A stretch of DNA of 50,843 nt from NCBI GenBank assembly GCA_021736135.1, contig JAIPGO010000017.1, positions 1-50,843 of the forward strand, in the 5' to 3' direction. The notes beneath the pieces were generated by a model that saw only the letters and a list, made by a program, of their open reading frames with translations, searched no databases and was not told the origin of the DNA. Below are positions 1-50,843 of this stretch, one piece after another; position 1 is the stretch's first letter; each line of letters starts with the position of its first letter. The position numbers and the translations under genes were made by a program. Source of the stretch: Candidatus Cloacimonadota bacterium (GTDB lineage Bacteria; Cloacimonadota; Cloacimonadia; Cloacimonadales; TCS61).

Positions 1-1
1 A

Positions 2-55
2 AGAGATATTTCAATGAGAGAAATATATGGATTGGAGAAACATTTAAGCGAATAG
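2..55 (+). CDS. possible 3' end of an upstream gene (partial)
   Basis: An open frame runs in from the left edge and stops at TAG 53-55. It reads as 17 hydrophilic residues ending in GLEKHLSE, a plausible protein C-terminus. It is too short to identify. The large hairpin begins 10 bases after the stop, which would suit a gene end. The real upstream gene is outside the window, so this is only a possibility. Confidence 0.2.
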   Translation, partial: RDISMREIYGLEKHLSE

Positions 56-64
56 TAATCTTTT

Positions 65-119
65 TCGGTACCGCTTGTCCGGACTGTCGGTACCCTCCAC
101 CCCGGACAAGCGGTACCGA
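65..119. repeat. 18-bp perfect inverted repeat with structured loop
   Basis: Bases 65-82 are perfectly complementary to 102-119, with a 19-nt loop between them. Each arm holds the palindrome CGGTACCG (66-73 and 111-118). The left arm runs into a second palindrome, GTCCGGAC (77-84). The loop carries a third CGGTACC (88-94). There is no T-run after the right arm, so it is not a classical intrinsic terminator. It could be a REP-like element, a recombination or protein-binding site, or a stabilising mRNA hairpin. It lies between a possible gene end and the phosphoribosyltransferase gene. Confidence 0.75.
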
Positions 120-204
120 TTCACAAGAATATACATTTTAATTACTTTATAATCTTTTTTAATTTTATCCTCTAATTCCTTATAATTTAGAAAAAAACGG
201 ACTA

Positions 205-708
205 ATGATCGAATGGGGCAGAGTACTTTGTCGTTATCATGATCCGGGACTTGGCAAACTGGTTGCCGAAGGCAAATATAAACATAGCAGATTTGGCGAT
301 CAACTCGTGGTAGAAAGTGTGGAACTCATTACGCAAAGGTGGTTTGCGGAATATGATCAGCCTCTGGATTGGGTTACCTGCATTCCTTCCAACAAACATC
401 CCGAACTCGTTCCTGATTTTGCCCAAAGACTGGCAGACGCACTGCATCTGCCTTTTGCTGCTGCCGTAAAATCTACAGGACTTAAAAAACACGACCAGAA
501 AACGATGAATAACAATCTATTAAAATTATTGAACCTGGATGGCGAATACGAGATTGACAGGAATCTGATGCGCAAAGGTAATGTTCTTCTAGTGGATGAT
601 ATGGTGGAAAGCGGCTGGACCTTGAACCTGGCAGGCATATTATTAAAAGCCGGCGGACTGGAAGGAAAGGTTTATCCTTTTGCGCTGGCAAATACGCGGG
701 AGCTGTAA
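205..708 (+). CDS. phosphoribosyltransferase-fold protein (ComF / RecQ-C-terminal-like)
   Basis: A 167-residue type I phosphoribosyltransferase-fold protein. The PRPP-binding loop VLLVDDMVESGWTL is at residues 127-140. Upstream blocks WVTCIPSNKHPELVPDF (56-72) and the NLDG motif (110-113) resemble, from memory, the PRTase domain fused to the C-terminus of some RecQ helicases. Here it stands alone: the frame is closed upstream by TAA 160-162, and the ATG at 205 has no convincing ribosome-binding site, so it may be a detached remnant of such a fusion or use a non-ATG start. It overlaps the DprA-like gene by one base (TAATG). The substrate is unknown; roles in uptake or processing of foreign DNA are inference. 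Confidence 0.7.
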   Translation: MIEWGRVLCRYHDPGLGKLVAEGKYKHSRFGDQLVVESVELITQRWFAEYDQPLDWVTCIPSNKHPELVPDFAQRLADALHLPFAAAVKSTGLKKHDQKTMNNNLLKLLNLDGEYEIDRNLMRKGNVLLVDDMVESGWTLNLAGILLKAGGLEGKVYPFALANTREL

Positions 709-1709
709 TGGACGAAAATAAAAATGTGATTATCCTGTTAAATACAGGCAAAGATGATGGAACCGTGAAACTTACTAACCAGCAGAATTATTACTTAAAT
801 AAAGCGCTGCAAAAGGCGGGACTTTTCCATATTGATCTCTATGAAGAAAACGTCCTTTCTGAACTTGATCTAAACGGTCTGCGCAATGCCCCGGCAGTTA
901 AGACGAAGATACGCTCTTTAATTTCACAAAGAGCGGATATTGCCTGGAAAATGGAACAATGGGAACAATCCGGCATTTACATCCTGACGCTGCTTGATGA
1001 AAATTATCCGCAAAATCTGCTGAATAAGCTGGCAGATAAAGCGCCCGCGGTTATCTATGGTCTGGGCAATAAACAGAATCTTACCGATGCCGGCATTGCT
1101 ATAGTTGGTTCACGTGATATTGACGATGAGATAGTGGAAAAAACGCAGCAGATAGCCCGGCAGTTAGTGGAAAATGGCGCGAATATCATCTCCGGAGGCG
1201 CGCAGGGTGTTGACCTTACGGCTATGCAGGCAGCTCTGGAACATGGCGGAAACGTTATCGGGTTTCTGAAACAGACCTTCAGCTTCAAAAACCTGAGTCA
1301 GTCGGGCTGGAACAGATTTTTGGAAGATGGCAACCTGACCTTATTAACCGAAATAGCACCTGATGAAAAACAGGATCGCAAGATGATCATCGCCTCTGCT
1401 ATGAACCGTAATAAATACCTCTATGCCCTTGCCGAATACGGCATCATAATCGCTTCCGACGTTAAAGGAGGCACCTGGCAGGGCGCTGAAGAACAATTAC
1501 TAAAATTCGGCAATAATATCTTCGTAGTTGACCATGAGATGAACGATAAAAAGGGAAATAAAAAACTCATCACCGAACTCGGAGCCTTACCTCTGCCGGA
1601 TATCAACGAAAATCTCCTGGAATCAATGACTGATAATTATAATGCCTGGTTGAAAAATAAAGACAATAAAATTCACCGAGATACACAAATAGAAATCAGC
1701 TTCGATTGA
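708..1709 (+). CDS. DprA/Smf-like Rossmann-fold (SLOG superfamily) protein
   Basis: A 333-residue protein with a DprA/LOG-type nucleotide-binding fold. Residues about 125-185 carry IAIVGSRD, then IISGGAQGVDLTAMQAAL, the hallmark GGAxGxD phosphate-contacting loop of DprA. A distal SDVKGGTWQGAEEQLL block (about 247-262) corresponds to the usual GxxxTA region. The N-terminal 100 residues include a helical ENYPQNLL-type lead-in like that of DprA. Translation is coupled to the phosphoribosyltransferase by a TAATG overlap, so the two products probably act together. DprA loads RecA on incoming single strands; SLOG relatives act as nucleotide sensors in conflict systems. Which applies here cannot be told. 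No competence genes lie nearby. Confidence 0.75.
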   Translation: MDENKNVIILLNTGKDDGTVKLTNQQNYYLNKALQKAGLFHIDLYEENVLSELDLNGLRNAPAVKTKIRSLISQRADIAWKMEQWEQSGIYILTLLDENYPQNLLNKLADKAPAVIYGLGNKQNLTDAGIAIVGSRDIDDEIVEKTQQIARQLVENGANIISGGAQGVDLTAMQAALEHGGNVIGFLKQTFSFKNLSQSGWNRFLEDGNLTLLTEIAPDEKQDRKMIIASAMNRNKYLYALAEYGIIIASDVKGGTWQGAEEQLLKFGNNIFVVDHEMNDKKGNKKLITELGALPLPDINENLLESMTDNYNAWLKNKDNKIHRDTQIEISFD

Positions 1710-1751
1710 ACCATTATTCAGTATAAAATAAATAATTTGCTGTAATCAAGC

Positions 1752-1799
1752 AAATCAAGGCACAATCTAACATAATTCTGTTAGATTGTGCCTTGATTT
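1752..1799. terminator. 21-bp perfect hairpin after the DprA-like gene
   Basis: Bases 1752-1772 pair perfectly with 1779-1799 around the 6-nt loop TAATTC. The stem is A-rich on the left foot and T-rich on the right foot (AAATC...GATTT), so it may terminate transcription in either direction, although no long T-run follows. It sits 42 bases after the stop of the preceding gene. It could instead be a structured repeat unit. Confidence 0.5.
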
Positions 1800-2147
1800 C
1801 GCTGTTTAAAAAACCGGTAATTAGATAATCTTCTGTAATTATTTAATAATTAAGGTGATTACATCATTTCCTTCCGCTCAGCTATCGGGAAGTTTCAGGT
1901 TTGAGAAAAGTTACAGGCATGGTAGGTAAGTGATAATTAATATTGGTTAATTGATAATTTTAAGTTTTTTGGGGATTCTACTTGACTAACTAAATATTAA
2001 ATGAAGAAAAGTAATCTGGGTAACCAGGAGATAAAAATGATACTGGCTGCTCAATAGTTCATTATGGTAGCGATTTTACAAGACGTTTGTCGGCGTACAA
2101 AAGTCAAAATCAGATATATTAAAATAAAGAAAATAAAGAGGTTGAAA
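1800..2147. other. leader region of the LKR-citrate lyase-aconitase operon
   Basis: This is an AT-rich gene-free stretch ahead of the operon. No known riboswitch core (lysine or other) was recognised by eye. A short reading frame, ATG 2037 to TAG 2057 (MILAAQ), has a good Shine-Dalgarno AGGAG at 2026-2030 and could be a leader peptide or chance. The open frame of the next gene extends upstream to 2064, but the added residues are basic and unlike the family, so that extension is not coding. No confident promoter was found. Confidence 0.35.
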
Positions 2148-3440
2148 ATGAAGTGTCTGGGAATAATCAAGGAGACAAAAAACATCTGGGAACGCAGGGT
2201 GCCATTGAATCCGGCAGCAGTGAAGAAATTAACTGACAATGGTTACCGGGTGCGGGTGCAGCCTTCGTCAAACCGGATTTATACGGATGCCGAGTTTCTG
2301 GCGGCAGGTGCGGAGCTGGACAGTGATCTGAGCGCATGTGATCTGATCATGGGCGTTAAGGAGATACCGATCAAGAGCATAATTGCCGGCAAGCCACATC
2401 TTTTCTTTTCGCATACGATCAAGGGTCAGGATTACAATATGCCGCTTCTGCAGTATTTTTTAGATACGAGAAGCACCTTGCTGGATTACGAAAAGATAGT
2501 CGATGAAGAGGGAAGAAGGCTGGTGTTTTTTGGCAAGTTTGCTGGAAATGCGGGTATGGTTGATGCTTTGTGGGCAGCGGGACAGCGTTACTGGCTGGAA
2601 TACGGGATCAAAACACCGTTTTTGAAAATCAAACAGAGTTACCAGTATGACTCTCTACCTCAATGTCTGGAAGAATTAAAGGAAATAGGCAGGGAAATAG
2701 CGGAAAACGGATTACCGTCAGAGATATGCCCTTTTAATATCTGTCTTTTGGGATATGGTCACGTCTCGCAGGGATGTCAGGAAATACTGGCAGCATTTCC
2801 GGTTGAGCAGGTGGAACCGGAGGAATTGGCGGGACTGGAAGATAAACATGTGAATAACAAAATGTATATGGCAATATTCAGAGAAGAACATTTAGTGGAA
2901 CGCAGAGACGGCGGAGAATTCAACTTAGAGGATTATTTTGCGCATGGGGACGAGTATAAATCGAAGATGGAGGAATTTTTACCATATTGCACGATGTATA
3001 TGAGCGGAATCTACTGGGCGCCTGGTTACCCGATATTTTTGAAGAACCGGGAATTGCGCAAATTAGCGGGAGATATGCCGAAACTAATCATGATCGGCGA
3101 TATTACCTGTGATATAGACGGTTCCGTGGAAGCAACGCATAAGGTGACAATGCCCGATAATCCGGTATTCATTTATGATCCGGCAACAGATAAGATCACG
3201 GATGGATTTAAGGGAGCCGGATTTGCCGTATGCGCTATAGATAACCTGCCCTGTGAGTTTTCGCGGGAAGCCTCCGATTTTTTCAGTTCTGCCTTGATGC
3301 CATTCGTGGAAGCGATGCTGAATACTGATTATGCCAAATCCTTGACAACCTGCGGTTTACCGGCAGAGATGAAAAGTGCCTGCATTGTGCATCTGGGAGA
3401 ACTGGCAGCAGAATATCAATACTTAAAAAAATATTTATAA
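2148..3440 (+). CDS. lysine-2-oxoglutarate reductase (saccharopine dehydrogenase, L-lysine-forming type)
   Basis: A 430-residue protein of the AlaDH/PNT fold. It matches, from memory of the human AASS protein, the N-terminal lysine-ketoglutarate reductase half along its length: WERRVPL (14-20), FFSHTIKGQ near 86-94, LLDYEKIVDEEG (111-122), FFGKFAGNAGM (127-137), the nucleotide-binding LGYGHVSQG (201-209), GIYWAPGYP and a late GAGFAVCAIDNLPCEF. The reaction is lysine + 2-oxoglutarate + NAD(P)H to saccharopine, reversible. The saccharopine-cleaving half of AASS is absent. The start at 2148 follows GAGG at 2139-2142 and begins MKCLGIIKE as in the family. It is first in the operon, 20 bases before citDE, so its chemistry should connect with the aconitase/IDH/lyase genes behind it. 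Alanine dehydrogenase is a less likely reading. Confidence 0.85.
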   Translation: MKCLGIIKETKNIWERRVPLNPAAVKKLTDNGYRVRVQPSSNRIYTDAEFLAAGAELDSDLSACDLIMGVKEIPIKSIIAGKPHLFFSHTIKGQDYNMPLLQYFLDTRSTLLDYEKIVDEEGRRLVFFGKFAGNAGMVDALWAAGQRYWLEYGIKTPFLKIKQSYQYDSLPQCLEELKEIGREIAENGLPSEICPFNICLLGYGHVSQGCQEILAAFPVEQVEPEELAGLEDKHVNNKMYMAIFREEHLVERRDGGEFNLEDYFAHGDEYKSKMEEFLPYCTMYMSGIYWAPGYPIFLKNRELRKLAGDMPKLIMIGDITCDIDGSVEATHKVTMPDNPVFIYDPATDKITDGFKGAGFAVCAIDNLPCEFSREASDFFSSALMPFVEAMLNTDYAKSLTTCGLPAEMKSACIVHLGELAAEYQYLKKYL

Positions 3441-3460
3441 GAGATATAAGGAGGTAAGTT

Positions 3461-4684
3461 GTGGGAAAGATAGCAACTGCCGGTAATGACGGCGCTGACG
3501 TACGCAGCGACTGTCAGGTGACTCTGGAGTTAACATCCTCCGGAGGGATAGAGATTGATTTGACAAGCAAAGTGGAAGCACTTTATGGAGCAGCAATACG
3601 GAAGGAATGTGAAGAAATACTGTCATATTTCGGGATATGTAATTGCCATCTGGTGATGAAAGACAGTGGCGCATTATCTTACGTAATTCAGGCGCGTCTG
3701 GAAGCGGCTATCAAGCAGGTAATTGATACTGATAAGAATTATCTGCCGCCGATGCTGGACACTAACAATTATATAACGGAAAAGGAACGTTACCGTCGCA
3801 GCCGGTTATATTTACCCGGCAATACGCCGAAACTGGCGATCAATGCGGGATTACATTCACCGGACGGAATAATACTCGATCTGGAAGATTCGGTAGCTCC
3901 GGCAAAGAAATATGAGACGCGGTTTCTGGTACGCAATACCCTGCGGGCAGTGGATTTTTATGGTGCAGAACGTATGGTGCGCATTAACCAGATACCGAAA
4001 GGACTGGAAGATCTGGAATATGTCATTCCGCATAATGTACACGTGCTCCTGGTTCCAAAATGTGAAGATGCCGAGCAGATCGAGGTATTGGAAGAAGTAA
4101 TCGGTGAATTGAAGGAAAAGTATCACGTGAAACATGACATCTGGCTGATGCCGATCATTGAAAGTGCGCTGGGTGTAATCAATGCCTATTCTATTGCCAA
4201 AAGTTCACCATACATCGTAGCGCTGGCGATAGGGCTGGAAGATTATACTGCCGATCTGGGAACGCAGCGGACGAATGAAGGCACGGAGACGTTTTTTGCC
4301 CGTTGCCAGCTTGTTAATGCCGCTAAAGCAGCAGGAATTCAGGCGATAGACAGTGTTTTCAGTGACGTTTCGGATATGGAAGCGCTGGCGGAAAACGTGA
4401 AAAGATCAAAACAACTGGGCTTTGACGGCATGGGCTGCATACACCCGCGTCAAATAGGTGTGATACATGAGAATTATGCTCCTGAAGAAGCAGAGATAGA
4501 AAGAGCGAAAATGATAGTGAATGCCTATATATTAGCAGAAGAACAGGGACTGGGCGTAGTGGCACTGGGCTCAAAGATGATTGATCCTCCGGTGGTAAAA
4601 CGGGCGCAGCGCACCATAGATATAGCCTTGAAAACAGGCAGAATAGACGCCAACTGGCGTGATAAATTTCTCAAGGAGGTCTAA
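3461..4684 (+). CDS. fused citrate lyase acyl carrier (CitD) - beta subunit (CitE)
   Basis: A 407-residue fusion. Residues 1-98 are CitD (gamma, acyl carrier): VRSDCQVTLEL places Ser16 where CitD carries its phosphoribosyl-dephospho-CoA arm, followed by the typical SKVEALYGAAIR and GALSYVIQARLEAA. Residues 111-407 are CitE: RSRLYLPGNTPKLA, GIILDLEDSVAP, IWLMPIIESALGV, LGLDGMGC-like FDGMGCIHPRQI. CitE cleaves the (3S)-citryl thioester to oxaloacetate and acetyl carrier. In known operons citD and citE are separate; here carrier and lyase are one chain. The GTG start at 3461 has GGAGG at 3450-3454. citF follows 3 bases later. No citC, citX or citG needed for prosthetic-group attachment is in the window. 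In this operon the true substrate may be homocitrate. Confidence 0.85.
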   Translation: MGKIATAGNDGADVRSDCQVTLELTSSGGIEIDLTSKVEALYGAAIRKECEEILSYFGICNCHLVMKDSGALSYVIQARLEAAIKQVIDTDKNYLPPMLDTNNYITEKERYRRSRLYLPGNTPKLAINAGLHSPDGIILDLEDSVAPAKKYETRFLVRNTLRAVDFYGAERMVRINQIPKGLEDLEYVIPHNVHVLLVPKCEDAEQIEVLEEVIGELKEKYHVKHDIWLMPIIESALGVINAYSIAKSSPYIVALAIGLEDYTADLGTQRTNEGTETFFARCQLVNAAKAAGIQAIDSVFSDVSDMEALAENVKRSKQLGFDGMGCIHPRQIGVIHENYAPEEAEIERAKMIVNAYILAEEQGLGVVALGSKMIDPPVVKRAQRTIDIALKTGRIDANWRDKFLKEV

Positions 4685-4687
4685 GAA

Positions 4688-6247
4688 ATGGCAGCAGAAT
4701 TAGTAAAGAATTTTGTAGGACGCCTGGTGCCCACAGAGGTAAACGGCAAAAAAGAAGTGCCATATCTGGGCAACGGTAAATACAGACCGGAAGGTCATCG
4801 TTATGGACCTCCAATTGTATGTGGAGAAGACTATCCCGCAGACGGCAATAAAGTGGTACCGAGCCTGAAAGAAGCATTACAGGCAGCGGGTTTACGTGAC
4901 GGTATGGTGGTAAGTACGCATCATCATCTGCGTAACGGTGATCTGGTGGCAAATGAGATATTCCGCATTGCCAGTGAAATGGGCATCAAAGACTTGGTGT
5001 GGTTCCCGTCGGCATCATTTCCCTGTCATGCAGAGATCATTAAATATATGGAAGACGGCACGGTACATCACATCGAAGGCAGCATGAACGGACCTTTAGG
5101 CAAGTATTGCTCGGAAGGCAATATGCGCGGGACGGCAATATTACGTTCGCATGGCGGACGTTACCAGGCAATTGAAGACGGAGAAGTGATAATTGACATA
5201 GCCGTTATAGCTGCCCCGACCTCGGATCCGTTTGGCAACTGTAATGGCGTTAATGGACCCTCCGCCTGCGGGGGACTGGGATTTGCTTTGCCGGATTCGC
5301 TATATGCCCATAAATCCATCGTGGTAACCGATAACCTTGTACCCTTTCCCTGCATCCCGATGCAGTTACTGGGTAATTATATTGATTATGTGGTAGTAGT
5401 GGATAAGATTGGCGTACCGGAAGAAATAGTCTCCGGCACGCTGCAGATCACGAAGAGCCCGGACAGGCTTCTTCTGGCAGAACTGACGGCGCATTTTTGC
5501 GATGCTGCGGGATTGATCTATGACGGATTCTGTTTCCAGGCGGGAGCAGGCGGCACCTCACTGGCGATCAGCAATTTCTTCCATCAGTTATTGAAGAAAA
5601 GGGGCTGGAAAGCACGCTGGGCAATCGGCGGCAGCACGGAATACAGCGTAAAAATGCTGGCAGAAGGACAACTGGAATATCTGCTGGACGGACAGACCTT
5701 TGATCTGAGCGCTATCAAATCAATGCGTGATAATATCAATCATCCCGATATCTCGGTATTCCATATTTATGATTACCATTCCAAAGGATTTAACAGCACG
5801 ATGATAGACGTAATGGTGCTGGGAGCCACGGAAGTGGATGTGAATTTCAACGGCAACGTGGTATCTCATTCCGATGGTTACCTGCTGCATGGTATTGGCG
5901 GCTGGCAGAACTGTCTTTTCTCCAAATGCACGATTTTGCCAATACCCTTATTCCGCAACCGGATGCCTGTGATCCTGGATGAAGTAACCACATTAGTGGG
6001 ACCAGGCAGCATGGTTGACGTGATCGTAACGGAGCGTGGAATTGCCATAAATCCGCTGCGTAAGGATCTGATTGAAAAGACGAAGAATTCGGGATTACCT
6101 TTTAAGACAATATTGCAGTTGCAGGCGGAAGCGGAAGCCATCTGCGGTAAACCGGCAAAGCCGGAACTTGATGAAGACATAGTCGCCGTGATCAAATGGG
6201 TTGACGGCACTTTGATAGATAGCGTTAGAAAAGTGAAAACAAAATAA
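4688..6247 (+). CDS. citF: citrate lyase alpha subunit (citrate/acetyl-carrier transferase)
   Basis: A 519-residue CitF. N-terminal half: VSTHHHLRNGD and GSMNGPLGKYCSEG. C-terminal half: GAGGTSLAISNFFHQL, GGSTEYSVKML, NGNVVSHSDGYLLHGIGG and VIVTERGIAINPLRKDL, all as in classical CitF. It exchanges citrate for acetate on the CitD thioester, giving the citryl carrier that CitE splits. The start has AAGGAGGT at 4674-4681, inside the end of citDE, indicating translational coupling. Together with the fusion upstream it makes a complete alpha-beta-gamma enzyme. Family membership is firm; whether it acts on citrate or homocitrate is open. Confidence 0.88.
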   Translation: MAAELVKNFVGRLVPTEVNGKKEVPYLGNGKYRPEGHRYGPPIVCGEDYPADGNKVVPSLKEALQAAGLRDGMVVSTHHHLRNGDLVANEIFRIASEMGIKDLVWFPSASFPCHAEIIKYMEDGTVHHIEGSMNGPLGKYCSEGNMRGTAILRSHGGRYQAIEDGEVIIDIAVIAAPTSDPFGNCNGVNGPSACGGLGFALPDSLYAHKSIVVTDNLVPFPCIPMQLLGNYIDYVVVVDKIGVPEEIVSGTLQITKSPDRLLLAELTAHFCDAAGLIYDGFCFQAGAGGTSLAISNFFHQLLKKRGWKARWAIGGSTEYSVKMLAEGQLEYLLDGQTFDLSAIKSMRDNINHPDISVFHIYDYHSKGFNSTMIDVMVLGATEVDVNFNGNVVSHSDGYLLHGIGGWQNCLFSKCTILPIPLFRNRMPVILDEVTTLVGPGSMVDVIVTERGIAINPLRKDLIEKTKNSGLPFKTILQLQAEAEAICGKPAKPELDEDIVAVIKWVDGTLIDSVRKVKTK

Positions 6248-6263
6248 AAACCTGGAGGAAACA

Positions 6264-7451
6264 ATGGCGAAAAGAACCGTTGTAACGATGCCGGGAGACG
6301 GCATTGGCAAAACCGTATTACCAGAAGCGATCCGCGTTCTGGAAGCAGTAGGATTTGAAGCAGATTACGTACATGCCGATATCGGCTGGGAATTCTGGTG
6401 TAAAGAAGGAAATCCTCTTCCACAGAGGACTTTAGACCTTTTGGAAAAGCATGGGATCAGTCTTTTTGGAGCAATCACTTCCAAGCCGAAATCGGAAGCA
6501 ATGAAGGAACTGAGTCCTGAACTTCAGGATAAAGGTTATGTTTATTATAGTCCCATCGTGGGCTTGCGTCAGCATTTCACGCTGGACATCTGTCAGCGTC
6601 CCTGCATCACATTTCAGGGCAACCCCTTGAATTTTATCCGTCATGGAGCAGGAGACAGTATTGAAGAGCCTATCGTAGATGTGGTAATATTCCGTCAGAA
6701 TACGGAAGGTCTTTATGGTGGCGTGGAATGGACGAATCCACCGCAACAGGTTTATGATGCATTAATGACGCATAAGAAGTTCGTAGATAACTTCGGCTGG
6801 GCTGCTAAAGAAGATCTGGCGATCAGTACGCGCATATTTACCCGCAAATACTCTGAACGCATCTGCCGTGCGGGTTTTGAATATGCTAAAAAGTTCGGAT
6901 ATAAGAGAGTAACGCTTTGTGAGAAACCAAACGTGATCAGAGAAACATCGGGAATGATGCTGGCGATCTGTCGCGAACTGAGTAAGGAATTTCCGGAAAT
7001 CAGGTTTGATTATACCAATATTGATGCGCAGATGATGTGGCTGACCAAGGACCCGGAGAATTATGGAGTGATCATTTCCGGTAATATGTTCGGCGACATA
7101 GTCTCTGACGGTTTTGCCGGATTAACGGGTGGACTCGGCTTTGCCTGCAGCGCTAATATCGGTAAGAATGTGGCAATATTTGAACCGACGCATGGTTCGG
7201 CACCCAAGTATGCCGATTATGAAGTATCAATCGTAAGTCCGATTGCCATGATCCTTTCCGCCTGCATGATGCTGGACCACATTGGTGAGACGGCAAAAGC
7301 AGCGCAAATCCGCAAAGCAGTAGCAAAAGTGGTATTAGAGGGCAAAGTGCGCACTTATGATATGCTCAAAATGAGAGGCGCACCTGAAGCAGTGGAAAAC
7401 GGTGCAGCCAGTACGCAGCAGATGACGGATGCCATCATAGCCGCTTTATAA
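6264..7451 (+). CDS. NAD-dependent isocitrate/homoisocitrate dehydrogenase family, homoisocitrate-type helix
   Basis: A 395-residue beta-decarboxylating dehydrogenase. Features are MPGDGIG (9-15), FRQNTEGLYGGVEW, the DPENYGVIISGNMFGDIVSDG metal/substrate block and FEPTHGSAPKYA (cofactor loop). The specificity helix reads S96-P-I-V-G-L-R102. Bacterial isocitrate dehydrogenases usually have S-L-N-V-x-L-R. From memory, fungal Lys12 homoisocitrate dehydrogenase and methanogen AksF/LeuB-type enzymes have S-P-I-V/I-x-L-R. The usual Asn that contacts substrate and nicotinamide is therefore Ile98. It would interconvert 2-oxoadipate + CO2 with homoisocitrate, or 2-oxoglutarate + CO2 with isocitrate. 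GGAGG at 6253-6257 sets the start; the gap to citF is 16 bases. Confidence 0.8.
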   Translation: MAKRTVVTMPGDGIGKTVLPEAIRVLEAVGFEADYVHADIGWEFWCKEGNPLPQRTLDLLEKHGISLFGAITSKPKSEAMKELSPELQDKGYVYYSPIVGLRQHFTLDICQRPCITFQGNPLNFIRHGAGDSIEEPIVDVVIFRQNTEGLYGGVEWTNPPQQVYDALMTHKKFVDNFGWAAKEDLAISTRIFTRKYSERICRAGFEYAKKFGYKRVTLCEKPNVIRETSGMMLAICRELSKEFPEIRFDYTNIDAQMMWLTKDPENYGVIISGNMFGDIVSDGFAGLTGGLGFACSANIGKNVAIFEPTHGSAPKYADYEVSIVSPIAMILSACMMLDHIGETAKAAQIRKAVAKVVLEGKVRTYDMLKMRGAPEAVENGAASTQQMTDAIIAAL

Positions 7452-7464
7452 TAAAATATAACCG

Positions 7465-7488
7465 GAGCCTGGTCATTAGATCAGGCTC
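7465..7488 (+). terminator. intra-operon hairpin (attenuator or weak terminator)
   Basis: GAGCCTGGTC (7465-7474) pairs with GATCAGGCTC (7479-7488) around the loop ATTA: ten pairs, one of them G-U. A short TATTTA follows. It lies in the only sizeable gap (55 bases) of the operon, between the dehydrogenase and the HD gene. It may lower expression of the distal genes or protect the 3' end of the upstream message. Confidence 0.45.
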
Positions 7489-7506
7489 TATTTACAGGGA
7501 GAAATA

Positions 7507-8052
7507 ATGACTGTTAAAGAATTATGGCCGGAACTGACCTGGATAAAAGATGAGAAATTGCGCAGCCAGACAGAAAAAACCTGGGAACTGGCTTTGGAAA
7601 AAAGCGTGCTCAAGGCAGAAGACCTGATGCGCATACCTTTTACTCTGCTTTGCGGACCTGACCTGAAAGTTACTTTTATGGATCATAAAAGAAGTGTGGT
7701 GCAAATCGCCAAAGAAGCGGGAGACATCGTTAATAATTCGTATCATGGGGAACTGCCCGTGGATATGGACGTATTGATCGCCGGAGCGATACTCTGCGAC
7801 GTTGGTAAACTGGTGGAATATGTGCTGGATGAAAACGGCAAAGCAGTACAGGGAGCTTATGGCGCTTATCTGCGGCATCCTTTCAGTGGCGTTTCGCTGG
7901 CGGAATCCTGTGGTGTGCCGGCAGCAGTCTGTCACATCATCGCAGCGCATGCCGGAGAAGGCGATATGATCAAGCGGACTACGGAAGCTTACATTGTGCA
8001 CTATGCAGATTTTATGACATTTTTGCCCTTTAAGAGCAGACTCAAAGTATAG
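7507..8052 (+). CDS. HD-domain protein with degenerate first metal site
   Basis: A 181-residue HD superfamily protein. Its blocks are H60 (FMDHKRSVVQIA), C97-D98 (LIAGAILCDVGKLVEY), H124 (RHPFSG), H148 (IIAAHAGEGD) and D168 (VHYADFMTF). The canonical HD pair is Cys-Asp here, so one metal-binding His is replaced while the other ligands remain. HD proteins are usually phosphohydrolases of nucleotides or cofactors. In this operon it might act in maturation of the lyase prosthetic group or in regulation, but nothing in the sequence shows this. AGGGAG at 7496-7501 serves the ATG; the next gene starts 9 bases after the stop. Confidence 0.75.
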   Translation: MTVKELWPELTWIKDEKLRSQTEKTWELALEKSVLKAEDLMRIPFTLLCGPDLKVTFMDHKRSVVQIAKEAGDIVNNSYHGELPVDMDVLIAGAILCDVGKLVEYVLDENGKAVQGAYGAYLRHPFSGVSLAESCGVPAAVCHIIAAHAGEGDMIKRTTEAYIVHYADFMTFLPFKSRLKV

Positions 8053-8061
8053 GAGGATATA

Positions 8062-9873
8062 ATGGGTTTAACACTCCTGGAAAAAATACTGGTAAATCAC
8101 AGTAATAAAAGCACAGTAAAACCGGGTGAAATTGTGGACATCTTTATTGATGCGCGTGTAGCGCGTGATTTTGGCGGTGCTAATGTAGTGAAAAATATGC
8201 GGAATAATAATCTGACGCTGGCAGATCCTAAGTTGACAATGTTCACTTTTGACTGCAATCCGGGTGGCAGTGATCAGAAATATGCGGTGAATCAGCAGAT
8301 ATGCCGGGTATATGCACGCGAGAACAGCTTAAAAGTATATGACATCAACAGCGGGATCGGCACCCATATCCTGATGGACGAAGGGCTGGCATATTCCGGT
8401 TCCACGGCAGTCAGCACGGATTCGCATGCCAATATCCTGGGTGCCGTCGGCGCTTTCGGACAAGGTATGGGGGATCAGGATATTGCCGCAGCCTGGGCAA
8501 ACGGCAAAGTCTGGTTCAAAGTTCCGGCATCAATCAAGATCACGCTTAATGGCAGGCGTCCGGTAAACGTAAGCGCTAAGGACATCGCCTTGAATCTGCT
8601 GGCGGAATTCGGTGCTAATTCGCTGCTGGGTTATTCCGTGGAAATTTACGGAACAGACGTTGATAAACTGACCCTGGATGAACGCATTACCATTTCGAGT
8701 ATGGCTACTGAAATGGGCTGCATTGCCATCCTGTTTACGCCGAGTGCGGAAATAATGAAATTTTCCGAAAAAATGTCCGGCAAGAAACTGGAACTGGTGC
8801 AGGCAGATGCAGATGCTGTTTATGAAAAAGAACTGGAGCTTGACTTTGGCAGTTTCAGTCCCAGAGCCGCGCGTCCGGGCAAACCGCATGACACCATTCC
8901 CGTGACCGAACTTGATAAGATAAAGATAGACAGCGCTTTCATTGGCAGTTGCACTAACGGCAGAATAGAAGATCTGCGTGCTGCAGCAGCAATTTTGAAA
9001 GGCAGAAAAGTGGCTCCGGGTGTGGTTTTAAAGATAGTTCCGGCTACTGATGAAGTGTGGAATATAGCGCTGGCAGAAGGTTTGATCAAAATATTCAAAG
9101 ATGCGGAAGCGCTGGTTGGAAATGCCGGTTGTGCCGGCTGTGCGGCTGGACAGATCGGTCAGAATGGAGAAGGCGAGATCACAATTTCTACCGGGAACCG
9201 TAATTTTCCCGGCAAACAGGGCAAGGGCAGCGTATATCTGGCAGCTCCGGCAACCGTGGCCGCATCGGCAGTAGCAGGTTATATTACCACACCGGATAGA
9301 ATTCCTGAAATACCGGCAATATTTACGGCACCGGAACATAAGGAAGGATTGGCTGTTGCTAAAAAAGAGAAAAAATGCGTGGATAAACCAACCATGGTAG
9401 AAGGGCGTGTGTGGTTTATCAAAGAAGATAATATTGATACGGATATGATCTTTCATAACCGCTATTTAACGATTACAGATCTGGCAGAAATGGGACAATA
9501 TACTTTTGATAATCTGGCTGGTTATAATGATTTTGCTAAGAAAGCAAAAACAGGAGACATCGTGGTCGTGCAGAAGAATTTCGGTTCCGGCAGCAGTCGC
9601 CAGCAGGCGGTGGATTGTTTTAAATCATTGGGAATTCAGGCCATTCTGGCAGAATCTTATGGTTCTATTTATGAGCGTAATGCCATAAATGCTGCTTTTC
9701 CTATCATAACCTATAAAGATATTAGACCTCTGGAACTGTCGGACGGTGATGTGATCAATGTCGATTTCATCAGTGGCATTGTTAAAAATCTCAGAAACGG
9801 CAAGACCATTCAGGCTGAGCCGTTCTCAGAAGTACAGATGGAAATCTACCACAAGAACGGAATCTTCGGTTAA
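8062..9873 (+). CDS. single-chain aconitase/homoaconitase family hydro-lyase 1
   Basis: A 603-residue protein joining a LeuC-like large domain to a LeuD-like swivel domain. Cluster cysteines are C297 (IGSCTNGR), C357 and C360 (NAGCAGC), with the family spacing C-x59-C-x2-C. STDSHANILGAVGAF (118-132) is the substrate block; STGNRNFPG follows the cluster. Swivel domain from about 428: DNIDTDMI, NRYLTITD (the YLxx substrate loop of the LeuD/HacB type) and FGSGSSRQQA. Unusual: the near-invariant Asp-His of the active site is Asp64-Cys65 (FTFDCNPGG). Likely a (homo)citrate/(homo)isocitrate isomerase step or half-reaction. GGAGG at 8052-8056 precedes the ATG. It is paired with a second paralogue 16 bases downstream. 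Confidence 0.8.
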   Translation: MGLTLLEKILVNHSNKSTVKPGEIVDIFIDARVARDFGGANVVKNMRNNNLTLADPKLTMFTFDCNPGGSDQKYAVNQQICRVYARENSLKVYDINSGIGTHILMDEGLAYSGSTAVSTDSHANILGAVGAFGQGMGDQDIAAAWANGKVWFKVPASIKITLNGRRPVNVSAKDIALNLLAEFGANSLLGYSVEIYGTDVDKLTLDERITISSMATEMGCIAILFTPSAEIMKFSEKMSGKKLELVQADADAVYEKELELDFGSFSPRAARPGKPHDTIPVTELDKIKIDSAFIGSCTNGRIEDLRAAAAILKGRKVAPGVVLKIVPATDEVWNIALAEGLIKIFKDAEALVGNAGCAGCAAGQIGQNGEGEITISTGNRNFPGKQGKGSVYLAAPATVAASAVAGYITTPDRIPEIPAIFTAPEHKEGLAVAKKEKKCVDKPTMVEGRVWFIKEDNIDTDMIFHNRYLTITDLAEMGQYTFDNLAGYNDFAKKAKTGDIVVVQKNFGSGSSRQQAVDCFKSLGIQAILAESYGSIYERNAINAAFPIITYKDIRPLELSDGDVINVDFISGIVKNLRNGKTIQAEPFSEVQMEIYHKNGIFG

Positions 9874-9889
9874 GCGAAGGAGAAGAAAT

Positions 9890-11668
9890 ATGGGAAAGAC
9901 TTTTGTAGAAAAGATTTTTGAGGCAGAAACCGGTGCGATCGTTTTTGCCAGACCCGACATAGTTATGACACATGATAACACGGCGAGTATCGAACAGACA
10001 TTCAGGAAAATGGGCGGTACGCGAGTTGCCGATCCTGATCATCTGCTGGTTATTCTGGATCATAATGCCCCGCCGACGACGGATAAACTGGCCAATCAAT
10101 ACCAGAGCATCCGCAATTTTGTGAAAGATCAGGGAATTAAGAAATTTCATGATGTAGGCGACGGCATCTGTCACCAGCTCATGAGTTATTATGCCCTTCC
10201 CGGGATGATCATCGTGGGTTCAGACAGCCACGTCTGCACAGCAGGTGCCTTTAATTCCATGGCGGCGGGTATCGATAGAACGGAATCTGCGGGACTCTGG
10301 AAACGGGGAGAAACCTGGTTCCGGGTACCGGATTCCATCAAAATAACTTTGACAGGTTCGCTGAATAAAGGTGTTTATGCTAAAGACCTGTCTTTATGGA
10401 TCATTGGCATGATCGGTTCTGCAGGAGCTAATTATGCATCCATCGAGTTCCACGGTGATGGCGTGAAAACGCTGAGCATCTCACAGAGAATGACTATTGC
10501 CAATCTTGCTTCGGAAATGGGTGCCAAGAATGCCGTGTTCCCGCCCGATAAAGTTTTAGCGGAATTCCTGTGCCTGAAAACAATTGGGAACGGCGTATGG
10601 GCCGATGAAGATGCAGTTTATCTGCAGGAGATCAATATCAATCTCAGTGAAATATTCCCACTGGTTGCCTGTCCGCATAACGTGGATAACGTGAAAGCGC
10701 TTTCGGAAGTAGAAGGAACGCCAATTCAGCAGGGTTTGATAGGCACCTGCACAAATGGGCGTCTGGAAGACCTGCGCATAGCAGCACAGATACTCGACGG
10801 TAAAAAAATACCGGCAGGTTTCCAGTTGCTGGTCTGCCCGGCTTCCAAAGATATATATCTGCAGGCAATTGAAGAAGGACTAATCACGAAGATGATGAAT
10901 GCCGGCGCTGTGATCCTCAGTTCTTCATGTGGTCCCTGCCTGGGTACGGGACAGGGAATTCCGGCTGACGGATATAACATATTATCCACGGCAAATCGTA
11001 ATTTTCTGGGACGCATGGGTAACAAGAATGCTTTCGTTTACCTGGCTTCACCGGCAGCAGTTGCCTATTCGGCACTGAAAGGTGCGATCACTGATCCGCG
11101 CGGTTTCAAGTCGAATGATAAATTCCCTTATCATTCCGACCAGTCTGCCACGGTCACGATTAGTGCAGAAGATAACCGGCGCTTAGGCAACACCTGGAAC
11201 TATTCCGATGTCGATAACCTGAATACCGATCAGATGTTTGCCGGAAATCTGACTTACAAAGTGCTCAGCTCGGATCCGACAGCAATTATGCCTTATCTGT
11301 TTGTAGATTTCGACCCGAATTTCGCTAAGAACGTGAAACCGGGAGATGTCATCATTGCCGGAGAAAACTTCGGCTGCGGTTCCTCACGTGAACATCCTGC
11401 CGTAGGACTGGCGCATGCCGGTGTGAAAGCAGTGATCGTGAAATCAGTAAATCGCATCTTTTACCGTTCGTCAGTGAACCAGGGACTGCCGATAATCGTT
11501 CTGCCGGATGTAGTGAATGCCTATAAACCCGGTGACAAATTAAGCCTTGATATGGAAAAAGGTATCGTGACCATAAACGGCAAAAAACATAGTTTCCCCG
11601 CTTTACCGGAAGCATTACTGGAAATATTCCAGGCACAAGGACTGGTAAACTGGATACAGAATAACTAA
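9890..11668 (+). CDS. single-chain aconitase/homoaconitase family hydro-lyase 2
   Basis: A 592-residue paralogue of the preceding gene with a fully canonical active site: Asp57-His58 (ILDHNAPPT), GSDSHVCTAGAFNSMAAG (110-127), cluster cysteines C287 (IGTCTNGR), C347 and C350 (SSSCGPCLG), and STANRNFLGRMG. Swivel domain: DNLNTDQMFAGN and ENFGCGSSREHPAVG. The frame is open further upstream into the previous gene, but the start at 9890 has GAAGGAG (9876-9882) and begins MGKTFVEKIF as relatives do. Two isomerases in one operon could divide the dehydration and rehydration of homocitrate, as two aconitases do in some fungi. It ends the operon, followed by a strong terminator. Confidence 0.82.
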   Translation: MGKTFVEKIFEAETGAIVFARPDIVMTHDNTASIEQTFRKMGGTRVADPDHLLVILDHNAPPTTDKLANQYQSIRNFVKDQGIKKFHDVGDGICHQLMSYYALPGMIIVGSDSHVCTAGAFNSMAAGIDRTESAGLWKRGETWFRVPDSIKITLTGSLNKGVYAKDLSLWIIGMIGSAGANYASIEFHGDGVKTLSISQRMTIANLASEMGAKNAVFPPDKVLAEFLCLKTIGNGVWADEDAVYLQEININLSEIFPLVACPHNVDNVKALSEVEGTPIQQGLIGTCTNGRLEDLRIAAQILDGKKIPAGFQLLVCPASKDIYLQAIEEGLITKMMNAGAVILSSSCGPCLGTGQGIPADGYNILSTANRNFLGRMGNKNAFVYLASPAAVAYSALKGAITDPRGFKSNDKFPYHSDQSATVTISAEDNRRLGNTWNYSDVDNLNTDQMFAGNLTYKVLSSDPTAIMPYLFVDFDPNFAKNVKPGDVIIAGENFGCGSSREHPAVGLAHAGVKAVIVKSVNRIFYRSSVNQGLPIIVLPDVVNAYKPGDKLSLDMEKGIVTINGKKHSFPALPEALLEIFQAQGLVNWIQNN

Positions 11669-11699
11669 GATAATATAATAGCTCAGGCTCTTACAACAA

Positions 11700-11733
11700 C
11701 CCTTCCGGTAATTTTCCGGAAGGGGTTTTTTTT
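11700..11733 (+). terminator. rho-independent terminator of the seven-gene operon
   Basis: CCCTTCCGG (11700-11708) and CCGGAAGGG (11716-11724) form a 9-bp GC-rich stem with a 7-nt loop, followed by eight T residues (11726-11733). It lies 31 bases after the last stop codon. Confidence 0.9.
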
Positions 11734-11755
11734 CTGCTAAAGTCCTACTTAAAGA

Positions 11756-11784
11756 TTGACAACCATAGTAATAAAAATTATGTT
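11756..11784 (+). promoter_or_regulatory. sigma-70 type promoter for the AlbA_2 regulator
   Basis: A perfect TTGACA at 11756-11761, a 17-nt spacer and TATGTT at 11779-11784. The expected transcription start near 11792 gives a leader of about 33 nt to the ATG at 11825, with GAGGA at 11816-11820. It directly follows the terminator of the previous operon. Confidence 0.55.
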
Positions 11785-11824
11785 TAAAGCAGAATAACGG
11801 GATGGATACATTGCTGAGGAAAAG

Positions 11825-13318
11825 ATGGATAAGATAATGGATTTGATCAGGAACGGCATCGAAGGCAGAAGACTGGAATTCAAGGAATTTTTGCCAACTG
11901 GTGATATTCTATCTAAAACTGTAGTCGCATTCAGTAACAGTGTTGGTGGCAATCTGATCATCGGAATTAAAGATAAAACCAGGGAGATAATCGGAGTCGA
12001 TGAAAATGAGATTCTGGCGCTTGAGGAGAAAGTATCCAACATTATCCATAATAGATGTGAACCGATTATTTTACCGGAAATATCAATTTATCGCATTGAT
12101 GATAAGCTGATTATGCTGATCAAGGTTTTCCCTGGTTCAAATTTACCCTATTATCTAAAATCAAAAGGAAAAGAGAAGGGCACGATTATCCGTGCCGGTT
12201 CATCAAACCGGCTGGCAGACAGGGCAATTATTGCTAATCTGGAAAGAAAGAAGCAGAATATATCTTATGATTCTGAAGCGGTTTATGAATTTGCTGATCA
12301 ACTTGAATTAACCGAATTCACGGAATTCTATAACCAGAAAACCGGCAGGAAAATTGGAAAAGAACAGCTTATCAGCCTGGGATTACTGATAAAAGAACGT
12401 AACACGATATTACCCGCCAGAGCTGGAATACTACTGGAAAAGAAGGAGAGACGAGAGAGCTGTTTCCGCTTTGCACAAGTAAACTGTGGACGTTTTAAAG
12501 GTCGTTCAATGTCTGTGATTTTAGACCAGTATTGCGTTGACAATCCGATATTTGCTCAACCGGAAGAGGTCATGAATTTCATTAAGAGAAATATCGCCCA
12601 GTCATCTACTATCGGTGAAGTATATCGGGAAAACAGATGGGAATATCCTTTGATAGCAGTACGGGAAGCCGTAATTAATGCCATAATACATCGGGATTAT
12701 TCAATGTTGGGTAGTGACATAAAGGTGGCGATATTTGATGATATGCTGGAAATAACCAGTCCAGGCAGCTTGCCCGCAAATTTTGATATATTTGATATTT
12801 ATAATAATCCCTCTGAAATAAGAAATCGAGTGTTAGCTCCCATATTCAAGGACTTGAAATTGATTGAGCAGTGGGGCAGCGGAATGAAGAAAATTAAAAA
12901 CGAGATGGAACAATATCCTGAGCTTGAATTAAAGATAAATGAACTGGGAAATGCGACGCAGATTCAATTCATTAAAACTAACTATATTGAAGATGATAAG
13001 GTGACCGACCATAAACCCGCACATGATATCGCACATGATACCGCACATGATACCGCACATGATAAAGACCAAATATCTGATCAGGAAAAAAAATTAATAC
13101 TTGCCATTTCTGATGAGGAATTAACTAGAAAAGAGATTTTTAATAAACTGAAAATAACTCATAGAACAACATATAATGAATCGTATCTGAAACCAGCAAA
13201 ACAAAATGGACTAGTTGAATTGACAATTCCAGATAAACCACAAAGTAAAAGTCAAAAATACCGGCTTACTGAGAAAGGAATCAGGCTTTTAGAAAGATTG
13301 ATAGAAGGAGAATTATAA
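11825..13318 (+). CDS. AlbA_2 (Schlafen-type) / RecG-related transcriptional regulator with winged helix
   Basis: A 497-residue protein. Residues about 10-120 are an AlbA_2 domain: EGRRLEFKEFL, then VVAFSNSVGGNLIIGIKD and GVDENE. Residues about 200-365 are the ATP-binding region of this regulator family: AVREAVINAIIHRDYS, ITSPGSLP, NPSEIRNRVLAPIFKDLKLIEQWGSGMKKI. An acidic linker with AHDT repeats is at about 398-413, and a C-terminal winged helix follows (LTRKEIFNKLKITHRTTYNESYLKPAKQNGLVE, then KYRLTEKG). Such proteins are presumed DNA-binding regulators, some linked to toxin-antitoxin or phage-defence loci. It has its own promoter and stands alone. The target is unknown. Confidence 0.8.
   Translation: MDKIMDLIRNGIEGRRLEFKEFLPTGDILSKTVVAFSNSVGGNLIIGIKDKTREIIGVDENEILALEEKVSNIIHNRCEPIILPEISIYRIDDKLIMLIKVFPGSNLPYYLKSKGKEKGTIIRAGSSNRLADRAIIANLERKKQNISYDSEAVYEFADQLELTEFTEFYNQKTGRKIGKEQLISLGLLIKERNTILPARAGILLEKKERRESCFRFAQVNCGRFKGRSMSVILDQYCVDNPIFAQPEEVMNFIKRNIAQSSTIGEVYRENRWEYPLIAVREAVINAIIHRDYSMLGSDIKVAIFDDMLEITSPGSLPANFDIFDIYNNPSEIRNRVLAPIFKDLKLIEQWGSGMKKIKNEMEQYPELELKINELGNATQIQFIKTNYIEDDKVTDHKPAHDIAHDTAHDTAHDKDQISDQEKKLILAISDEELTRKEIFNKLKITHRTTYNESYLKPAKQNGLVELTIPDKPQSKSQKYRLTEKGIRLLERLIEGEL
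13019..13063 (+). repeat. 12-bp in-frame tandem repeat (AHDT units)
   Basis: Consecutive units of GCACATGATACC (the first ends ATC, the last is cut after GAT) give 3.75 copies and encode A-H-D-I/T repeats. A degenerate D-H-K-P unit precedes them. It lies in the linker between the ATP-binding region and the winged helix, so copy-number changes would alter linker length without shifting frame. Candidate variable-number tandem repeat. Confidence 0.85.
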
Positions 13319-13406
13319 AGGATGGAAAACTATTTAAAGTTTTCTCAGGAATCTTTTAGAGTAGTCTTTTATGAAGGCAATTGTACCCTTTCTGGAAATC
13401 AATAAA

Positions 13407-13862
13407 ATGAATATAAACAACATCCAATTTCAGGTGATTGAATTCAGGTCTGCGGAATACCGTCAGGCAGTATATCTGCGTTATAAGATTCTGCGCCAGC
13501 CGCTGGGATTGCATTTTACTAAAGAGCAACTGGAAGAGGAAAACGGATATATCCATATAACAGGAGAATTTGAAGGTAAAATAATCGCCTATTTATACCT
13601 TATCCCTATCCCGGAAAACCGTTACTGCATGCGGCAGGTTGCCGTGCAGGAAGATTTTCAAGGACTCGGTATAGGTAGAAAACTGGTGGAATTTTCGGAA
13701 CTGATTATCAAAGAAAGACATGCTGCAGAAATGTTTATGCATGCTCGGCTCACGGCTATACCGTTTTATGAGAAATTAGGTTATGTAAAATCTGGGGAGC
13801 TATTCTCTGCAGTGGGATTACCCCATTTTGAGATGCGTAAATATTTTACGGAAAAGGAATAG
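13407..13862 (+). CDS. GNAT family N-acetyltransferase
   Basis: A 151-residue GNAT protein. Acetyl-CoA binding motif A is MRQVAVQEDFQGLGIGRKLVEF, with Q-x-x-G-x-G pyrophosphate-loop geometry. The C-terminal FYEKLGYVKSG is the typical GNAT strand. N-terminal VYLRYKILRQPLGLHF resembles the ElaA-like/uncharacterised branch. The frame is open to ATG 13371, but the family start lies close to MNINNIQF at 13407; neither ATG has a strong ribosome-binding site. The acceptor substrate is unknown. It is followed 6 bases later by the TPR gene, so the two are probably co-transcribed. Confidence 0.75.
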   Translation: MNINNIQFQVIEFRSAEYRQAVYLRYKILRQPLGLHFTKEQLEEENGYIHITGEFEGKIIAYLYLIPIPENRYCMRQVAVQEDFQGLGIGRKLVEFSELIIKERHAAEMFMHARLTAIPFYEKLGYVKSGELFSAVGLPHFEMRKYFTEKE

Positions 13863-13868
13863 TGAATT

Positions 13869-15203
13869 ATGGAATTGTTTAGTGAAAAAGCAATTGAATT
13901 TTTTGACGAATTCGGAACTCAGGAATTTAAGTATAAATATAATCCCTGTAAATTTGATAATGAACTCAGTAATACTGCATTAGGAAATTTCTTTGCTCTG
14001 TCCAATGCCTTATACCAGGTACTCAGGCAATGGCAGGATTTCAGCAGAAAAGAGAAGGCTTTTCAGGGTGAACTGGATTGGATAAGAATCCTTATTGCTG
14101 CCGTTATCTCAATAGAAGAAGGAGATTTAACAAATTCATTCGTGGTGGGAATAGATCTTTCTGATTTTGAAGAAATACCCCAATTAGACCATTTCATATT
14201 TAGTCTGCCTACTTTAACTGATCTTTTTGAAGATAATTATCTGAGTGAAAGAGTTGCCGAATTACAGGCATTCCAACAAATTACCGCTCCGGATGACCCG
14301 GAAGAACTGGATAACTTCATAAAAGATTACTTTGAACTGGCAATTGACTTCAATTTGATCTGTTATTGCATGATAGCTTATAATTGCATCATTCATTTTG
14401 ATATAGAAGGTCTATTGCCTACGATAGATCTTTTCAAAGAAGGCAATTTAATTAACAAAGATACTATACCCTCATTTATCAATTATTTCCTGGGTATGGC
14501 ATATTTTTTCAAGGGTGACGGCGGCATTGGAGTAGAGTATCTTAAACATTTCATTACCGACATGGATCTTAATGAAAGAAAGGAATGGCTTTTTTTGAGT
14601 TTTATTCTTCTGTTCAGTTTTAATGACAATGTTGCTCTAAAAAAAATCGATATCTACCTGATAGATAAAAAAATACCGGAAAGCTATAAATATATTCTGC
14701 TAAGAGCATTTTCACAGATAATGGCTGAAGAGGGAGACCAGAAACAGGCAAAGCGCTACACTCAGAAAGCAGATAAACTCTGCTTTCGAGACTTTGAAAG
14801 TGCTCTTTTTCAATTAGACCAGTATTACTTGGAAGATGAATACGAGCTTGCTCAGCAGCTTCTGGAAAAACTGGAAAGACTGCAACCTGCCAATTACGAT
14901 CTCATGTGCCTGAAAGCTGATTTACTGATTGCAGCAGAAGAATATGAGGCAGTATTATCGGCCTGCCTTTATATTGATAAATTAAAACCTGAAAACGGGA
15001 TTAATTACTATCGCAAGGCAATATGTTACTTAGAAATGAACGAGATAGAAAATGCCCGGTTTTGTTTTGACAGATCATTGCGGTCAGATTTAAGGATCCC
15101 GGAATATAACATTGAGGAATTTCGCCTGGAATTGGAGGAATTAGAAATGCAAAGCAAAAAAAAGCGTTATGAGCAGCTCACAATTGACTTTGATAATTTA
15201 TAA
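13869..15203 (+). CDS. TPR-containing protein of unknown function
   Basis: A 444-residue, acidic, largely helical cytoplasmic protein with no signal peptide. The N-terminal 300 residues are unrecognised. Residues about 300-430 form TPR-like helical pairs (YYLEDEYELAQQLLEKLERLQPANYDLMCLKADLL, then INYYRKAICYLEMNEIENARFCFDRSL). Probably a scaffold for protein contacts. It starts 6 bases after the acetyltransferase stop and is followed at 83 bases by the secreted CBM9-like gene. Confidence 0.6.
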   Translation: MELFSEKAIEFFDEFGTQEFKYKYNPCKFDNELSNTALGNFFALSNALYQVLRQWQDFSRKEKAFQGELDWIRILIAAVISIEEGDLTNSFVVGIDLSDFEEIPQLDHFIFSLPTLTDLFEDNYLSERVAELQAFQQITAPDDPEELDNFIKDYFELAIDFNLICYCMIAYNCIIHFDIEGLLPTIDLFKEGNLINKDTIPSFINYFLGMAYFFKGDGGIGVEYLKHFITDMDLNERKEWLFLSFILLFSFNDNVALKKIDIYLIDKKIPESYKYILLRAFSQIMAEEGDQKQAKRYTQKADKLCFRDFESALFQLDQYYLEDEYELAQQLLEKLERLQPANYDLMCLKADLLIAAEEYEAVLSACLYIDKLKPENGINYYRKAICYLEMNEIENARFCFDRSLRSDLRIPEYNIEEFRLELEELEMQSKKKRYEQLTIDFDNL

Positions 15204-15285
15204 GAAGAAATATTTATAGAATTATTTGACTATAAAAGAACTATTAGGTTATTATCATTCTGAAAAATATTGGCAGGAAGTGATT

Positions 15286-16371
15286 ATGAAGGCTTTGATT
15301 ATCATATTATTAATTATTTCAGGAACATTGCTTAATGCTTATGAACTGGGAGAACCAAAATTACCTTTTGCACCGAAAACTTACGCAGCCCCCAAAATTG
15401 ATGAATACATTTTCATTGATGGAAAAATAACAGATACGGAATGGCTGGAAGCGAAATGGACTGATTATTTTGTGGACATCGAAGGTGACCTGAAACCCGA
15501 ACCGCGCTATAGGACCCGGGTAAAAATGATGTGGAATGACTATTATTTTTATATTGCAGCAAAACTCTCCGAAAAGCACGTCTGGGGCACTCTTGATGTG
15601 CATGATTCAGTGATTTTTCAGGACAATGATTTTGAGGTTTTTATTGATCCTGACGGAGATACGCACAATTATTATGAACTGGAGATAAATGCGCTTGGAA
15701 CGATCTGGGATCTGCTGCTTTTGCATCCTTACCGGGACGGTGGTCAGGTGGCAATTGACAGCTGGGATATCCACACGCTGCAAAGTGCCGTTTATGTGGA
15801 TGGAACTATTAATGATCCGGATAGTCCTGATATTGCCTGGTATGTGGAGCTGGCTATTCCCTGGGAAGTTTTAGGTGAATGTGCTCAGCAGTCACCACCA
15901 CTGTCGGGTGATTACTGGCGGGTAAATTTTTCGAGGGTGGAATGGCAGCACGAAATCGTGGACGGCAAATATCAGAAAGTGGCCGGACAGCCAGAAGATA
16001 ACTGGGTCTGGAGTCCGCAGGGTTTGATCAATATGCACTACCCGGAAATGTGGGGTTACGTGTATTTCGTGGATAAGACGCCCTCCCGCGATGGCAAGGT
16101 GCAGATGTTCATCCCGGAAGAAAAAGCCAAATGGCTGCTGCGCCAGGTTTATTACCGCAATTATAGTCAATACCGGACAACAGGGGTATACACCAGTGAT
16201 ATTGAGCAGCTGGGTCTGATGGACATTGATCATGGCATTTTTGAGTGGCCTCCTCTTATTGAAATCACAACTTCAACCTTTGAAGCGACTATCTCATTAC
16301 CCAATACTGAAAATTCAGTTCACATCAATAATATGGGAAAAACCTGGAAAACCCAGACTGTTGAACCCTAA
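15286..16371 (+). CDS. secreted CBM9-like (carbohydrate-binding family 9) protein
   Basis: A 361-residue exported protein. The signal peptide is residues 1-19 (MKALIIILLIISGTLLNAY). A CBM9_1-like jelly roll follows: IDGKITDTEWLEAKWTDYFVDIEGD, RTRVKMMWNDYYFYIAAKLSEKHVWGT, DNDFEVFIDPDGDTHNYYELEINALG, and WYVELAIPWEVLG with YWRVNFSRVEW. Relatives bind polysaccharides at the cell surface. No catalytic domain is visible. The ATG at 15286 with AGGAAG at 15275-15280 is chosen over the upstream TTG at 15226, which would hide the signal peptide. The next TPR gene follows 13 bases later. Confidence 0.78.
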   Translation: MKALIIILLIISGTLLNAYELGEPKLPFAPKTYAAPKIDEYIFIDGKITDTEWLEAKWTDYFVDIEGDLKPEPRYRTRVKMMWNDYYFYIAAKLSEKHVWGTLDVHDSVIFQDNDFEVFIDPDGDTHNYYELEINALGTIWDLLLLHPYRDGGQVAIDSWDIHTLQSAVYVDGTINDPDSPDIAWYVELAIPWEVLGECAQQSPPLSGDYWRVNFSRVEWQHEIVDGKYQKVAGQPEDNWVWSPQGLINMHYPEMWGYVYFVDKTPSRDGKVQMFIPEEKAKWLLRQVYYRNYSQYRTTGVYTSDIEQLGLMDIDHGIFEWPPLIEITTSTFEATISLPNTENSVHINNMGKTWKTQTVEP

Positions 16372-16384
16372 AAAAGGAAGTAAA

Positions 16385-16903
16385 ATGAAAGATCTCGAAG
16401 ATATTCTTGAAGAAATTGAAATTCTAATTGAAGAAGAAAATTACGAAAAAGCGCTACAGTTAATTTCGGGGGCAGAGCTGCAGCATCCCAATAATTCGGA
16501 ACTGCAATATCTGAAAGGTGAGGTATACTTTAATGATGAAAATTATCCTCTGGCGATCGTGAATTACGCCAGGGCACTGGAACTTGACCCTGACTTCACC
16601 GACGCCTGGATAAGTAAAGGGATTGCGCATATTGAGAATAAGGAAGCGGAGGCAGCCCGTAACTGCTGGTTGCGAGCTTCCGAACTCGACCCGGATAACT
16701 GGGAACCTTATATGCACCTGGCTTTTTATCATCAGGATAAGAATGAATGGAAAAAAGCTCTGAAATACCTGCTGGAAAGCGTGGAACTCGATAATCCTTT
16801 CCCGGAAATGCTGAATGAAATTGCGGATATGTATCATGAACTCGGGGATAGCGAAAAAGAAGAAGAATACCGGCAGCAGTTCGAGGAGCTGGAAAAGTTT
16901 TAA
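16385..16903 (+). CDS. small TPR protein
   Basis: A 172-residue protein made almost wholly of TPR units: NYEKALQLISGAELQHPNN, ELQYLKGEVYFNDENYPLAIVNYARALELDPDF, DAWISKGIAHIENKEAEAARNCWLRASELDPDN, and a final pair. There is no signal peptide. The ATG at 16385 has AAGGAAG at 16374-16380; the longer open frame from 16226 overlaps the previous gene and is not coding. A protein-interaction role is inferred. Confidence 0.75.
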   Translation: MKDLEDILEEIEILIEEENYEKALQLISGAELQHPNNSELQYLKGEVYFNDENYPLAIVNYARALELDPDFTDAWISKGIAHIENKEAEAARNCWLRASELDPDNWEPYMHLAFYHQDKNEWKKALKYLLESVELDNPFPEMLNEIADMYHELGDSEKEEEYRQQFEELEKF

Positions 16904-16989
16904 TCACATAAATCTGAGAACCTGAGATTTGGTTTTGCTTGACATTATGTTACGAATTACGGCGTGGTATAAAAAAAAGGATATATTAT

Positions 16990-17835
16990 ATGGAAGAGAT
17001 TAAAAGCTTGCTCAGCACCCTTGCAAAAGAAAAAAATAATATCCAGAGTATTCTGGCATCTCTCAGAAGTCTGGAAAAAGTTATGGAATTTCCGGAAAAC
17101 AATCTGCATAAAATTAAAATCGAAGTTGAAAAGGTAACAAAAAAATTAACTACCAGCAGTTTAATTGACCCTTTGAAAGAGGAAATTGCCTCTACAATTC
17201 AGAATTATCAGGAACAGATACCAGACTGGGAAATTAAAGCAAAGAAAATGTTCTTTGAAGAACTGGAAAACGTACTTGCAGAAGCTGGTTTTACATTGCG
17301 AGGAGATAGTTCGCGTTTGATGGTTTCGGTTTTTACGCTGGAACTTGATCTGGATAACTTGAAAGTGATTATCTGGTATGGTAATAAGCAGGAAAACGTA
17401 GTGAGTTGCCGTTTAAATCCGGCAGCAGTAGTCACAAAACTGGCAGCAGCGCAGAAGAAAATCATGGAACGTGAATTTGACAGCGAGACATTTCTGGCGC
17501 AACTCTTCAGTGCCTATAAAGCAGCTTCTGAACGGCAGATCGGCAAAGATAAAACGCGGGTGCCCATTTCTGATGTTTTGAAGGAATTTGTATATCTGAT
17601 CCAGCCCAAGAAGTTTTATCTGAATCCATCCAAAAACAATTTCCTGGGTTATGAAAGAACCTTTTTCAGTTTCGATATGTTTCGTCTGCCGGAACGTGTT
17701 ATCGAAGGCTATGAACTGAACCTGATCACTGCCACGCGGGCATATACAAAAAACAGGACTAATTTCCTTTGGATTCCCACAGATTTACTGGGGAATGGAG
17801 ATTATATTTCTCATATCACATTTAAGGAGATTTAA
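16990..17835 (+). CDS. coiled-coil protein, first gene of the BrxD/helicase island
   Basis: A 281-residue protein of unrecognised family. Residues 1-80 are predicted coiled coil (heptad-rich, LLSTLAKEKNNIQSILASLRSLEKVM and on). The rest is mixed alpha/beta (VFTLELDLDNLKVIIWYG; FLWIPTDLLGNGDYISHITF at the C-terminus). There are no nuclease, methylase or P-loop motifs. The ATG at 16990 has AAGG at 16977-16980; a TTG at 16939 is rejected. Only 3 bases separate its stop from the first ATPase, so it is likely the specific partner of that machinery, for example a DNA or target adaptor (inference). Confidence 0.6.
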   Translation: MEEIKSLLSTLAKEKNNIQSILASLRSLEKVMEFPENNLHKIKIEVEKVTKKLTTSSLIDPLKEEIASTIQNYQEQIPDWEIKAKKMFFEELENVLAEAGFTLRGDSSRLMVSVFTLELDLDNLKVIIWYGNKQENVVSCRLNPAAVVTKLAAAQKKIMEREFDSETFLAQLFSAYKAASERQIGKDKTRVPISDVLKEFVYLIQPKKFYLNPSKNNFLGYERTFFSFDMFRLPERVIEGYELNLITATRAYTKNRTNFLWIPTDLLGNGDYISHITFKEI

Positions 17836-17838
17836 ACA

Positions 17839-19074
17839 ATGGAAAGCAAAGACTTACTGACCCAGTTTGTGGCACGTAAGATCATTGAAACCGTAGGCAG
17901 TCAGGGCAATCCACCTGAATATGGTTTTCAATATTTCTCCGCAGGTCTTGAAGTTTACCTGAATACTATTGAAAATGAATATCTGAAAACGTATATCCGA
18001 GATGGTGGTTCTGTTTTCAAGATGGTTGTAGGCATTTATGGGGAAGGTAAGACGCATTTTCTCTTTTCTGTGCGGGAAATAGCCTGGGAGCATAATTATA
18101 TTTCAGCCTATATACCTTTGAATCCTGAGCAGACGCCCTTTCACAAATTACAACAGGTCTATAAGTCCATTGTGGCAAATCTGATTTATCCCCAGACGCC
18201 GGATGAGTTACTTTCCGGGCACGAACGCGGCATTGAAGCAGTGATCAAAAAATGGTATAATGAAAAATACCAGGAAATAGCTGCCAATACGGAAGAAGAT
18301 GCCGTTATTGATGAACTGATCAGATATGCCTCATCCCTTGATAGTTACGAAAGTAACAGCTTTCGCAATGCTCTCAAAGAAGCATTCCTGAGTCTGGTGG
18401 AAAAAAGAGAAGATGATTTCTCCCTGATTATTCAGTGGCTGGTCGGTGAGAATCCACCCAAAAATATGCTGAAGAATTTCAAGATATTTGAAAAACTGGA
18501 TAAAAGCAATGCCTTCAAAATGATCCGGTCTTTGATAGAATGGATACAGGAAATCGGTTATACGGGTTTAGTTGTCCTGCTTGATGAAGCGGAACAGACG
18601 CCATCAATGTCTTCTTCTCAGAAAAATACTCTTCTCAATAACCTGCGGGAATTAATTGATGAATGCGGACACACCAATTTCCAGAGCACGATGTGGTTTT
18701 ATGCCGTGACCGATGAGAACTTTCTGGAAGGTAAAACATTGATCTATGAAGCACTGCGCCAGAGGCTATCCACAATTTTCGACATCGAGATCAATCCCAC
18801 AGGTGCCAAGATATATCTGAACAGAATTCCCACCGAACCCATCACACTTCTCAAAGATATCGGGCATAAATTAGCCAAAACCTATGAAATTGCTTATGAA
18901 ATTTCATTTAACGAAAAAACATTGGATGAAACTCTGTTGAATATTGCCACGGAGGCTTATAAGAGAAAGCTGGAAACCGGCTACAAAAGACTTTTTGTCA
19001 AAAGCATTATCACGGCCTTTCACAAAATGCGTCAATCCGGTAGTTCGCTCATTCCCGAAGACATCAATATGTGA
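17839..19074 (+). CDS. BrxD-like P-loop ATPase (DUF2791 family), copy A
   Basis: A 411-residue ATPase. Walker A is GIYGEGKT (65-72); Walker B is LVVLLDEAE with D249-E250. The opening VARKIIETVG and the arrangement of P-loop followed by NPEQTPFHKLQQVYKSIV match the BrxD/DUF2791 family of BREX phage-defence loci (from memory). There is a sensor-like STMWFYAVTDENF and a C-terminal helical region. It starts 3 bases after the coiled-coil gene and overlaps the second ATPase by 4 bases (GTGA). It could form a hetero-oligomeric ring with copy B that feeds DNA to the helicase (inference). Confidence 0.75.
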   Translation: MESKDLLTQFVARKIIETVGSQGNPPEYGFQYFSAGLEVYLNTIENEYLKTYIRDGGSVFKMVVGIYGEGKTHFLFSVREIAWEHNYISAYIPLNPEQTPFHKLQQVYKSIVANLIYPQTPDELLSGHERGIEAVIKKWYNEKYQEIAANTEEDAVIDELIRYASSLDSYESNSFRNALKEAFLSLVEKREDDFSLIIQWLVGENPPKNMLKNFKIFEKLDKSNAFKMIRSLIEWIQEIGYTGLVVLLDEAEQTPSMSSSQKNTLLNNLRELIDECGHTNFQSTMWFYAVTDENFLEGKTLIYEALRQRLSTIFDIEINPTGAKIYLNRIPTEPITLLKDIGHKLAKTYEIAYEISFNEKTLDETLLNIATEAYKRKLETGYKRLFVKSIITAFHKMRQSGSSLIPEDINM

Positions 19075-20399
19075 TTGAGCAACATAATATGATAAAAGTA
19101 GAGCATAAATACTACGGTAGTGGCATCGTCCGTAAACAGCGTTATGGCGGTTTTGAATTCTATACTGAATTTGCCAATGGGATTATGCGCTGGATTAGAC
19201 GTGATGAAGTAACCCTTCTAACAGAACCGCAATTATTACCTAAACACAAGCTGCATGTCAGCAAAATTCCGCAAGATCAATTCCGGGCAAGAAAAGCGAT
19301 AGAAGCGTTGAGGCTCGGTATTGTACCTCATGATTCCCTGGAAAATTTTACTATTGGCAGAGATAAGGAAATCAAAGCGCTCACTAAATGGTTCGAAAAT
19401 GATAAAAAGGGTTCTCTTTTTATCCGGGGCGAATATGGCAGCGGGAAATCACATTTACTGGAATATACCCAGATATGGGCATTAAAAAACGACTGGGCAA
19501 CGGCAACGGTGGAAATTGGTCTGGAGGAAAATCCATTTTTTAAACCTTATCAGATTTATCGCGAAATTGTGAAAAACTTCCGCTGCAATTTTGAAGGCAA
19601 GGTTCTCGGATTTCGTGATGTATTACGCTATCTGCGGTTGCATGATCCGGAAATATTCGATACGCATCTCTATTTTAAGGAATTTCTAGCACAATTTACT
19701 CAGTTTGAGCAAAGAAATCAGGATACTACGAATAAACGGAAGGCTATCACTGAGGAAAAGATATGGGAATGGATCGAGGGCGAACATAACTGGTTTAAAC
19801 CATCTTTGTCACAGGTTGGCACGGCAGCGAATCTTTATAGCTATGTAATTAATGCCCTTTCCTGGGCTGTTGCCAATTTGTTGAATCTAAAAGGTTTGGT
19901 TATCTTATTTGATGAAGCGGAGCATATTGATGAAGCTACTTATAAATATCAGTCCGAAACCGGTGCCAGTTTCCTGAATGGGATCATTGCTTTGGCAGAA
20001 AATCAGGAAACTTTACTCAAAGAAAAGATTTCAACCGACAAGAAAAGAGGCTATAAAACCGGTTTGATTTATTGTGGCTTTCCCCGCAATAATCCCCTGC
20101 GCTATGCCTGGAAATATCCTTCTAACCTGAAAGTGATCTTTGCCATGACTCCGGTGCAGGAACATACCAATATGATAGATCTACAAATGCTAAGAAATGA
20201 TGATCTGCTGACCATCACTTATAATGTGGCGCAGTTCTATAAAATTGCCTATGGTTTCGAAGTCAGTGACGAGGTGGTGAACAGGCTTTTTAAAAAACTG
20301 CCCCGGCTCAGAACAAGGCTTTTTATCAAATATTGCGTGGAAGCCCTTGACATTCTGCGTTTTAATCCGCAAATATCGTTTGAGGATATTTTAAAATAG
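19071..20399 (+). CDS. BrxD-like P-loop ATPase (DUF2791 family), copy B, with N-terminal SH3-like module
   Basis: A 442-residue ATPase. Residues 10-50 (HKYYGSGIVRKQRYGGFEF, then FANGIMRW) look like the small CarD/UvrD-C-terminal beta-barrel that binds DNA or polymerase. After it comes the DUF2791 signature FRARKAIEALRLGIVP (71-86), FTIGRDKE, Walker A GEYGSGKS (120-127) and Walker B LVILFDEAEH (D281-E282). It fits canonical BrxD better than copy A does. The GTG start overlaps copy A's stop; the ATG at 19089 is an alternative. The helicase gene follows 10 bases downstream. Confidence 0.78.
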   Translation: MIEQHNMIKVEHKYYGSGIVRKQRYGGFEFYTEFANGIMRWIRRDEVTLLTEPQLLPKHKLHVSKIPQDQFRARKAIEALRLGIVPHDSLENFTIGRDKEIKALTKWFENDKKGSLFIRGEYGSGKSHLLEYTQIWALKNDWATATVEIGLEENPFFKPYQIYREIVKNFRCNFEGKVLGFRDVLRYLRLHDPEIFDTHLYFKEFLAQFTQFEQRNQDTTNKRKAITEEKIWEWIEGEHNWFKPSLSQVGTAANLYSYVINALSWAVANLLNLKGLVILFDEAEHIDEATYKYQSETGASFLNGIIALAENQETLLKEKISTDKKRGYKTGLIYCGFPRNNPLRYAWKYPSNLKVIFAMTPVQEHTNMIDLQMLRNDDLLTITYNVAQFYKIAYGFEVSDEVVNRLFKKLPRLRTRLFIKYCVEALDILRFNPQISFEDILK

Positions 20400-20409
20400 C
20401 CGGCTGATT

Positions 20410-21963
20410 TTGAGAAAACTTTTAAAAAATACCTGGACTGTCTTTTTCAGCAGATATGCCGCAATGACGGATATTCAAAAGAAAGCTATTCCGCTGATAA
20501 TGGAAAAGAAGAATGCTCTGCTGATTTCTCAAACTGCCAGTGGAAAAACGGAAGCGGTAATTGTTCCTTTACTGGAAAGATTGCTGTCCGAAGAATGGCA
20601 GGGGCTTTCTATAATATATATATCGCCGACCAAAGCCTTAGTAAATGACCTGAATTTTCGTTTGAAAGAATTATGTAAGGAATTGCACATCTCTGTTTCC
20701 GTTAAAACAGGTGATAAGCCGCAATTTAATCCCGAGAAAGTTACGGATATTTTAATTACTACGCCGGAATCATTCGACTCCATTCTTTGCCGCTATCAAT
20801 CGTGCCTGCAAAACCTGCAAGCCCTCATTTTAGACGAAATTCACCTCCTGGATAATACATATCGCGGTGATCAGCTTCGGGTTTTGATCAAACGCGCCGG
20901 AATGATTTCTCAGAATTACCTGAATATTTATCTGCTTTCTGCTACTGTTGCCGATCCTGTGCAGCTCGCTTCCCGTTATGCTAAGGATATGGAAATCATT
21001 GAAATTCCAGGCAGTCGCACCATTCATCACACTAATATCTCCAGCTTTGAAGAACTCCGTGAATATGCTAACGCTGAGGATCTAAAAAAGATACTCATTT
21101 TCTGCAATAAAAGAGTCAGCGTGGAAAACTGTGCCAACGACTGTAAAAAACTGTGGGGTGACCACCTGGTGGTGGCACATCATGGCTGTTTAAGCGCTAA
21201 GATCCGTCACGAAGCAGAAAGCTTTATGAAACAGAATTATTATGGTATCTGTGTGAGCACTATGACTTTGGAAATTGGTGTGGATATCGGAAGTATTGAT
21301 GCCGTAGTTCTTGCGGAAGTTCCCTGGAGTCGTTCCGCTTTATTACAAAGAATCGGCAGAAGTAACAGGCGCTCACAAACCATTCGCACCTTTGGTTTAT
21401 GCAAATATGATAGTGAAGAAAGAATGCTGGAAACAATGCTGCATGCCGCAGAAAAGGGCTATTTGGAAGAATGTAGCTATCACTTCGACAATGCCGTGAT
21501 CATTCAGCAGATTTTTTCGCTGCTTTATGCTGATCCTCAAGGTTTTGCTGAAATAAACCTGATAGATTTTCTGAAAGAATTTTGTGATGAAAAGGTTATT
21601 ATCAATATTCTTCATCATCTGGAAATACTGACTTGGATAAAGAACAGAAACTGTTTCTGGTTTGCCTCCACAAATCTCATGAATCTTGGAGATATGGGTA
21701 AAATTCATTCCAATATTCCTGACACTAAAGCTTACAAGGTTATCAATATTCTCATTAAAGCGTATATCGGAGAAGTAAACGGCAACGTTGACAGCGTCTT
21801 TTTACTCGCTGGCAACATCTGGAGAATTGTTTATAAATCAGAAGGAAGATTCTTCGTTACTCCAGCCTCTGATGAATTCACATCCACAAAATTTAAAAGA
21901 AACCTGCAAAAATCACGATTTGAAGAACTGCTCCCCCTTAACTACCAGAAAGACCAACCCTGA
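20410..21963 (+). CDS. Lhr-like superfamily 2 helicase (BrxHI-like)
   Basis: A 517-residue DExH helicase. Motif I is TASGKTEA (42-49), Ia SPTKAL, Ib TTPESF, II DEIH (142-145), III SAT (177-179), V TLEIGVDIG (286-294) and VI QRIGRSNR (313-320). A winged-helix-like segment follows. Its length is short next to classical Lhr (over 1,000) but near the core of BrxHI-type proteins. It likely unwinds or translocates on DNA with the two BrxD-like ATPases. TTG 20410 is the probable start because the Q-motif region (DIQKKAIP) would be lost with later ones; the ribosome-binding site is weak. It ends the island, convergent with the carboxypeptidase gene. Confidence 0.8.
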   Translation: MRKLLKNTWTVFFSRYAAMTDIQKKAIPLIMEKKNALLISQTASGKTEAVIVPLLERLLSEEWQGLSIIYISPTKALVNDLNFRLKELCKELHISVSVKTGDKPQFNPEKVTDILITTPESFDSILCRYQSCLQNLQALILDEIHLLDNTYRGDQLRVLIKRAGMISQNYLNIYLLSATVADPVQLASRYAKDMEIIEIPGSRTIHHTNISSFEELREYANAEDLKKILIFCNKRVSVENCANDCKKLWGDHLVVAHHGCLSAKIRHEAESFMKQNYYGICVSTMTLEIGVDIGSIDAVVLAEVPWSRSALLQRIGRSNRRSQTIRTFGLCKYDSEERMLETMLHAAEKGYLEECSYHFDNAVIIQQIFSLLYADPQGFAEINLIDFLKEFCDEKVIINILHHLEILTWIKNRNCFWFASTNLMNLGDMGKIHSNIPDTKAYKVINILIKAYIGEVNGNVDSVFLLAGNIWRIVYKSEGRFFVTPASDEFTSTKFKRNLQKSRFEELLPLNYQKDQP

Positions 21964-22035
21964 TAATCATTTTTCATGTATTTTGTCAGGTAACAGATAC
22001 AATGATGAAAAAGTTAATTTTTTGCGTATGTGAGT

Positions 22036-23484
22036 TTAATTGTTTAGTAGATAGATTATTTGATCAATTAACTCGGAAGCTTTCTGCGGATTATTATAGT
22101 TATTTACCATAATTGAGAAGACAAGTTTCTTATTTCCGTTATAGAGATAGCCGGAAAGGCAGCTTATCCCGCTCATGGAACCGGTTTTAGCATATATTTC
22201 TGGTGAGAGATCATTCAATCGTTTTTCCAGAGTGCCTGGCAGCCCGGGTTGCGGCAGGCATTTTTCCCATTCCGGTGAATTCTGCATTGCCAGCAGCACT
22301 TTATTTAAGACTACCGGAGACAGCAGGTTATAACGTGAAAGCCCGCAGGCGTCTTTGTAATTATAATCAAGCCTGGAAATGCCCAGAGTTTCCAAATACA
22401 CTTCCACATACAATTTACCGTTTTCAAAAGAACCGTATCCCGTTTCCTGCCAGGCCATCGTACGCAGTAGAGCTTCTCCCGCCTGATTATTGGAATCCTG
22501 CAGAAATTCCCGGATCACGTATTGCAGTTGTGGCGAATATGAGGTAAACAGGGGAGTTATTGTTTGCGGTTTTTCCGTCAGTTCATCAATATCACGGGAT
22601 TTACCGCTGATTAGTATGCCATTATTTTCCAGTATGGATTTCAATAGACTGGCATAATAAAGTGTTGGATTAGAAGCCGTGACTGATTTATTGGCAGCTC
22701 CTGAGGTTGAATTGAATTTTCCAAAAAGACTTACCATATTTAATCCTGTTAAGCGCCGGGCATGCACTCCTTCTTCCAGTGTGTCAGAAACTGTGATCAG
22801 GTTTTCATAATTCAAATATGGAAAGGGGAGATTATCAATAAAGGTGATTTCCTTAGTATTATTTTGCGGTGGCAGCAGTGTGATCTCGACAGTGGTATTA
22901 TTTACCATCAGTGGACCGAATTCCGCAGAAAAAGGAAATGAAAGGTCTTCCCAGGCCCAGCCATAACCCAGATGCTGTTCTTCAAAAAGATCGTCATTTC
23001 CCACCACATCGCCGCGTATTTCGCTGATGCCATGCATACGCAGCGAATCTGCCCAGGCTTTAAACACATTCTCCGGGTCGCGCCAGTGCCGCTTGTCCAG
23101 CGTAGGGTCGCCGGTTCCGGTCACAATCAGGTCACCAAACAGGATGTTATTATTGGTAAAACCATTATATCCAATAAACGTAGGGATCCGGTATTCCTGT
23201 CCCAGGGTGTTCCAGAGCGTGGCAGCAGTGATCAGTTTCAGTGTGGATGCAGGCACAAAAAGCTGCTCGCTGCTCAGGGAATATAGCTTATCACCGGCTT
23301 CATTCTGCACAATTATGCCCCAATGCGCTTTATTTTGCGGATATTCTCCAATTACGTCTTCTATCCTGGCAGAGATGCCTTCGCGTTTGATAATATCGAT
23401 CTTATACAGGCTGTGCTGCTGTGAACAACCGGCAGTTAATGCCAGGAAAAATATGATTACTATCTGTAACTTTTTTAATTTCAT
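22036..23484 (-). CDS. dacB: D-alanyl-D-alanine carboxypeptidase/endopeptidase, PBP4 type, lipoprotein
   Basis: A 482-residue class C penicillin-binding protein (peptidase S13). Lipobox LTAGC with Cys20 indicates membrane anchoring. Active-site motifs are STLK (80-83), SNN (in LQDSNNQAGEAL) and KTG (in YAKTGSMSG). GDLIVTGTGDPTL is the usual S13 insert region. It trims or cleaves peptidoglycan peptide cross-links outside the membrane. It is transcribed away from the S9A peptidase gene across a 100-base divergent spacer and converges on the helicase gene. Confidence 0.9.
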   Translation of the reverse strand: MKLKKLQIVIIFFLALTAGCSQQHSLYKIDIIKREGISARIEDVIGEYPQNKAHWGIIVQNEAGDKLYSLSSEQLFVPASTLKLITAATLWNTLGQEYRIPTFIGYNGFTNNNILFGDLIVTGTGDPTLDKRHWRDPENVFKAWADSLRMHGISEIRGDVVGNDDLFEEQHLGYGWAWEDLSFPFSAEFGPLMVNNTTVEITLLPPQNNTKEITFIDNLPFPYLNYENLITVSDTLEEGVHARRLTGLNMVSLFGKFNSTSGAANKSVTASNPTLYYASLLKSILENNGILISGKSRDIDELTEKPQTITPLFTSYSPQLQYVIREFLQDSNNQAGEALLRTMAWQETGYGSFENGKLYVEVYLETLGISRLDYNYKDACGLSRYNLLSPVVLNKVLLAMQNSPEWEKCLPQPGLPGTLEKRLNDLSPEIYAKTGSMSGISCLSGYLYNGNKKLVFSIMVNNYNNPQKASELIDQIIYLLNN

Positions 23485-23584
23485 AATTGCATTAACCGGT
23501 CAATTCATATTCACGTCAAGAAGATTTAAAAGAGGAACAAATATTGCATTGAGCTACCTTAAAAAGACAAAAGGATTTAGGTTA

Positions 23585-25696
23585 ATGAGGAATAAAATTT
23601 ATCTGTTTATTATAATTTTACTGGTTTTTATGCAGCTTAAGGCAATAGATGCACCGCAGGCAGAACGCAATCCCTATACTTTTGAACTACATGGCACTCA
23701 GCTTTCCGATGATTACCAATGGCTGAAAGATAAAGCGCGCACTGACCCAAAGGTTATGGCATACCTGGAAGAAGAAAATAAATATACCGAAATGATGACA
23801 TATTCTTCGCTGGGTTTACAGGACACTCTTTACAAGGAATTTCGCAACCGTATTCCTGATGAAGATATCACGGTTCCCTACAGACTGGGAAACTACTGGT
23901 ATTATTCCCGCGAAGACAAAGATGCCCAATACAGGAAATACTGCCGTAAATACCTGTCACTTGCTAATCCTGAAAATATCTATCTGGACGTGGATAAACT
24001 GGCTGCCGGCAGGGAATATCTTAACGTTAATAACCTGAAGATCTCGCCGGATGAAACAATGCTGGCATATCTGGCTGATTATGATGGTTCCGAAAATTAT
24101 ACTTTTTACGTGAAAGACCTTGTCAGCGGTAATCTGCTGCCGGATAGTCTCTATATGGTGGACGATATCTGCTGGGCAAATGACAATAAGACCATTTTCT
24201 TCTGCACGATTGATGAAGCCGGCAGAACTGATAAAGTCTGGCGTCACACCCTGGGCAACGCTTTTTCAGAAGATGATCTGGTATATGAGGAACCGGATGA
24301 ATCTTTTTATGCCTATGTGGATCGCACTAAAAGCGGTAAATTCATCATCATCGGCACTTCTTCCAAAACCAGCTCGGAAATGAGATTTTTTCCGGCTGAT
24401 GATCCCCGGGCAGAACCCCGTCTCGTGGAACCACGCCGACCGGATATCCAGTATTATCTCACGCATCACGAAAACGAATTTCTGGTCAGTACGAACGAAA
24501 ATGCCCCGGATTATAAACTTATGCGCGTCAGTGATGCTGATCCCAGCCGGGAAAACTGGCAGGAATTTATCCCTGCCCGGCAGAATATCAGCTTCAATTT
24601 TGATGTCTTTAAAACCCATCTGGTTCTTTATGAAACTGAAAACTACCAGGACCGCATCCGTATCATCAGTTTTGAAGATAACGAAGACTACAGCATCAAC
24701 CCTCCGAATCCTACCGCCAAGCTGTATTCCAGTACTATGCCGCAATATGACAGCGCCAGTTTCCGCTACCTGGTGGAATCAATGGAAGCGCCCTGGCAGC
24801 AGTTCGAATATAATTTCTCCGATAAAATGCAGAAGATAATCAAAGAACAGCAGGTTAATGATTATCAGCCTGGCAGATACGTTTCCCAGAGACTATATGC
24901 AACTGCTCCCGATGGTGAACAGATACCCATTTCCATTGTCTATAATGTCGAAAACTTTGCGCTTGATGGCACGCACCCCATGCTGCTCACCGGATACGGC
25001 GCTTATGGTGATAACAGTAATCCCTATTTTTCCGTTACCAAACTTAGTCTGCTCGATCGTGGATATAGCTGGGCAATTGCCCACGTCCGAGGTGGTGGTG
25101 AAATGGGCAGACGCTGGTATGACGAAGGCAGAATGCAGCATAAGAAAAACACGTTTACAGATTTTATCGCGGTCAGCGAGTTTTTAATAAATAATGATTA
25201 CACCAGACCTCAATTGCTTGTCATCGAAGGTGCCAGCGCCGGCGGTCTCCTCATCGGTGCCGTTAATAACATGCGCCCTGATCTTTTTGGAGTTGTCGTC
25301 GGTGATGTACCCTTCGTGGATATGATGAATACCATGCTTGATCCCACACTTTCGGCAACCGTCAGCGAATATGAGGAATGGGGCAATCCGCAGATCAAAG
25401 AAGAATTCGAATATATGTATTCATACTGTCCCTATTATAATGTGAAATCCCAGGATTATCCTAATACGCTATTATTAGGCGGTTTCTGGGATCCGCGCGT
25501 TAATTACTGGGAACCGGCAAAGCTGTGTGCTAAAATGCGGGTATTAAAGACCGATGATAATCTGCTGCTCCTGAAAATCTCCGATGCCGGGCATGGCGGC
25601 TCTTCCGGCAGATTCGATTATCTTAACGACATCGCCTTTGAATTTGCCTTTATTATTGACAGAATTAGACTTGCTCCGCAGAAACAGGATCAATAA
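23585..25696 (+). CDS. secreted S9A prolyl oligopeptidase / oligopeptidase B-like serine peptidase
   Basis: A 703-residue peptidase. Signal peptide residues are about 1-21 (MRNKIYLFIIILLVFMQLKA). A beta-propeller gate domain follows (to about 420; YQWLKDKARTDPKV at the start is typical). The alpha/beta-hydrolase domain has Ser551 (GASAGG), Asp636 (WDPRVNYWEPAK) and His670 (DAGHGG). Y-A-AYG and HVRGGGEMG form the oxyanion and S1 regions. Acting outside the cytoplasm, it would degrade peptides for this amino-acid-using organism (inference). The frame is open upstream to 23027 across the divergent gene; ATG 23585 is chosen because it exposes the signal peptide. Confidence 0.88.
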   Translation: MRNKIYLFIIILLVFMQLKAIDAPQAERNPYTFELHGTQLSDDYQWLKDKARTDPKVMAYLEEENKYTEMMTYSSLGLQDTLYKEFRNRIPDEDITVPYRLGNYWYYSREDKDAQYRKYCRKYLSLANPENIYLDVDKLAAGREYLNVNNLKISPDETMLAYLADYDGSENYTFYVKDLVSGNLLPDSLYMVDDICWANDNKTIFFCTIDEAGRTDKVWRHTLGNAFSEDDLVYEEPDESFYAYVDRTKSGKFIIIGTSSKTSSEMRFFPADDPRAEPRLVEPRRPDIQYYLTHHENEFLVSTNENAPDYKLMRVSDADPSRENWQEFIPARQNISFNFDVFKTHLVLYETENYQDRIRIISFEDNEDYSINPPNPTAKLYSSTMPQYDSASFRYLVESMEAPWQQFEYNFSDKMQKIIKEQQVNDYQPGRYVSQRLYATAPDGEQIPISIVYNVENFALDGTHPMLLTGYGAYGDNSNPYFSVTKLSLLDRGYSWAIAHVRGGGEMGRRWYDEGRMQHKKNTFTDFIAVSEFLINNDYTRPQLLVIEGASAGGLLIGAVNNMRPDLFGVVVGDVPFVDMMNTMLDPTLSATVSEYEEWGNPQIKEEFEYMYSYCPYYNVKSQDYPNTLLLGGFWDPRVNYWEPAKLCAKMRVLKTDDNLLLLKISDAGHGGSSGRFDYLNDIAFEFAFIIDRIRLAPQKQDQ

Positions 25697-25717
25697 GTTT
25701 ATTGTGAGGTATGAAAT

Positions 25718-28150
25718 TTGCAGTATCCTGTTATAGGTTACATAGATGGTTCATCACTGGTGCGGGTTACTCTTTCGCAGACTGCGGAATGCCGCTCTTT
25801 TGATGATGCCTGTTTCGCTATTACCGATGAACATGACAGCCCCGTCGAGATCATTGCCCTGGAGGCAAAACCTCGCAATCTTTACCTTACCGGAGATTTC
25901 TTCGACTGGAAAGTGCAGCCTGAAGGCAAGCTCCACTGGAATAAAAATGATCAGTACTATTTCTGTGACCTGCCGCGCAGCAGGGTCATGGGTAAACAGT
26001 TTAAATTCATTGAAAACAGCTATCTCTGGTATCCCGCAGAAGCAAATCTCGTCGTTAATGAAGAGCCCGGGGCTTTCCTCGCCAAGGGGTACATATTCTG
26101 CGATGAGAAAGTGCGTTTCATCCTCAAGCATAATACTTTCGGGTTTCGCAGTATTGAATTGGAACTGCACACCAAAACTTCCCTGCTGCCGGATATCATG
26201 TATTATCTCACCTTTCAGAAACATAACAGGATAGCTCTCATCAACCGCGATATCTTTAATCAACGGGAATACTATTACTCCGGAGACGACCTCGGTTTCA
26301 CCTGGTCAATGCAGGCAACAGTATTCCGACTCTGGAGTCCGGTAGCGGATAAAATGTCGCTTCTCCTTTTCCAGGATGCCGGATCAAAGCAGCCTTATCA
26401 AAAAATCGAAATGTCCCGGGCTGAAAAAGGTGTCTGGATTGCCGAGGTTCCCGGTAATTGGGAGAATTATTACTATCTCTACGAAATCACTATTGATGGT
26501 GCCACCTGGCAGCAGATCGACCCATACAGCCGCGCACTTGCCACGAATAGTACCCGTTCCCTGATATTTGATAAGGCGAAAACAGATCCGCACGGCTGGA
26601 AAGAACAAAAACAGCCTTTCCTTGATTCGCCTGCTGATGCTGTTATCTATGAACTGCACATTCGGGATTTCTCCATTGCTGAATCATGGCAGGGTAATGA
26701 ATTATACCGTGGAAAATATCTCGGTCTCACCTGGTCTGGCGAACTACAGTTAGAAGATAAAAAAGTTGTTATCGGACTGGCACACCTTAAAGAGCTTGGC
26801 GTCAACGTCATACAGCTTCTGCCGGTTTTTGATTTCAACACGGTGGATGAAACAGGTAAAGACCCTGCTAAATTGCGTAACTGGGGCTATGATCCTTATG
26901 CTTATAATGTTCCTGAAGGCAGCTATGCCACCAACCCCGCAGATGCCAGCCGGCTTCTTGAATTCAAAGAAATGGTCATGCATCTGCATAATAACGGTTT
27001 CAAGGTCGTGATGGACGTGGTTTATAATCACACTGCCAACGTTGGAGCACCCTTCTCCGTCTTTGATACCTTCATGCCGGAATATTTCTACCGCATGGAC
27101 CGTGCCGGACATTATACCAACGGCTCTGGCTGCGGTAATGAAATTGCCTCTGAAAAAGTCATGGTGCGCAAATATATTCTTGATTCCCTGCGTTACTGGA
27201 CGCAGGAATTTCAGATTGACGGTTTCCGCTTCGACCTGATGGGCTTAATTGACCTGAAAACCATGCAAATGGTCGTTAAAGAACTCAAGAAATTGAAAAA
27301 AGACATCCTTATTTACGGCGAACCCTGGGCTGGCGGTGCGTCTCCTTTAAAGAAACCCGCCATTAAAGGTACTCAGAAAAACAAAGGATTTGCCGTCTTT
27401 AACGATGATTTCAGGGACAGCCTGCGCGGAGATACCGATGGAATCGCCAAAGGCTGGGCGATGGGCGCTAATGCTCTCAAAGATGAAGTTATCAAAGGCA
27501 TTTTCGGCAGTATTGATAATTTTACTGCTCAACCCACAGAAACCATCAACTACGTCTCTGCCCATGATAATTACACCTGGTATGATAAACTCCTGCGCAG
27601 CACACCTGAGGTAGATGAAGAAACCCGCCATAAAATGGCTAAACTGGGTCTCGCCATTGTCATCACTTCTCAAGGTGTACCATTTCTCACTGCCGGCTCC
27701 GAATTCCTGCGCACTAAACGCGTTCCAGGGGTTCCCGAAGAAGATATCCGTAATTCCTATCGTGCCGGCGATGAGGTTAACCAGATAGACTGGGCTCGTA
27801 AAGCAGCTTATTACGAATTCTTCCAATACATCAAAAGGTTACTGGAAATCAGAAAGAACTATCAGGCTTTCAGACTGCCAACCGCGGCAGAGATCCGTGA
27901 CCGGATTTTTCTGATCACTGATGGCGTTCCACCCGAAGTTATAGCATATCTGATCAGCGGGAAAAATATCGAAACTGACCTCCTGATTATCCACAATCCA
28001 CAGCTTCTGCCGGTTAATATAAAACTGCCGGAAGGCATCTGGAAAATAATCTTCGATGACGAATTTGAACAAAGGAAACAACAGGCAACTCACATCGATA
28101 AAGAAATAACCGTTTCCCCGATCTCCACCACCATCCTCGAACTCGACTAA
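25718..28150 (+). CDS. pulA: type I pullulanase (GH13 debranching enzyme)
   Basis: An 810-residue GH13 enzyme with no signal peptide. The N-terminal 180 residues are a poorly conserved beta domain. A CBM48-like domain is at about 190-290 (TVFRLWSPVADKMSLLLF), then the catalytic barrel: VIYELHIRDFS, NWGYDPYAYNVPEGSY (type I pullulanase signature), VVMDVVYNHT, nucleophile Asp506 (DGFRFD), acid/base Glu535 (YGEPWAGG) and Asp617 (SAHDN). It hydrolyses alpha-1,6 bonds of glycogen or limit dextrins in the cytoplasm. It starts at TTG 25718 with GTGAGGT at 25704-25710, 21 bases after the peptidase; the ATG at 25711 is out of frame. Confidence 0.9.
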   Translation: MQYPVIGYIDGSSLVRVTLSQTAECRSFDDACFAITDEHDSPVEIIALEAKPRNLYLTGDFFDWKVQPEGKLHWNKNDQYYFCDLPRSRVMGKQFKFIENSYLWYPAEANLVVNEEPGAFLAKGYIFCDEKVRFILKHNTFGFRSIELELHTKTSLLPDIMYYLTFQKHNRIALINRDIFNQREYYYSGDDLGFTWSMQATVFRLWSPVADKMSLLLFQDAGSKQPYQKIEMSRAEKGVWIAEVPGNWENYYYLYEITIDGATWQQIDPYSRALATNSTRSLIFDKAKTDPHGWKEQKQPFLDSPADAVIYELHIRDFSIAESWQGNELYRGKYLGLTWSGELQLEDKKVVIGLAHLKELGVNVIQLLPVFDFNTVDETGKDPAKLRNWGYDPYAYNVPEGSYATNPADASRLLEFKEMVMHLHNNGFKVVMDVVYNHTANVGAPFSVFDTFMPEYFYRMDRAGHYTNGSGCGNEIASEKVMVRKYILDSLRYWTQEFQIDGFRFDLMGLIDLKTMQMVVKELKKLKKDILIYGEPWAGGASPLKKPAIKGTQKNKGFAVFNDDFRDSLRGDTDGIAKGWAMGANALKDEVIKGIFGSIDNFTAQPTETINYVSAHDNYTWYDKLLRSTPEVDEETRHKMAKLGLAIVITSQGVPFLTAGSEFLRTKRVPGVPEEDIRNSYRAGDEVNQIDWARKAAYYEFFQYIKRLLEIRKNYQAFRLPTAAEIRDRIFLITDGVPPEVIAYLISGKNIETDLLIIHNPQLLPVNIKLPEGIWKIIFDDEFEQRKQQATHIDKEITVSPISTTILELD

Positions 28151-28155
28151 GAAAA

Positions 28156-28207
28156 CCTTGCCCCAAAGCGAACAAAGTGAGTTTGGTGCAAAGAGAAAAC
28201 GCAATTT
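28156..28207 (+). repeat. 52-bp dispersed repeat B, copy 1
   Basis: This is identical over all 52 bases to 28401-28452. It includes CCAAAGCGAACAAAGTGAGTTTGG, whose ends CCAAA/TTTGG are complementary, and continues into CACGGA in both copies. It lies immediately after the pullulanase gene. Confidence 0.85.
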
Positions 28208-28400
28208 AAACCACGGACTACACTGACCACACGGAAATAAGAAAAAGATAACAACCCGAATAGAATCAATGTTTTTCCTCATCTGTGCCGTCCGTGGTTA
28301 AAAAATCTTCTAAAAATGATTAACAACAACTATCCCGGCAAGTGGACGTTCACCGTTCTCAGCATGGGGAATGAACACGACTCATAACCTTCCCTGCCCT

Positions 28401-28452
28401 CCTTGCCCCAAAGCGAACAAAGTGAGTTTGGTGCAAAGAGAAAACGCAATTT
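28401..28452 (+). repeat. 52-bp dispersed repeat B, copy 2
   Basis: An exact second copy, 245 bases downstream of the first. It is preceded at 28341-28380 by AGTGGACGTTC and GGGGAATGAACACGA, which are also found at the distant copy at 48451-48499, so the elements are mosaics of shared blocks. Confidence 0.85.
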
Positions 28453-28643
28453 TAGCCACGGATCACACCGATTCACAAGGATTTTTTCTTCAAAACGATT
28501 CACGACTAACGAATAACGATTTAATTCATCCGCTCCACCCAATTAAAACATTCCTCGTTAATCTTCAATTTTACATTTATCCGCAGATACACCCGATCAC
28601 TGATCACCGATTACTGTTCACTAATTTAGAATTTGCTTTCAAT

Positions 28644-28706
28644 CTTTTGTAGCTTAATCTTTCCAGATTAAGCATTTTGTGATCAAACTGGAAAGTTTGA
28701 ACTACG
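28644..28706 (+). repeat. structured dispersed repeat A, copy 1 (63 nt)
   Basis: It contains GCTTAATCT-TTCC-AGATTAAGC, a 9-bp perfect hairpin, then AAACT-GGA-AGTTT, a second hairpin. GTAG at the start and CTAC at the end are complementary, so the whole can fold as a three-way or cruciform structure. It is nearly identical to 30204-30265. Confidence 0.85.
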
Positions 28707-28880
28707 TTTCATAATCCAACAAACAGGCATCATCAACGCTGATGAGTCTATTGCCATAATACTCATAAGTAAGGTCAACAATCGTTCAGAAAGAAGGATT
28801 CAAGTATCCTCCCTTTCAACATCTACATTGTTTTCATTCTCCTTTGATCCAATTAATTAAGTCATCCTGAAAGAGGAGAA

Positions 28881-29287
28881 TTAATCAATATTAAGCTCAA
28901 AATTGTAATTATCATTACGTTTATTTATTTGATACTTGAATAACCAATATACATAGTAGTATTGAACAGAATTTTGTTTAATGATGGCTCGTTTAAATTC
29001 TTCAACTCTAGATGCAATATAATCCATATACAAATTTTCTAATTTCTTACCATTAATAATTAAAGTTATTTTTTAAAATCTAACTCAAAATCTTCATTTG
29101 TATTGTTTCTGACTGTCAATTTGCCAAAGACTTTATAGGAGATGGTTTCTGATTCATCATTTATCTGTCTAATTTTGTATATATCACAAGAAACAATATG
29201 ATTCTTATCTTCTACACTGGCAATGGGATCACATCCCGTTAGAAAAATAATGAACAACACTAATAAGTACAATATTTTATGTGACAT
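28881..29287 (-). pseudogene. small lipoprotein gene split by a frameshift at an A-run
   Basis: ATG 29287 opens a lipoprotein (lipobox FLTGC, Cys19) that stops at 29066 after 73 residues. The stop TAA immediately follows a run of six A (minus strand; T-run 29069-29074). One extra A would carry the frame on for about 62 more residues to TAA at 28881-28883 (ITLIINGKKLENLYMDYIASR and on), giving about 136 residues with uniform composition. So this is a frameshifted gene, a homopolymer sequencing error, or a slippage site. Function is unknown; it would be an outer- or inner-membrane lipoprotein. Downstream it borders the repeat-rich spacer. Confidence 0.55.
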
Positions 29288-29355
29288 TAATAATTCCTTT
29301 GATGCTGCATTCCTTTAAAGAAAGACTTGAAAATATCATTCATTTTGTTACACTC

Positions 29356-30057
29356 TTATTCTCCACAGTGTGCTGTAATCTTTGTCTTTGCTTCCAGTCT
29401 CAATATCTTCCGGTATTCATCTGCTTTCTCCCGGAATATACTTTTATATATTTTGTCAGTAAAATAAGGATATTTGAAATTTCCCATAGCTACATAATCC
29501 CTTAAAGCATCGGTAAAATCCTTACGGTAATTCTCATTCTTAAAATAGGTTATCACAAAATCTCTATCTCGCTGGTTAATATACTTTGTCCCGCCTCCTG
29601 TTCTCTGATTTATCGTGTCTATTACTATATCCCGTATCGTCTGTCTGAGCTCTTTGGCAACTTCACTTTCAACCAGAAGCATTCCAATGTTTAAGAAAGA
29701 TCGAAAGTCAAATATTCCCAGAAAAGGTGATTTTCTGTCTATTTCCATGTTAACGACATCAATGTCTCTAACAAAGGATTCTTTTACAGCTAATTTGAAA
29801 ATCTGCAATCGTTTAGCTCGCAAAACATTATAACCATTTTGATACAACTCAGATTTATGCTTATCCAGATATCGATCTATTGTCCTCTCGCTTACTTCAT
29901 AATATGCGGCTATCTGCTTTTTGCTGAATAGATAGCAGTCTTCAAACAATATTCCTTTAATGCCAAGCGCATTATTTATTTCAGAGAGAGCAAACTGGTT
30001 ATTGAATATGTTCTGACGGTCTATAGGTTAATCTACTAAAGTTTTAGCTGTTTCCAT
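29356..30057 (-). pseudogene. broken DNA-binding protein of the Fic/death-on-curing-associated antitoxin-like type
   Basis: The intact part (197 residues from ATG 29949) has a helix-turn-helix start, FSKKQIAAYYEVSERTIDRYL, then TINQRTGGGTKYINQRD and NYRKDFTDALRDYV. From memory this is a widespread family of about 300 residues often next to Fic/Doc toxins. Homologous sequence continues upstream: PIDRQNIFNNQFALSEIN reads in the same frame back to ATG 30057 (METAKTLVD), but an in-frame TAA at 30028-30030 interrupts it. The 3' end is also cut short, after LRLEAKTKI. Both ends are therefore damaged. No toxin gene is adjacent. Confidence 0.65.
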
Positions 30058-30203
30058 ACATCCTTCCACTTACATTGCTTGCCTGATTTTCCTTGCTTAA
30101 TTCCAAATCATCCATTACTTCTCCAATGTCAATCTCATCATCATCATTTCCCGTTCACGAATCACGAAACCACTATTCATCAGAATATTATCTGTCGTCA
30201 ATC

Positions 30204-30265
30204 CTTTTGTAGCTTAATCTTTCCAGATTAAGCATTTTATATCAAACTGGAAAGTTTGATCTACG
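30204..30265 (+). repeat. structured dispersed repeat A, copy 2 (62 nt)
   Basis: It matches 28644-28706 except for GTGATC versus ATATC in the spacer and GAAC versus GATC before the terminal CTACG. The change in the last block partly keeps pairing. The same double-hairpin architecture is preserved. Confidence 0.85.
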
Positions 30266-31250
30266 TCTTTAATATTATAAAACCTCGTGGCATAAAGATC
30301 ATCAACCATATTGTCCGGATCCTTCAGTAGGCGAGTTGCCAAAGGTAAAAAAGTAATCTTCCAAACGCGTACAAGATTGGATTCATTCACCTGTCTTTCC
30401 GTCCTTTAGTCTTTCCGTCATTCACTCTTATGGAGCAGGAATATTCAAAACCTGAAATGAATGATAAGAAAAAGATCCGGTAAATTGATAAAAGTAAACT
30501 ATAACAATAGTTCTAATTCAGGAAGATAACTGCAACAATATATTTTTTCGGATCAAAAAGCCTCAGCTTAGTCTCTCCTTGCTTGCCTTTAGGGCGGAAA
30601 ATGTATTTAAGATGATTTAATATAGTGTTTTAAGTGAGAAAAAATGGGAAAAAAGGGTGATTGAGAGTTAATACTGGAAGATTTACTAGGAAAGTTTTGA
30701 AATGAGTTAAATGTTCGTTTAAATTTTATGGGTTATGGATTAAGAGTGATGGGTTATGAGTTAAATTGCAATACTCCCTTGCAGGTGATAAATGAATTTT
30801 ACATTTTACATTTTACATTACTACTCTTCTTCCCATTTGCTTCTCACGTCTCACGTTTAACTCCTCACTCCTGAGCACAGTGAAGGCTCATTTGGAGTGC
30901 ATTAGCTCCCGCTAATGCCTGCGGCGGCAGCCGTAGATAAAATGGTAATACTCAGCAAATGATGATCCTCCCCCCGGTTTGTCTGATACTGAATGAGGCC
31001 ATCTCATAACCCGCTATTTTCTTATTAACCACTGAAGGCACTGAAAAGCACTGAAAAATAACTAACATATCCATACGGATCTTATCTCAAAACGATTCAC
31101 GACTCACGACTCACGATTCACGGCAACCGAGGTTGCACAATTTCACATCTTCGCATATTCAGGTGTCCGCCAGCGAACAGTCTGCCGAACGCCTGCGAAC
31201 AACAGGACAAGATTAAAATTACATAACTCCTTATATTTAGCGTTATTACG
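30266..31250. other. gene-free spacer with iterated short words
   Basis: No reading frame of coding character was found on either strand. The stretch holds iterated words: TCTTTCCGTC variants at 30398-30425, ATGGGTTATG variants at 30727-30764, TTTACATTT variants at 30799-30820, and TCACGA variants at 31093-31122. It also contains the hairpin GCATTAGC-TCCC-GCTAATGC at 30899-30918, followed by a GC-rich tail. It looks like decayed or repeat-colonised DNA between the broken DNA-binding gene and the sigma-54 promoter. Confidence 0.5.
30899..30918. repeat. 8-bp perfect hairpin in spacer
   Basis: GCATTAGC (30899-30906) and GCTAATGC (30911-30918) are complementary around TCCC. GCGGCGGCAGCCG follows. 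In size and loop it resembles the first hairpin of repeat A, though the sequence differs. Confidence 0.6.
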
Positions 31251-31253
31251 GTT

Positions 31254-31269
31254 TGGCACACTTTTTGCA
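31254..31269 (+). promoter_or_regulatory. sigma-54 (RpoN) promoter
   Basis: TGGCAC (31254-31259), five bases, then TTGCA (31265-31269). The GG and GC elements are exactly 10 bases apart, the strict -24/-12 spacing. The start site would be near 31281, about 22 nt before the ATG at 31303, which has GGAGG. It implies activation by an enhancer-binding protein; its binding sites were not identified. Confidence 0.8.
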
Positions 31270-31302
31270 TTAATACAGTCATATTGTGATATGGAGGTTA
31301 AG

Positions 31303-31380
31303 ATGAAAAGAAGTGAATTTATTTCTCGCTGGAATGAGAGAAGAACAAGATATTGTGCTTTTGGTAAAAAAAGCAGATAG
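31303..31380 (+). CDS. 25-residue basic peptide ORF under the sigma-54 promoter
   Basis: It begins MKRSEFISRWNERR and ends FGKKSR, with 9 Lys/Arg in 25 residues. The Shine-Dalgarno GGAGG (31293-31297) is 5 bases before the ATG, and the distance from the predicted transcription start is ideal. It has no recognised family. It may be a real small protein, a leader peptide coupled to the next ORFs, or the head of a decayed gene. Confidence 0.5.
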   Translation: MKRSEFISRWNERRTRYCAFGKKSR

Positions 31381-31384
31381 CAGG

Positions 31385-31441
31385 ATGCAAAGGCAGACAG
31401 GATACATGTGGAAGAAGATACTTTTCCTGTTTGTCATTTAG
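31385..31441 (+). CDS. 18-residue hydrophobic-tailed peptide ORF
   Basis: It reads MQRQTGYMWKKILFLFVI and starts 4 bases after the stop of the preceding small ORF, with AGG at 31382-31384 too close to the ATG for a strong site. A charged head and hydrophobic tail resemble a truncated signal peptide. Coding status is uncertain. Confidence 0.25.
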   Translation: MQRQTGYMWKKILFLFVI

Positions 31442-31496
31442 ATTCCTTAAAATAGTAATAGGTCTTAAAAAAAATAATAATTCACAGGAGGTAAAT

Positions 31497-33740
31497 ATGG
31501 GAAAATTAGTGATATTATCAATTTTCCTTGGGGCAGTTATTCTTTTATCTGCCCAGTGGAGTACTGATCCCGAATTCAATAACCAGATTTCGAATCTGGG
31601 CGGTGATCAGACTATATGCAAAAATGCCCAGCTCCCCGATGGTTCATGCTATTTTGGCTGGTGGAGTAACTCAACGGGTAATTACAATATGCGTCTGCAA
31701 TATCTGGATGCAGAAGGTAATGAAGTCTGGGAACAGAACGGAATCCTGATCAGCGATCACACTCAAATGACCTGGCTCACGGATTGGGATATGACCGTTG
31801 ATCTGGAAGGTAATGCCATCATGGCGATCAATGATATCAGAGTAAATGAAGACCAGCTTGATATCATCGCCTATAAAATCTCACCGGATGGTGAATTCCT
31901 CTGGGGAGATGACGGCATCAATCTTTCCAACGGCGGGTTTAACGTTGCCCCAAAAGTGACAGTTACAGAAAATAATTACTGTATCTATGCCTGGGCTGAT
32001 GACTATTTGATCCAGGTGATCAGCATTTCGCCGACCGGCAACCTAACCTGGGATCAGCCGATCATTATTGATTACCAGGATACCAGTAACTGGCCACAGT
32101 TGATCCCGGCTACTAATGATGACAGCGAAGGAAATTTTCTGCTGAAGTATTACGTTAATACGGGACCTTTCTGGGCTCCTGACCGGGCAATTTATCTGCA
32201 AAAATATGATGCGGAAGGAAATCCCGTGTGGGATAGCCCTGCCGTTGTCAGTGATGCTTTTGGCATATCCGCCTGGACTCAGGATATTTCCTTTACTACG
32301 GATGGCAGTGGCGGTGCCGTTCTTGCCTGGTATGATGACCGTTTTTCGGAAAACACTACCCGTGCTTACGTGCAGCATATCACTACCGACGGTACAGCCC
32401 TTTTTGATGATGGCGTCCTCGTTGCCGATCATGCTCCCAATCAGATGTTTTATCCCGCTGTTGTTTATCAGCCGGAAACAGAAATGATCTACGTTTACTG
32501 GAGTGAAACCGATGCCGGTCAAAATGTTGCCGGTATTATCGGACAAAAGATCAATGCTGATGGTGAACTGCTTTACACAAATACCGGCGTGGTTATTTCA
32601 CCCCTCCAGGCTAGTGGCGGTCCCATTATCGGATTAAGACCTTTGGAAGACGATTTTGCGGTCATATATTCTGTATATCCCTGGGGTGGTTTTACTAATG
32701 AACAGATACTTGCAGAAAGAGTGGATAGTGAAGGTAACCTGGTCTGGAATGAAACACTGATCATTTCCGATATGCAGACCCAAAAACTGCATCCCGATCT
32801 GACTGATGTCCGCTGGACTGATGAGGGATATATTCCCAATAATTCTTTCATCGTTTCCTGGGGTTCAGGTACTAACGGCATATTCGCCCAGAGATTCAAT
32901 TATAACGGCACCATAGGCGGACCACCCAATGAATTGCCGGCTCCGCTGAACCTGACTGCCGAACTTGATATATATACCGTTACGCTGCAGTGGGATATGC
33001 CTGATGACCGCGCCCTGTTAGGATTTCAGGTGTATCGTAATGATGAGCTGCTGGCTGAGATATCTGATCCTGCTGCCAGAGAATTTGAAGACTCCGTTGA
33101 TGAATTTATCATCTATGAATATTACGTGGTAGCCGTGCATGACGAAGGTTGTTCCTTACCATCAAATACTGCTGCGGTCACAGTTATGGAAGTACCCTTC
33201 CCGCCTGCTGGTCTGATCGTGGATAATACCACCGGTATATTAGAATGGCTGGAACCTGACATTCCTCTCCGTTCCCTGGATGGTTATAATCTCTATCTTG
33301 ATGATATGACAGCGCCAGTTGACCACGTTACAGAAACCACTTATCAGTTTAATAACCTTGTTTCGGGACAAACCTACCTTGCTGGTGTTTCTGCCGTATA
33401 TACCGACGCTATATCTGAAGTCATATCCATCGAATTCGTTTATGAAAATGTTGCTGGTGACGATAATGATATCTGCACGAAAGTTGCTCTCCTCGGTAAT
33501 CATCCTAATCCCTTCAATCCCAGCACGAGCATAAATTTCCAGCTTGCCCAGCCAGGTGATATATCTCTGAACATCTATAACTGTCGCGGACAGCTTGTTA
33601 AAACTCTCTATTCCGGATATGCAGCAGCCGGTACTCATCATTTCAACTGGGATGCCGCAAATCAGTCAAGCGGCATATATTATTACACCTTAGCTGCTCA
33701 GGATATTACCCTGAAAAGCAAAATGCTGCTGATAAAATAG
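31497..33740 (+). CDS. secreted Fn3-containing protein with C-terminal (T9SS type A/FlgD-like) sorting domain
   Basis: A 747-residue exported protein. The signal peptide is MGKLVILSIFLGAVILLSAQ. Residues about 25-470 form repeated beta-propeller-like blades, each with motifs such as YLDAEGNEVWEQNG, KISPDGEFLWGDDG, KYDAEGNPVWDSP and RVDSEGNLVWNE. Two fibronectin III-like domains follow (PLNLTAELDIYTVTLQWDMP; PAGLIVDNTTGILEWLEP). The last about 80 residues are a sorting domain: GNHPNPFNPSTSI, NIYNCRGQLVKTLYSG, SSGIYYYTL. It is probably displayed or released by type IX secretion. ATG 31497 has CAGGAGG at 31485-31491. Likely transcribed from the sigma-54 promoter with the small ORFs. Confidence 0.82.
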   Translation: MGKLVILSIFLGAVILLSAQWSTDPEFNNQISNLGGDQTICKNAQLPDGSCYFGWWSNSTGNYNMRLQYLDAEGNEVWEQNGILISDHTQMTWLTDWDMTVDLEGNAIMAINDIRVNEDQLDIIAYKISPDGEFLWGDDGINLSNGGFNVAPKVTVTENNYCIYAWADDYLIQVISISPTGNLTWDQPIIIDYQDTSNWPQLIPATNDDSEGNFLLKYYVNTGPFWAPDRAIYLQKYDAEGNPVWDSPAVVSDAFGISAWTQDISFTTDGSGGAVLAWYDDRFSENTTRAYVQHITTDGTALFDDGVLVADHAPNQMFYPAVVYQPETEMIYVYWSETDAGQNVAGIIGQKINADGELLYTNTGVVISPLQASGGPIIGLRPLEDDFAVIYSVYPWGGFTNEQILAERVDSEGNLVWNETLIISDMQTQKLHPDLTDVRWTDEGYIPNNSFIVSWGSGTNGIFAQRFNYNGTIGGPPNELPAPLNLTAELDIYTVTLQWDMPDDRALLGFQVYRNDELLAEISDPAAREFEDSVDEFIIYEYYVVAVHDEGCSLPSNTAAVTVMEVPFPPAGLIVDNTTGILEWLEPDIPLRSLDGYNLYLDDMTAPVDHVTETTYQFNNLVSGQTYLAGVSAVYTDAISEVISIEFVYENVAGDDNDICTKVALLGNHPNPFNPSTSINFQLAQPGDISLNIYNCRGQLVKTLYSGYAAAGTHHFNWDAANQSSGIYYYTLAAQDITLKSKMLLIK

Positions 33741-33748
33741 TATAGCAT

Positions 33749-33776
33749 AGGGCTGATCACTCGATCAGCCCTTTAT
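33749..33776 (+). terminator. rho-independent terminator
   Basis: AGGGCTGATC (33749-33758) and GATCAGCCCT (33763-33772) form a 10-bp stem with a 4-nt loop, followed by TTATT. It lies 8 bases after the secreted-protein stop and 22 bases before the end of the convergent aldehyde dehydrogenase gene. Confidence 0.8.
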
Positions 33777-33798
33777 TAACTTCATCATTAATCATTAA

Positions 33799-35196
33799 TC
33801 ACTTAATGCTCTTACTCTTGATCACTACCAGTTTTTCCCGCGTCATTTCCTGCATGGAATAGGGAATACCACCCACGCCAATTCCGGAAGCGTCACGACC
33901 TCCAAAAGGCATCCAGTCCACCCGGAAAGCCGTATGATCATTAACCATCACCGCTGAAGCATTCAGCCGGTTCACGGTATCCAGCGCAATATCCAGGTTC
34001 TGCGTATATACCGCCGCCTGAAAGGCATAAGGCAGCGAATTCGCCAGCAGTATCACTTTTTCTCTTTCCTGATAGGAATACACGCAGACCACCGGACCAA
34101 AGACTTCCAGTTTCGAAACCTTGGCTTCCGCCGGAGGGTTCAAAAGCACCGTCGGGGCATAACACACATCTGAAATCCTTCTTCCGCCGCATAATAATTC
34201 TGCGCCCATTTCCACTGCTTCATTCACCCAGGCTTCCACGCGGTCAACTTCTGCAGGCAGGATCAAGGGTCCCACCTCTGTTGCTGCATCCAGCGGATCG
34301 CCGACCTTTAATTTTGCAGCACTTTCTGCCAGCAGTTCTGCCACTTCTTTCACGATCATTTCATTCACAAATATTTTCTGTACGGAAACGCAAACCTGTC
34401 CCGCATGATAAAAGCCGCCCTTGATCAGTTCCGGGATCATTTCCCTGAGATCTGCATCTCCTGCCACGATAACAGGTGCCACGCCCCCATGCTCCAAGGC
34501 GCACCGCGTTCCGGGTGCAAGCTGCGAACGCAGATGCCATCCCACTTCCCCCGAACCGATGAAGGAAAAATAATTAACCCTTCTATCTGTGACCATTCTT
34601 TCTGCTGTTTCCTGATCACAAATGACCATTTGACACCAGCCTGATGGCAATCCTGCTTCCTCTAAAATTTCCATAAATGCCCGGCAGGATAGTGGCGTGG
34701 TGGATGCCGGTTTCACGATAACAGGCGCTCCCACGGCTATTGCCGGCACCGTCTGATGGATGATCAGGTTCAAAGGATGATTAAATGCACTCACTGAAAC
34801 TACTGCCCCGATCGGTTCCCGCAAGGTAAATGCCAGCCGGTTCACCGATGACCGCGTTTGCCCCAAAGGCACCTGTTCTCCCTTTAAATTACCAATTTGC
34901 GCTATTGCCAGCTTCACACCATTAATGGCCCGGTTTATCTCTACTTTGGAGTCCTGATAAGGTTTACCGCCTTCGGAAGCGGACAGTTTCGTCAATTCCT
35001 CCACCCTATTCTGCATTATTGCCACCACGCGCTCGAGTATCTCCACTCTTTCATAAGCCGGCAGCCAGTTATCACGCTTTAAAAAAAGATTATGGGCAAC
35101 AGCCAGTTTCTTGTCCACTTCCGCCCACTCCTCTATGGGTATCCGGCCAAGTTCCGCCTGTGTATACGGATTCACCACTTTAAGTTCTCTTATCAT
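33799..35196 (-). CDS. NAD(P)-dependent aldehyde dehydrogenase
   Basis: A 465-residue ALDH superfamily member. Features are the FNHPLNLIIHQTVPAI block with VKPAS (162-166), the nucleotide loop FSFIGSGEVGWHLRS (210-224), catalytic Glu235 (LEHGG) and Cys269 (GQVCVS), and FGPVVCVY. Closest in style to lactaldehyde/short-chain aldehyde dehydrogenases; the substrate cannot be fixed. Aminoadipate semialdehyde would fit the lysine hypothesis but nothing here shows it. The start at 35196 has GGAGGTGG just ahead; the frame is open 8 codons further (GTG 35220). It converges with the secreted-protein gene and diverges from the hydroxyacid dehydrogenase. Confidence 0.85.
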   Translation of the reverse strand: MIRELKVVNPYTQAELGRIPIEEWAEVDKKLAVAHNLFLKRDNWLPAYERVEILERVVAIMQNRVEELTKLSASEGGKPYQDSKVEINRAINGVKLAIAQIGNLKGEQVPLGQTRSSVNRLAFTLREPIGAVVSVSAFNHPLNLIIHQTVPAIAVGAPVIVKPASTTPLSCRAFMEILEEAGLPSGWCQMVICDQETAERMVTDRRVNYFSFIGSGEVGWHLRSQLAPGTRCALEHGGVAPVIVAGDADLREMIPELIKGGFYHAGQVCVSVQKIFVNEMIVKEVAELLAESAAKLKVGDPLDAATEVGPLILPAEVDRVEAWVNEAVEMGAELLCGGRRISDVCYAPTVLLNPPAEAKVSKLEVFGPVVCVYSYQEREKVILLANSLPYAFQAAVYTQNLDIALDTVNRLNASAVMVNDHTAFRVDWMPFGGRDASGIGVGGIPYSMQEMTREKLVVIKSKSIK

Positions 35197-35385
35197 CACC
35201 ACCTCCAGAAAATTATCCACTTTCCAAACTACATATATTGCCGGGCATTGTCAAAGAAATAACATTTTATCTAATTAAAATATTACCAAGTGGCACAGAG
35301 AAAATAATAGAGGAAAGTTTTTTAATTGCCAGCAAAAATGGTGCCGGGTAGTTTTGCCGGGATACTTTTCCGGCAGGAGATTAAT

Positions 35386-36366
35386 ATGCGGGTTTTTATT
35401 TACGGAGATTATGCGGAATGGCAGAGACGGGAATTTCTGAGTCTGCTTGTGAGAGGAATTGAGATTGAGTGGAATGTTACTTTCCCGGATAAACCGGCTC
35501 ATGATGTCTTGATCTGGGGGGTGCCGGAAAGAGTGTTTTTAGAAAAAGCTGTAAACTTAAAAAAAGTGGTGGTGCCTTATGCCGGGATTCCGCTGCCGAC
35601 GCGGCAATTAATGAAAGAATTTCCGCAGGTGGAACTGCATAATCTTCACCATAATGCGATACCAACAGCTGAAATGGCTTTTTCCCTGATGCTCACAGCT
35701 GCCAAAAATATTGTAATAGCAGACCGGTATTTGCGCAAAGGGAACTGGACTCCACGTTATGAGGGCCTGGCAAACCGGTTAATATATGGTAAAACAGCGT
35801 TAATACTCGGCATGGGGGCAGTTGGCAGCTATCTGGGAAAATTATGCCGGGGAATCGGGATGGAGGTTATGGGAACGCGGCGTAATCTTGGGCAGCAGAT
35901 TGAGGTTGAAGGAATTAAGCTCTATCCTTCAACATACCTGGAGCAATTATTGCCGCAGGCAGAATTTTTGCTGGTGACATTACCGCTAACGGATGAGACG
36001 GAAGGTATCCTGGACAGGAGAAGGCTGGAATTATTACCGGCTGATGCGATAATAGTCAATATCGGCAGAGGTGTTTTAATCGATGAAAAAGCGCTTTTTG
36101 AATTACTACAATCTGGACGACTGGCTGGTGCGGGACTGGACGTTTGGTATAATTATCCGCAATCACGTGAAGCAAGAACCGACACCTATCCGGGTAATTA
36201 TCCGTTTCAGGAACTGGAAAATATAGTGATGAGTCCGCACCGGGGAGGTGCTTTTGCTAATTATGATACGGAACTTTTGCGCGTGCAGCATCTGGCAAAA
36301 TTATTGAATGAATATGCAGAAACGGGAATAATGCGAAACAGAGTCGAATTAAAAGCAGGATATTGA
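35386..36366 (+). CDS. D-isomer specific 2-hydroxyacid dehydrogenase
   Basis: A 326-residue member of the D-2-hydroxyacid dehydrogenase family. NAD-binding GMGAVGSYLGKL starts at 142; TLPLTDETEGILDRRRLELLP and NIGRGVLIDEKALFELLQSGRLAGAGLDVW are the family signatures, and the catalytic His lies in SPHRGGAF. The usual D-V-F-E-x-E-P stretch is D-V-W-Y-N-Y-P, so the acidic partner of the catalytic His may differ. Substrate unknown. ATG 35386 with CAGGAGA at 35374-35380 is preferred over 35326. The repair gene follows 3 bases later. Confidence 0.82.
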   Translation: MRVFIYGDYAEWQRREFLSLLVRGIEIEWNVTFPDKPAHDVLIWGVPERVFLEKAVNLKKVVVPYAGIPLPTRQLMKEFPQVELHNLHHNAIPTAEMAFSLMLTAAKNIVIADRYLRKGNWTPRYEGLANRLIYGKTALILGMGAVGSYLGKLCRGIGMEVMGTRRNLGQQIEVEGIKLYPSTYLEQLLPQAEFLLVTLPLTDETEGILDRRRLELLPADAIIVNIGRGVLIDEKALFELLQSGRLAGAGLDVWYNYPQSREARTDTYPGNYPFQELENIVMSPHRGGAFANYDTELLRVQHLAKLLNEYAETGIMRNRVELKAGY

Positions 36367-36369
36367 ATA

Positions 36370-36690
36370 ATGAAAGAAAAAATAATGTCAAGTTATGAGA
36401 TCATATATGCAGTTGTGCGGCGAATACCACGTGGCAAAGTGAGCACTTACGGAAGAATTGCTGAAATTGCCGGATTGCCGGGTCAGGCCAGGCTGGTGGG
36501 ATATGCGCTGCATAATCTGAAGGAAGGAACAGATGTTCCCTGGCAGCGGGTGATCAATGCCCGGGGTGAAATCAGCGATTACGGGGATATGGAATGGGTG
36601 GAATTTCACCGTTCGTTACTGGAATCAGAAGGCATAGAATTTATCAGAGGGCGAAAGGTTGATTTGAAAAAATATCTCTGGCAGGGATGA
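36370..36690 (+). CDS. alkyltransferase-like protein (ATL)
   Basis: A 106-residue protein with the MGMT C-terminal DNA-binding fold: RRIPRGKVSTYGRIAEIAG, ARLVGYALHNL and VPWQRVINARGEIS. The alkyl-accepting PCHR of methyltransferases is PWQR, which defines ATLs (Atl1/YbaZ type). They bind O6-alkylguanine and hand it to nucleotide excision repair. Start 36370, or the internal ATG 36385. It is adjacent to the hydroxyacid dehydrogenase with a 3-base gap. Confidence 0.85.
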   Translation: MKEKIMSSYEIIYAVVRRIPRGKVSTYGRIAEIAGLPGQARLVGYALHNLKEGTDVPWQRVINARGEISDYGDMEWVEFHRSLLESEGIEFIRGRKVDLKKYLWQG

Positions 36691-36804
36691 GGATTGCACC
36701 GGCTTCCGGATAAATATTGTCTGCTGGTAACTTATGGCTTGACATGAAAAAAGCTAAATTCATTTTGATGGTAAGGGGATGAATATTTAATTTAGGCGGA
36801 AATT

Positions 36805-37839
36805 ATGTTTAAGAAATTTATGAGTATATTCTCAAATGATATAGCAATTGACCTCGGTACTGCCAATACTTTAGTTTACAAGAAGAACGTAGGCATTGTG
36901 ATAGATGAACCCTCCGTGGTCGCCGTTAGCACAGATAATAGAAGGATAATTGCCATGGGAGAGGAAGCAAAGCAGATGCTGGGCAAGAATCCGGATGAAG
37001 TGCGGGTGATCAAGCCTTTGAAGGATGGAGTAATCGCAGATTTTCAGGTAACGGAATTAATGCTGCGGGATTTGATCCTGCGGGCACAGCGTAAGAAGTT
37101 TTTGATCAAACCACGGGTGCTGGTTTGTGTGCCCTCCGGAATAACGGAAGTGGAGAAGCGCGCTGTGCGGGACAGTGCCCAGCATGCGGGAGCCCGGGAA
37201 GTGTATCTCGTTTCAGAACCAGTGGCAGCCGCCATTGGCGCTGATTTACCGATCACTAAACCACAGGGAAATCTGGTTATGGATATTGGTGGCGGAACAA
37301 CGGAAATTGCCGTAATTTCACTTTCGCATATTGTAGTGCATAGTTCCATTCGCGTGGGTGGTGATAAAATGGATGTGGCAATTGTCAATTTTCTGCGGAA
37401 GAAACAGAATATTTATGTTGGTATTTTAACTGCCGAGAAAATTAAAATGGAAATAGGTTCCGCATATCCGCTGGAGAAAGAATTGACCATGGAAGTGAGG
37501 GGACGTCACATCGTAACCGGTTATCCGGTAACGATTGAGATAAATTCCACCGACATCCGCGAAGCGGTTAACGAGACGGTTATGCTGATGATTGATGCCG
37601 TGAAAAGGTTGTTTGAGAAAACTGCTCCGGAACTGGCTGCCGATATCGCGGAACGCGGGATAATTCTAACCGGTGGCGGGGCCAAGCTGAAGGGTCTTGA
37701 CCAGAAACTGCGGGAAGCAGTTGATCTGCCCGTTCATGTAATGCCGGATGCACTGACCTGCGTTGTCAGGGGCAGTGGTATGATTCTGGATAACCTGGAA
37801 GAATACCGGGAAGTATTGATCAAGAAAATAGAAAATTGA
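36805..37839 (+). CDS. mreB: rod-shape actin homologue MreB
   Basis: A 344-residue MreB of standard length. IAIDLGTANTLVY (phosphate 1), VCVPSGITEVEKRAV, MDIGGGTTEIAVIS (phosphate 2) and LTGGGAKLKGLD (adenosine) are all intact. It polymerises under the inner membrane and directs lateral wall synthesis with the genes downstream. GGCGGA at 36795-36800 precedes the ATG. The stop overlaps the mreC start. Confidence 0.95.
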   Translation: MFKKFMSIFSNDIAIDLGTANTLVYKKNVGIVIDEPSVVAVSTDNRRIIAMGEEAKQMLGKNPDEVRVIKPLKDGVIADFQVTELMLRDLILRAQRKKFLIKPRVLVCVPSGITEVEKRAVRDSAQHAGAREVYLVSEPVAAAIGADLPITKPQGNLVMDIGGGTTEIAVISLSHIVVHSSIRVGGDKMDVAIVNFLRKKQNIYVGILTAEKIKMEIGSAYPLEKELTMEVRGRHIVTGYPVTIEINSTDIREAVNETVMLMIDAVKRLFEKTAPELAADIAERGIILTGGGAKLKGLDQKLREAVDLPVHVMPDALTCVVRGSGMILDNLEEYREVLIKKIEN

Positions 37840-38633
37840 CAAAAAGTTACCATCTGCTCATCTATCTGATCCTGGGAATACTGTTACTGGCAGGTAGTAA
37901 AGAGGGTCGTTACCGCAAAGCGGATTTTTTAAGTAAAACAATCTATTATCCATTTATCAGTTCCGTGAACTGGGTGGAATCTCAACTGGAACTAAAAAAC
38001 CTGAACAGGCATCTGCATAATGAACTGGCAGATAGCATTATAGAGCAGAATCTACTGCGTCAGGAGCTGGAATTTTTTCGCAAGCAGAATATAAATTATA
38101 CGGCATCCGGTTATGAACACGTTATAGCAGACGTAGTTGGAGAAAGCGGAGTTTACGGACAAAAATATTTTATCCTCGATAAGGGCAGAATGACGGGTAT
38201 CAAGTGCAATATGCCCGTGTTAGGAACTTCCGGCATTATTGGAAAAATCGTTACCGTCGGACAAAATTATTCACTACTGCTGCCCGTAACGCATAGCCAG
38301 TTCAAACTGGGTGTAATGCTGGATAAAAATCATCTGCAGGGTCTGCTGGAATCAGACCTGAGCGGAAAAGTGTATATGAATATGATCCGCCTGGGCAGTG
38401 AAATCAGCCTCGGTGATACGGTGGTTACATCGAATCTGTCACGGATATTTCCGGCATATTATCCGGTTGGTACCATATCTGTGATCAGAAAGACGAATGA
38501 TAACGTAAATATTTCGGCTGAAGTTAAACTGTTCAGTGAAATAAATGCACTCACAACGTTGATTGTGCTTCTCTACGAAAATAAAGAAAATTTTGAAGAA
38601 GACCTGGAGATACAAGATGAATCAGATTATTAA
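37836..38633 (+). CDS. mreC: rod-shape determining protein MreC
   Basis: A 265-residue protein with one N-terminal membrane helix (LLIYLILGILLLAG), a coiled coil at about 45-80 and the periplasmic MreC beta domain: ADVVGESGVYGQKYFILDKGRMTGI, MPVLGTSGIIGKIVTVG, GDTVVTSNLSRIFPAYYPVGTI. The TTG start at 37836 overlaps the mreB stop (TTGA). The 3' end overlaps the CofE-like gene by 17 bases. Confidence 0.9.
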   Translation: MTKSYHLLIYLILGILLLAGSKEGRYRKADFLSKTIYYPFISSVNWVESQLELKNLNRHLHNELADSIIEQNLLRQELEFFRKQNINYTASGYEHVIADVVGESGVYGQKYFILDKGRMTGIKCNMPVLGTSGIIGKIVTVGQNYSLLLPVTHSQFKLGVMLDKNHLQGLLESDLSGKVYMNMIRLGSEISLGDTVVTSNLSRIFPAYYPVGTISVIRKTNDNVNISAEVKLFSEINALTTLIVLLYENKENFEEDLEIQDESDY

Positions 38634-39294
38634 GGAATATAAAGGCAAAAAATATTTACTGGAGCCGGTTAAAACACGCATCCTGCAGCCTGGTGACGAG
38701 ATGGAGGAGATCATTAAAGAATATGCGGGAAACCTTTTGCAGCCTGGCGACATTGTGAGTATTTCGGAAAGTCCCCTGGCTATAACGCAGGACAGAGCAA
38801 TACCTCTATCTAAGATCAAGCCCGGTTTCTGGGCACGTCTGCTTTGGCGGTTTGTTTCCAAGGTGCCCTATGGCATAGGATTACGGGCTCCAAGCAGCAT
38901 GCAGTGCGCTATTGAAGAATGCGGAATCTTCCGGATTCTGCTGGCTGCCCTGGTGGGAGGAATCGGCAGGTTTGTGGGCAGACGCGGTAAAGGTGATTTT
39001 TATCGCATAGCCGGAATGCAGGCTGCCCTGATTGATGCAGCTGCTACTTCCCCCGTGCCACCTTATGAAAGTTGCGTAATTAAGGGACCCAGTAATCCTC
39101 AGGGGGAAGCGGAACGCATCAGCAAAGCAACCGGCGTAGGTATTGCTGTGATGGATATTAATGACATTGGCGGCTGCTGGGTGATTGGCTGTTCTTATGG
39201 TGTAGATAAACAAATGCTGGAATCAGTTATGAAAAGTAATCCCCAGGGTCAGGGGGCGGAACTTACTCCCCTTTGCCTGATCAGAGCGCTATGA
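38617..39294 (+). CDS. CofE-like (F420-0:gamma-glutamyl ligase superfamily) protein inside the mre operon
   Basis: A 225-residue protein. LEPVKTRILQPGDE, LQPGDIVSISESPLAIT, a GLRAPSSMQCAIEECG segment, and a late MDINDIGGCWVIGCS match the gamma-glutamyl ligase fold, in which CofE joins glutamate to F420-0 using GTP. No F420 genes are near. The gene is locked into the wall operon: its ATG (with CTGGAGA at 38604-38610) lies 17 bases inside mreC, and its stop overlaps mreD (ATGA). This suggests an amide-ligase role in envelope biogenesis (inference). The frame opens at 38563, but that start lacks a site. Confidence 0.72.
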   Translation: MNQIIKEYKGKKYLLEPVKTRILQPGDEMEEIIKEYAGNLLQPGDIVSISESPLAITQDRAIPLSKIKPGFWARLLWRFVSKVPYGIGLRAPSSMQCAIEECGIFRILLAALVGGIGRFVGRRGKGDFYRIAGMQAALIDAAATSPVPPYESCVIKGPSNPQGEAERISKATGVGIAVMDINDIGGCWVIGCSYGVDKQMLESVMKSNPQGQGAELTPLCLIRAL

Positions 39295-39767
39295 TCAGAA
39301 CTATTGTTTTAGGAATAATCCTGCTCTTTCTGCAGATATTCAAAAGCAGCAGTCTGGCAATTGGCATAGCCATGCCCAATTTTCTGATTGCTTATGCCAT
39401 ATTTCTGGGCTGGGCAATTGAAGAGAAATGGGCATACCTGCTGATTTTTTTAACAGGCCTGGGTTACGATCTGATGATGCCGCAGACGCTGGGAATGAAT
39501 GCTTTGCTTTTATTACTGATCTGCTGGATTACGATGCTTTTTCATAACAGCGTCCTGGAACCTCGATTACCGGTGATGTCTTTGCTTACTCTTATTGCCA
39601 ATATAGTTTTCTATTTCTTTTTCGGTATTTATTATTTTATCCAGAAACCGGAATTTCTGGTTTTTCTGGGCAGATTTCTACTTACTGCGGGTTACAACAG
39701 CCTGATTTCATTGATTCTTTATTACCTGCTGATGCTGCTCTATAAACTGCGGGTCAACTATAACTGA
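39291..39767 (+). CDS. mreD: rod-shape determining protein MreD
   Basis: A 158-residue integral membrane protein with about five helices. FLTGLGYDLMMPQTLGMNALLLLLI is the usual MreD D-x-M/L-P-x-x-x-G core. ATG 39291 overlaps the preceding stop, and its own stop overlaps the next start (TGATG). It works with MreC in the elongation machinery. Confidence 0.85.
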   Translation: MIRTIVLGIILLFLQIFKSSSLAIGIAMPNFLIAYAIFLGWAIEEKWAYLLIFLTGLGYDLMMPQTLGMNALLLLLICWITMLFHNSVLEPRLPVMSLLTLIANIVFYFFFGIYYFIQKPEFLVFLGRFLLTAGYNSLISLILYYLLMLLYKLRVNYN

Positions 39768-41572
39768 TGTACCGAAAACGCGTTTCCCCCTGGGTACCGA
39801 TAATTCTGCTCTCCGGTATGTATGCGGTGCTGATAATAAACCTTTTTATTATGCAGGTTCTTAATGGTGAAAAATATCTAACAATTTCAGAAAATAACTA
39901 TGTGAGAATTGTTAATATCAATCCTATGCGGGGCAATATCTATGACCGTAAATATAGACCGATAGCCATAAACCGCTCTAGCGATAATCTTTATTTCCGT
40001 CTGAGTGAGTTAAAAGACAAGGGCAATCTGGCAAATTTTATCAGTGCCAGTTTTGATATTGATTCTCTTGCTGTGCGTGAGATAATCCGGAAAAACCGCT
40101 TTCGCCGTTATTATGACATTCCCCTTAAAAAAGGTCTCGACCGTTCTACTCTGGTTAAAATTGCGGAACATTTGAACGAATATCCATCTCTGCGCCTTAT
40201 CTCCGAATATACCCGCTCTTATGAATATCCCAATCATTTTACAGGGCATGTGGGTCCCGTGAGTGAACAGGAATTTGAAGCCCTGAAAGAAGAAGGTTAC
40301 ACCTTGAATAGCAATATCGGTAAAAATGGCCTGGAAAAACAGTACGAGCAAATGCTGCGTGGAAAAAACGGTTACCGCCTGGTTCAGGTTGACGCAACCG
40401 GAAAAGACCTGGAGTTTCTCAAGCATAACCTTTATAAACCAGCGCGGAAAGGAGTCGATCTCATCCTGACTCTGGATAATGATCTGCAAACCTATATCCG
40501 CTCAATTTTCCCGGAAAATAAAAACGGAGCAGTCATTGTGATGGATGTACGCACCGGAGGTATTCTCGCCTATGTCTCTATGCCGGAATTTGATCCCAAT
40601 ATTTTTAGCGGCGAGATCAGCCAGGGCCTCTGGAATGAAATGCTCAATGATCCGGCAAAACCAATGCTTGACCGGGTTGCAAATGGTACTTATCCGCCAG
40701 GTTCCATATTTAAGCCGATAACAGCCGCTCTGGGACTGGAAAGTGGCGTGATAAACGTAAAAACAAAACTGGCATTTTGCGATGGCGGTTTTCAGATCGG
40801 TAACCGGTATTTCAAATGCTGGCAGGAAACAGGTCATGGGAGACTGGCGCTTTCGGATGCACTCAAACTTTCCTGTGATACCTATTTCTACGATTTATCT
40901 CTTAGACTCGATCTGGATGCGATGAAGGCATTTACGAAGGCTAACTATCTTACTCTTAAAACTGGAATAGATCTACCCGTGGAAAGAGCGGGATTTTTCC
41001 CGGATGAAGCCTGGTATCGCGATAATTATGGAAAATATACCGGTATCATCGGTCCCAAGGCAAATCTGTCTATCGGTCAAGGTGAATTATTGATCACTGC
41101 CCTGGAATTCTGCTGTTTCTATAGTGCACTCGCTAATGACGGGCTCTGGCTGCAACCGCATTTTCTGGAAGGATATATTGATAAAGAAAGAGTTAAAGTA
41201 TCTGATTATGAAGCACGCAGTCTGTCTATTTCTCCGGAAACTGTTACTTTCCTGCAGAATGCCCTGGATAGAACGGTTAATGAGCAGCACGGTACCGGCT
41301 CCGGTGCCAGGATCACAGGGACAACTGTCTGTGGTAAAACCGGTTCTGCGGAAAATCACATGGGTGAGCTTACACATGCCTGGTTCGCCGGATATGCCCA
41401 ATGGGAAGAACCGGAAATTGCTTTTGTGGTCTTTGTCGAGAATGCCGGGCATGGTGGAACCATTGCTGCCCCCCTGGCGGGTAAGATTGTTGACTTCTAT
41501 CAGAAACTGCGCTCCGGTGACCCGGAACAATACCTGAAACTGCTGCCGGTAATGGGAGAATCAAATGAATAA
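39767..41572 (+). CDS. mrdA: penicillin-binding protein 2 (elongation transpeptidase)
   Basis: A 601-residue class B PBP. One N-terminal helix (IILLSGMYAVLIINLFIM), the dimerisation/pedestal start RGNIYDRKYRPIA, and transpeptidase motifs Ser313 in SIFK (YPPGSIFKP), SCD (LKLSCDTYFYD) and KTG (VCGKTGSAE). It cross-links lateral wall peptidoglycan with RodA, whose gene overlaps its 3' end by 8 bases. Confidence 0.93.
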   Translation: MYRKRVSPWVPIILLSGMYAVLIINLFIMQVLNGEKYLTISENNYVRIVNINPMRGNIYDRKYRPIAINRSSDNLYFRLSELKDKGNLANFISASFDIDSLAVREIIRKNRFRRYYDIPLKKGLDRSTLVKIAEHLNEYPSLRLISEYTRSYEYPNHFTGHVGPVSEQEFEALKEEGYTLNSNIGKNGLEKQYEQMLRGKNGYRLVQVDATGKDLEFLKHNLYKPARKGVDLILTLDNDLQTYIRSIFPENKNGAVIVMDVRTGGILAYVSMPEFDPNIFSGEISQGLWNEMLNDPAKPMLDRVANGTYPPGSIFKPITAALGLESGVINVKTKLAFCDGGFQIGNRYFKCWQETGHGRLALSDALKLSCDTYFYDLSLRLDLDAMKAFTKANYLTLKTGIDLPVERAGFFPDEAWYRDNYGKYTGIIGPKANLSIGQGELLITALEFCCFYSALANDGLWLQPHFLEGYIDKERVKVSDYEARSLSISPETVTFLQNALDRTVNEQHGTGSGARITGTTVCGKTGSAENHMGELTHAWFAGYAQWEEPEIAFVVFVENAGHGGTIAAPLAGKIVDFYQKLRSGDPEQYLKLLPVMGESNE

Positions 41573-42791
41573 TTACCGGAAACGCAATGAATATGATCGC
41601 GTTTTACTTTTCCTGCTGCTGGTTTTGATGGTCTTTGGCGTCCTGATGATCTATTCGGCATCCACCACTAAAATTGGTGAATCTATAGAGCATAATAATT
41701 TCTATATCCGGCAGATTATTTTCGTAATTATTTCTCTGATTTCTCTGTTTATTTTGCTAAAACTGCCTTATATGCTCATCGAAATTATGATCATCCCGCT
41801 ATTTGTATTAATTCTACTGACCCTGGTAGTGGTTCTGTTTCTCCCGGCTATTAAAGGCTCGCATCGCTGGATAAGCCTGGGCATCCTGGGCTTTCAACCT
41901 TCTGAGCTGGCAAAACTGCTGACGATTATGCTTGTTGCGAAACTGCTGGACGAACAGCATCTTTCACATATTCAGATGTTATTGCGAACTGCCGCCGCTG
42001 CCGTATTACCGGTTCTGCTTATTTTTATAGAGCCCGATCTGGGTACTGCTATGACCCTGGTGATGAGTATTCTTGTCGTTCTGGCTTTCAGTGATCTGCC
42101 TTTTTATTATCTTGTGATACTGGTCAGCCCGCTGCTCAGTATTGTGTTTTCGGTAAATGCTTATGTCTTCAGTCTCTGGATATTGCTTTTAGGTCTTTAC
42201 TTCTTCCGCCAGAAAGTGCACCTCTTAATTGCCGGTCTCGTTGGCATACTTAACGCTTCGCTCTATTTTCTCACTCCCTTCGTCTGGAACAGCCTGAAAT
42301 CATATCAGCAAAACCGGATATTGACCTTTATAAATCCTCTGCACGATCCTTTCGGTTCCGGCTATCAGATTATCCAGGCCAAGATTGCCATCGGTTCCGG
42401 AGGCTGGTTCGGAAAAGGCTTTCTCTTGGGCTCCCAGAAGAACCTGCAATTCCTGCCGGAACACCACACGGACTTCATATTTTCCGTGATTGGTGAAGAA
42501 CTGGGATTTTTTGGTTGCCTAATTTTTATAAGTATTTACATTTTGTTTTTGTATAGAATTGTGCTTAATGTGGGAAAATTGAAACGCAGATTTATGTTTT
42601 ACACCAGTGTGGGAATTATTGCTAATCTCAGCATTATGATGTTCGTCAATATTGGTATGAATATGGGTCTGGTGCCGGCAACAGGCATACCGCTGCCCTT
42701 TATTGCGTATGGTGGCACGAGCCTCCTGTTTAATACGCTGGCATTAGGGGTGATCTTGAAATTTGCTTCCGAAAGAAGCGTGTTTGAATAA
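41565..42791 (+). CDS. rodA: SEDS glycosyltransferase RodA
   Basis: A 408-residue polytopic SEDS protein with about ten helices. IYSASTTKIG, FQPSELAKL, IEPDLGTAM, QAKIAIGSGGWFGKGFLLGSQ, FLPEHHTDFIFSVIGEELG and PLPFIAYGGTSLLFN are the family blocks. It polymerises lipid II glycan strands. It is coupled to mrdA by overlap. The lipoprotein gene follows 14 bases later. Confidence 0.94.
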   Translation: MNNYRKRNEYDRVLLFLLLVLMVFGVLMIYSASTTKIGESIEHNNFYIRQIIFVIISLISLFILLKLPYMLIEIMIIPLFVLILLTLVVVLFLPAIKGSHRWISLGILGFQPSELAKLLTIMLVAKLLDEQHLSHIQMLLRTAAAAVLPVLLIFIEPDLGTAMTLVMSILVVLAFSDLPFYYLVILVSPLLSIVFSVNAYVFSLWILLLGLYFFRQKVHLLIAGLVGILNASLYFLTPFVWNSLKSYQQNRILTFINPLHDPFGSGYQIIQAKIAIGSGGWFGKGFLLGSQKNLQFLPEHHTDFIFSVIGEELGFFGCLIFISIYILFLYRIVLNVGKLKRRFMFYTSVGIIANLSIMMFVNIGMNMGLVPATGIPLPFIAYGGTSLLFNTLALGVILKFASERSVFE

Positions 42792-42805
42792 TATCGGAGG
42801 TTTTT

Positions 42806-43390
42806 TTGGCTAAGTTCAGGTTGCTTGTTTTGCTTCTCGCTCTGCTTTTTCTGCTGAGTGGCTGCGGAACCCATATCTATCTTTTTACCAGAGACGAATA
42901 TCTGGAAAGAGTGAACCTGATCGAAAACTCCGGCTTTGAAGTTGTGGATAATATGGGCTCGGAACTGCCGGCTGGCTGGATCATCCTCGATGATTGCCGT
43001 AATAAGATATTTTTAGATGACCAGATATCGCATTCCGGTGAAAAAAGCCTTAAAATTAAAAAACCGGAACAACAGTTCAAGCTTACTTCCGATTCCTTCA
43101 ATGTTGATCCCACCTGCAGCTACTATTGCCGCTGCTTTATCAAAGCTAATAAAACCTGCAAAGATCCCGTGGTCTTTTATTTCTTCACTTTCGACAGAGA
43201 TAGCCACCAGGTTAACCGCTTTTCTAAACGCATCTACCCTACAGATGAATGGACCGAAGTGGAAATTACCACTGATAACATGAATATGAATTCCGTCTTC
43301 GGCAGGATTGTGCTTTCCATCCCCAGCGAAGCAGATATCAATATCTGGGTTGATGACGTGGAAAGCTATACGATATGCGAGAATAAGTGA
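42806..43390 (+). CDS. lipoprotein with CBM/CenC-like jelly-roll domain
   Basis: A 194-residue lipoprotein. Lipobox LLSGC, Cys20. NLIENSGFEVVDN, LPAGWIIL, SHSGEKSLKI and IWVDDVESY match the carbohydrate-binding CBM4/9/CenC style of fold. It starts at TTG 42806 with GGAGG at 42796-42800. Last gene of the rod-shape operon; it may bind wall or surface glycan (inference). Confidence 0.72.
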   Translation: MAKFRLLVLLLALLFLLSGCGTHIYLFTRDEYLERVNLIENSGFEVVDNMGSELPAGWIILDDCRNKIFLDDQISHSGEKSLKIKKPEQQFKLTSDSFNVDPTCSYYCRCFIKANKTCKDPVVFYFFTFDRDSHQVNRFSKRIYPTDEWTEVEITTDNMNMNSVFGRIVLSIPSEADINIWVDDVESYTICENK

Positions 43391-43534
43391 GACGGCTTGT
43401 TAAATTTTGAATTTTAAATTTTAATGAAAGAGGCTTCGCGCAGCTGGAAAAACGGGAGAAGTGAGAAGTAAAAAGTGAGTCTGATTTAATCTTTCATCTT
43501 TAATCCTCCATCATCCATTGTCCATTGTCCATTG
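43391..43534. repeat. spacer of iterated short words
   Basis: Contains AAATTTTGAATTTTAAATTTTAAT near 43402-43425 and three near copies of CCATTGTC at 43515-43540. No clear terminator lies between the convergent lipoprotein and ABC genes. Confidence 0.6.
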
Positions 43535-45646
43535 TCAATTATCCTGGTATTGCAACCTGTAGAGATCATAATAAAATCCGCGTTTTTCCAGTAGTTCATT
43601 ATGATTGCCTTGTTCCATGATGCGTCCTTTATGCAGCACTATGATGCTATCAGCATTTTTGATTGTGGATAGCCGGTGTGCTATCACCAGTGAAGTTCTG
43701 TCCTGCATCACTATTTCCAGCGCATTCTGGATCAATATTTCTGTCTCCGTATCAATATTGGAAGTGGCTTCATCAAAGATGAAGATTGCCGGATCATAAG
43801 CCAGAACCCGCGCAAAAGCGAGTAATTGACGCTGACCGACGGAAAACGTGGCACCGCGCTCCATTACCGGTTCTTCGTATTTTCCGGGCAGTTTCTCAAT
43901 GAATTTATCTACATTGACCATTTCCGCAACCAGTTTTAACTCTTTATCATCCATCTCTTTATTGAGTACGATATTATCTCTTATTGTTCCTGAAAAAAGG
44001 AAAACGTCCTGCTGCACGATCCCGATCTGTGACCTGATCGCCGGCAGCGTGTAGTCTTTCAGATTAATGCCATCTAATAATATTTCACCTTTCTGGATCG
44101 GATACAATCTGGAAAGCAGGCTGACGATTGTGGTCTTGCCGGACCCGGTATGTCCCACTAAGGCGATCTTTTCACCAGCTCCTACTTTAAAGGATATGTC
44201 TTTTAGAACCCAGTCTTCATTTCGATATGCCATCCAGACGTTACGGAATTCGATACTGCCCTGCAGGTCATTTTCCAGCAGCATTGTGTCAGGTTCATCA
44301 GTTTCCGGTTCCTTGTCCATCAGGTCAAAAATGCGCTCTGCCCCGCTCATGGCTGCCTGCAGAATGTTGAACCTTTCGGCAATACTGTTTATAGGCTCGA
44401 AAAATCTTTCCATATAAGTCAGAAATGCCATAAAAATGCCGATGGTGATCAATCCCTGCAATATCAAACCACCGCCATACCAGAGAATGATGGCAACCGA
44501 TAGCCGGCTGAAAGACCAGATGAATGGTCGAAAAGCTGAGTATAACTTTAACTCGCTGACGGATGCAGCCAGAAAATCGTCATTCTTATCCTGGAAATTC
44601 TTCCTTTTATTCCTCTGCAGATTAAATAGGTTGATGATCTTAATACCGGAAAGGTCTTCTGCCAGAGTGGCATTTATGATCGCCGTCCGCTTGCGCACTT
44701 CCCGATATACCACTCTCACCTTATCGCGGAATACTTTCATCAGCAAGATCACCAGGGGTACAACCAGCATACAAACCAGCGCCAGCTTCCAGGACAAAAT
44801 GAACATGGTGATCACGATCCCGATCAGGATCACAAAATCCTGGATGATCTGGATCAAACCGTTGGAAAGCATCTCGTCCAGCGTGCGCACGTCGTTCATC
44901 ACCCTGGTTACCAGCCGGCCGACGGGATTGCTGTCAAAAAAGGAGGTCGGCATCTTTTCCAGATGTCCAAAAAGCTCTATACGCAGATCATACATGGCAT
45001 GCTGTGCCGCCACGTTGATATATACCACCTGAAAAAATGTGGCAAATAGTTGAACGATGATGATCAATAAATATATCATTCCAAAATGCTTGATCTTATT
45101 CACGTCCCTGCTGCGCAGCGATTGTAACTGCACCGCAGATAATCCGTCAGCCGATTTCAGCTTCTGGTAATCTTTCAAAGGCAATGCCAGTTCCTCGAGA
45201 TCCAATCGAATTGTTCTGATGCTGTCCGGCAGCAGGCTTTGCGCAGAAGCTTCCACGATAATCACTTTATGCCACCAGTCCGGACTGTTTTTAAATAGTT
45301 CCTGCAGCTCCGGCGAAAGGTATCTTTCTCTGGAAGCAGGATAGAGCAGATTATTTCCGTAACGCGTAAATTTTATTTCTTTATTTTCTGCTGCGGTCTG
45401 CTGCGCCAGCGCTACTGATTCCATAACGACCAGGTTACGGTCTGCCGTGATGAAATTATCAACAATTGTTTTGGTGAGTATGGGTATTGTCCAGGTGCAG
45501 GCAGCCAGAACAAGCAGCAGAACAAATGACAGAACCACATAACCCAGATAGGGTTTCAGGTAATGAGTTAATCTGCGGAATAATTCCCGGTCATAAATTT
45601 TCCCCTGCAGATCGTCAGCGTTAACGTCAAAACTCTGGCGTGGCAT
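43535..45646 (-). CDS. ABC exporter half-transporter with large extracellular insert (catalytic half)
   Basis: A 703-residue half-transporter. Six membrane helices, then an ATPase domain with Walker A GHTGSGKTT, signature FSVGQRQ (deviant LSGGQ), and Walker B IFIFDEATSNID with the catalytic Glu. Between helix 1 and helix 2 is an insert of about 130 residues (from about 60 to 195) predicted outside the membrane. GAGGA at 45652-45656 sets ATG 45646, just inside the stop region of its partner. With the next gene it makes a heterodimeric exporter of the TM287/288 type; the substrate is unknown. Confidence 0.88.
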   Translation of the reverse strand: MPRQSFDVNADDLQGKIYDRELFRRLTHYLKPYLGYVVLSFVLLLVLAACTWTIPILTKTIVDNFITADRNLVVMESVALAQQTAAENKEIKFTRYGNNLLYPASRERYLSPELQELFKNSPDWWHKVIIVEASAQSLLPDSIRTIRLDLEELALPLKDYQKLKSADGLSAVQLQSLRSRDVNKIKHFGMIYLLIIIVQLFATFFQVVYINVAAQHAMYDLRIELFGHLEKMPTSFFDSNPVGRLVTRVMNDVRTLDEMLSNGLIQIIQDFVILIGIVITMFILSWKLALVCMLVVPLVILLMKVFRDKVRVVYREVRKRTAIINATLAEDLSGIKIINLFNLQRNKRKNFQDKNDDFLAASVSELKLYSAFRPFIWSFSRLSVAIILWYGGGLILQGLITIGIFMAFLTYMERFFEPINSIAERFNILQAAMSGAERIFDLMDKEPETDEPDTMLLENDLQGSIEFRNVWMAYRNEDWVLKDISFKVGAGEKIALVGHTGSGKTTIVSLLSRLYPIQKGEILLDGINLKDYTLPAIRSQIGIVQQDVFLFSGTIRDNIVLNKEMDDKELKLVAEMVNVDKFIEKLPGKYEEPVMERGATFSVGQRQLLAFARVLAYDPAIFIFDEATSNIDTETEILIQNALEIVMQDRTSLVIAHRLSTIKNADSIIVLHKGRIMEQGNHNELLEKRGFYYDLYRLQYQDN

Positions 45647-45648
45647 CT

Positions 45649-47397
45649 TTAATTCCTCGCAGCCAGTTTTTCTTCGAGTTGCTGCTTTTCCCACAGACTG
45701 TGATAAAGTCTGCCGGCTGACAGCAATTCCCGATGTGAGCCCTGTTCGGCGATCTTGCCGTTTTCCAGAACGATGATCATATCGGCATGCTGGATGGAAG
45801 ATATTCGGTGAGCTATAATGATGGTCGTTTTATTTTTTCTGATACTGATCAGATTTTCCAGCAGCGTTTTTTCGGTTTTGGTATCCACTGCCGAGAGCGA
45901 ATCATCAAAAATGAGTATTTCGGCATCTGAGAGTATGGCGCGCGCTATGGCCAGCCGCTGTTTCTGTCCTCCGGAAAGCGTAACGCCGCGTTCGCCTACT
46001 TCCGTGTCATAGCCATCTTCAAAATCCAGTATTTCGGCATGCACCTGCGCCAGTTCTGCCACCTGCCTCACTTCTTCGTCACTGGCGGATGGCTTGCCCA
46101 GGCGTATGTTATTGGCTACCGTATCCGAAAAAAGGAAAATATCCTGCGGCACCATTACCACGGTGCGGCGCAGGAGCTGCAGCGGTATTTCATAAATCTC
46201 CCTGCCCCCGATATAGATCGCCTCGCGGGGTGGATTATATATTCTGGTCAGAAGCTCGATCAACGTGGTTTTCCCGCAACCGGTCCTGCCCACGACAGCC
46301 AGGGTTTTTCCCTGCTGCAAAGAAAGATCTATCTGCTTCAGCACGGGTGGACCTTCTCCATAACTGAAACTCAGGTTCTTCAGTTCCAGAGTTCCCTTCA
46401 GTGAAGTAAGTGTCTGATCTGCTTCCGGACCGTTGGTTACTTCAGGTGATATGTCAAATATAGTGTTCAAGCGCATCATAGAGGCTTTACCTCTCTGGTA
46501 AAGATTGATCGCCATTCCTATTGCCATAACGGGCCAGGCAAACATGCCCAGATAAGTGGAAAAAGCTACAAATTCCCCGATCGTGATCTCTTCTCCGATT
46601 ACTTTTATGCCGCCGAAAACTATCACGATGCCCATGGATATGCCGATGATGAAACCAAAGGAAGGATGGAATACTGCGGCCAGCTTCACCAGCGCAATAT
46701 TCTCATCAACATAGTTTTTAGCTGTCTTGCTGATCTTTTCCTTTTCCGAAGTTTCCTGTCCGAATGCCTTGATAACGCGGATTCCGGAAATGCTTTCCTG
46801 CACCCTGCCGCTCATATCGGCAAAGATTTTCTGCACATGCCGGAACCGGTGATGTATCTTCTGCCCAAAGATCGTAATGATCACGGTAAGTATCGGCAAT
46901 GGTATCACGGCTAATAAGGTCAGGCGCAGATTTATATTGGTCATAAAAGCAAAAGTGATAACTGAAAAGAATGATATCTCCACCAGGATTACAAATCCGA
47001 ACCCGAAAAGCATACGCACTGCATTCAGGTCATTGATGGCATAAGCCATCAGATCTCCGGTATGCGAATGATTAAAGAAGTTCTGTGATAATTTTAATAA
47101 ATGCTCGTAATACATCTGCCGCAGGTCACGTGCCAGCCGTAAGGATGACCCGATCAGCGTTAAGCGCCATAATCTGCGTAAGGTTGCCATCAGCAGAGCC
47201 AGCCCGATGATCATCAAAGAATATTTCACCAGTTCCGCCTGCCGGAATCCCGGCTCCCGCAGCTTGTCTATGGCGATCTGAACGATTTTGGGGATATATA
47301 ACTGCACAAAATCCACCGCCATCAACAGAAACAGCCCCAGCAGGATGAATCCGGCATTTTTCTTCAGGATCGGCAATACCCGGCTGAATGTTTTCAT
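45649..47397 (-). CDS. ABC exporter half-transporter with degenerate catalytic site
   Basis: A 582-residue half-transporter with six helices. Walker A is GRTGCGKTT and the signature LSGGQKQ is intact, but Walker B ends IFDDSLSAVD: Asp stands where the catalytic Glu should be. In heterodimeric exporters this half has an intact signature that serves the partner's consensus site; the partner's deviant FSVGQ fits the complementary degenerate site. The ATG abuts the glyQ stop (TAAATG) and is coupled to it. Confidence 0.88.
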   Translation of the reverse strand: MKTFSRVLPILKKNAGFILLGLFLLMAVDFVQLYIPKIVQIAIDKLREPGFRQAELVKYSLMIIGLALLMATLRRLWRLTLIGSSLRLARDLRQMYYEHLLKLSQNFFNHSHTGDLMAYAINDLNAVRMLFGFGFVILVEISFFSVITFAFMTNINLRLTLLAVIPLPILTVIITIFGQKIHHRFRHVQKIFADMSGRVQESISGIRVIKAFGQETSEKEKISKTAKNYVDENIALVKLAAVFHPSFGFIIGISMGIVIVFGGIKVIGEEITIGEFVAFSTYLGMFAWPVMAIGMAINLYQRGKASMMRLNTIFDISPEVTNGPEADQTLTSLKGTLELKNLSFSYGEGPPVLKQIDLSLQQGKTLAVVGRTGCGKTTLIELLTRIYNPPREAIYIGGREIYEIPLQLLRRTVVMVPQDIFLFSDTVANNIRLGKPSASDEEVRQVAELAQVHAEILDFEDGYDTEVGERGVTLSGGQKQRLAIARAILSDAEILIFDDSLSAVDTKTEKTLLENLISIRKNKTTIIIAHRISSIQHADMIIVLENGKIAEQGSHRELLSAGRLYHSLWEKQQLEEKLAARN

Positions 47398-48249
47398 TTA
47401 TTCCTTAGTATCGTATTTTTCCATATAAAGATGGGCACATTTACGGGCAAGATTGCGGATGCGCCCGATATAAGCGGCTCTTTCCGTTACGCTGATCACT
47501 CCCCGCGCATCGAGCAGATTAAAAGTATGTGAACATTTCAGCAGATGATCATAAGCCGGATATACCAGTTTTTTAGCCAGCAGCTCTTCGCTTAAGGCCT
47601 CGTGATCATTAAAATGACGGAACATTATTTCCACATTCAGCGCCTTGAAATTATATTCGCTGAACTCCACTTCCCGGTCAAAGAATAGTTCCCCGTATTT
47701 CGTTGTATCATTATAATTCAGATCTTTGAAATTATTCACATCCTGAATGTATATTGCCAGCCGTTCCAGTCCATATGTCAGTTCCACGCTGATGGGAAAG
47801 CATTCCACGCCGCCCACCTGCTGAAAATAGGTGAACTGGCTGATCTCCATACCATCCAGCCAGACTTCCCAGCCCAGTCCCCAGGCTCCCAGGGTCGGCG
47901 ATTCCCAGTCGTCTTCCACGAACCGGATGTCATGCTTTTCAATTTCAATCCCAATTGCCCGCAGACTCTCCAGATAAAGATTCTGGATATCGTCCGGTGA
48001 CGGCTTGATGATCACCTGAAATTGATAATAATGCTGCAGGCGGTTAGGGTTTTCACCATATCTTCCATCTTTCGGACGCCGGCAAGGCTGCGCATAAGCC
48101 ACTTTCGTTTCACCTTTACCTAATGCGCCGAAGAAAGTTCCCGGATGGAAAGTCCCCGCTCCCACATTTTCATCATAAGGCTGAACAATATTGCAGCCCT
48201 TTTCAGCCCAGTATTTCTGTAAAGTCAGTATTATATCCTGAAAATTCAT
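47398..48249 (-). CDS. glyQ: glycyl-tRNA synthetase alpha subunit
   Basis: A 283-residue Gly[66 protein letters not shown] and the class II motif 3 region [11 protein letters not shown] are all conserved. It charges tRNA-Gly as an alpha2beta2 enzyme with GlyS. GAGGTAACG precedes the ATG. glyS, normally next to glyQ, is replaced here by the ABC exporter pair, so the beta subunit must be encoded elsewhere. Confidence 0.95.
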
Positions 48250-49081
48250 CGTTACCTCATTCCCAAAAAAAATCTCAGAAAGTTACTTCTTTTCCCCCCT
48301 CTCTCTTAGTCAAGTTATTAAATCACCGGAACCCTCCCTGAAAGGGAATAGTGAGAAGAAAATAGTGATCAGTGATCGGTAATCGGTGATGGGTTTATAT
48401 GTCCTATGAGTCCCATAAGTCTTATATTAAGAAAATGTGAGACCCGGAAAAGTGGACGTTCTCCAAAGCGAACACAGTGAGTTTGGGGAATGAACACGAA
48501 TATTTACTCCAGAATCCGAGGTAAAGGTGGGTGATCTGGAAGTTGAGATATATGTTCAAAGGTGAACGGTAATCGGCAATGGATTTAGCTCAACAGGAAC
48601 CCCGAATCCCCAATCGGCTCTTTTTATATGTCCTATTATTCAGAAACCGAGACCCGCGACTGGATATCCGAGAACAGAAAATTAGGACTGCCCTGATTTA
48701 CCGACTCACGACTTACGAATCACGAATCACGCTGAACGAAGTGAAGTCTCATTTTCTCCCCTCTATCCGTCAATCAGTCTTTCCGTCCTTCCGTCTCCCC
48801 CTCGCCCCCTCTTTTTTTTTTACACATTCCGCAAATTTCCTGCAGCTATAAAATGATTTACAAAACCCATGTGTAAATTGCACATAAAACGCATTTATTT
48901 AGATTCCAATATTTTATATTACTTAGCAAAAATGTTCCAGGTTACTAAAGATCATTATTGTATCATATACGGGAGTCGAAATCCGAGATCAGAGTCGGGA
49001 AACGGTACACAGGGCATCACTGTCCTGATTTTTTCGGATCTCAGGTTTCGGATCTCGGGTCTCGAAAAAAGGAGGTTTATT
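48250..49081. other. repeat-rich gene-free spacer
   Basis: No convincing gene was found. It holds a third, diverged copy of repeat B core (48463-48486) embedded in AGTGGACGTTC (48451-48461) and GGGGAATGAACACGA (48485-48499). It also has iterated GTGATCGGTAATCGG words (48365-48393), TATGTCCTATGAGTCC words (48398-48425), TCACGA words (48702-48731), TCTTTCCGTC words (48773-48797) and an inverted pair of CCGAGATC/CGGATCTCGG words at 48973-48999 and 49035-49064. The last pair sits just ahead of the ribosome-binding site of the final gene. Confidence 0.6.
48451..48499 (+). repeat. dispersed repeat B, distant mosaic copy
   Basis: AGTGGACGTTC, then CCAAAGCGAACACAGTGAGTTTGG with one change from the 28 kb copies, then GGGGAATGAACACGA. 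At 28341-28380 the two outer blocks flank a different centre. GTTC...CCAAA on the left can pair with TTTGG...GAAC on the right. Confidence 0.75.
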
Positions 49082-50794
49082 ATGAAATCGACCCAGGATT
49101 CCAGTCATAATCCGGTAATTGATCAGTCATTATTCGATCAGGGAGCCTTAATGATGCTTGATGTTGATGAGCAGCAAGAAAAATCTCGTTTCCAGGAGTT
49201 GCTGTCCGAATCCGGTTTTGAGATTGGTGAGCAGGGTATCTGCCAGGTAAATCAGAAAGGTGTAAAAAACATCGCCAGTATCTTTAATATCAGCTATCTC
49301 TATAACAAAATGGCAGGACATAAAAAAATCCGCTTCATTAAAATTGACGATACTGTCTTTGAAATTACGCCTGAACATCTGGTGCATCGTAATGATTTTC
49401 GTAAACTGCTGCTTTCTGAAAATTATAACCTGACCTGCTCAAATCGACTGTTTAATATTCTCGTAAATATCATCATTAAAATGGATAATAATAAATTTAT
49501 CAACGATAAAGCAGGCTTTGGCAAAATCGCCGAACATATCTATAATTTCGGTAATAAAATTCTTGTAAATAACAGGTTAATTGATTTTAAACCGAATATC
49601 TGGCTCGGAAAAAAGGGGTATCACCTCTCTAAAACTGATATGCTGAATATCTCCGAAAATCCCCTTAATCCTTCCCTGGTCTGGCATACCTTCTTTAAAT
49701 TATACGGTATGCAGGCTGATTTGATCATTGGTTTTGCTGTTGCTGCTCTTTTCTTCCAGGAATATATGAAAAAAGAAAAAAACTTCCCCCTGCTCTATAT
49801 TAAAGCAGGTTCCGGCAGAGGAAAAGACGGTCTCACAGAACTCTTTGAAAACCTCTTTGGTATCAAACATCCTTTCGCCAGCGTGAATTGTGCCGGTAAT
49901 TCCACAAAGATCGGCATCGAGAGCAAATCCATCCTTCTAAATAATTTGCCCCTCATTCTTAATGAACTGACCGAAAAAGAATTCCTGTTCATTAAAAGCA
50001 GATACGACGGACAGGGTTCCGTCAAATATAGCGAGTTCAAACCCGGCAATATCTCGGAAAGAACCGTTAATGGTCCCACTGTTATCACCACGGTCGTTGA
50101 TCCCAAAGATAAACAGATCATCAGCCGCTGCGTCTTTATCAATCTCGATATCACGGAAATGCAGAAAAAAGCCTTTGAACAAGCCCGAAATATCTCCAAA
50201 GAATTCTCTTCTTTCAACTGGACTGTTCTTAATAACATCTCTTTTACGGATATTATCACTCAAATTGAACAGTTCAAAAGGAAACTCGATTGCTCGGTAG
50301 TGCAGCCTCGCATCTGCGATAACTATTCCCTTATTGCCGGAGGTTTCCTCGCTTTTGCCTCTCTGCTGCCGAATAGTAATGAACTGCCTGATTTTGATTC
50401 CTTGCAGAATTTTCTGATAACCGAAATGAAAAAAACAGAAGACCTGATCAATCCGCTTTGTTACTTCTTAAGAGAAATCGAAAGACTCTCGGAATGCAAA
50501 TTCGCCCAGAAATACATCACTCAGGATGAAAATTACCTATATTTCAATTTCAATGGTGTCTGGAGTCTCATTCCCAAATCTTACAAAGATGAATATTTCC
50601 CCTTCATAACCTCTTCATATATTAAGAACCTGATAATAAAATCCAAGTACATAGCGCATTACGGAAGAGATTTTGCTGCAGACGAAAATAACCCCTCAGG
50701 AAAGCCGGTTTATAATTTTCCAAAATGCATTAAAAATTCAACAAGAAAATGCTTTATGCTCCTTATATCTGAACTTCCTGGCTATTATAAATAA
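49082..50794 (+). CDS. P-loop ATPase, DUF927/superfamily 3-like, unknown role
   Basis: A 570-residue protein. The N-terminal 200 residues are unrecognised. A Walker A-like AGSGRGKDGLTELFENLFG follows, in which the usual GK[TS] is GKD, then ILLNNLPLILNELTEKEF, and PTVITTVVDPKDKQIISRCVFINLD, the arrangement of D5/primase-type or DUF927 helicases that strip mobile-element DNA. No primase or integrase is adjacent. The start at 49082 has a perfect AAGGAGG at 49069-49075; the open frame upstream to 48869 runs through repeat DNA and is not coding. It may be a relic of an integrated element. Low certainty on family. Confidence 0.5.
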   Translation: MKSTQDSSHNPVIDQSLFDQGALMMLDVDEQQEKSRFQELLSESGFEIGEQGICQVNQKGVKNIASIFNISYLYNKMAGHKKIRFIKIDDTVFEITPEHLVHRNDFRKLLLSENYNLTCSNRLFNILVNIIIKMDNNKFINDKAGFGKIAEHIYNFGNKILVNNRLIDFKPNIWLGKKGYHLSKTDMLNISENPLNPSLVWHTFFKLYGMQADLIIGFAVAALFFQEYMKKEKNFPLLYIKAGSGRGKDGLTELFENLFGIKHPFASVNCAGNSTKIGIESKSILLNNLPLILNELTEKEFLFIKSRYDGQGSVKYSEFKPGNISERTVNGPTVITTVVDPKDKQIISRCVFINLDITEMQKKAFEQARNISKEFSSFNWTVLNNISFTDIITQIEQFKRKLDCSVVQPRICDNYSLIAGGFLAFASLLPNSNELPDFDSLQNFLITEMKKTEDLINPLCYFLREIERLSECKFAQKYITQDENYLYFNFNGVWSLIPKSYKDEYFPFITSSYIKNLIIKSKYIAHYGRDFAADENNPSGKPVYNFPKCIKNSTRKCFMLLISELPGYYK

Positions 50795-50843
50795 AAAAGT
50801 AATGAAAGGTAAGGAAAAGGTAATGTCATAACTTCATACATTA

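Follow-up and report, generated by a model that had tools for sequence, protein, structure and literature searches.

Two BrxD-like ATPases, a helicase and a coiled-coil protein are encoded side by side in a Candidatus Cloacimonadota genome, which raises the question of whether the four genes form a system of their own and, if so, whether it serves defence. The genes, denoted CC, A, B and H, lie on the forward strand at positions 16990-21963 of the 50,843-nucleotide stretch of DNA that was analysed (the window). An earlier sequence-only reading had placed four open reading frames here with intergenic spacings of 3, -4 and 10 bases, and both coordinates and spacings are reproduced. The genes and their flanks are as follows.

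16990..17835, + strand: CC, 281 aa, ATG start at 16990, a previously unnamed helical/coiled-coil protein
17839..19074, + strand: ATPase A, 411 aa, BrxC_BrxD-family AAA+ (PF10923, E 6.2e-45)
19071..20399, + strand: ATPase B, 442 aa, GTG start, paralogous BrxC_BrxD-family AAA+ (PF10923, E 5.9e-25)
20410..21963, + strand: helicase H, 517 aa, TTG start, SF2, short form of the BrxHI/SngC group
15226..16371, + strand: left flanking gene, outside the cassette, used in the empty-site comparison
22036..23484, - strand: right flanking gene, outside the cassette, D-Ala-D-Ala carboxypeptidase-like by sequence, used in the empty-site comparison

None of the ORFs around the cassette in the window encodes PglZ, PglX, BrxC/PglY or PglW, and the four-gene set itself includes neither a nuclease nor a methylase nor PglZ, in agreement with the absences first claimed. 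A and B are the only PF10923 genes in the genome. A scan for promoters and terminators returned sites no more numerous than in shuffled sequences. The nearest possible defence gene at this locus is an SLFN_AlbA_2/HATPase/Fic-like gene 3.6 kb upstream, and there is no clear defence neighbour.

A conserved unit of four genes

The order CC-A-B-H is complete at 48/73 independently found loci in bacteria and archaea, and most of the others are cut by contig ends. Distances in the four gene trees correlate pairwise (r 0.90-0.94, each p<=0.001, n=40). Compact operons are found in Desulfomonile tiedjei DSM 6799, Aulosira laxa NIES-50, Carboxydothermus islandicus and Methanosarcina sp. KYL-1. As judged by gene order and tree distances, the cassette is an ancient unit of scattered bacteria and archaea and no chance cluster, and the earlier treatment of the four genes as a real unit holds. 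No recurrent fifth neighbour was found across the loci; a 295-aa gene that follows one cassette (G085/L086) matches no family or PDB entry. The suggestion that the set might simply be a known named system finds no counterpart in PADLOC, Pfam, NCBIfam or the literature searched.

Components and their nearest relatives

Both ATPases match PF10923 above the Pfam gathering score of 22.2 bits (A, 154 bits; B, 88.5 bits) with intact Walker motifs, as expected for the two different BrxD-like P-loop ATPases proposed at the outset. In PADLOC, A reaches 130 bits against BrxD and 81 bits against SngB. Neither protein reaches the 350-bit cut-off of the NCBIfam BrxD equivalog NF033438 (A, 129 bits; B, 69 bits). 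Conservation of the motifs in the cassette genes, scored over 46-60 homologues, is given below together with the one additional domain of B.

18031..18057, + strand: Walker A of ATPase A, GIYGEGKTH, residues 65-73; G68, G70, K71 and H73 invariant in 60/60 homologues
18571..18597, + strand: Walker B of ATPase A, VVLLDEAEQ, residues 245-253; D249 and E250 invariant in 60/60 homologues
19092..19220, + strand: N-terminal small beta-barrel of ATPase B, residues 8-50, five strands in a confident AF2 model
19428..19454, + strand: Walker A of ATPase B, GEYGSGKSH, residues 120-128; G123, G125, K126 and H128 in 57/57 homologues
19899..19925, + strand: Walker B of ATPase B, VILFDEAEH, residues 277-285; D281, E282 and E284 in 57/57 homologues
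20833..20844, + strand: helicase motif II of H, DEIH; D142 and H145 in 46/46 homologues, E143 in 44/46

A and B are split deep in the tree at all loci, which rules out a recent duplication. The "duplicated" ATPase of the sequence-only reading is thus correct in that two paralogues are present, but not as a recent copy; the tree places A and B as an ancient, fixed pair. The model of B is confident (AF2 pLDDT 90) and its Foldseek matches are generic AAA+ proteins only, RuvBL, ORC/Cdc6, DnaA and Hda among them, with TM of about 0.3-0.5. The beta-barrel of B, missing from a second clade of the family (for example L020), possibly contacts nucleic acid or a polymerase. Of the "CarD/UvrD-like" module suggested for B, the small barrel is borne out by the model, but no family search gives it a name.

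Helicase H matches the Pfam families DEAD (1.4e-35) and Helicase_C (1.2e-16), and in PADLOC it matches BrxHI (5.8e-68) and SngC (6.4e-63), the top matches being BrxHI, SngC, BrxHI and DpdJ. Motifs I, II, III and VI are present in the window's H and near-invariant in homologues. SngC, BrxHI, DruE and DpdJ are reported to make up what may be a separate SF2 clade, set apart by antiphage functions (PMC12278908), and H fits this group by its nearest profiles and intact motifs. The best PDB matches are mycobacterial Lhr-type ATP-dependent DNA helicases, which supports the Lhr-like assignment made earlier. H shares the helicase core of the Lhr family; in contrast to Lhr proteins of ~900-1500 aa, it lacks the large C-terminal part and is encoded in a CC-A-B-H operon. 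It also lacks a C-terminal part of ~180 residues present in BrxHI and in relatives of ~700 aa, and this short form is common to many relatives, including those of Methanosarcinales and the relative G026.

CC founds a new family, of which 62 homologues were aligned. Its model (AF2, pLDDT 95.1, pTM 0.85) begins with three long helices at the N terminus (1-98), and an alpha/beta domain comes after them. Despite this confidence, Foldseek returns no fold match at E<=0.001 in PDB or BFVD, and no family match is found in Pfam, NCBIfam, PADLOC or PHROGs. CC lies outside current annotation models. Weak coiled-coil matches to LeoBC, QatB, Rad50 and LmuB in 1-4/62 members were dismissed as composition. 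CC evolves faster than A, the slowest of the four genes, in every set compared. CC appears to be a new, conserved, adaptor-like protein.

Defence, maintenance or an offshoot of a known system

The cassette is probably an undescribed module of defence against viruses or plasmids, in the superfamily to which BREX-2 BrxD-BrxHI and Shango (SngABC) belong; A and B would act together as a loader for H, with CC as adaptor. In keeping with the sequence-only reading, it often adjoins BREX, CRISPR, restriction and Abi genes. Neighbours were first picked by eye and then tested for defence families; they include defence genes at 12/~60 genome loci, 2/2 plasmid loci and 2/20 further WOR-3 loci, which are raw counts without a matched background. 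At L085 the cassette sits inside a BREX-1 operon (PglX-[CC-A-B-H]-PglZ-BrxL, gaps <=42 bp), on a cyanobacterial plasmid (L096) it follows a BREX-2 PglZ-BrxD-BrxHI set by 172 bp, and at L083 it is convergent with PglZ/BrxC. Elsewhere the neighbours are Cas7-Cas5, HsdR, HinP1I, GmrSD, a PLD-helicase with a DUF1156 methylase, RloAB, SIR2, TIR, AbiE and type III methylase, the last adjoining the cassette at two WOR-3 loci. Such neighbourhoods occur in both clades of the cassette family.

The cassette could instead be a cellular DNA-maintenance module, acting in repair or at stalled forks or R-loops, in which A and B load the Lhr-like H on host DNA that is damaged or transcribed and have no part in immunity; occurrence in islands would then be a by-product of gene transfer in general. 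We regard this as unlikely, though it has evidence on its side. CC is present in 58/147 WOR-3 genomes, and in several of these the cassette holds conserved chromosomal positions beside housekeeping genes (cutA, mgtE and transporter genes). Flanking genes are likewise shared among the cassettes of several Methanosarcina species, the resemblance of H is to a cellular helicase, and the phage and viral collections searched gave no match to the cassette. Against maintenance, the cassette is rare in Cloacimonadota (5/125 genomes) and Methanosarcinaceae (5/112), it recurs beside or inside the BREX, CRISPR, R-M and Abi loci and the type III methylases described above, CC diverges fast, and the nearest characterised kin are immune systems (PMC10250203, PMC12278908). 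At the window's site, the two flanking genes are 11 bp apart in a relative with an empty site (G004), and relatives that lack a cassette at this position have the left one at 68-71% identity; G026 carries the cassette at another site. Two cassettes are on plasmids; that of Desulfomonile tiedjei lies on pDESTI.01 and belongs to the clade with the long helicase. A universally conserved housekeeping locus, the outcome against which the original proposal was set, is therefore not what the window's phylum contains; part of WOR-3, with its fixed positions, comes partly closer to it. In that part of WOR-3 the cassette is vertically inherited and may serve DNA maintenance.

Shango consists of the TerB-domain protein SngA, the ATPase SngB and the helicase SngC, and is reported to be anti-phage (PMC10250203). 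Like the cassette, it is a compact operon that joins a BrxD-type AAA+ and a BrxHI-type SF2 helicase to one further protein, has no nuclease or methylase, and occurs on plasmids and in defence islands. This equal ATPase-helicase logic, with SngB and SngC scores close behind those of BrxD and BrxHI, would suit a diverged Shango subtype in which SngB corresponds to A or B, SngC corresponds to H, and CC has taken the place of SngA. Such a subtype is nevertheless improbable. Shango has a single ATPase, whereas the cassette has an extra paralogue throughout. Both ATPases fall outside the SngB clade (support 100), and the cassette helicases form one clade (support 100) from which SngC is separate (support 99). 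SngA carries TerB-N/TerB-C, whereas CC and its 61 homologues show no TerB match, and CC as an SngA homologue was rejected by profile comparison (hhalign probability 0.1).

The BREX-2 kinship first drawn through BrxD and BrxHI stands insofar as these are among the nearest relatives, but they are not alone, Shango being equally close; in trees, A, B and H form groups distinct from both BrxD/BrxHI and SngB/SngC, with varying support. In type 2 BREX (Pgl), too, an ORC/Cdc6-like AAA+ protein adjoins an SF2 helicase. This link, and the cassettes in or beside BREX at L085, L083 and L096, would be explained by an accessory module that works only with BREX proteins and is an orphan fragment in the window, a very improbable reading. 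The cassette lacks PglW, PglX, PglY/BrxC and PglZ and has two ATPases and CC, most cassettes have no recognised BREX gene in the recovered flanks, and Aulosira has a complete BREX-2 BrxD-BrxHI pair besides its cassette. The BrxD and BrxHI of type 2 BREX form separate clades, and PADLOC scores of the cassette are far below those of true members (A, 121-130 bits against 552 for true BrxD; H, 228-326 bits against 848-929 for true BrxHI). That the four genes are a chance cluster or a remnant in decay in the window's genome, as the shortness and TTG start of H might suggest, is scarcely credible and is refuted by the intact motifs, the kept gene order and the short H of many relatives.

A putative helicase-loading mechanism

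The sequence-only reading let B load the helicase and CC give target specificity, two roles that stay putative here, as does an antiviral function. If the cassette is a defence module, A and B would together build an ORC/Cdc6-like AAA+ heteromer, which CC, and the beta-barrel of B where present, would recruit to invading DNA or to DNA that is abnormal. A/B would then load or unlock H through ATP hydrolysis, and H would translocate on the target DNA, resulting in a block of replication or transcription or in exposure to host nucleases. The trigger may be DNA structure or replication state, not sequence, because self-marking by methylation is not needed. A loader role has been suggested for BrxD (PMC12839542); the literature searched holds no settled mechanism for Shango or BREX-2.

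Tentatively, and with less assurance than the defence role itself, the cassette may provide self-sufficient immunity across bacteria and archaea, free of nuclease and modification, in which an obligate ATPase heteromer steered by a new-fold protein loads a helicase on invader DNA. The loading of replicative helicases would thereby have its counterpart in immunity. Shango and BREX-2 share a BrxD-type ATPase and a BrxHI-type helicase, and the cassette reduces this logic to two ATPases, a helicase and an adaptor. An immune function would make it a member so far missing from the Shango/BREX-2 group and would render the idea of a helicase loader as immune motor directly testable; a cellular one would show a possible origin of the BrxD-BrxHI motor.

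H is not always encoded beside its putative loader. CC-A-B is without a neighbouring H at seven loci; four of those genomes have no clear H, two have a lone H on another contig, and a third has it on a short separate contig.

The cassette and its conservation

The cassette in the window comprises four ORFs, present at the places and with the spacings (3, -4 and 10 bases) given in a sequence-only reading:

16990-17835: CC, helical/coiled-coil protein; no Pfam match
17839-19074: ATPase A, Pfam BrxC_BrxD (PF10923), 154 bits (cut-off 22.2)
19071-20399: ATPase B, Pfam BrxC_BrxD (PF10923), 88.5 bits (cut-off 22.2)
20410-21963: helicase H, Pfam DEAD and Helicase_C

PADLOC ranks BrxD first and SngB next for both ATPases, and BrxHI first and SngC next for H. 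Active-site motifs are intact in the window and near-invariant among homologues, and no further PF10923 gene occurs elsewhere in the 4.1-Mb assembly. A gene with SLFN_AlbA_2, HATPase_c_4 and a Fic-like C-terminus lies 3.6 kb upstream (11825-13318); AlbA_2-type genes are also close to cassettes at loci L045 and L046.

A single ATPase B profile scan over 84,980 species genomes yielded 73 loci, hosted by Cloacimonadota, WOR-3, Acidobacteria, Poribacteria, Planctomycetota, cyanobacteria, ANME/Methanosarcinales, Brockarchaeota and others. Profile searches of their ORFs recovered CC-A-B-H, in order, at 48 of the 73, and the four genes, judged from sequence, are one unit. Within the window's phylum the order is identical in three close relatives (L022/L006, L023/L007, L025/L021) and likewise kept in a very diverged cassette (L020/L086; identity to the window 27% for A, 25% for B, 22% for CC and 33% for H). 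Of the remaining loci, about eleven are interrupted by contig ends, three hold a distant ATPase only (L084, L092, L094), a handful show divergence or degradation (L064, L072, L078, L090), and seven carry CC-A-B with H not adjacent. In two of these seven genomes a cassette-type H stands alone at another place (G129, 505 bits; G130, 476 bits), with no CC, A or B near it, and the helicase may act in trans where CC-A-B has its H elsewhere in the genome. In a third (G125), an H of 737 bits lies on a 3-kb contig that may be the broken continuation of the cassette locus. The solitary helicases are at L139:6461-8038 and L140:4277-6295.

No widely recurring fifth neighbour was found across cassette loci. 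Several cassettes are interrupted by toxin-antitoxin-like, RhuM and Fic genes; at L023:7053-7787 a RhuM-family gene sits between ATPase B and the helicase, and other cassettes have inserted PIN, RelE-like, Fic or GNAT genes. Directly after the helicase of the diverged Cloacimonadota cassette is a 295-aa gene (L020:6783-7670, minus strand), nuclease-like by eye and without a match in Pfam, PADLOC or PDB.

Protein families and relation to Shango and BREX

Distances in the four protein trees correlate at 0.90-0.94 (40 loci, Mantel p<=0.001), as expected under co-evolution; shared host ancestry could add to the correlation. When A, B, BrxD and SngB are placed in one tree, every B falls in a single group (support 90-92), A is also a single group or close to it (the best tree has two changes; one-clade topology not rejected, AU p 0.54), and BrxD and SngB each form their own (99 and 100). 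Branching within A is mirrored within B. The sequence-only reading was right that there are two ATPases; they are an old pair in separate groups, not a recent duplication. The pair has two major clades: one in which B has an N-terminal barrel, as in the window, with helicases of about 525 to about 760 aa, and one without it, with helicases of about 700 aa, truncated copies aside. Cassette helicases are a single clade (support 100) apart from BrxHI and SngC.

CC is a new family: searches of Pfam, PADLOC, PHROGs and NCBIfam assigned none of its 62 members to a known one and gave only sporadic coiled-coil matches. The AlphaFold2 model is very confident (pLDDT 95.1, pTM 0.85) and predicts three long N-terminal helices followed by an alpha/beta domain, for which Foldseek gave no match at E<=0.001 in PDB or viral proteins. 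Because the most conserved residues are mainly hydrophobic or glycine, CC has no apparent catalytic site; the simplest reading is a scaffold or recognition part. Kinship with SngA was rejected on a negative profile comparison.

The cassette lacks the defining features of both Shango and BREX and is therefore filed as neither. No description of the set was found in the literature searched, which largely left out subscription papers and preprints. The cassette is kin to Shango and BREX and probably works like them. Shango has reported anti-phage activity (PMC10250203), SngC, BrxHI, DruE and DpdJ are a potentially distinct, antiphage-defined SF2 clade (PMC12278908), and BrxD, an ORC/Cdc6-type AAA+ protein, has been suggested to load BrxHI (PMC12839542). 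By analogy, A and B would act together, as a heteromer, to load or switch H, while CC and the B barrel would serve recognition or anchoring. Since the set contains no nuclease, the system would either block replication or transcription or pass the DNA on to nucleases of the host. Gene order, co-evolution, intact motifs, separate clades and, in some lineages, mobility are shown by the sequences; that the proteins form a complex, that H is loaded, and what the trigger and outcome would be are inferred.

Defence-gene neighbourhoods

Neighbours were picked by eye and then tested, with no matched background set, so the association with defence genes is strong for three BREX loci and suggestive elsewhere. 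In Verrucomicrobiales (L085, 1-11202), the cassette lies inside a BREX-1 operon, with the PglX 3' end before it and PglZ-BrxL after it; every gene is on the same strand and no gap exceeds 42 bp. On Aulosira laxa plasmid AP018310.1 (L096, 1-11539), a complete cassette lies 172 bp downstream of a BREX-2 tail, PglZ-BrxD-BrxHI, placing two BrxD-helicase style modules in tandem. At L083, PglZ and BrxC are convergent with the cassette. Other neighbours are:

L090: Cas7-Cas5, directly upstream
L046: HsdR
L049: HinP1I restriction-modification
L028, L042, L043: GmrSD
L058: PLD helicase and DUF1156 methylase
L093: RloAB and Eco57I-type methylase (weak CC match at the locus)
L070: SIR2
L074: TIR
L095: AbiE
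L165, L182: type III methylases

Distribution, mobility and the WOR-3 cassettes

Universal conservation as a housekeeping locus in the phylum, which the sequence-only reading had considered, is not seen: of 125 Cloacimonadota genomes, 5 carry CC, and one additional match (E 6e-5, within a 586-aa frame) looks spurious. CC is likewise present in 5 of 112 Methanosarcinaceae genomes. Judging by its genomic context, the cassette is mobile in some lineages. The genes flanking it in the window stand 11 bp apart in relative G004, and in G019 and G026 they enclose only TPR-like or unnamed genes, one to three in number, G026 having its cassette at a different site, behind a prmC-like gene; two cassettes are plasmid-borne (Desulfomonile tiedjei, Aulosira laxa).

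In contrast to this patchy distribution, the cassette is common in WOR-3 and often at fixed positions. CC is found in 58 of 147 WOR-3 genomes, and among 20 loci examined (L164-L183) the cassette precedes the same cutA, mgtE and transporter run in six and a glycosyltransferase in a further three. In that part of WOR-3 it is inherited vertically, at a few conserved sites on the chromosome, as for a resident function. Across seven WOR-3 loci, mean identity is 52% for CC, 79% for A, 77% for B and 68% for H, beside 86-92% for two adjoining membrane-protein genes and 62% for cutA. In WOR-3 the cassette may therefore serve DNA maintenance, or an immune function long retained. Flanks are also common to several Methanosarcina species.

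In one Methanosarcina group (L037, L040, L041, L044), ATPase B is lengthened to 739-1042 aa by a very long N-terminal extension, in which a proline-rich stretch at L044 weakly matches extensin; three of the four share an isoleucyl-tRNA-synthetase-like gene in their flanks. Two MAGs that share the name CSMAG (L026, L030), one from Methanosarcinales and the other from Deltaproteobacteria, have near-identical ATPase A, reflecting either recent inter-domain transfer or a binning error.
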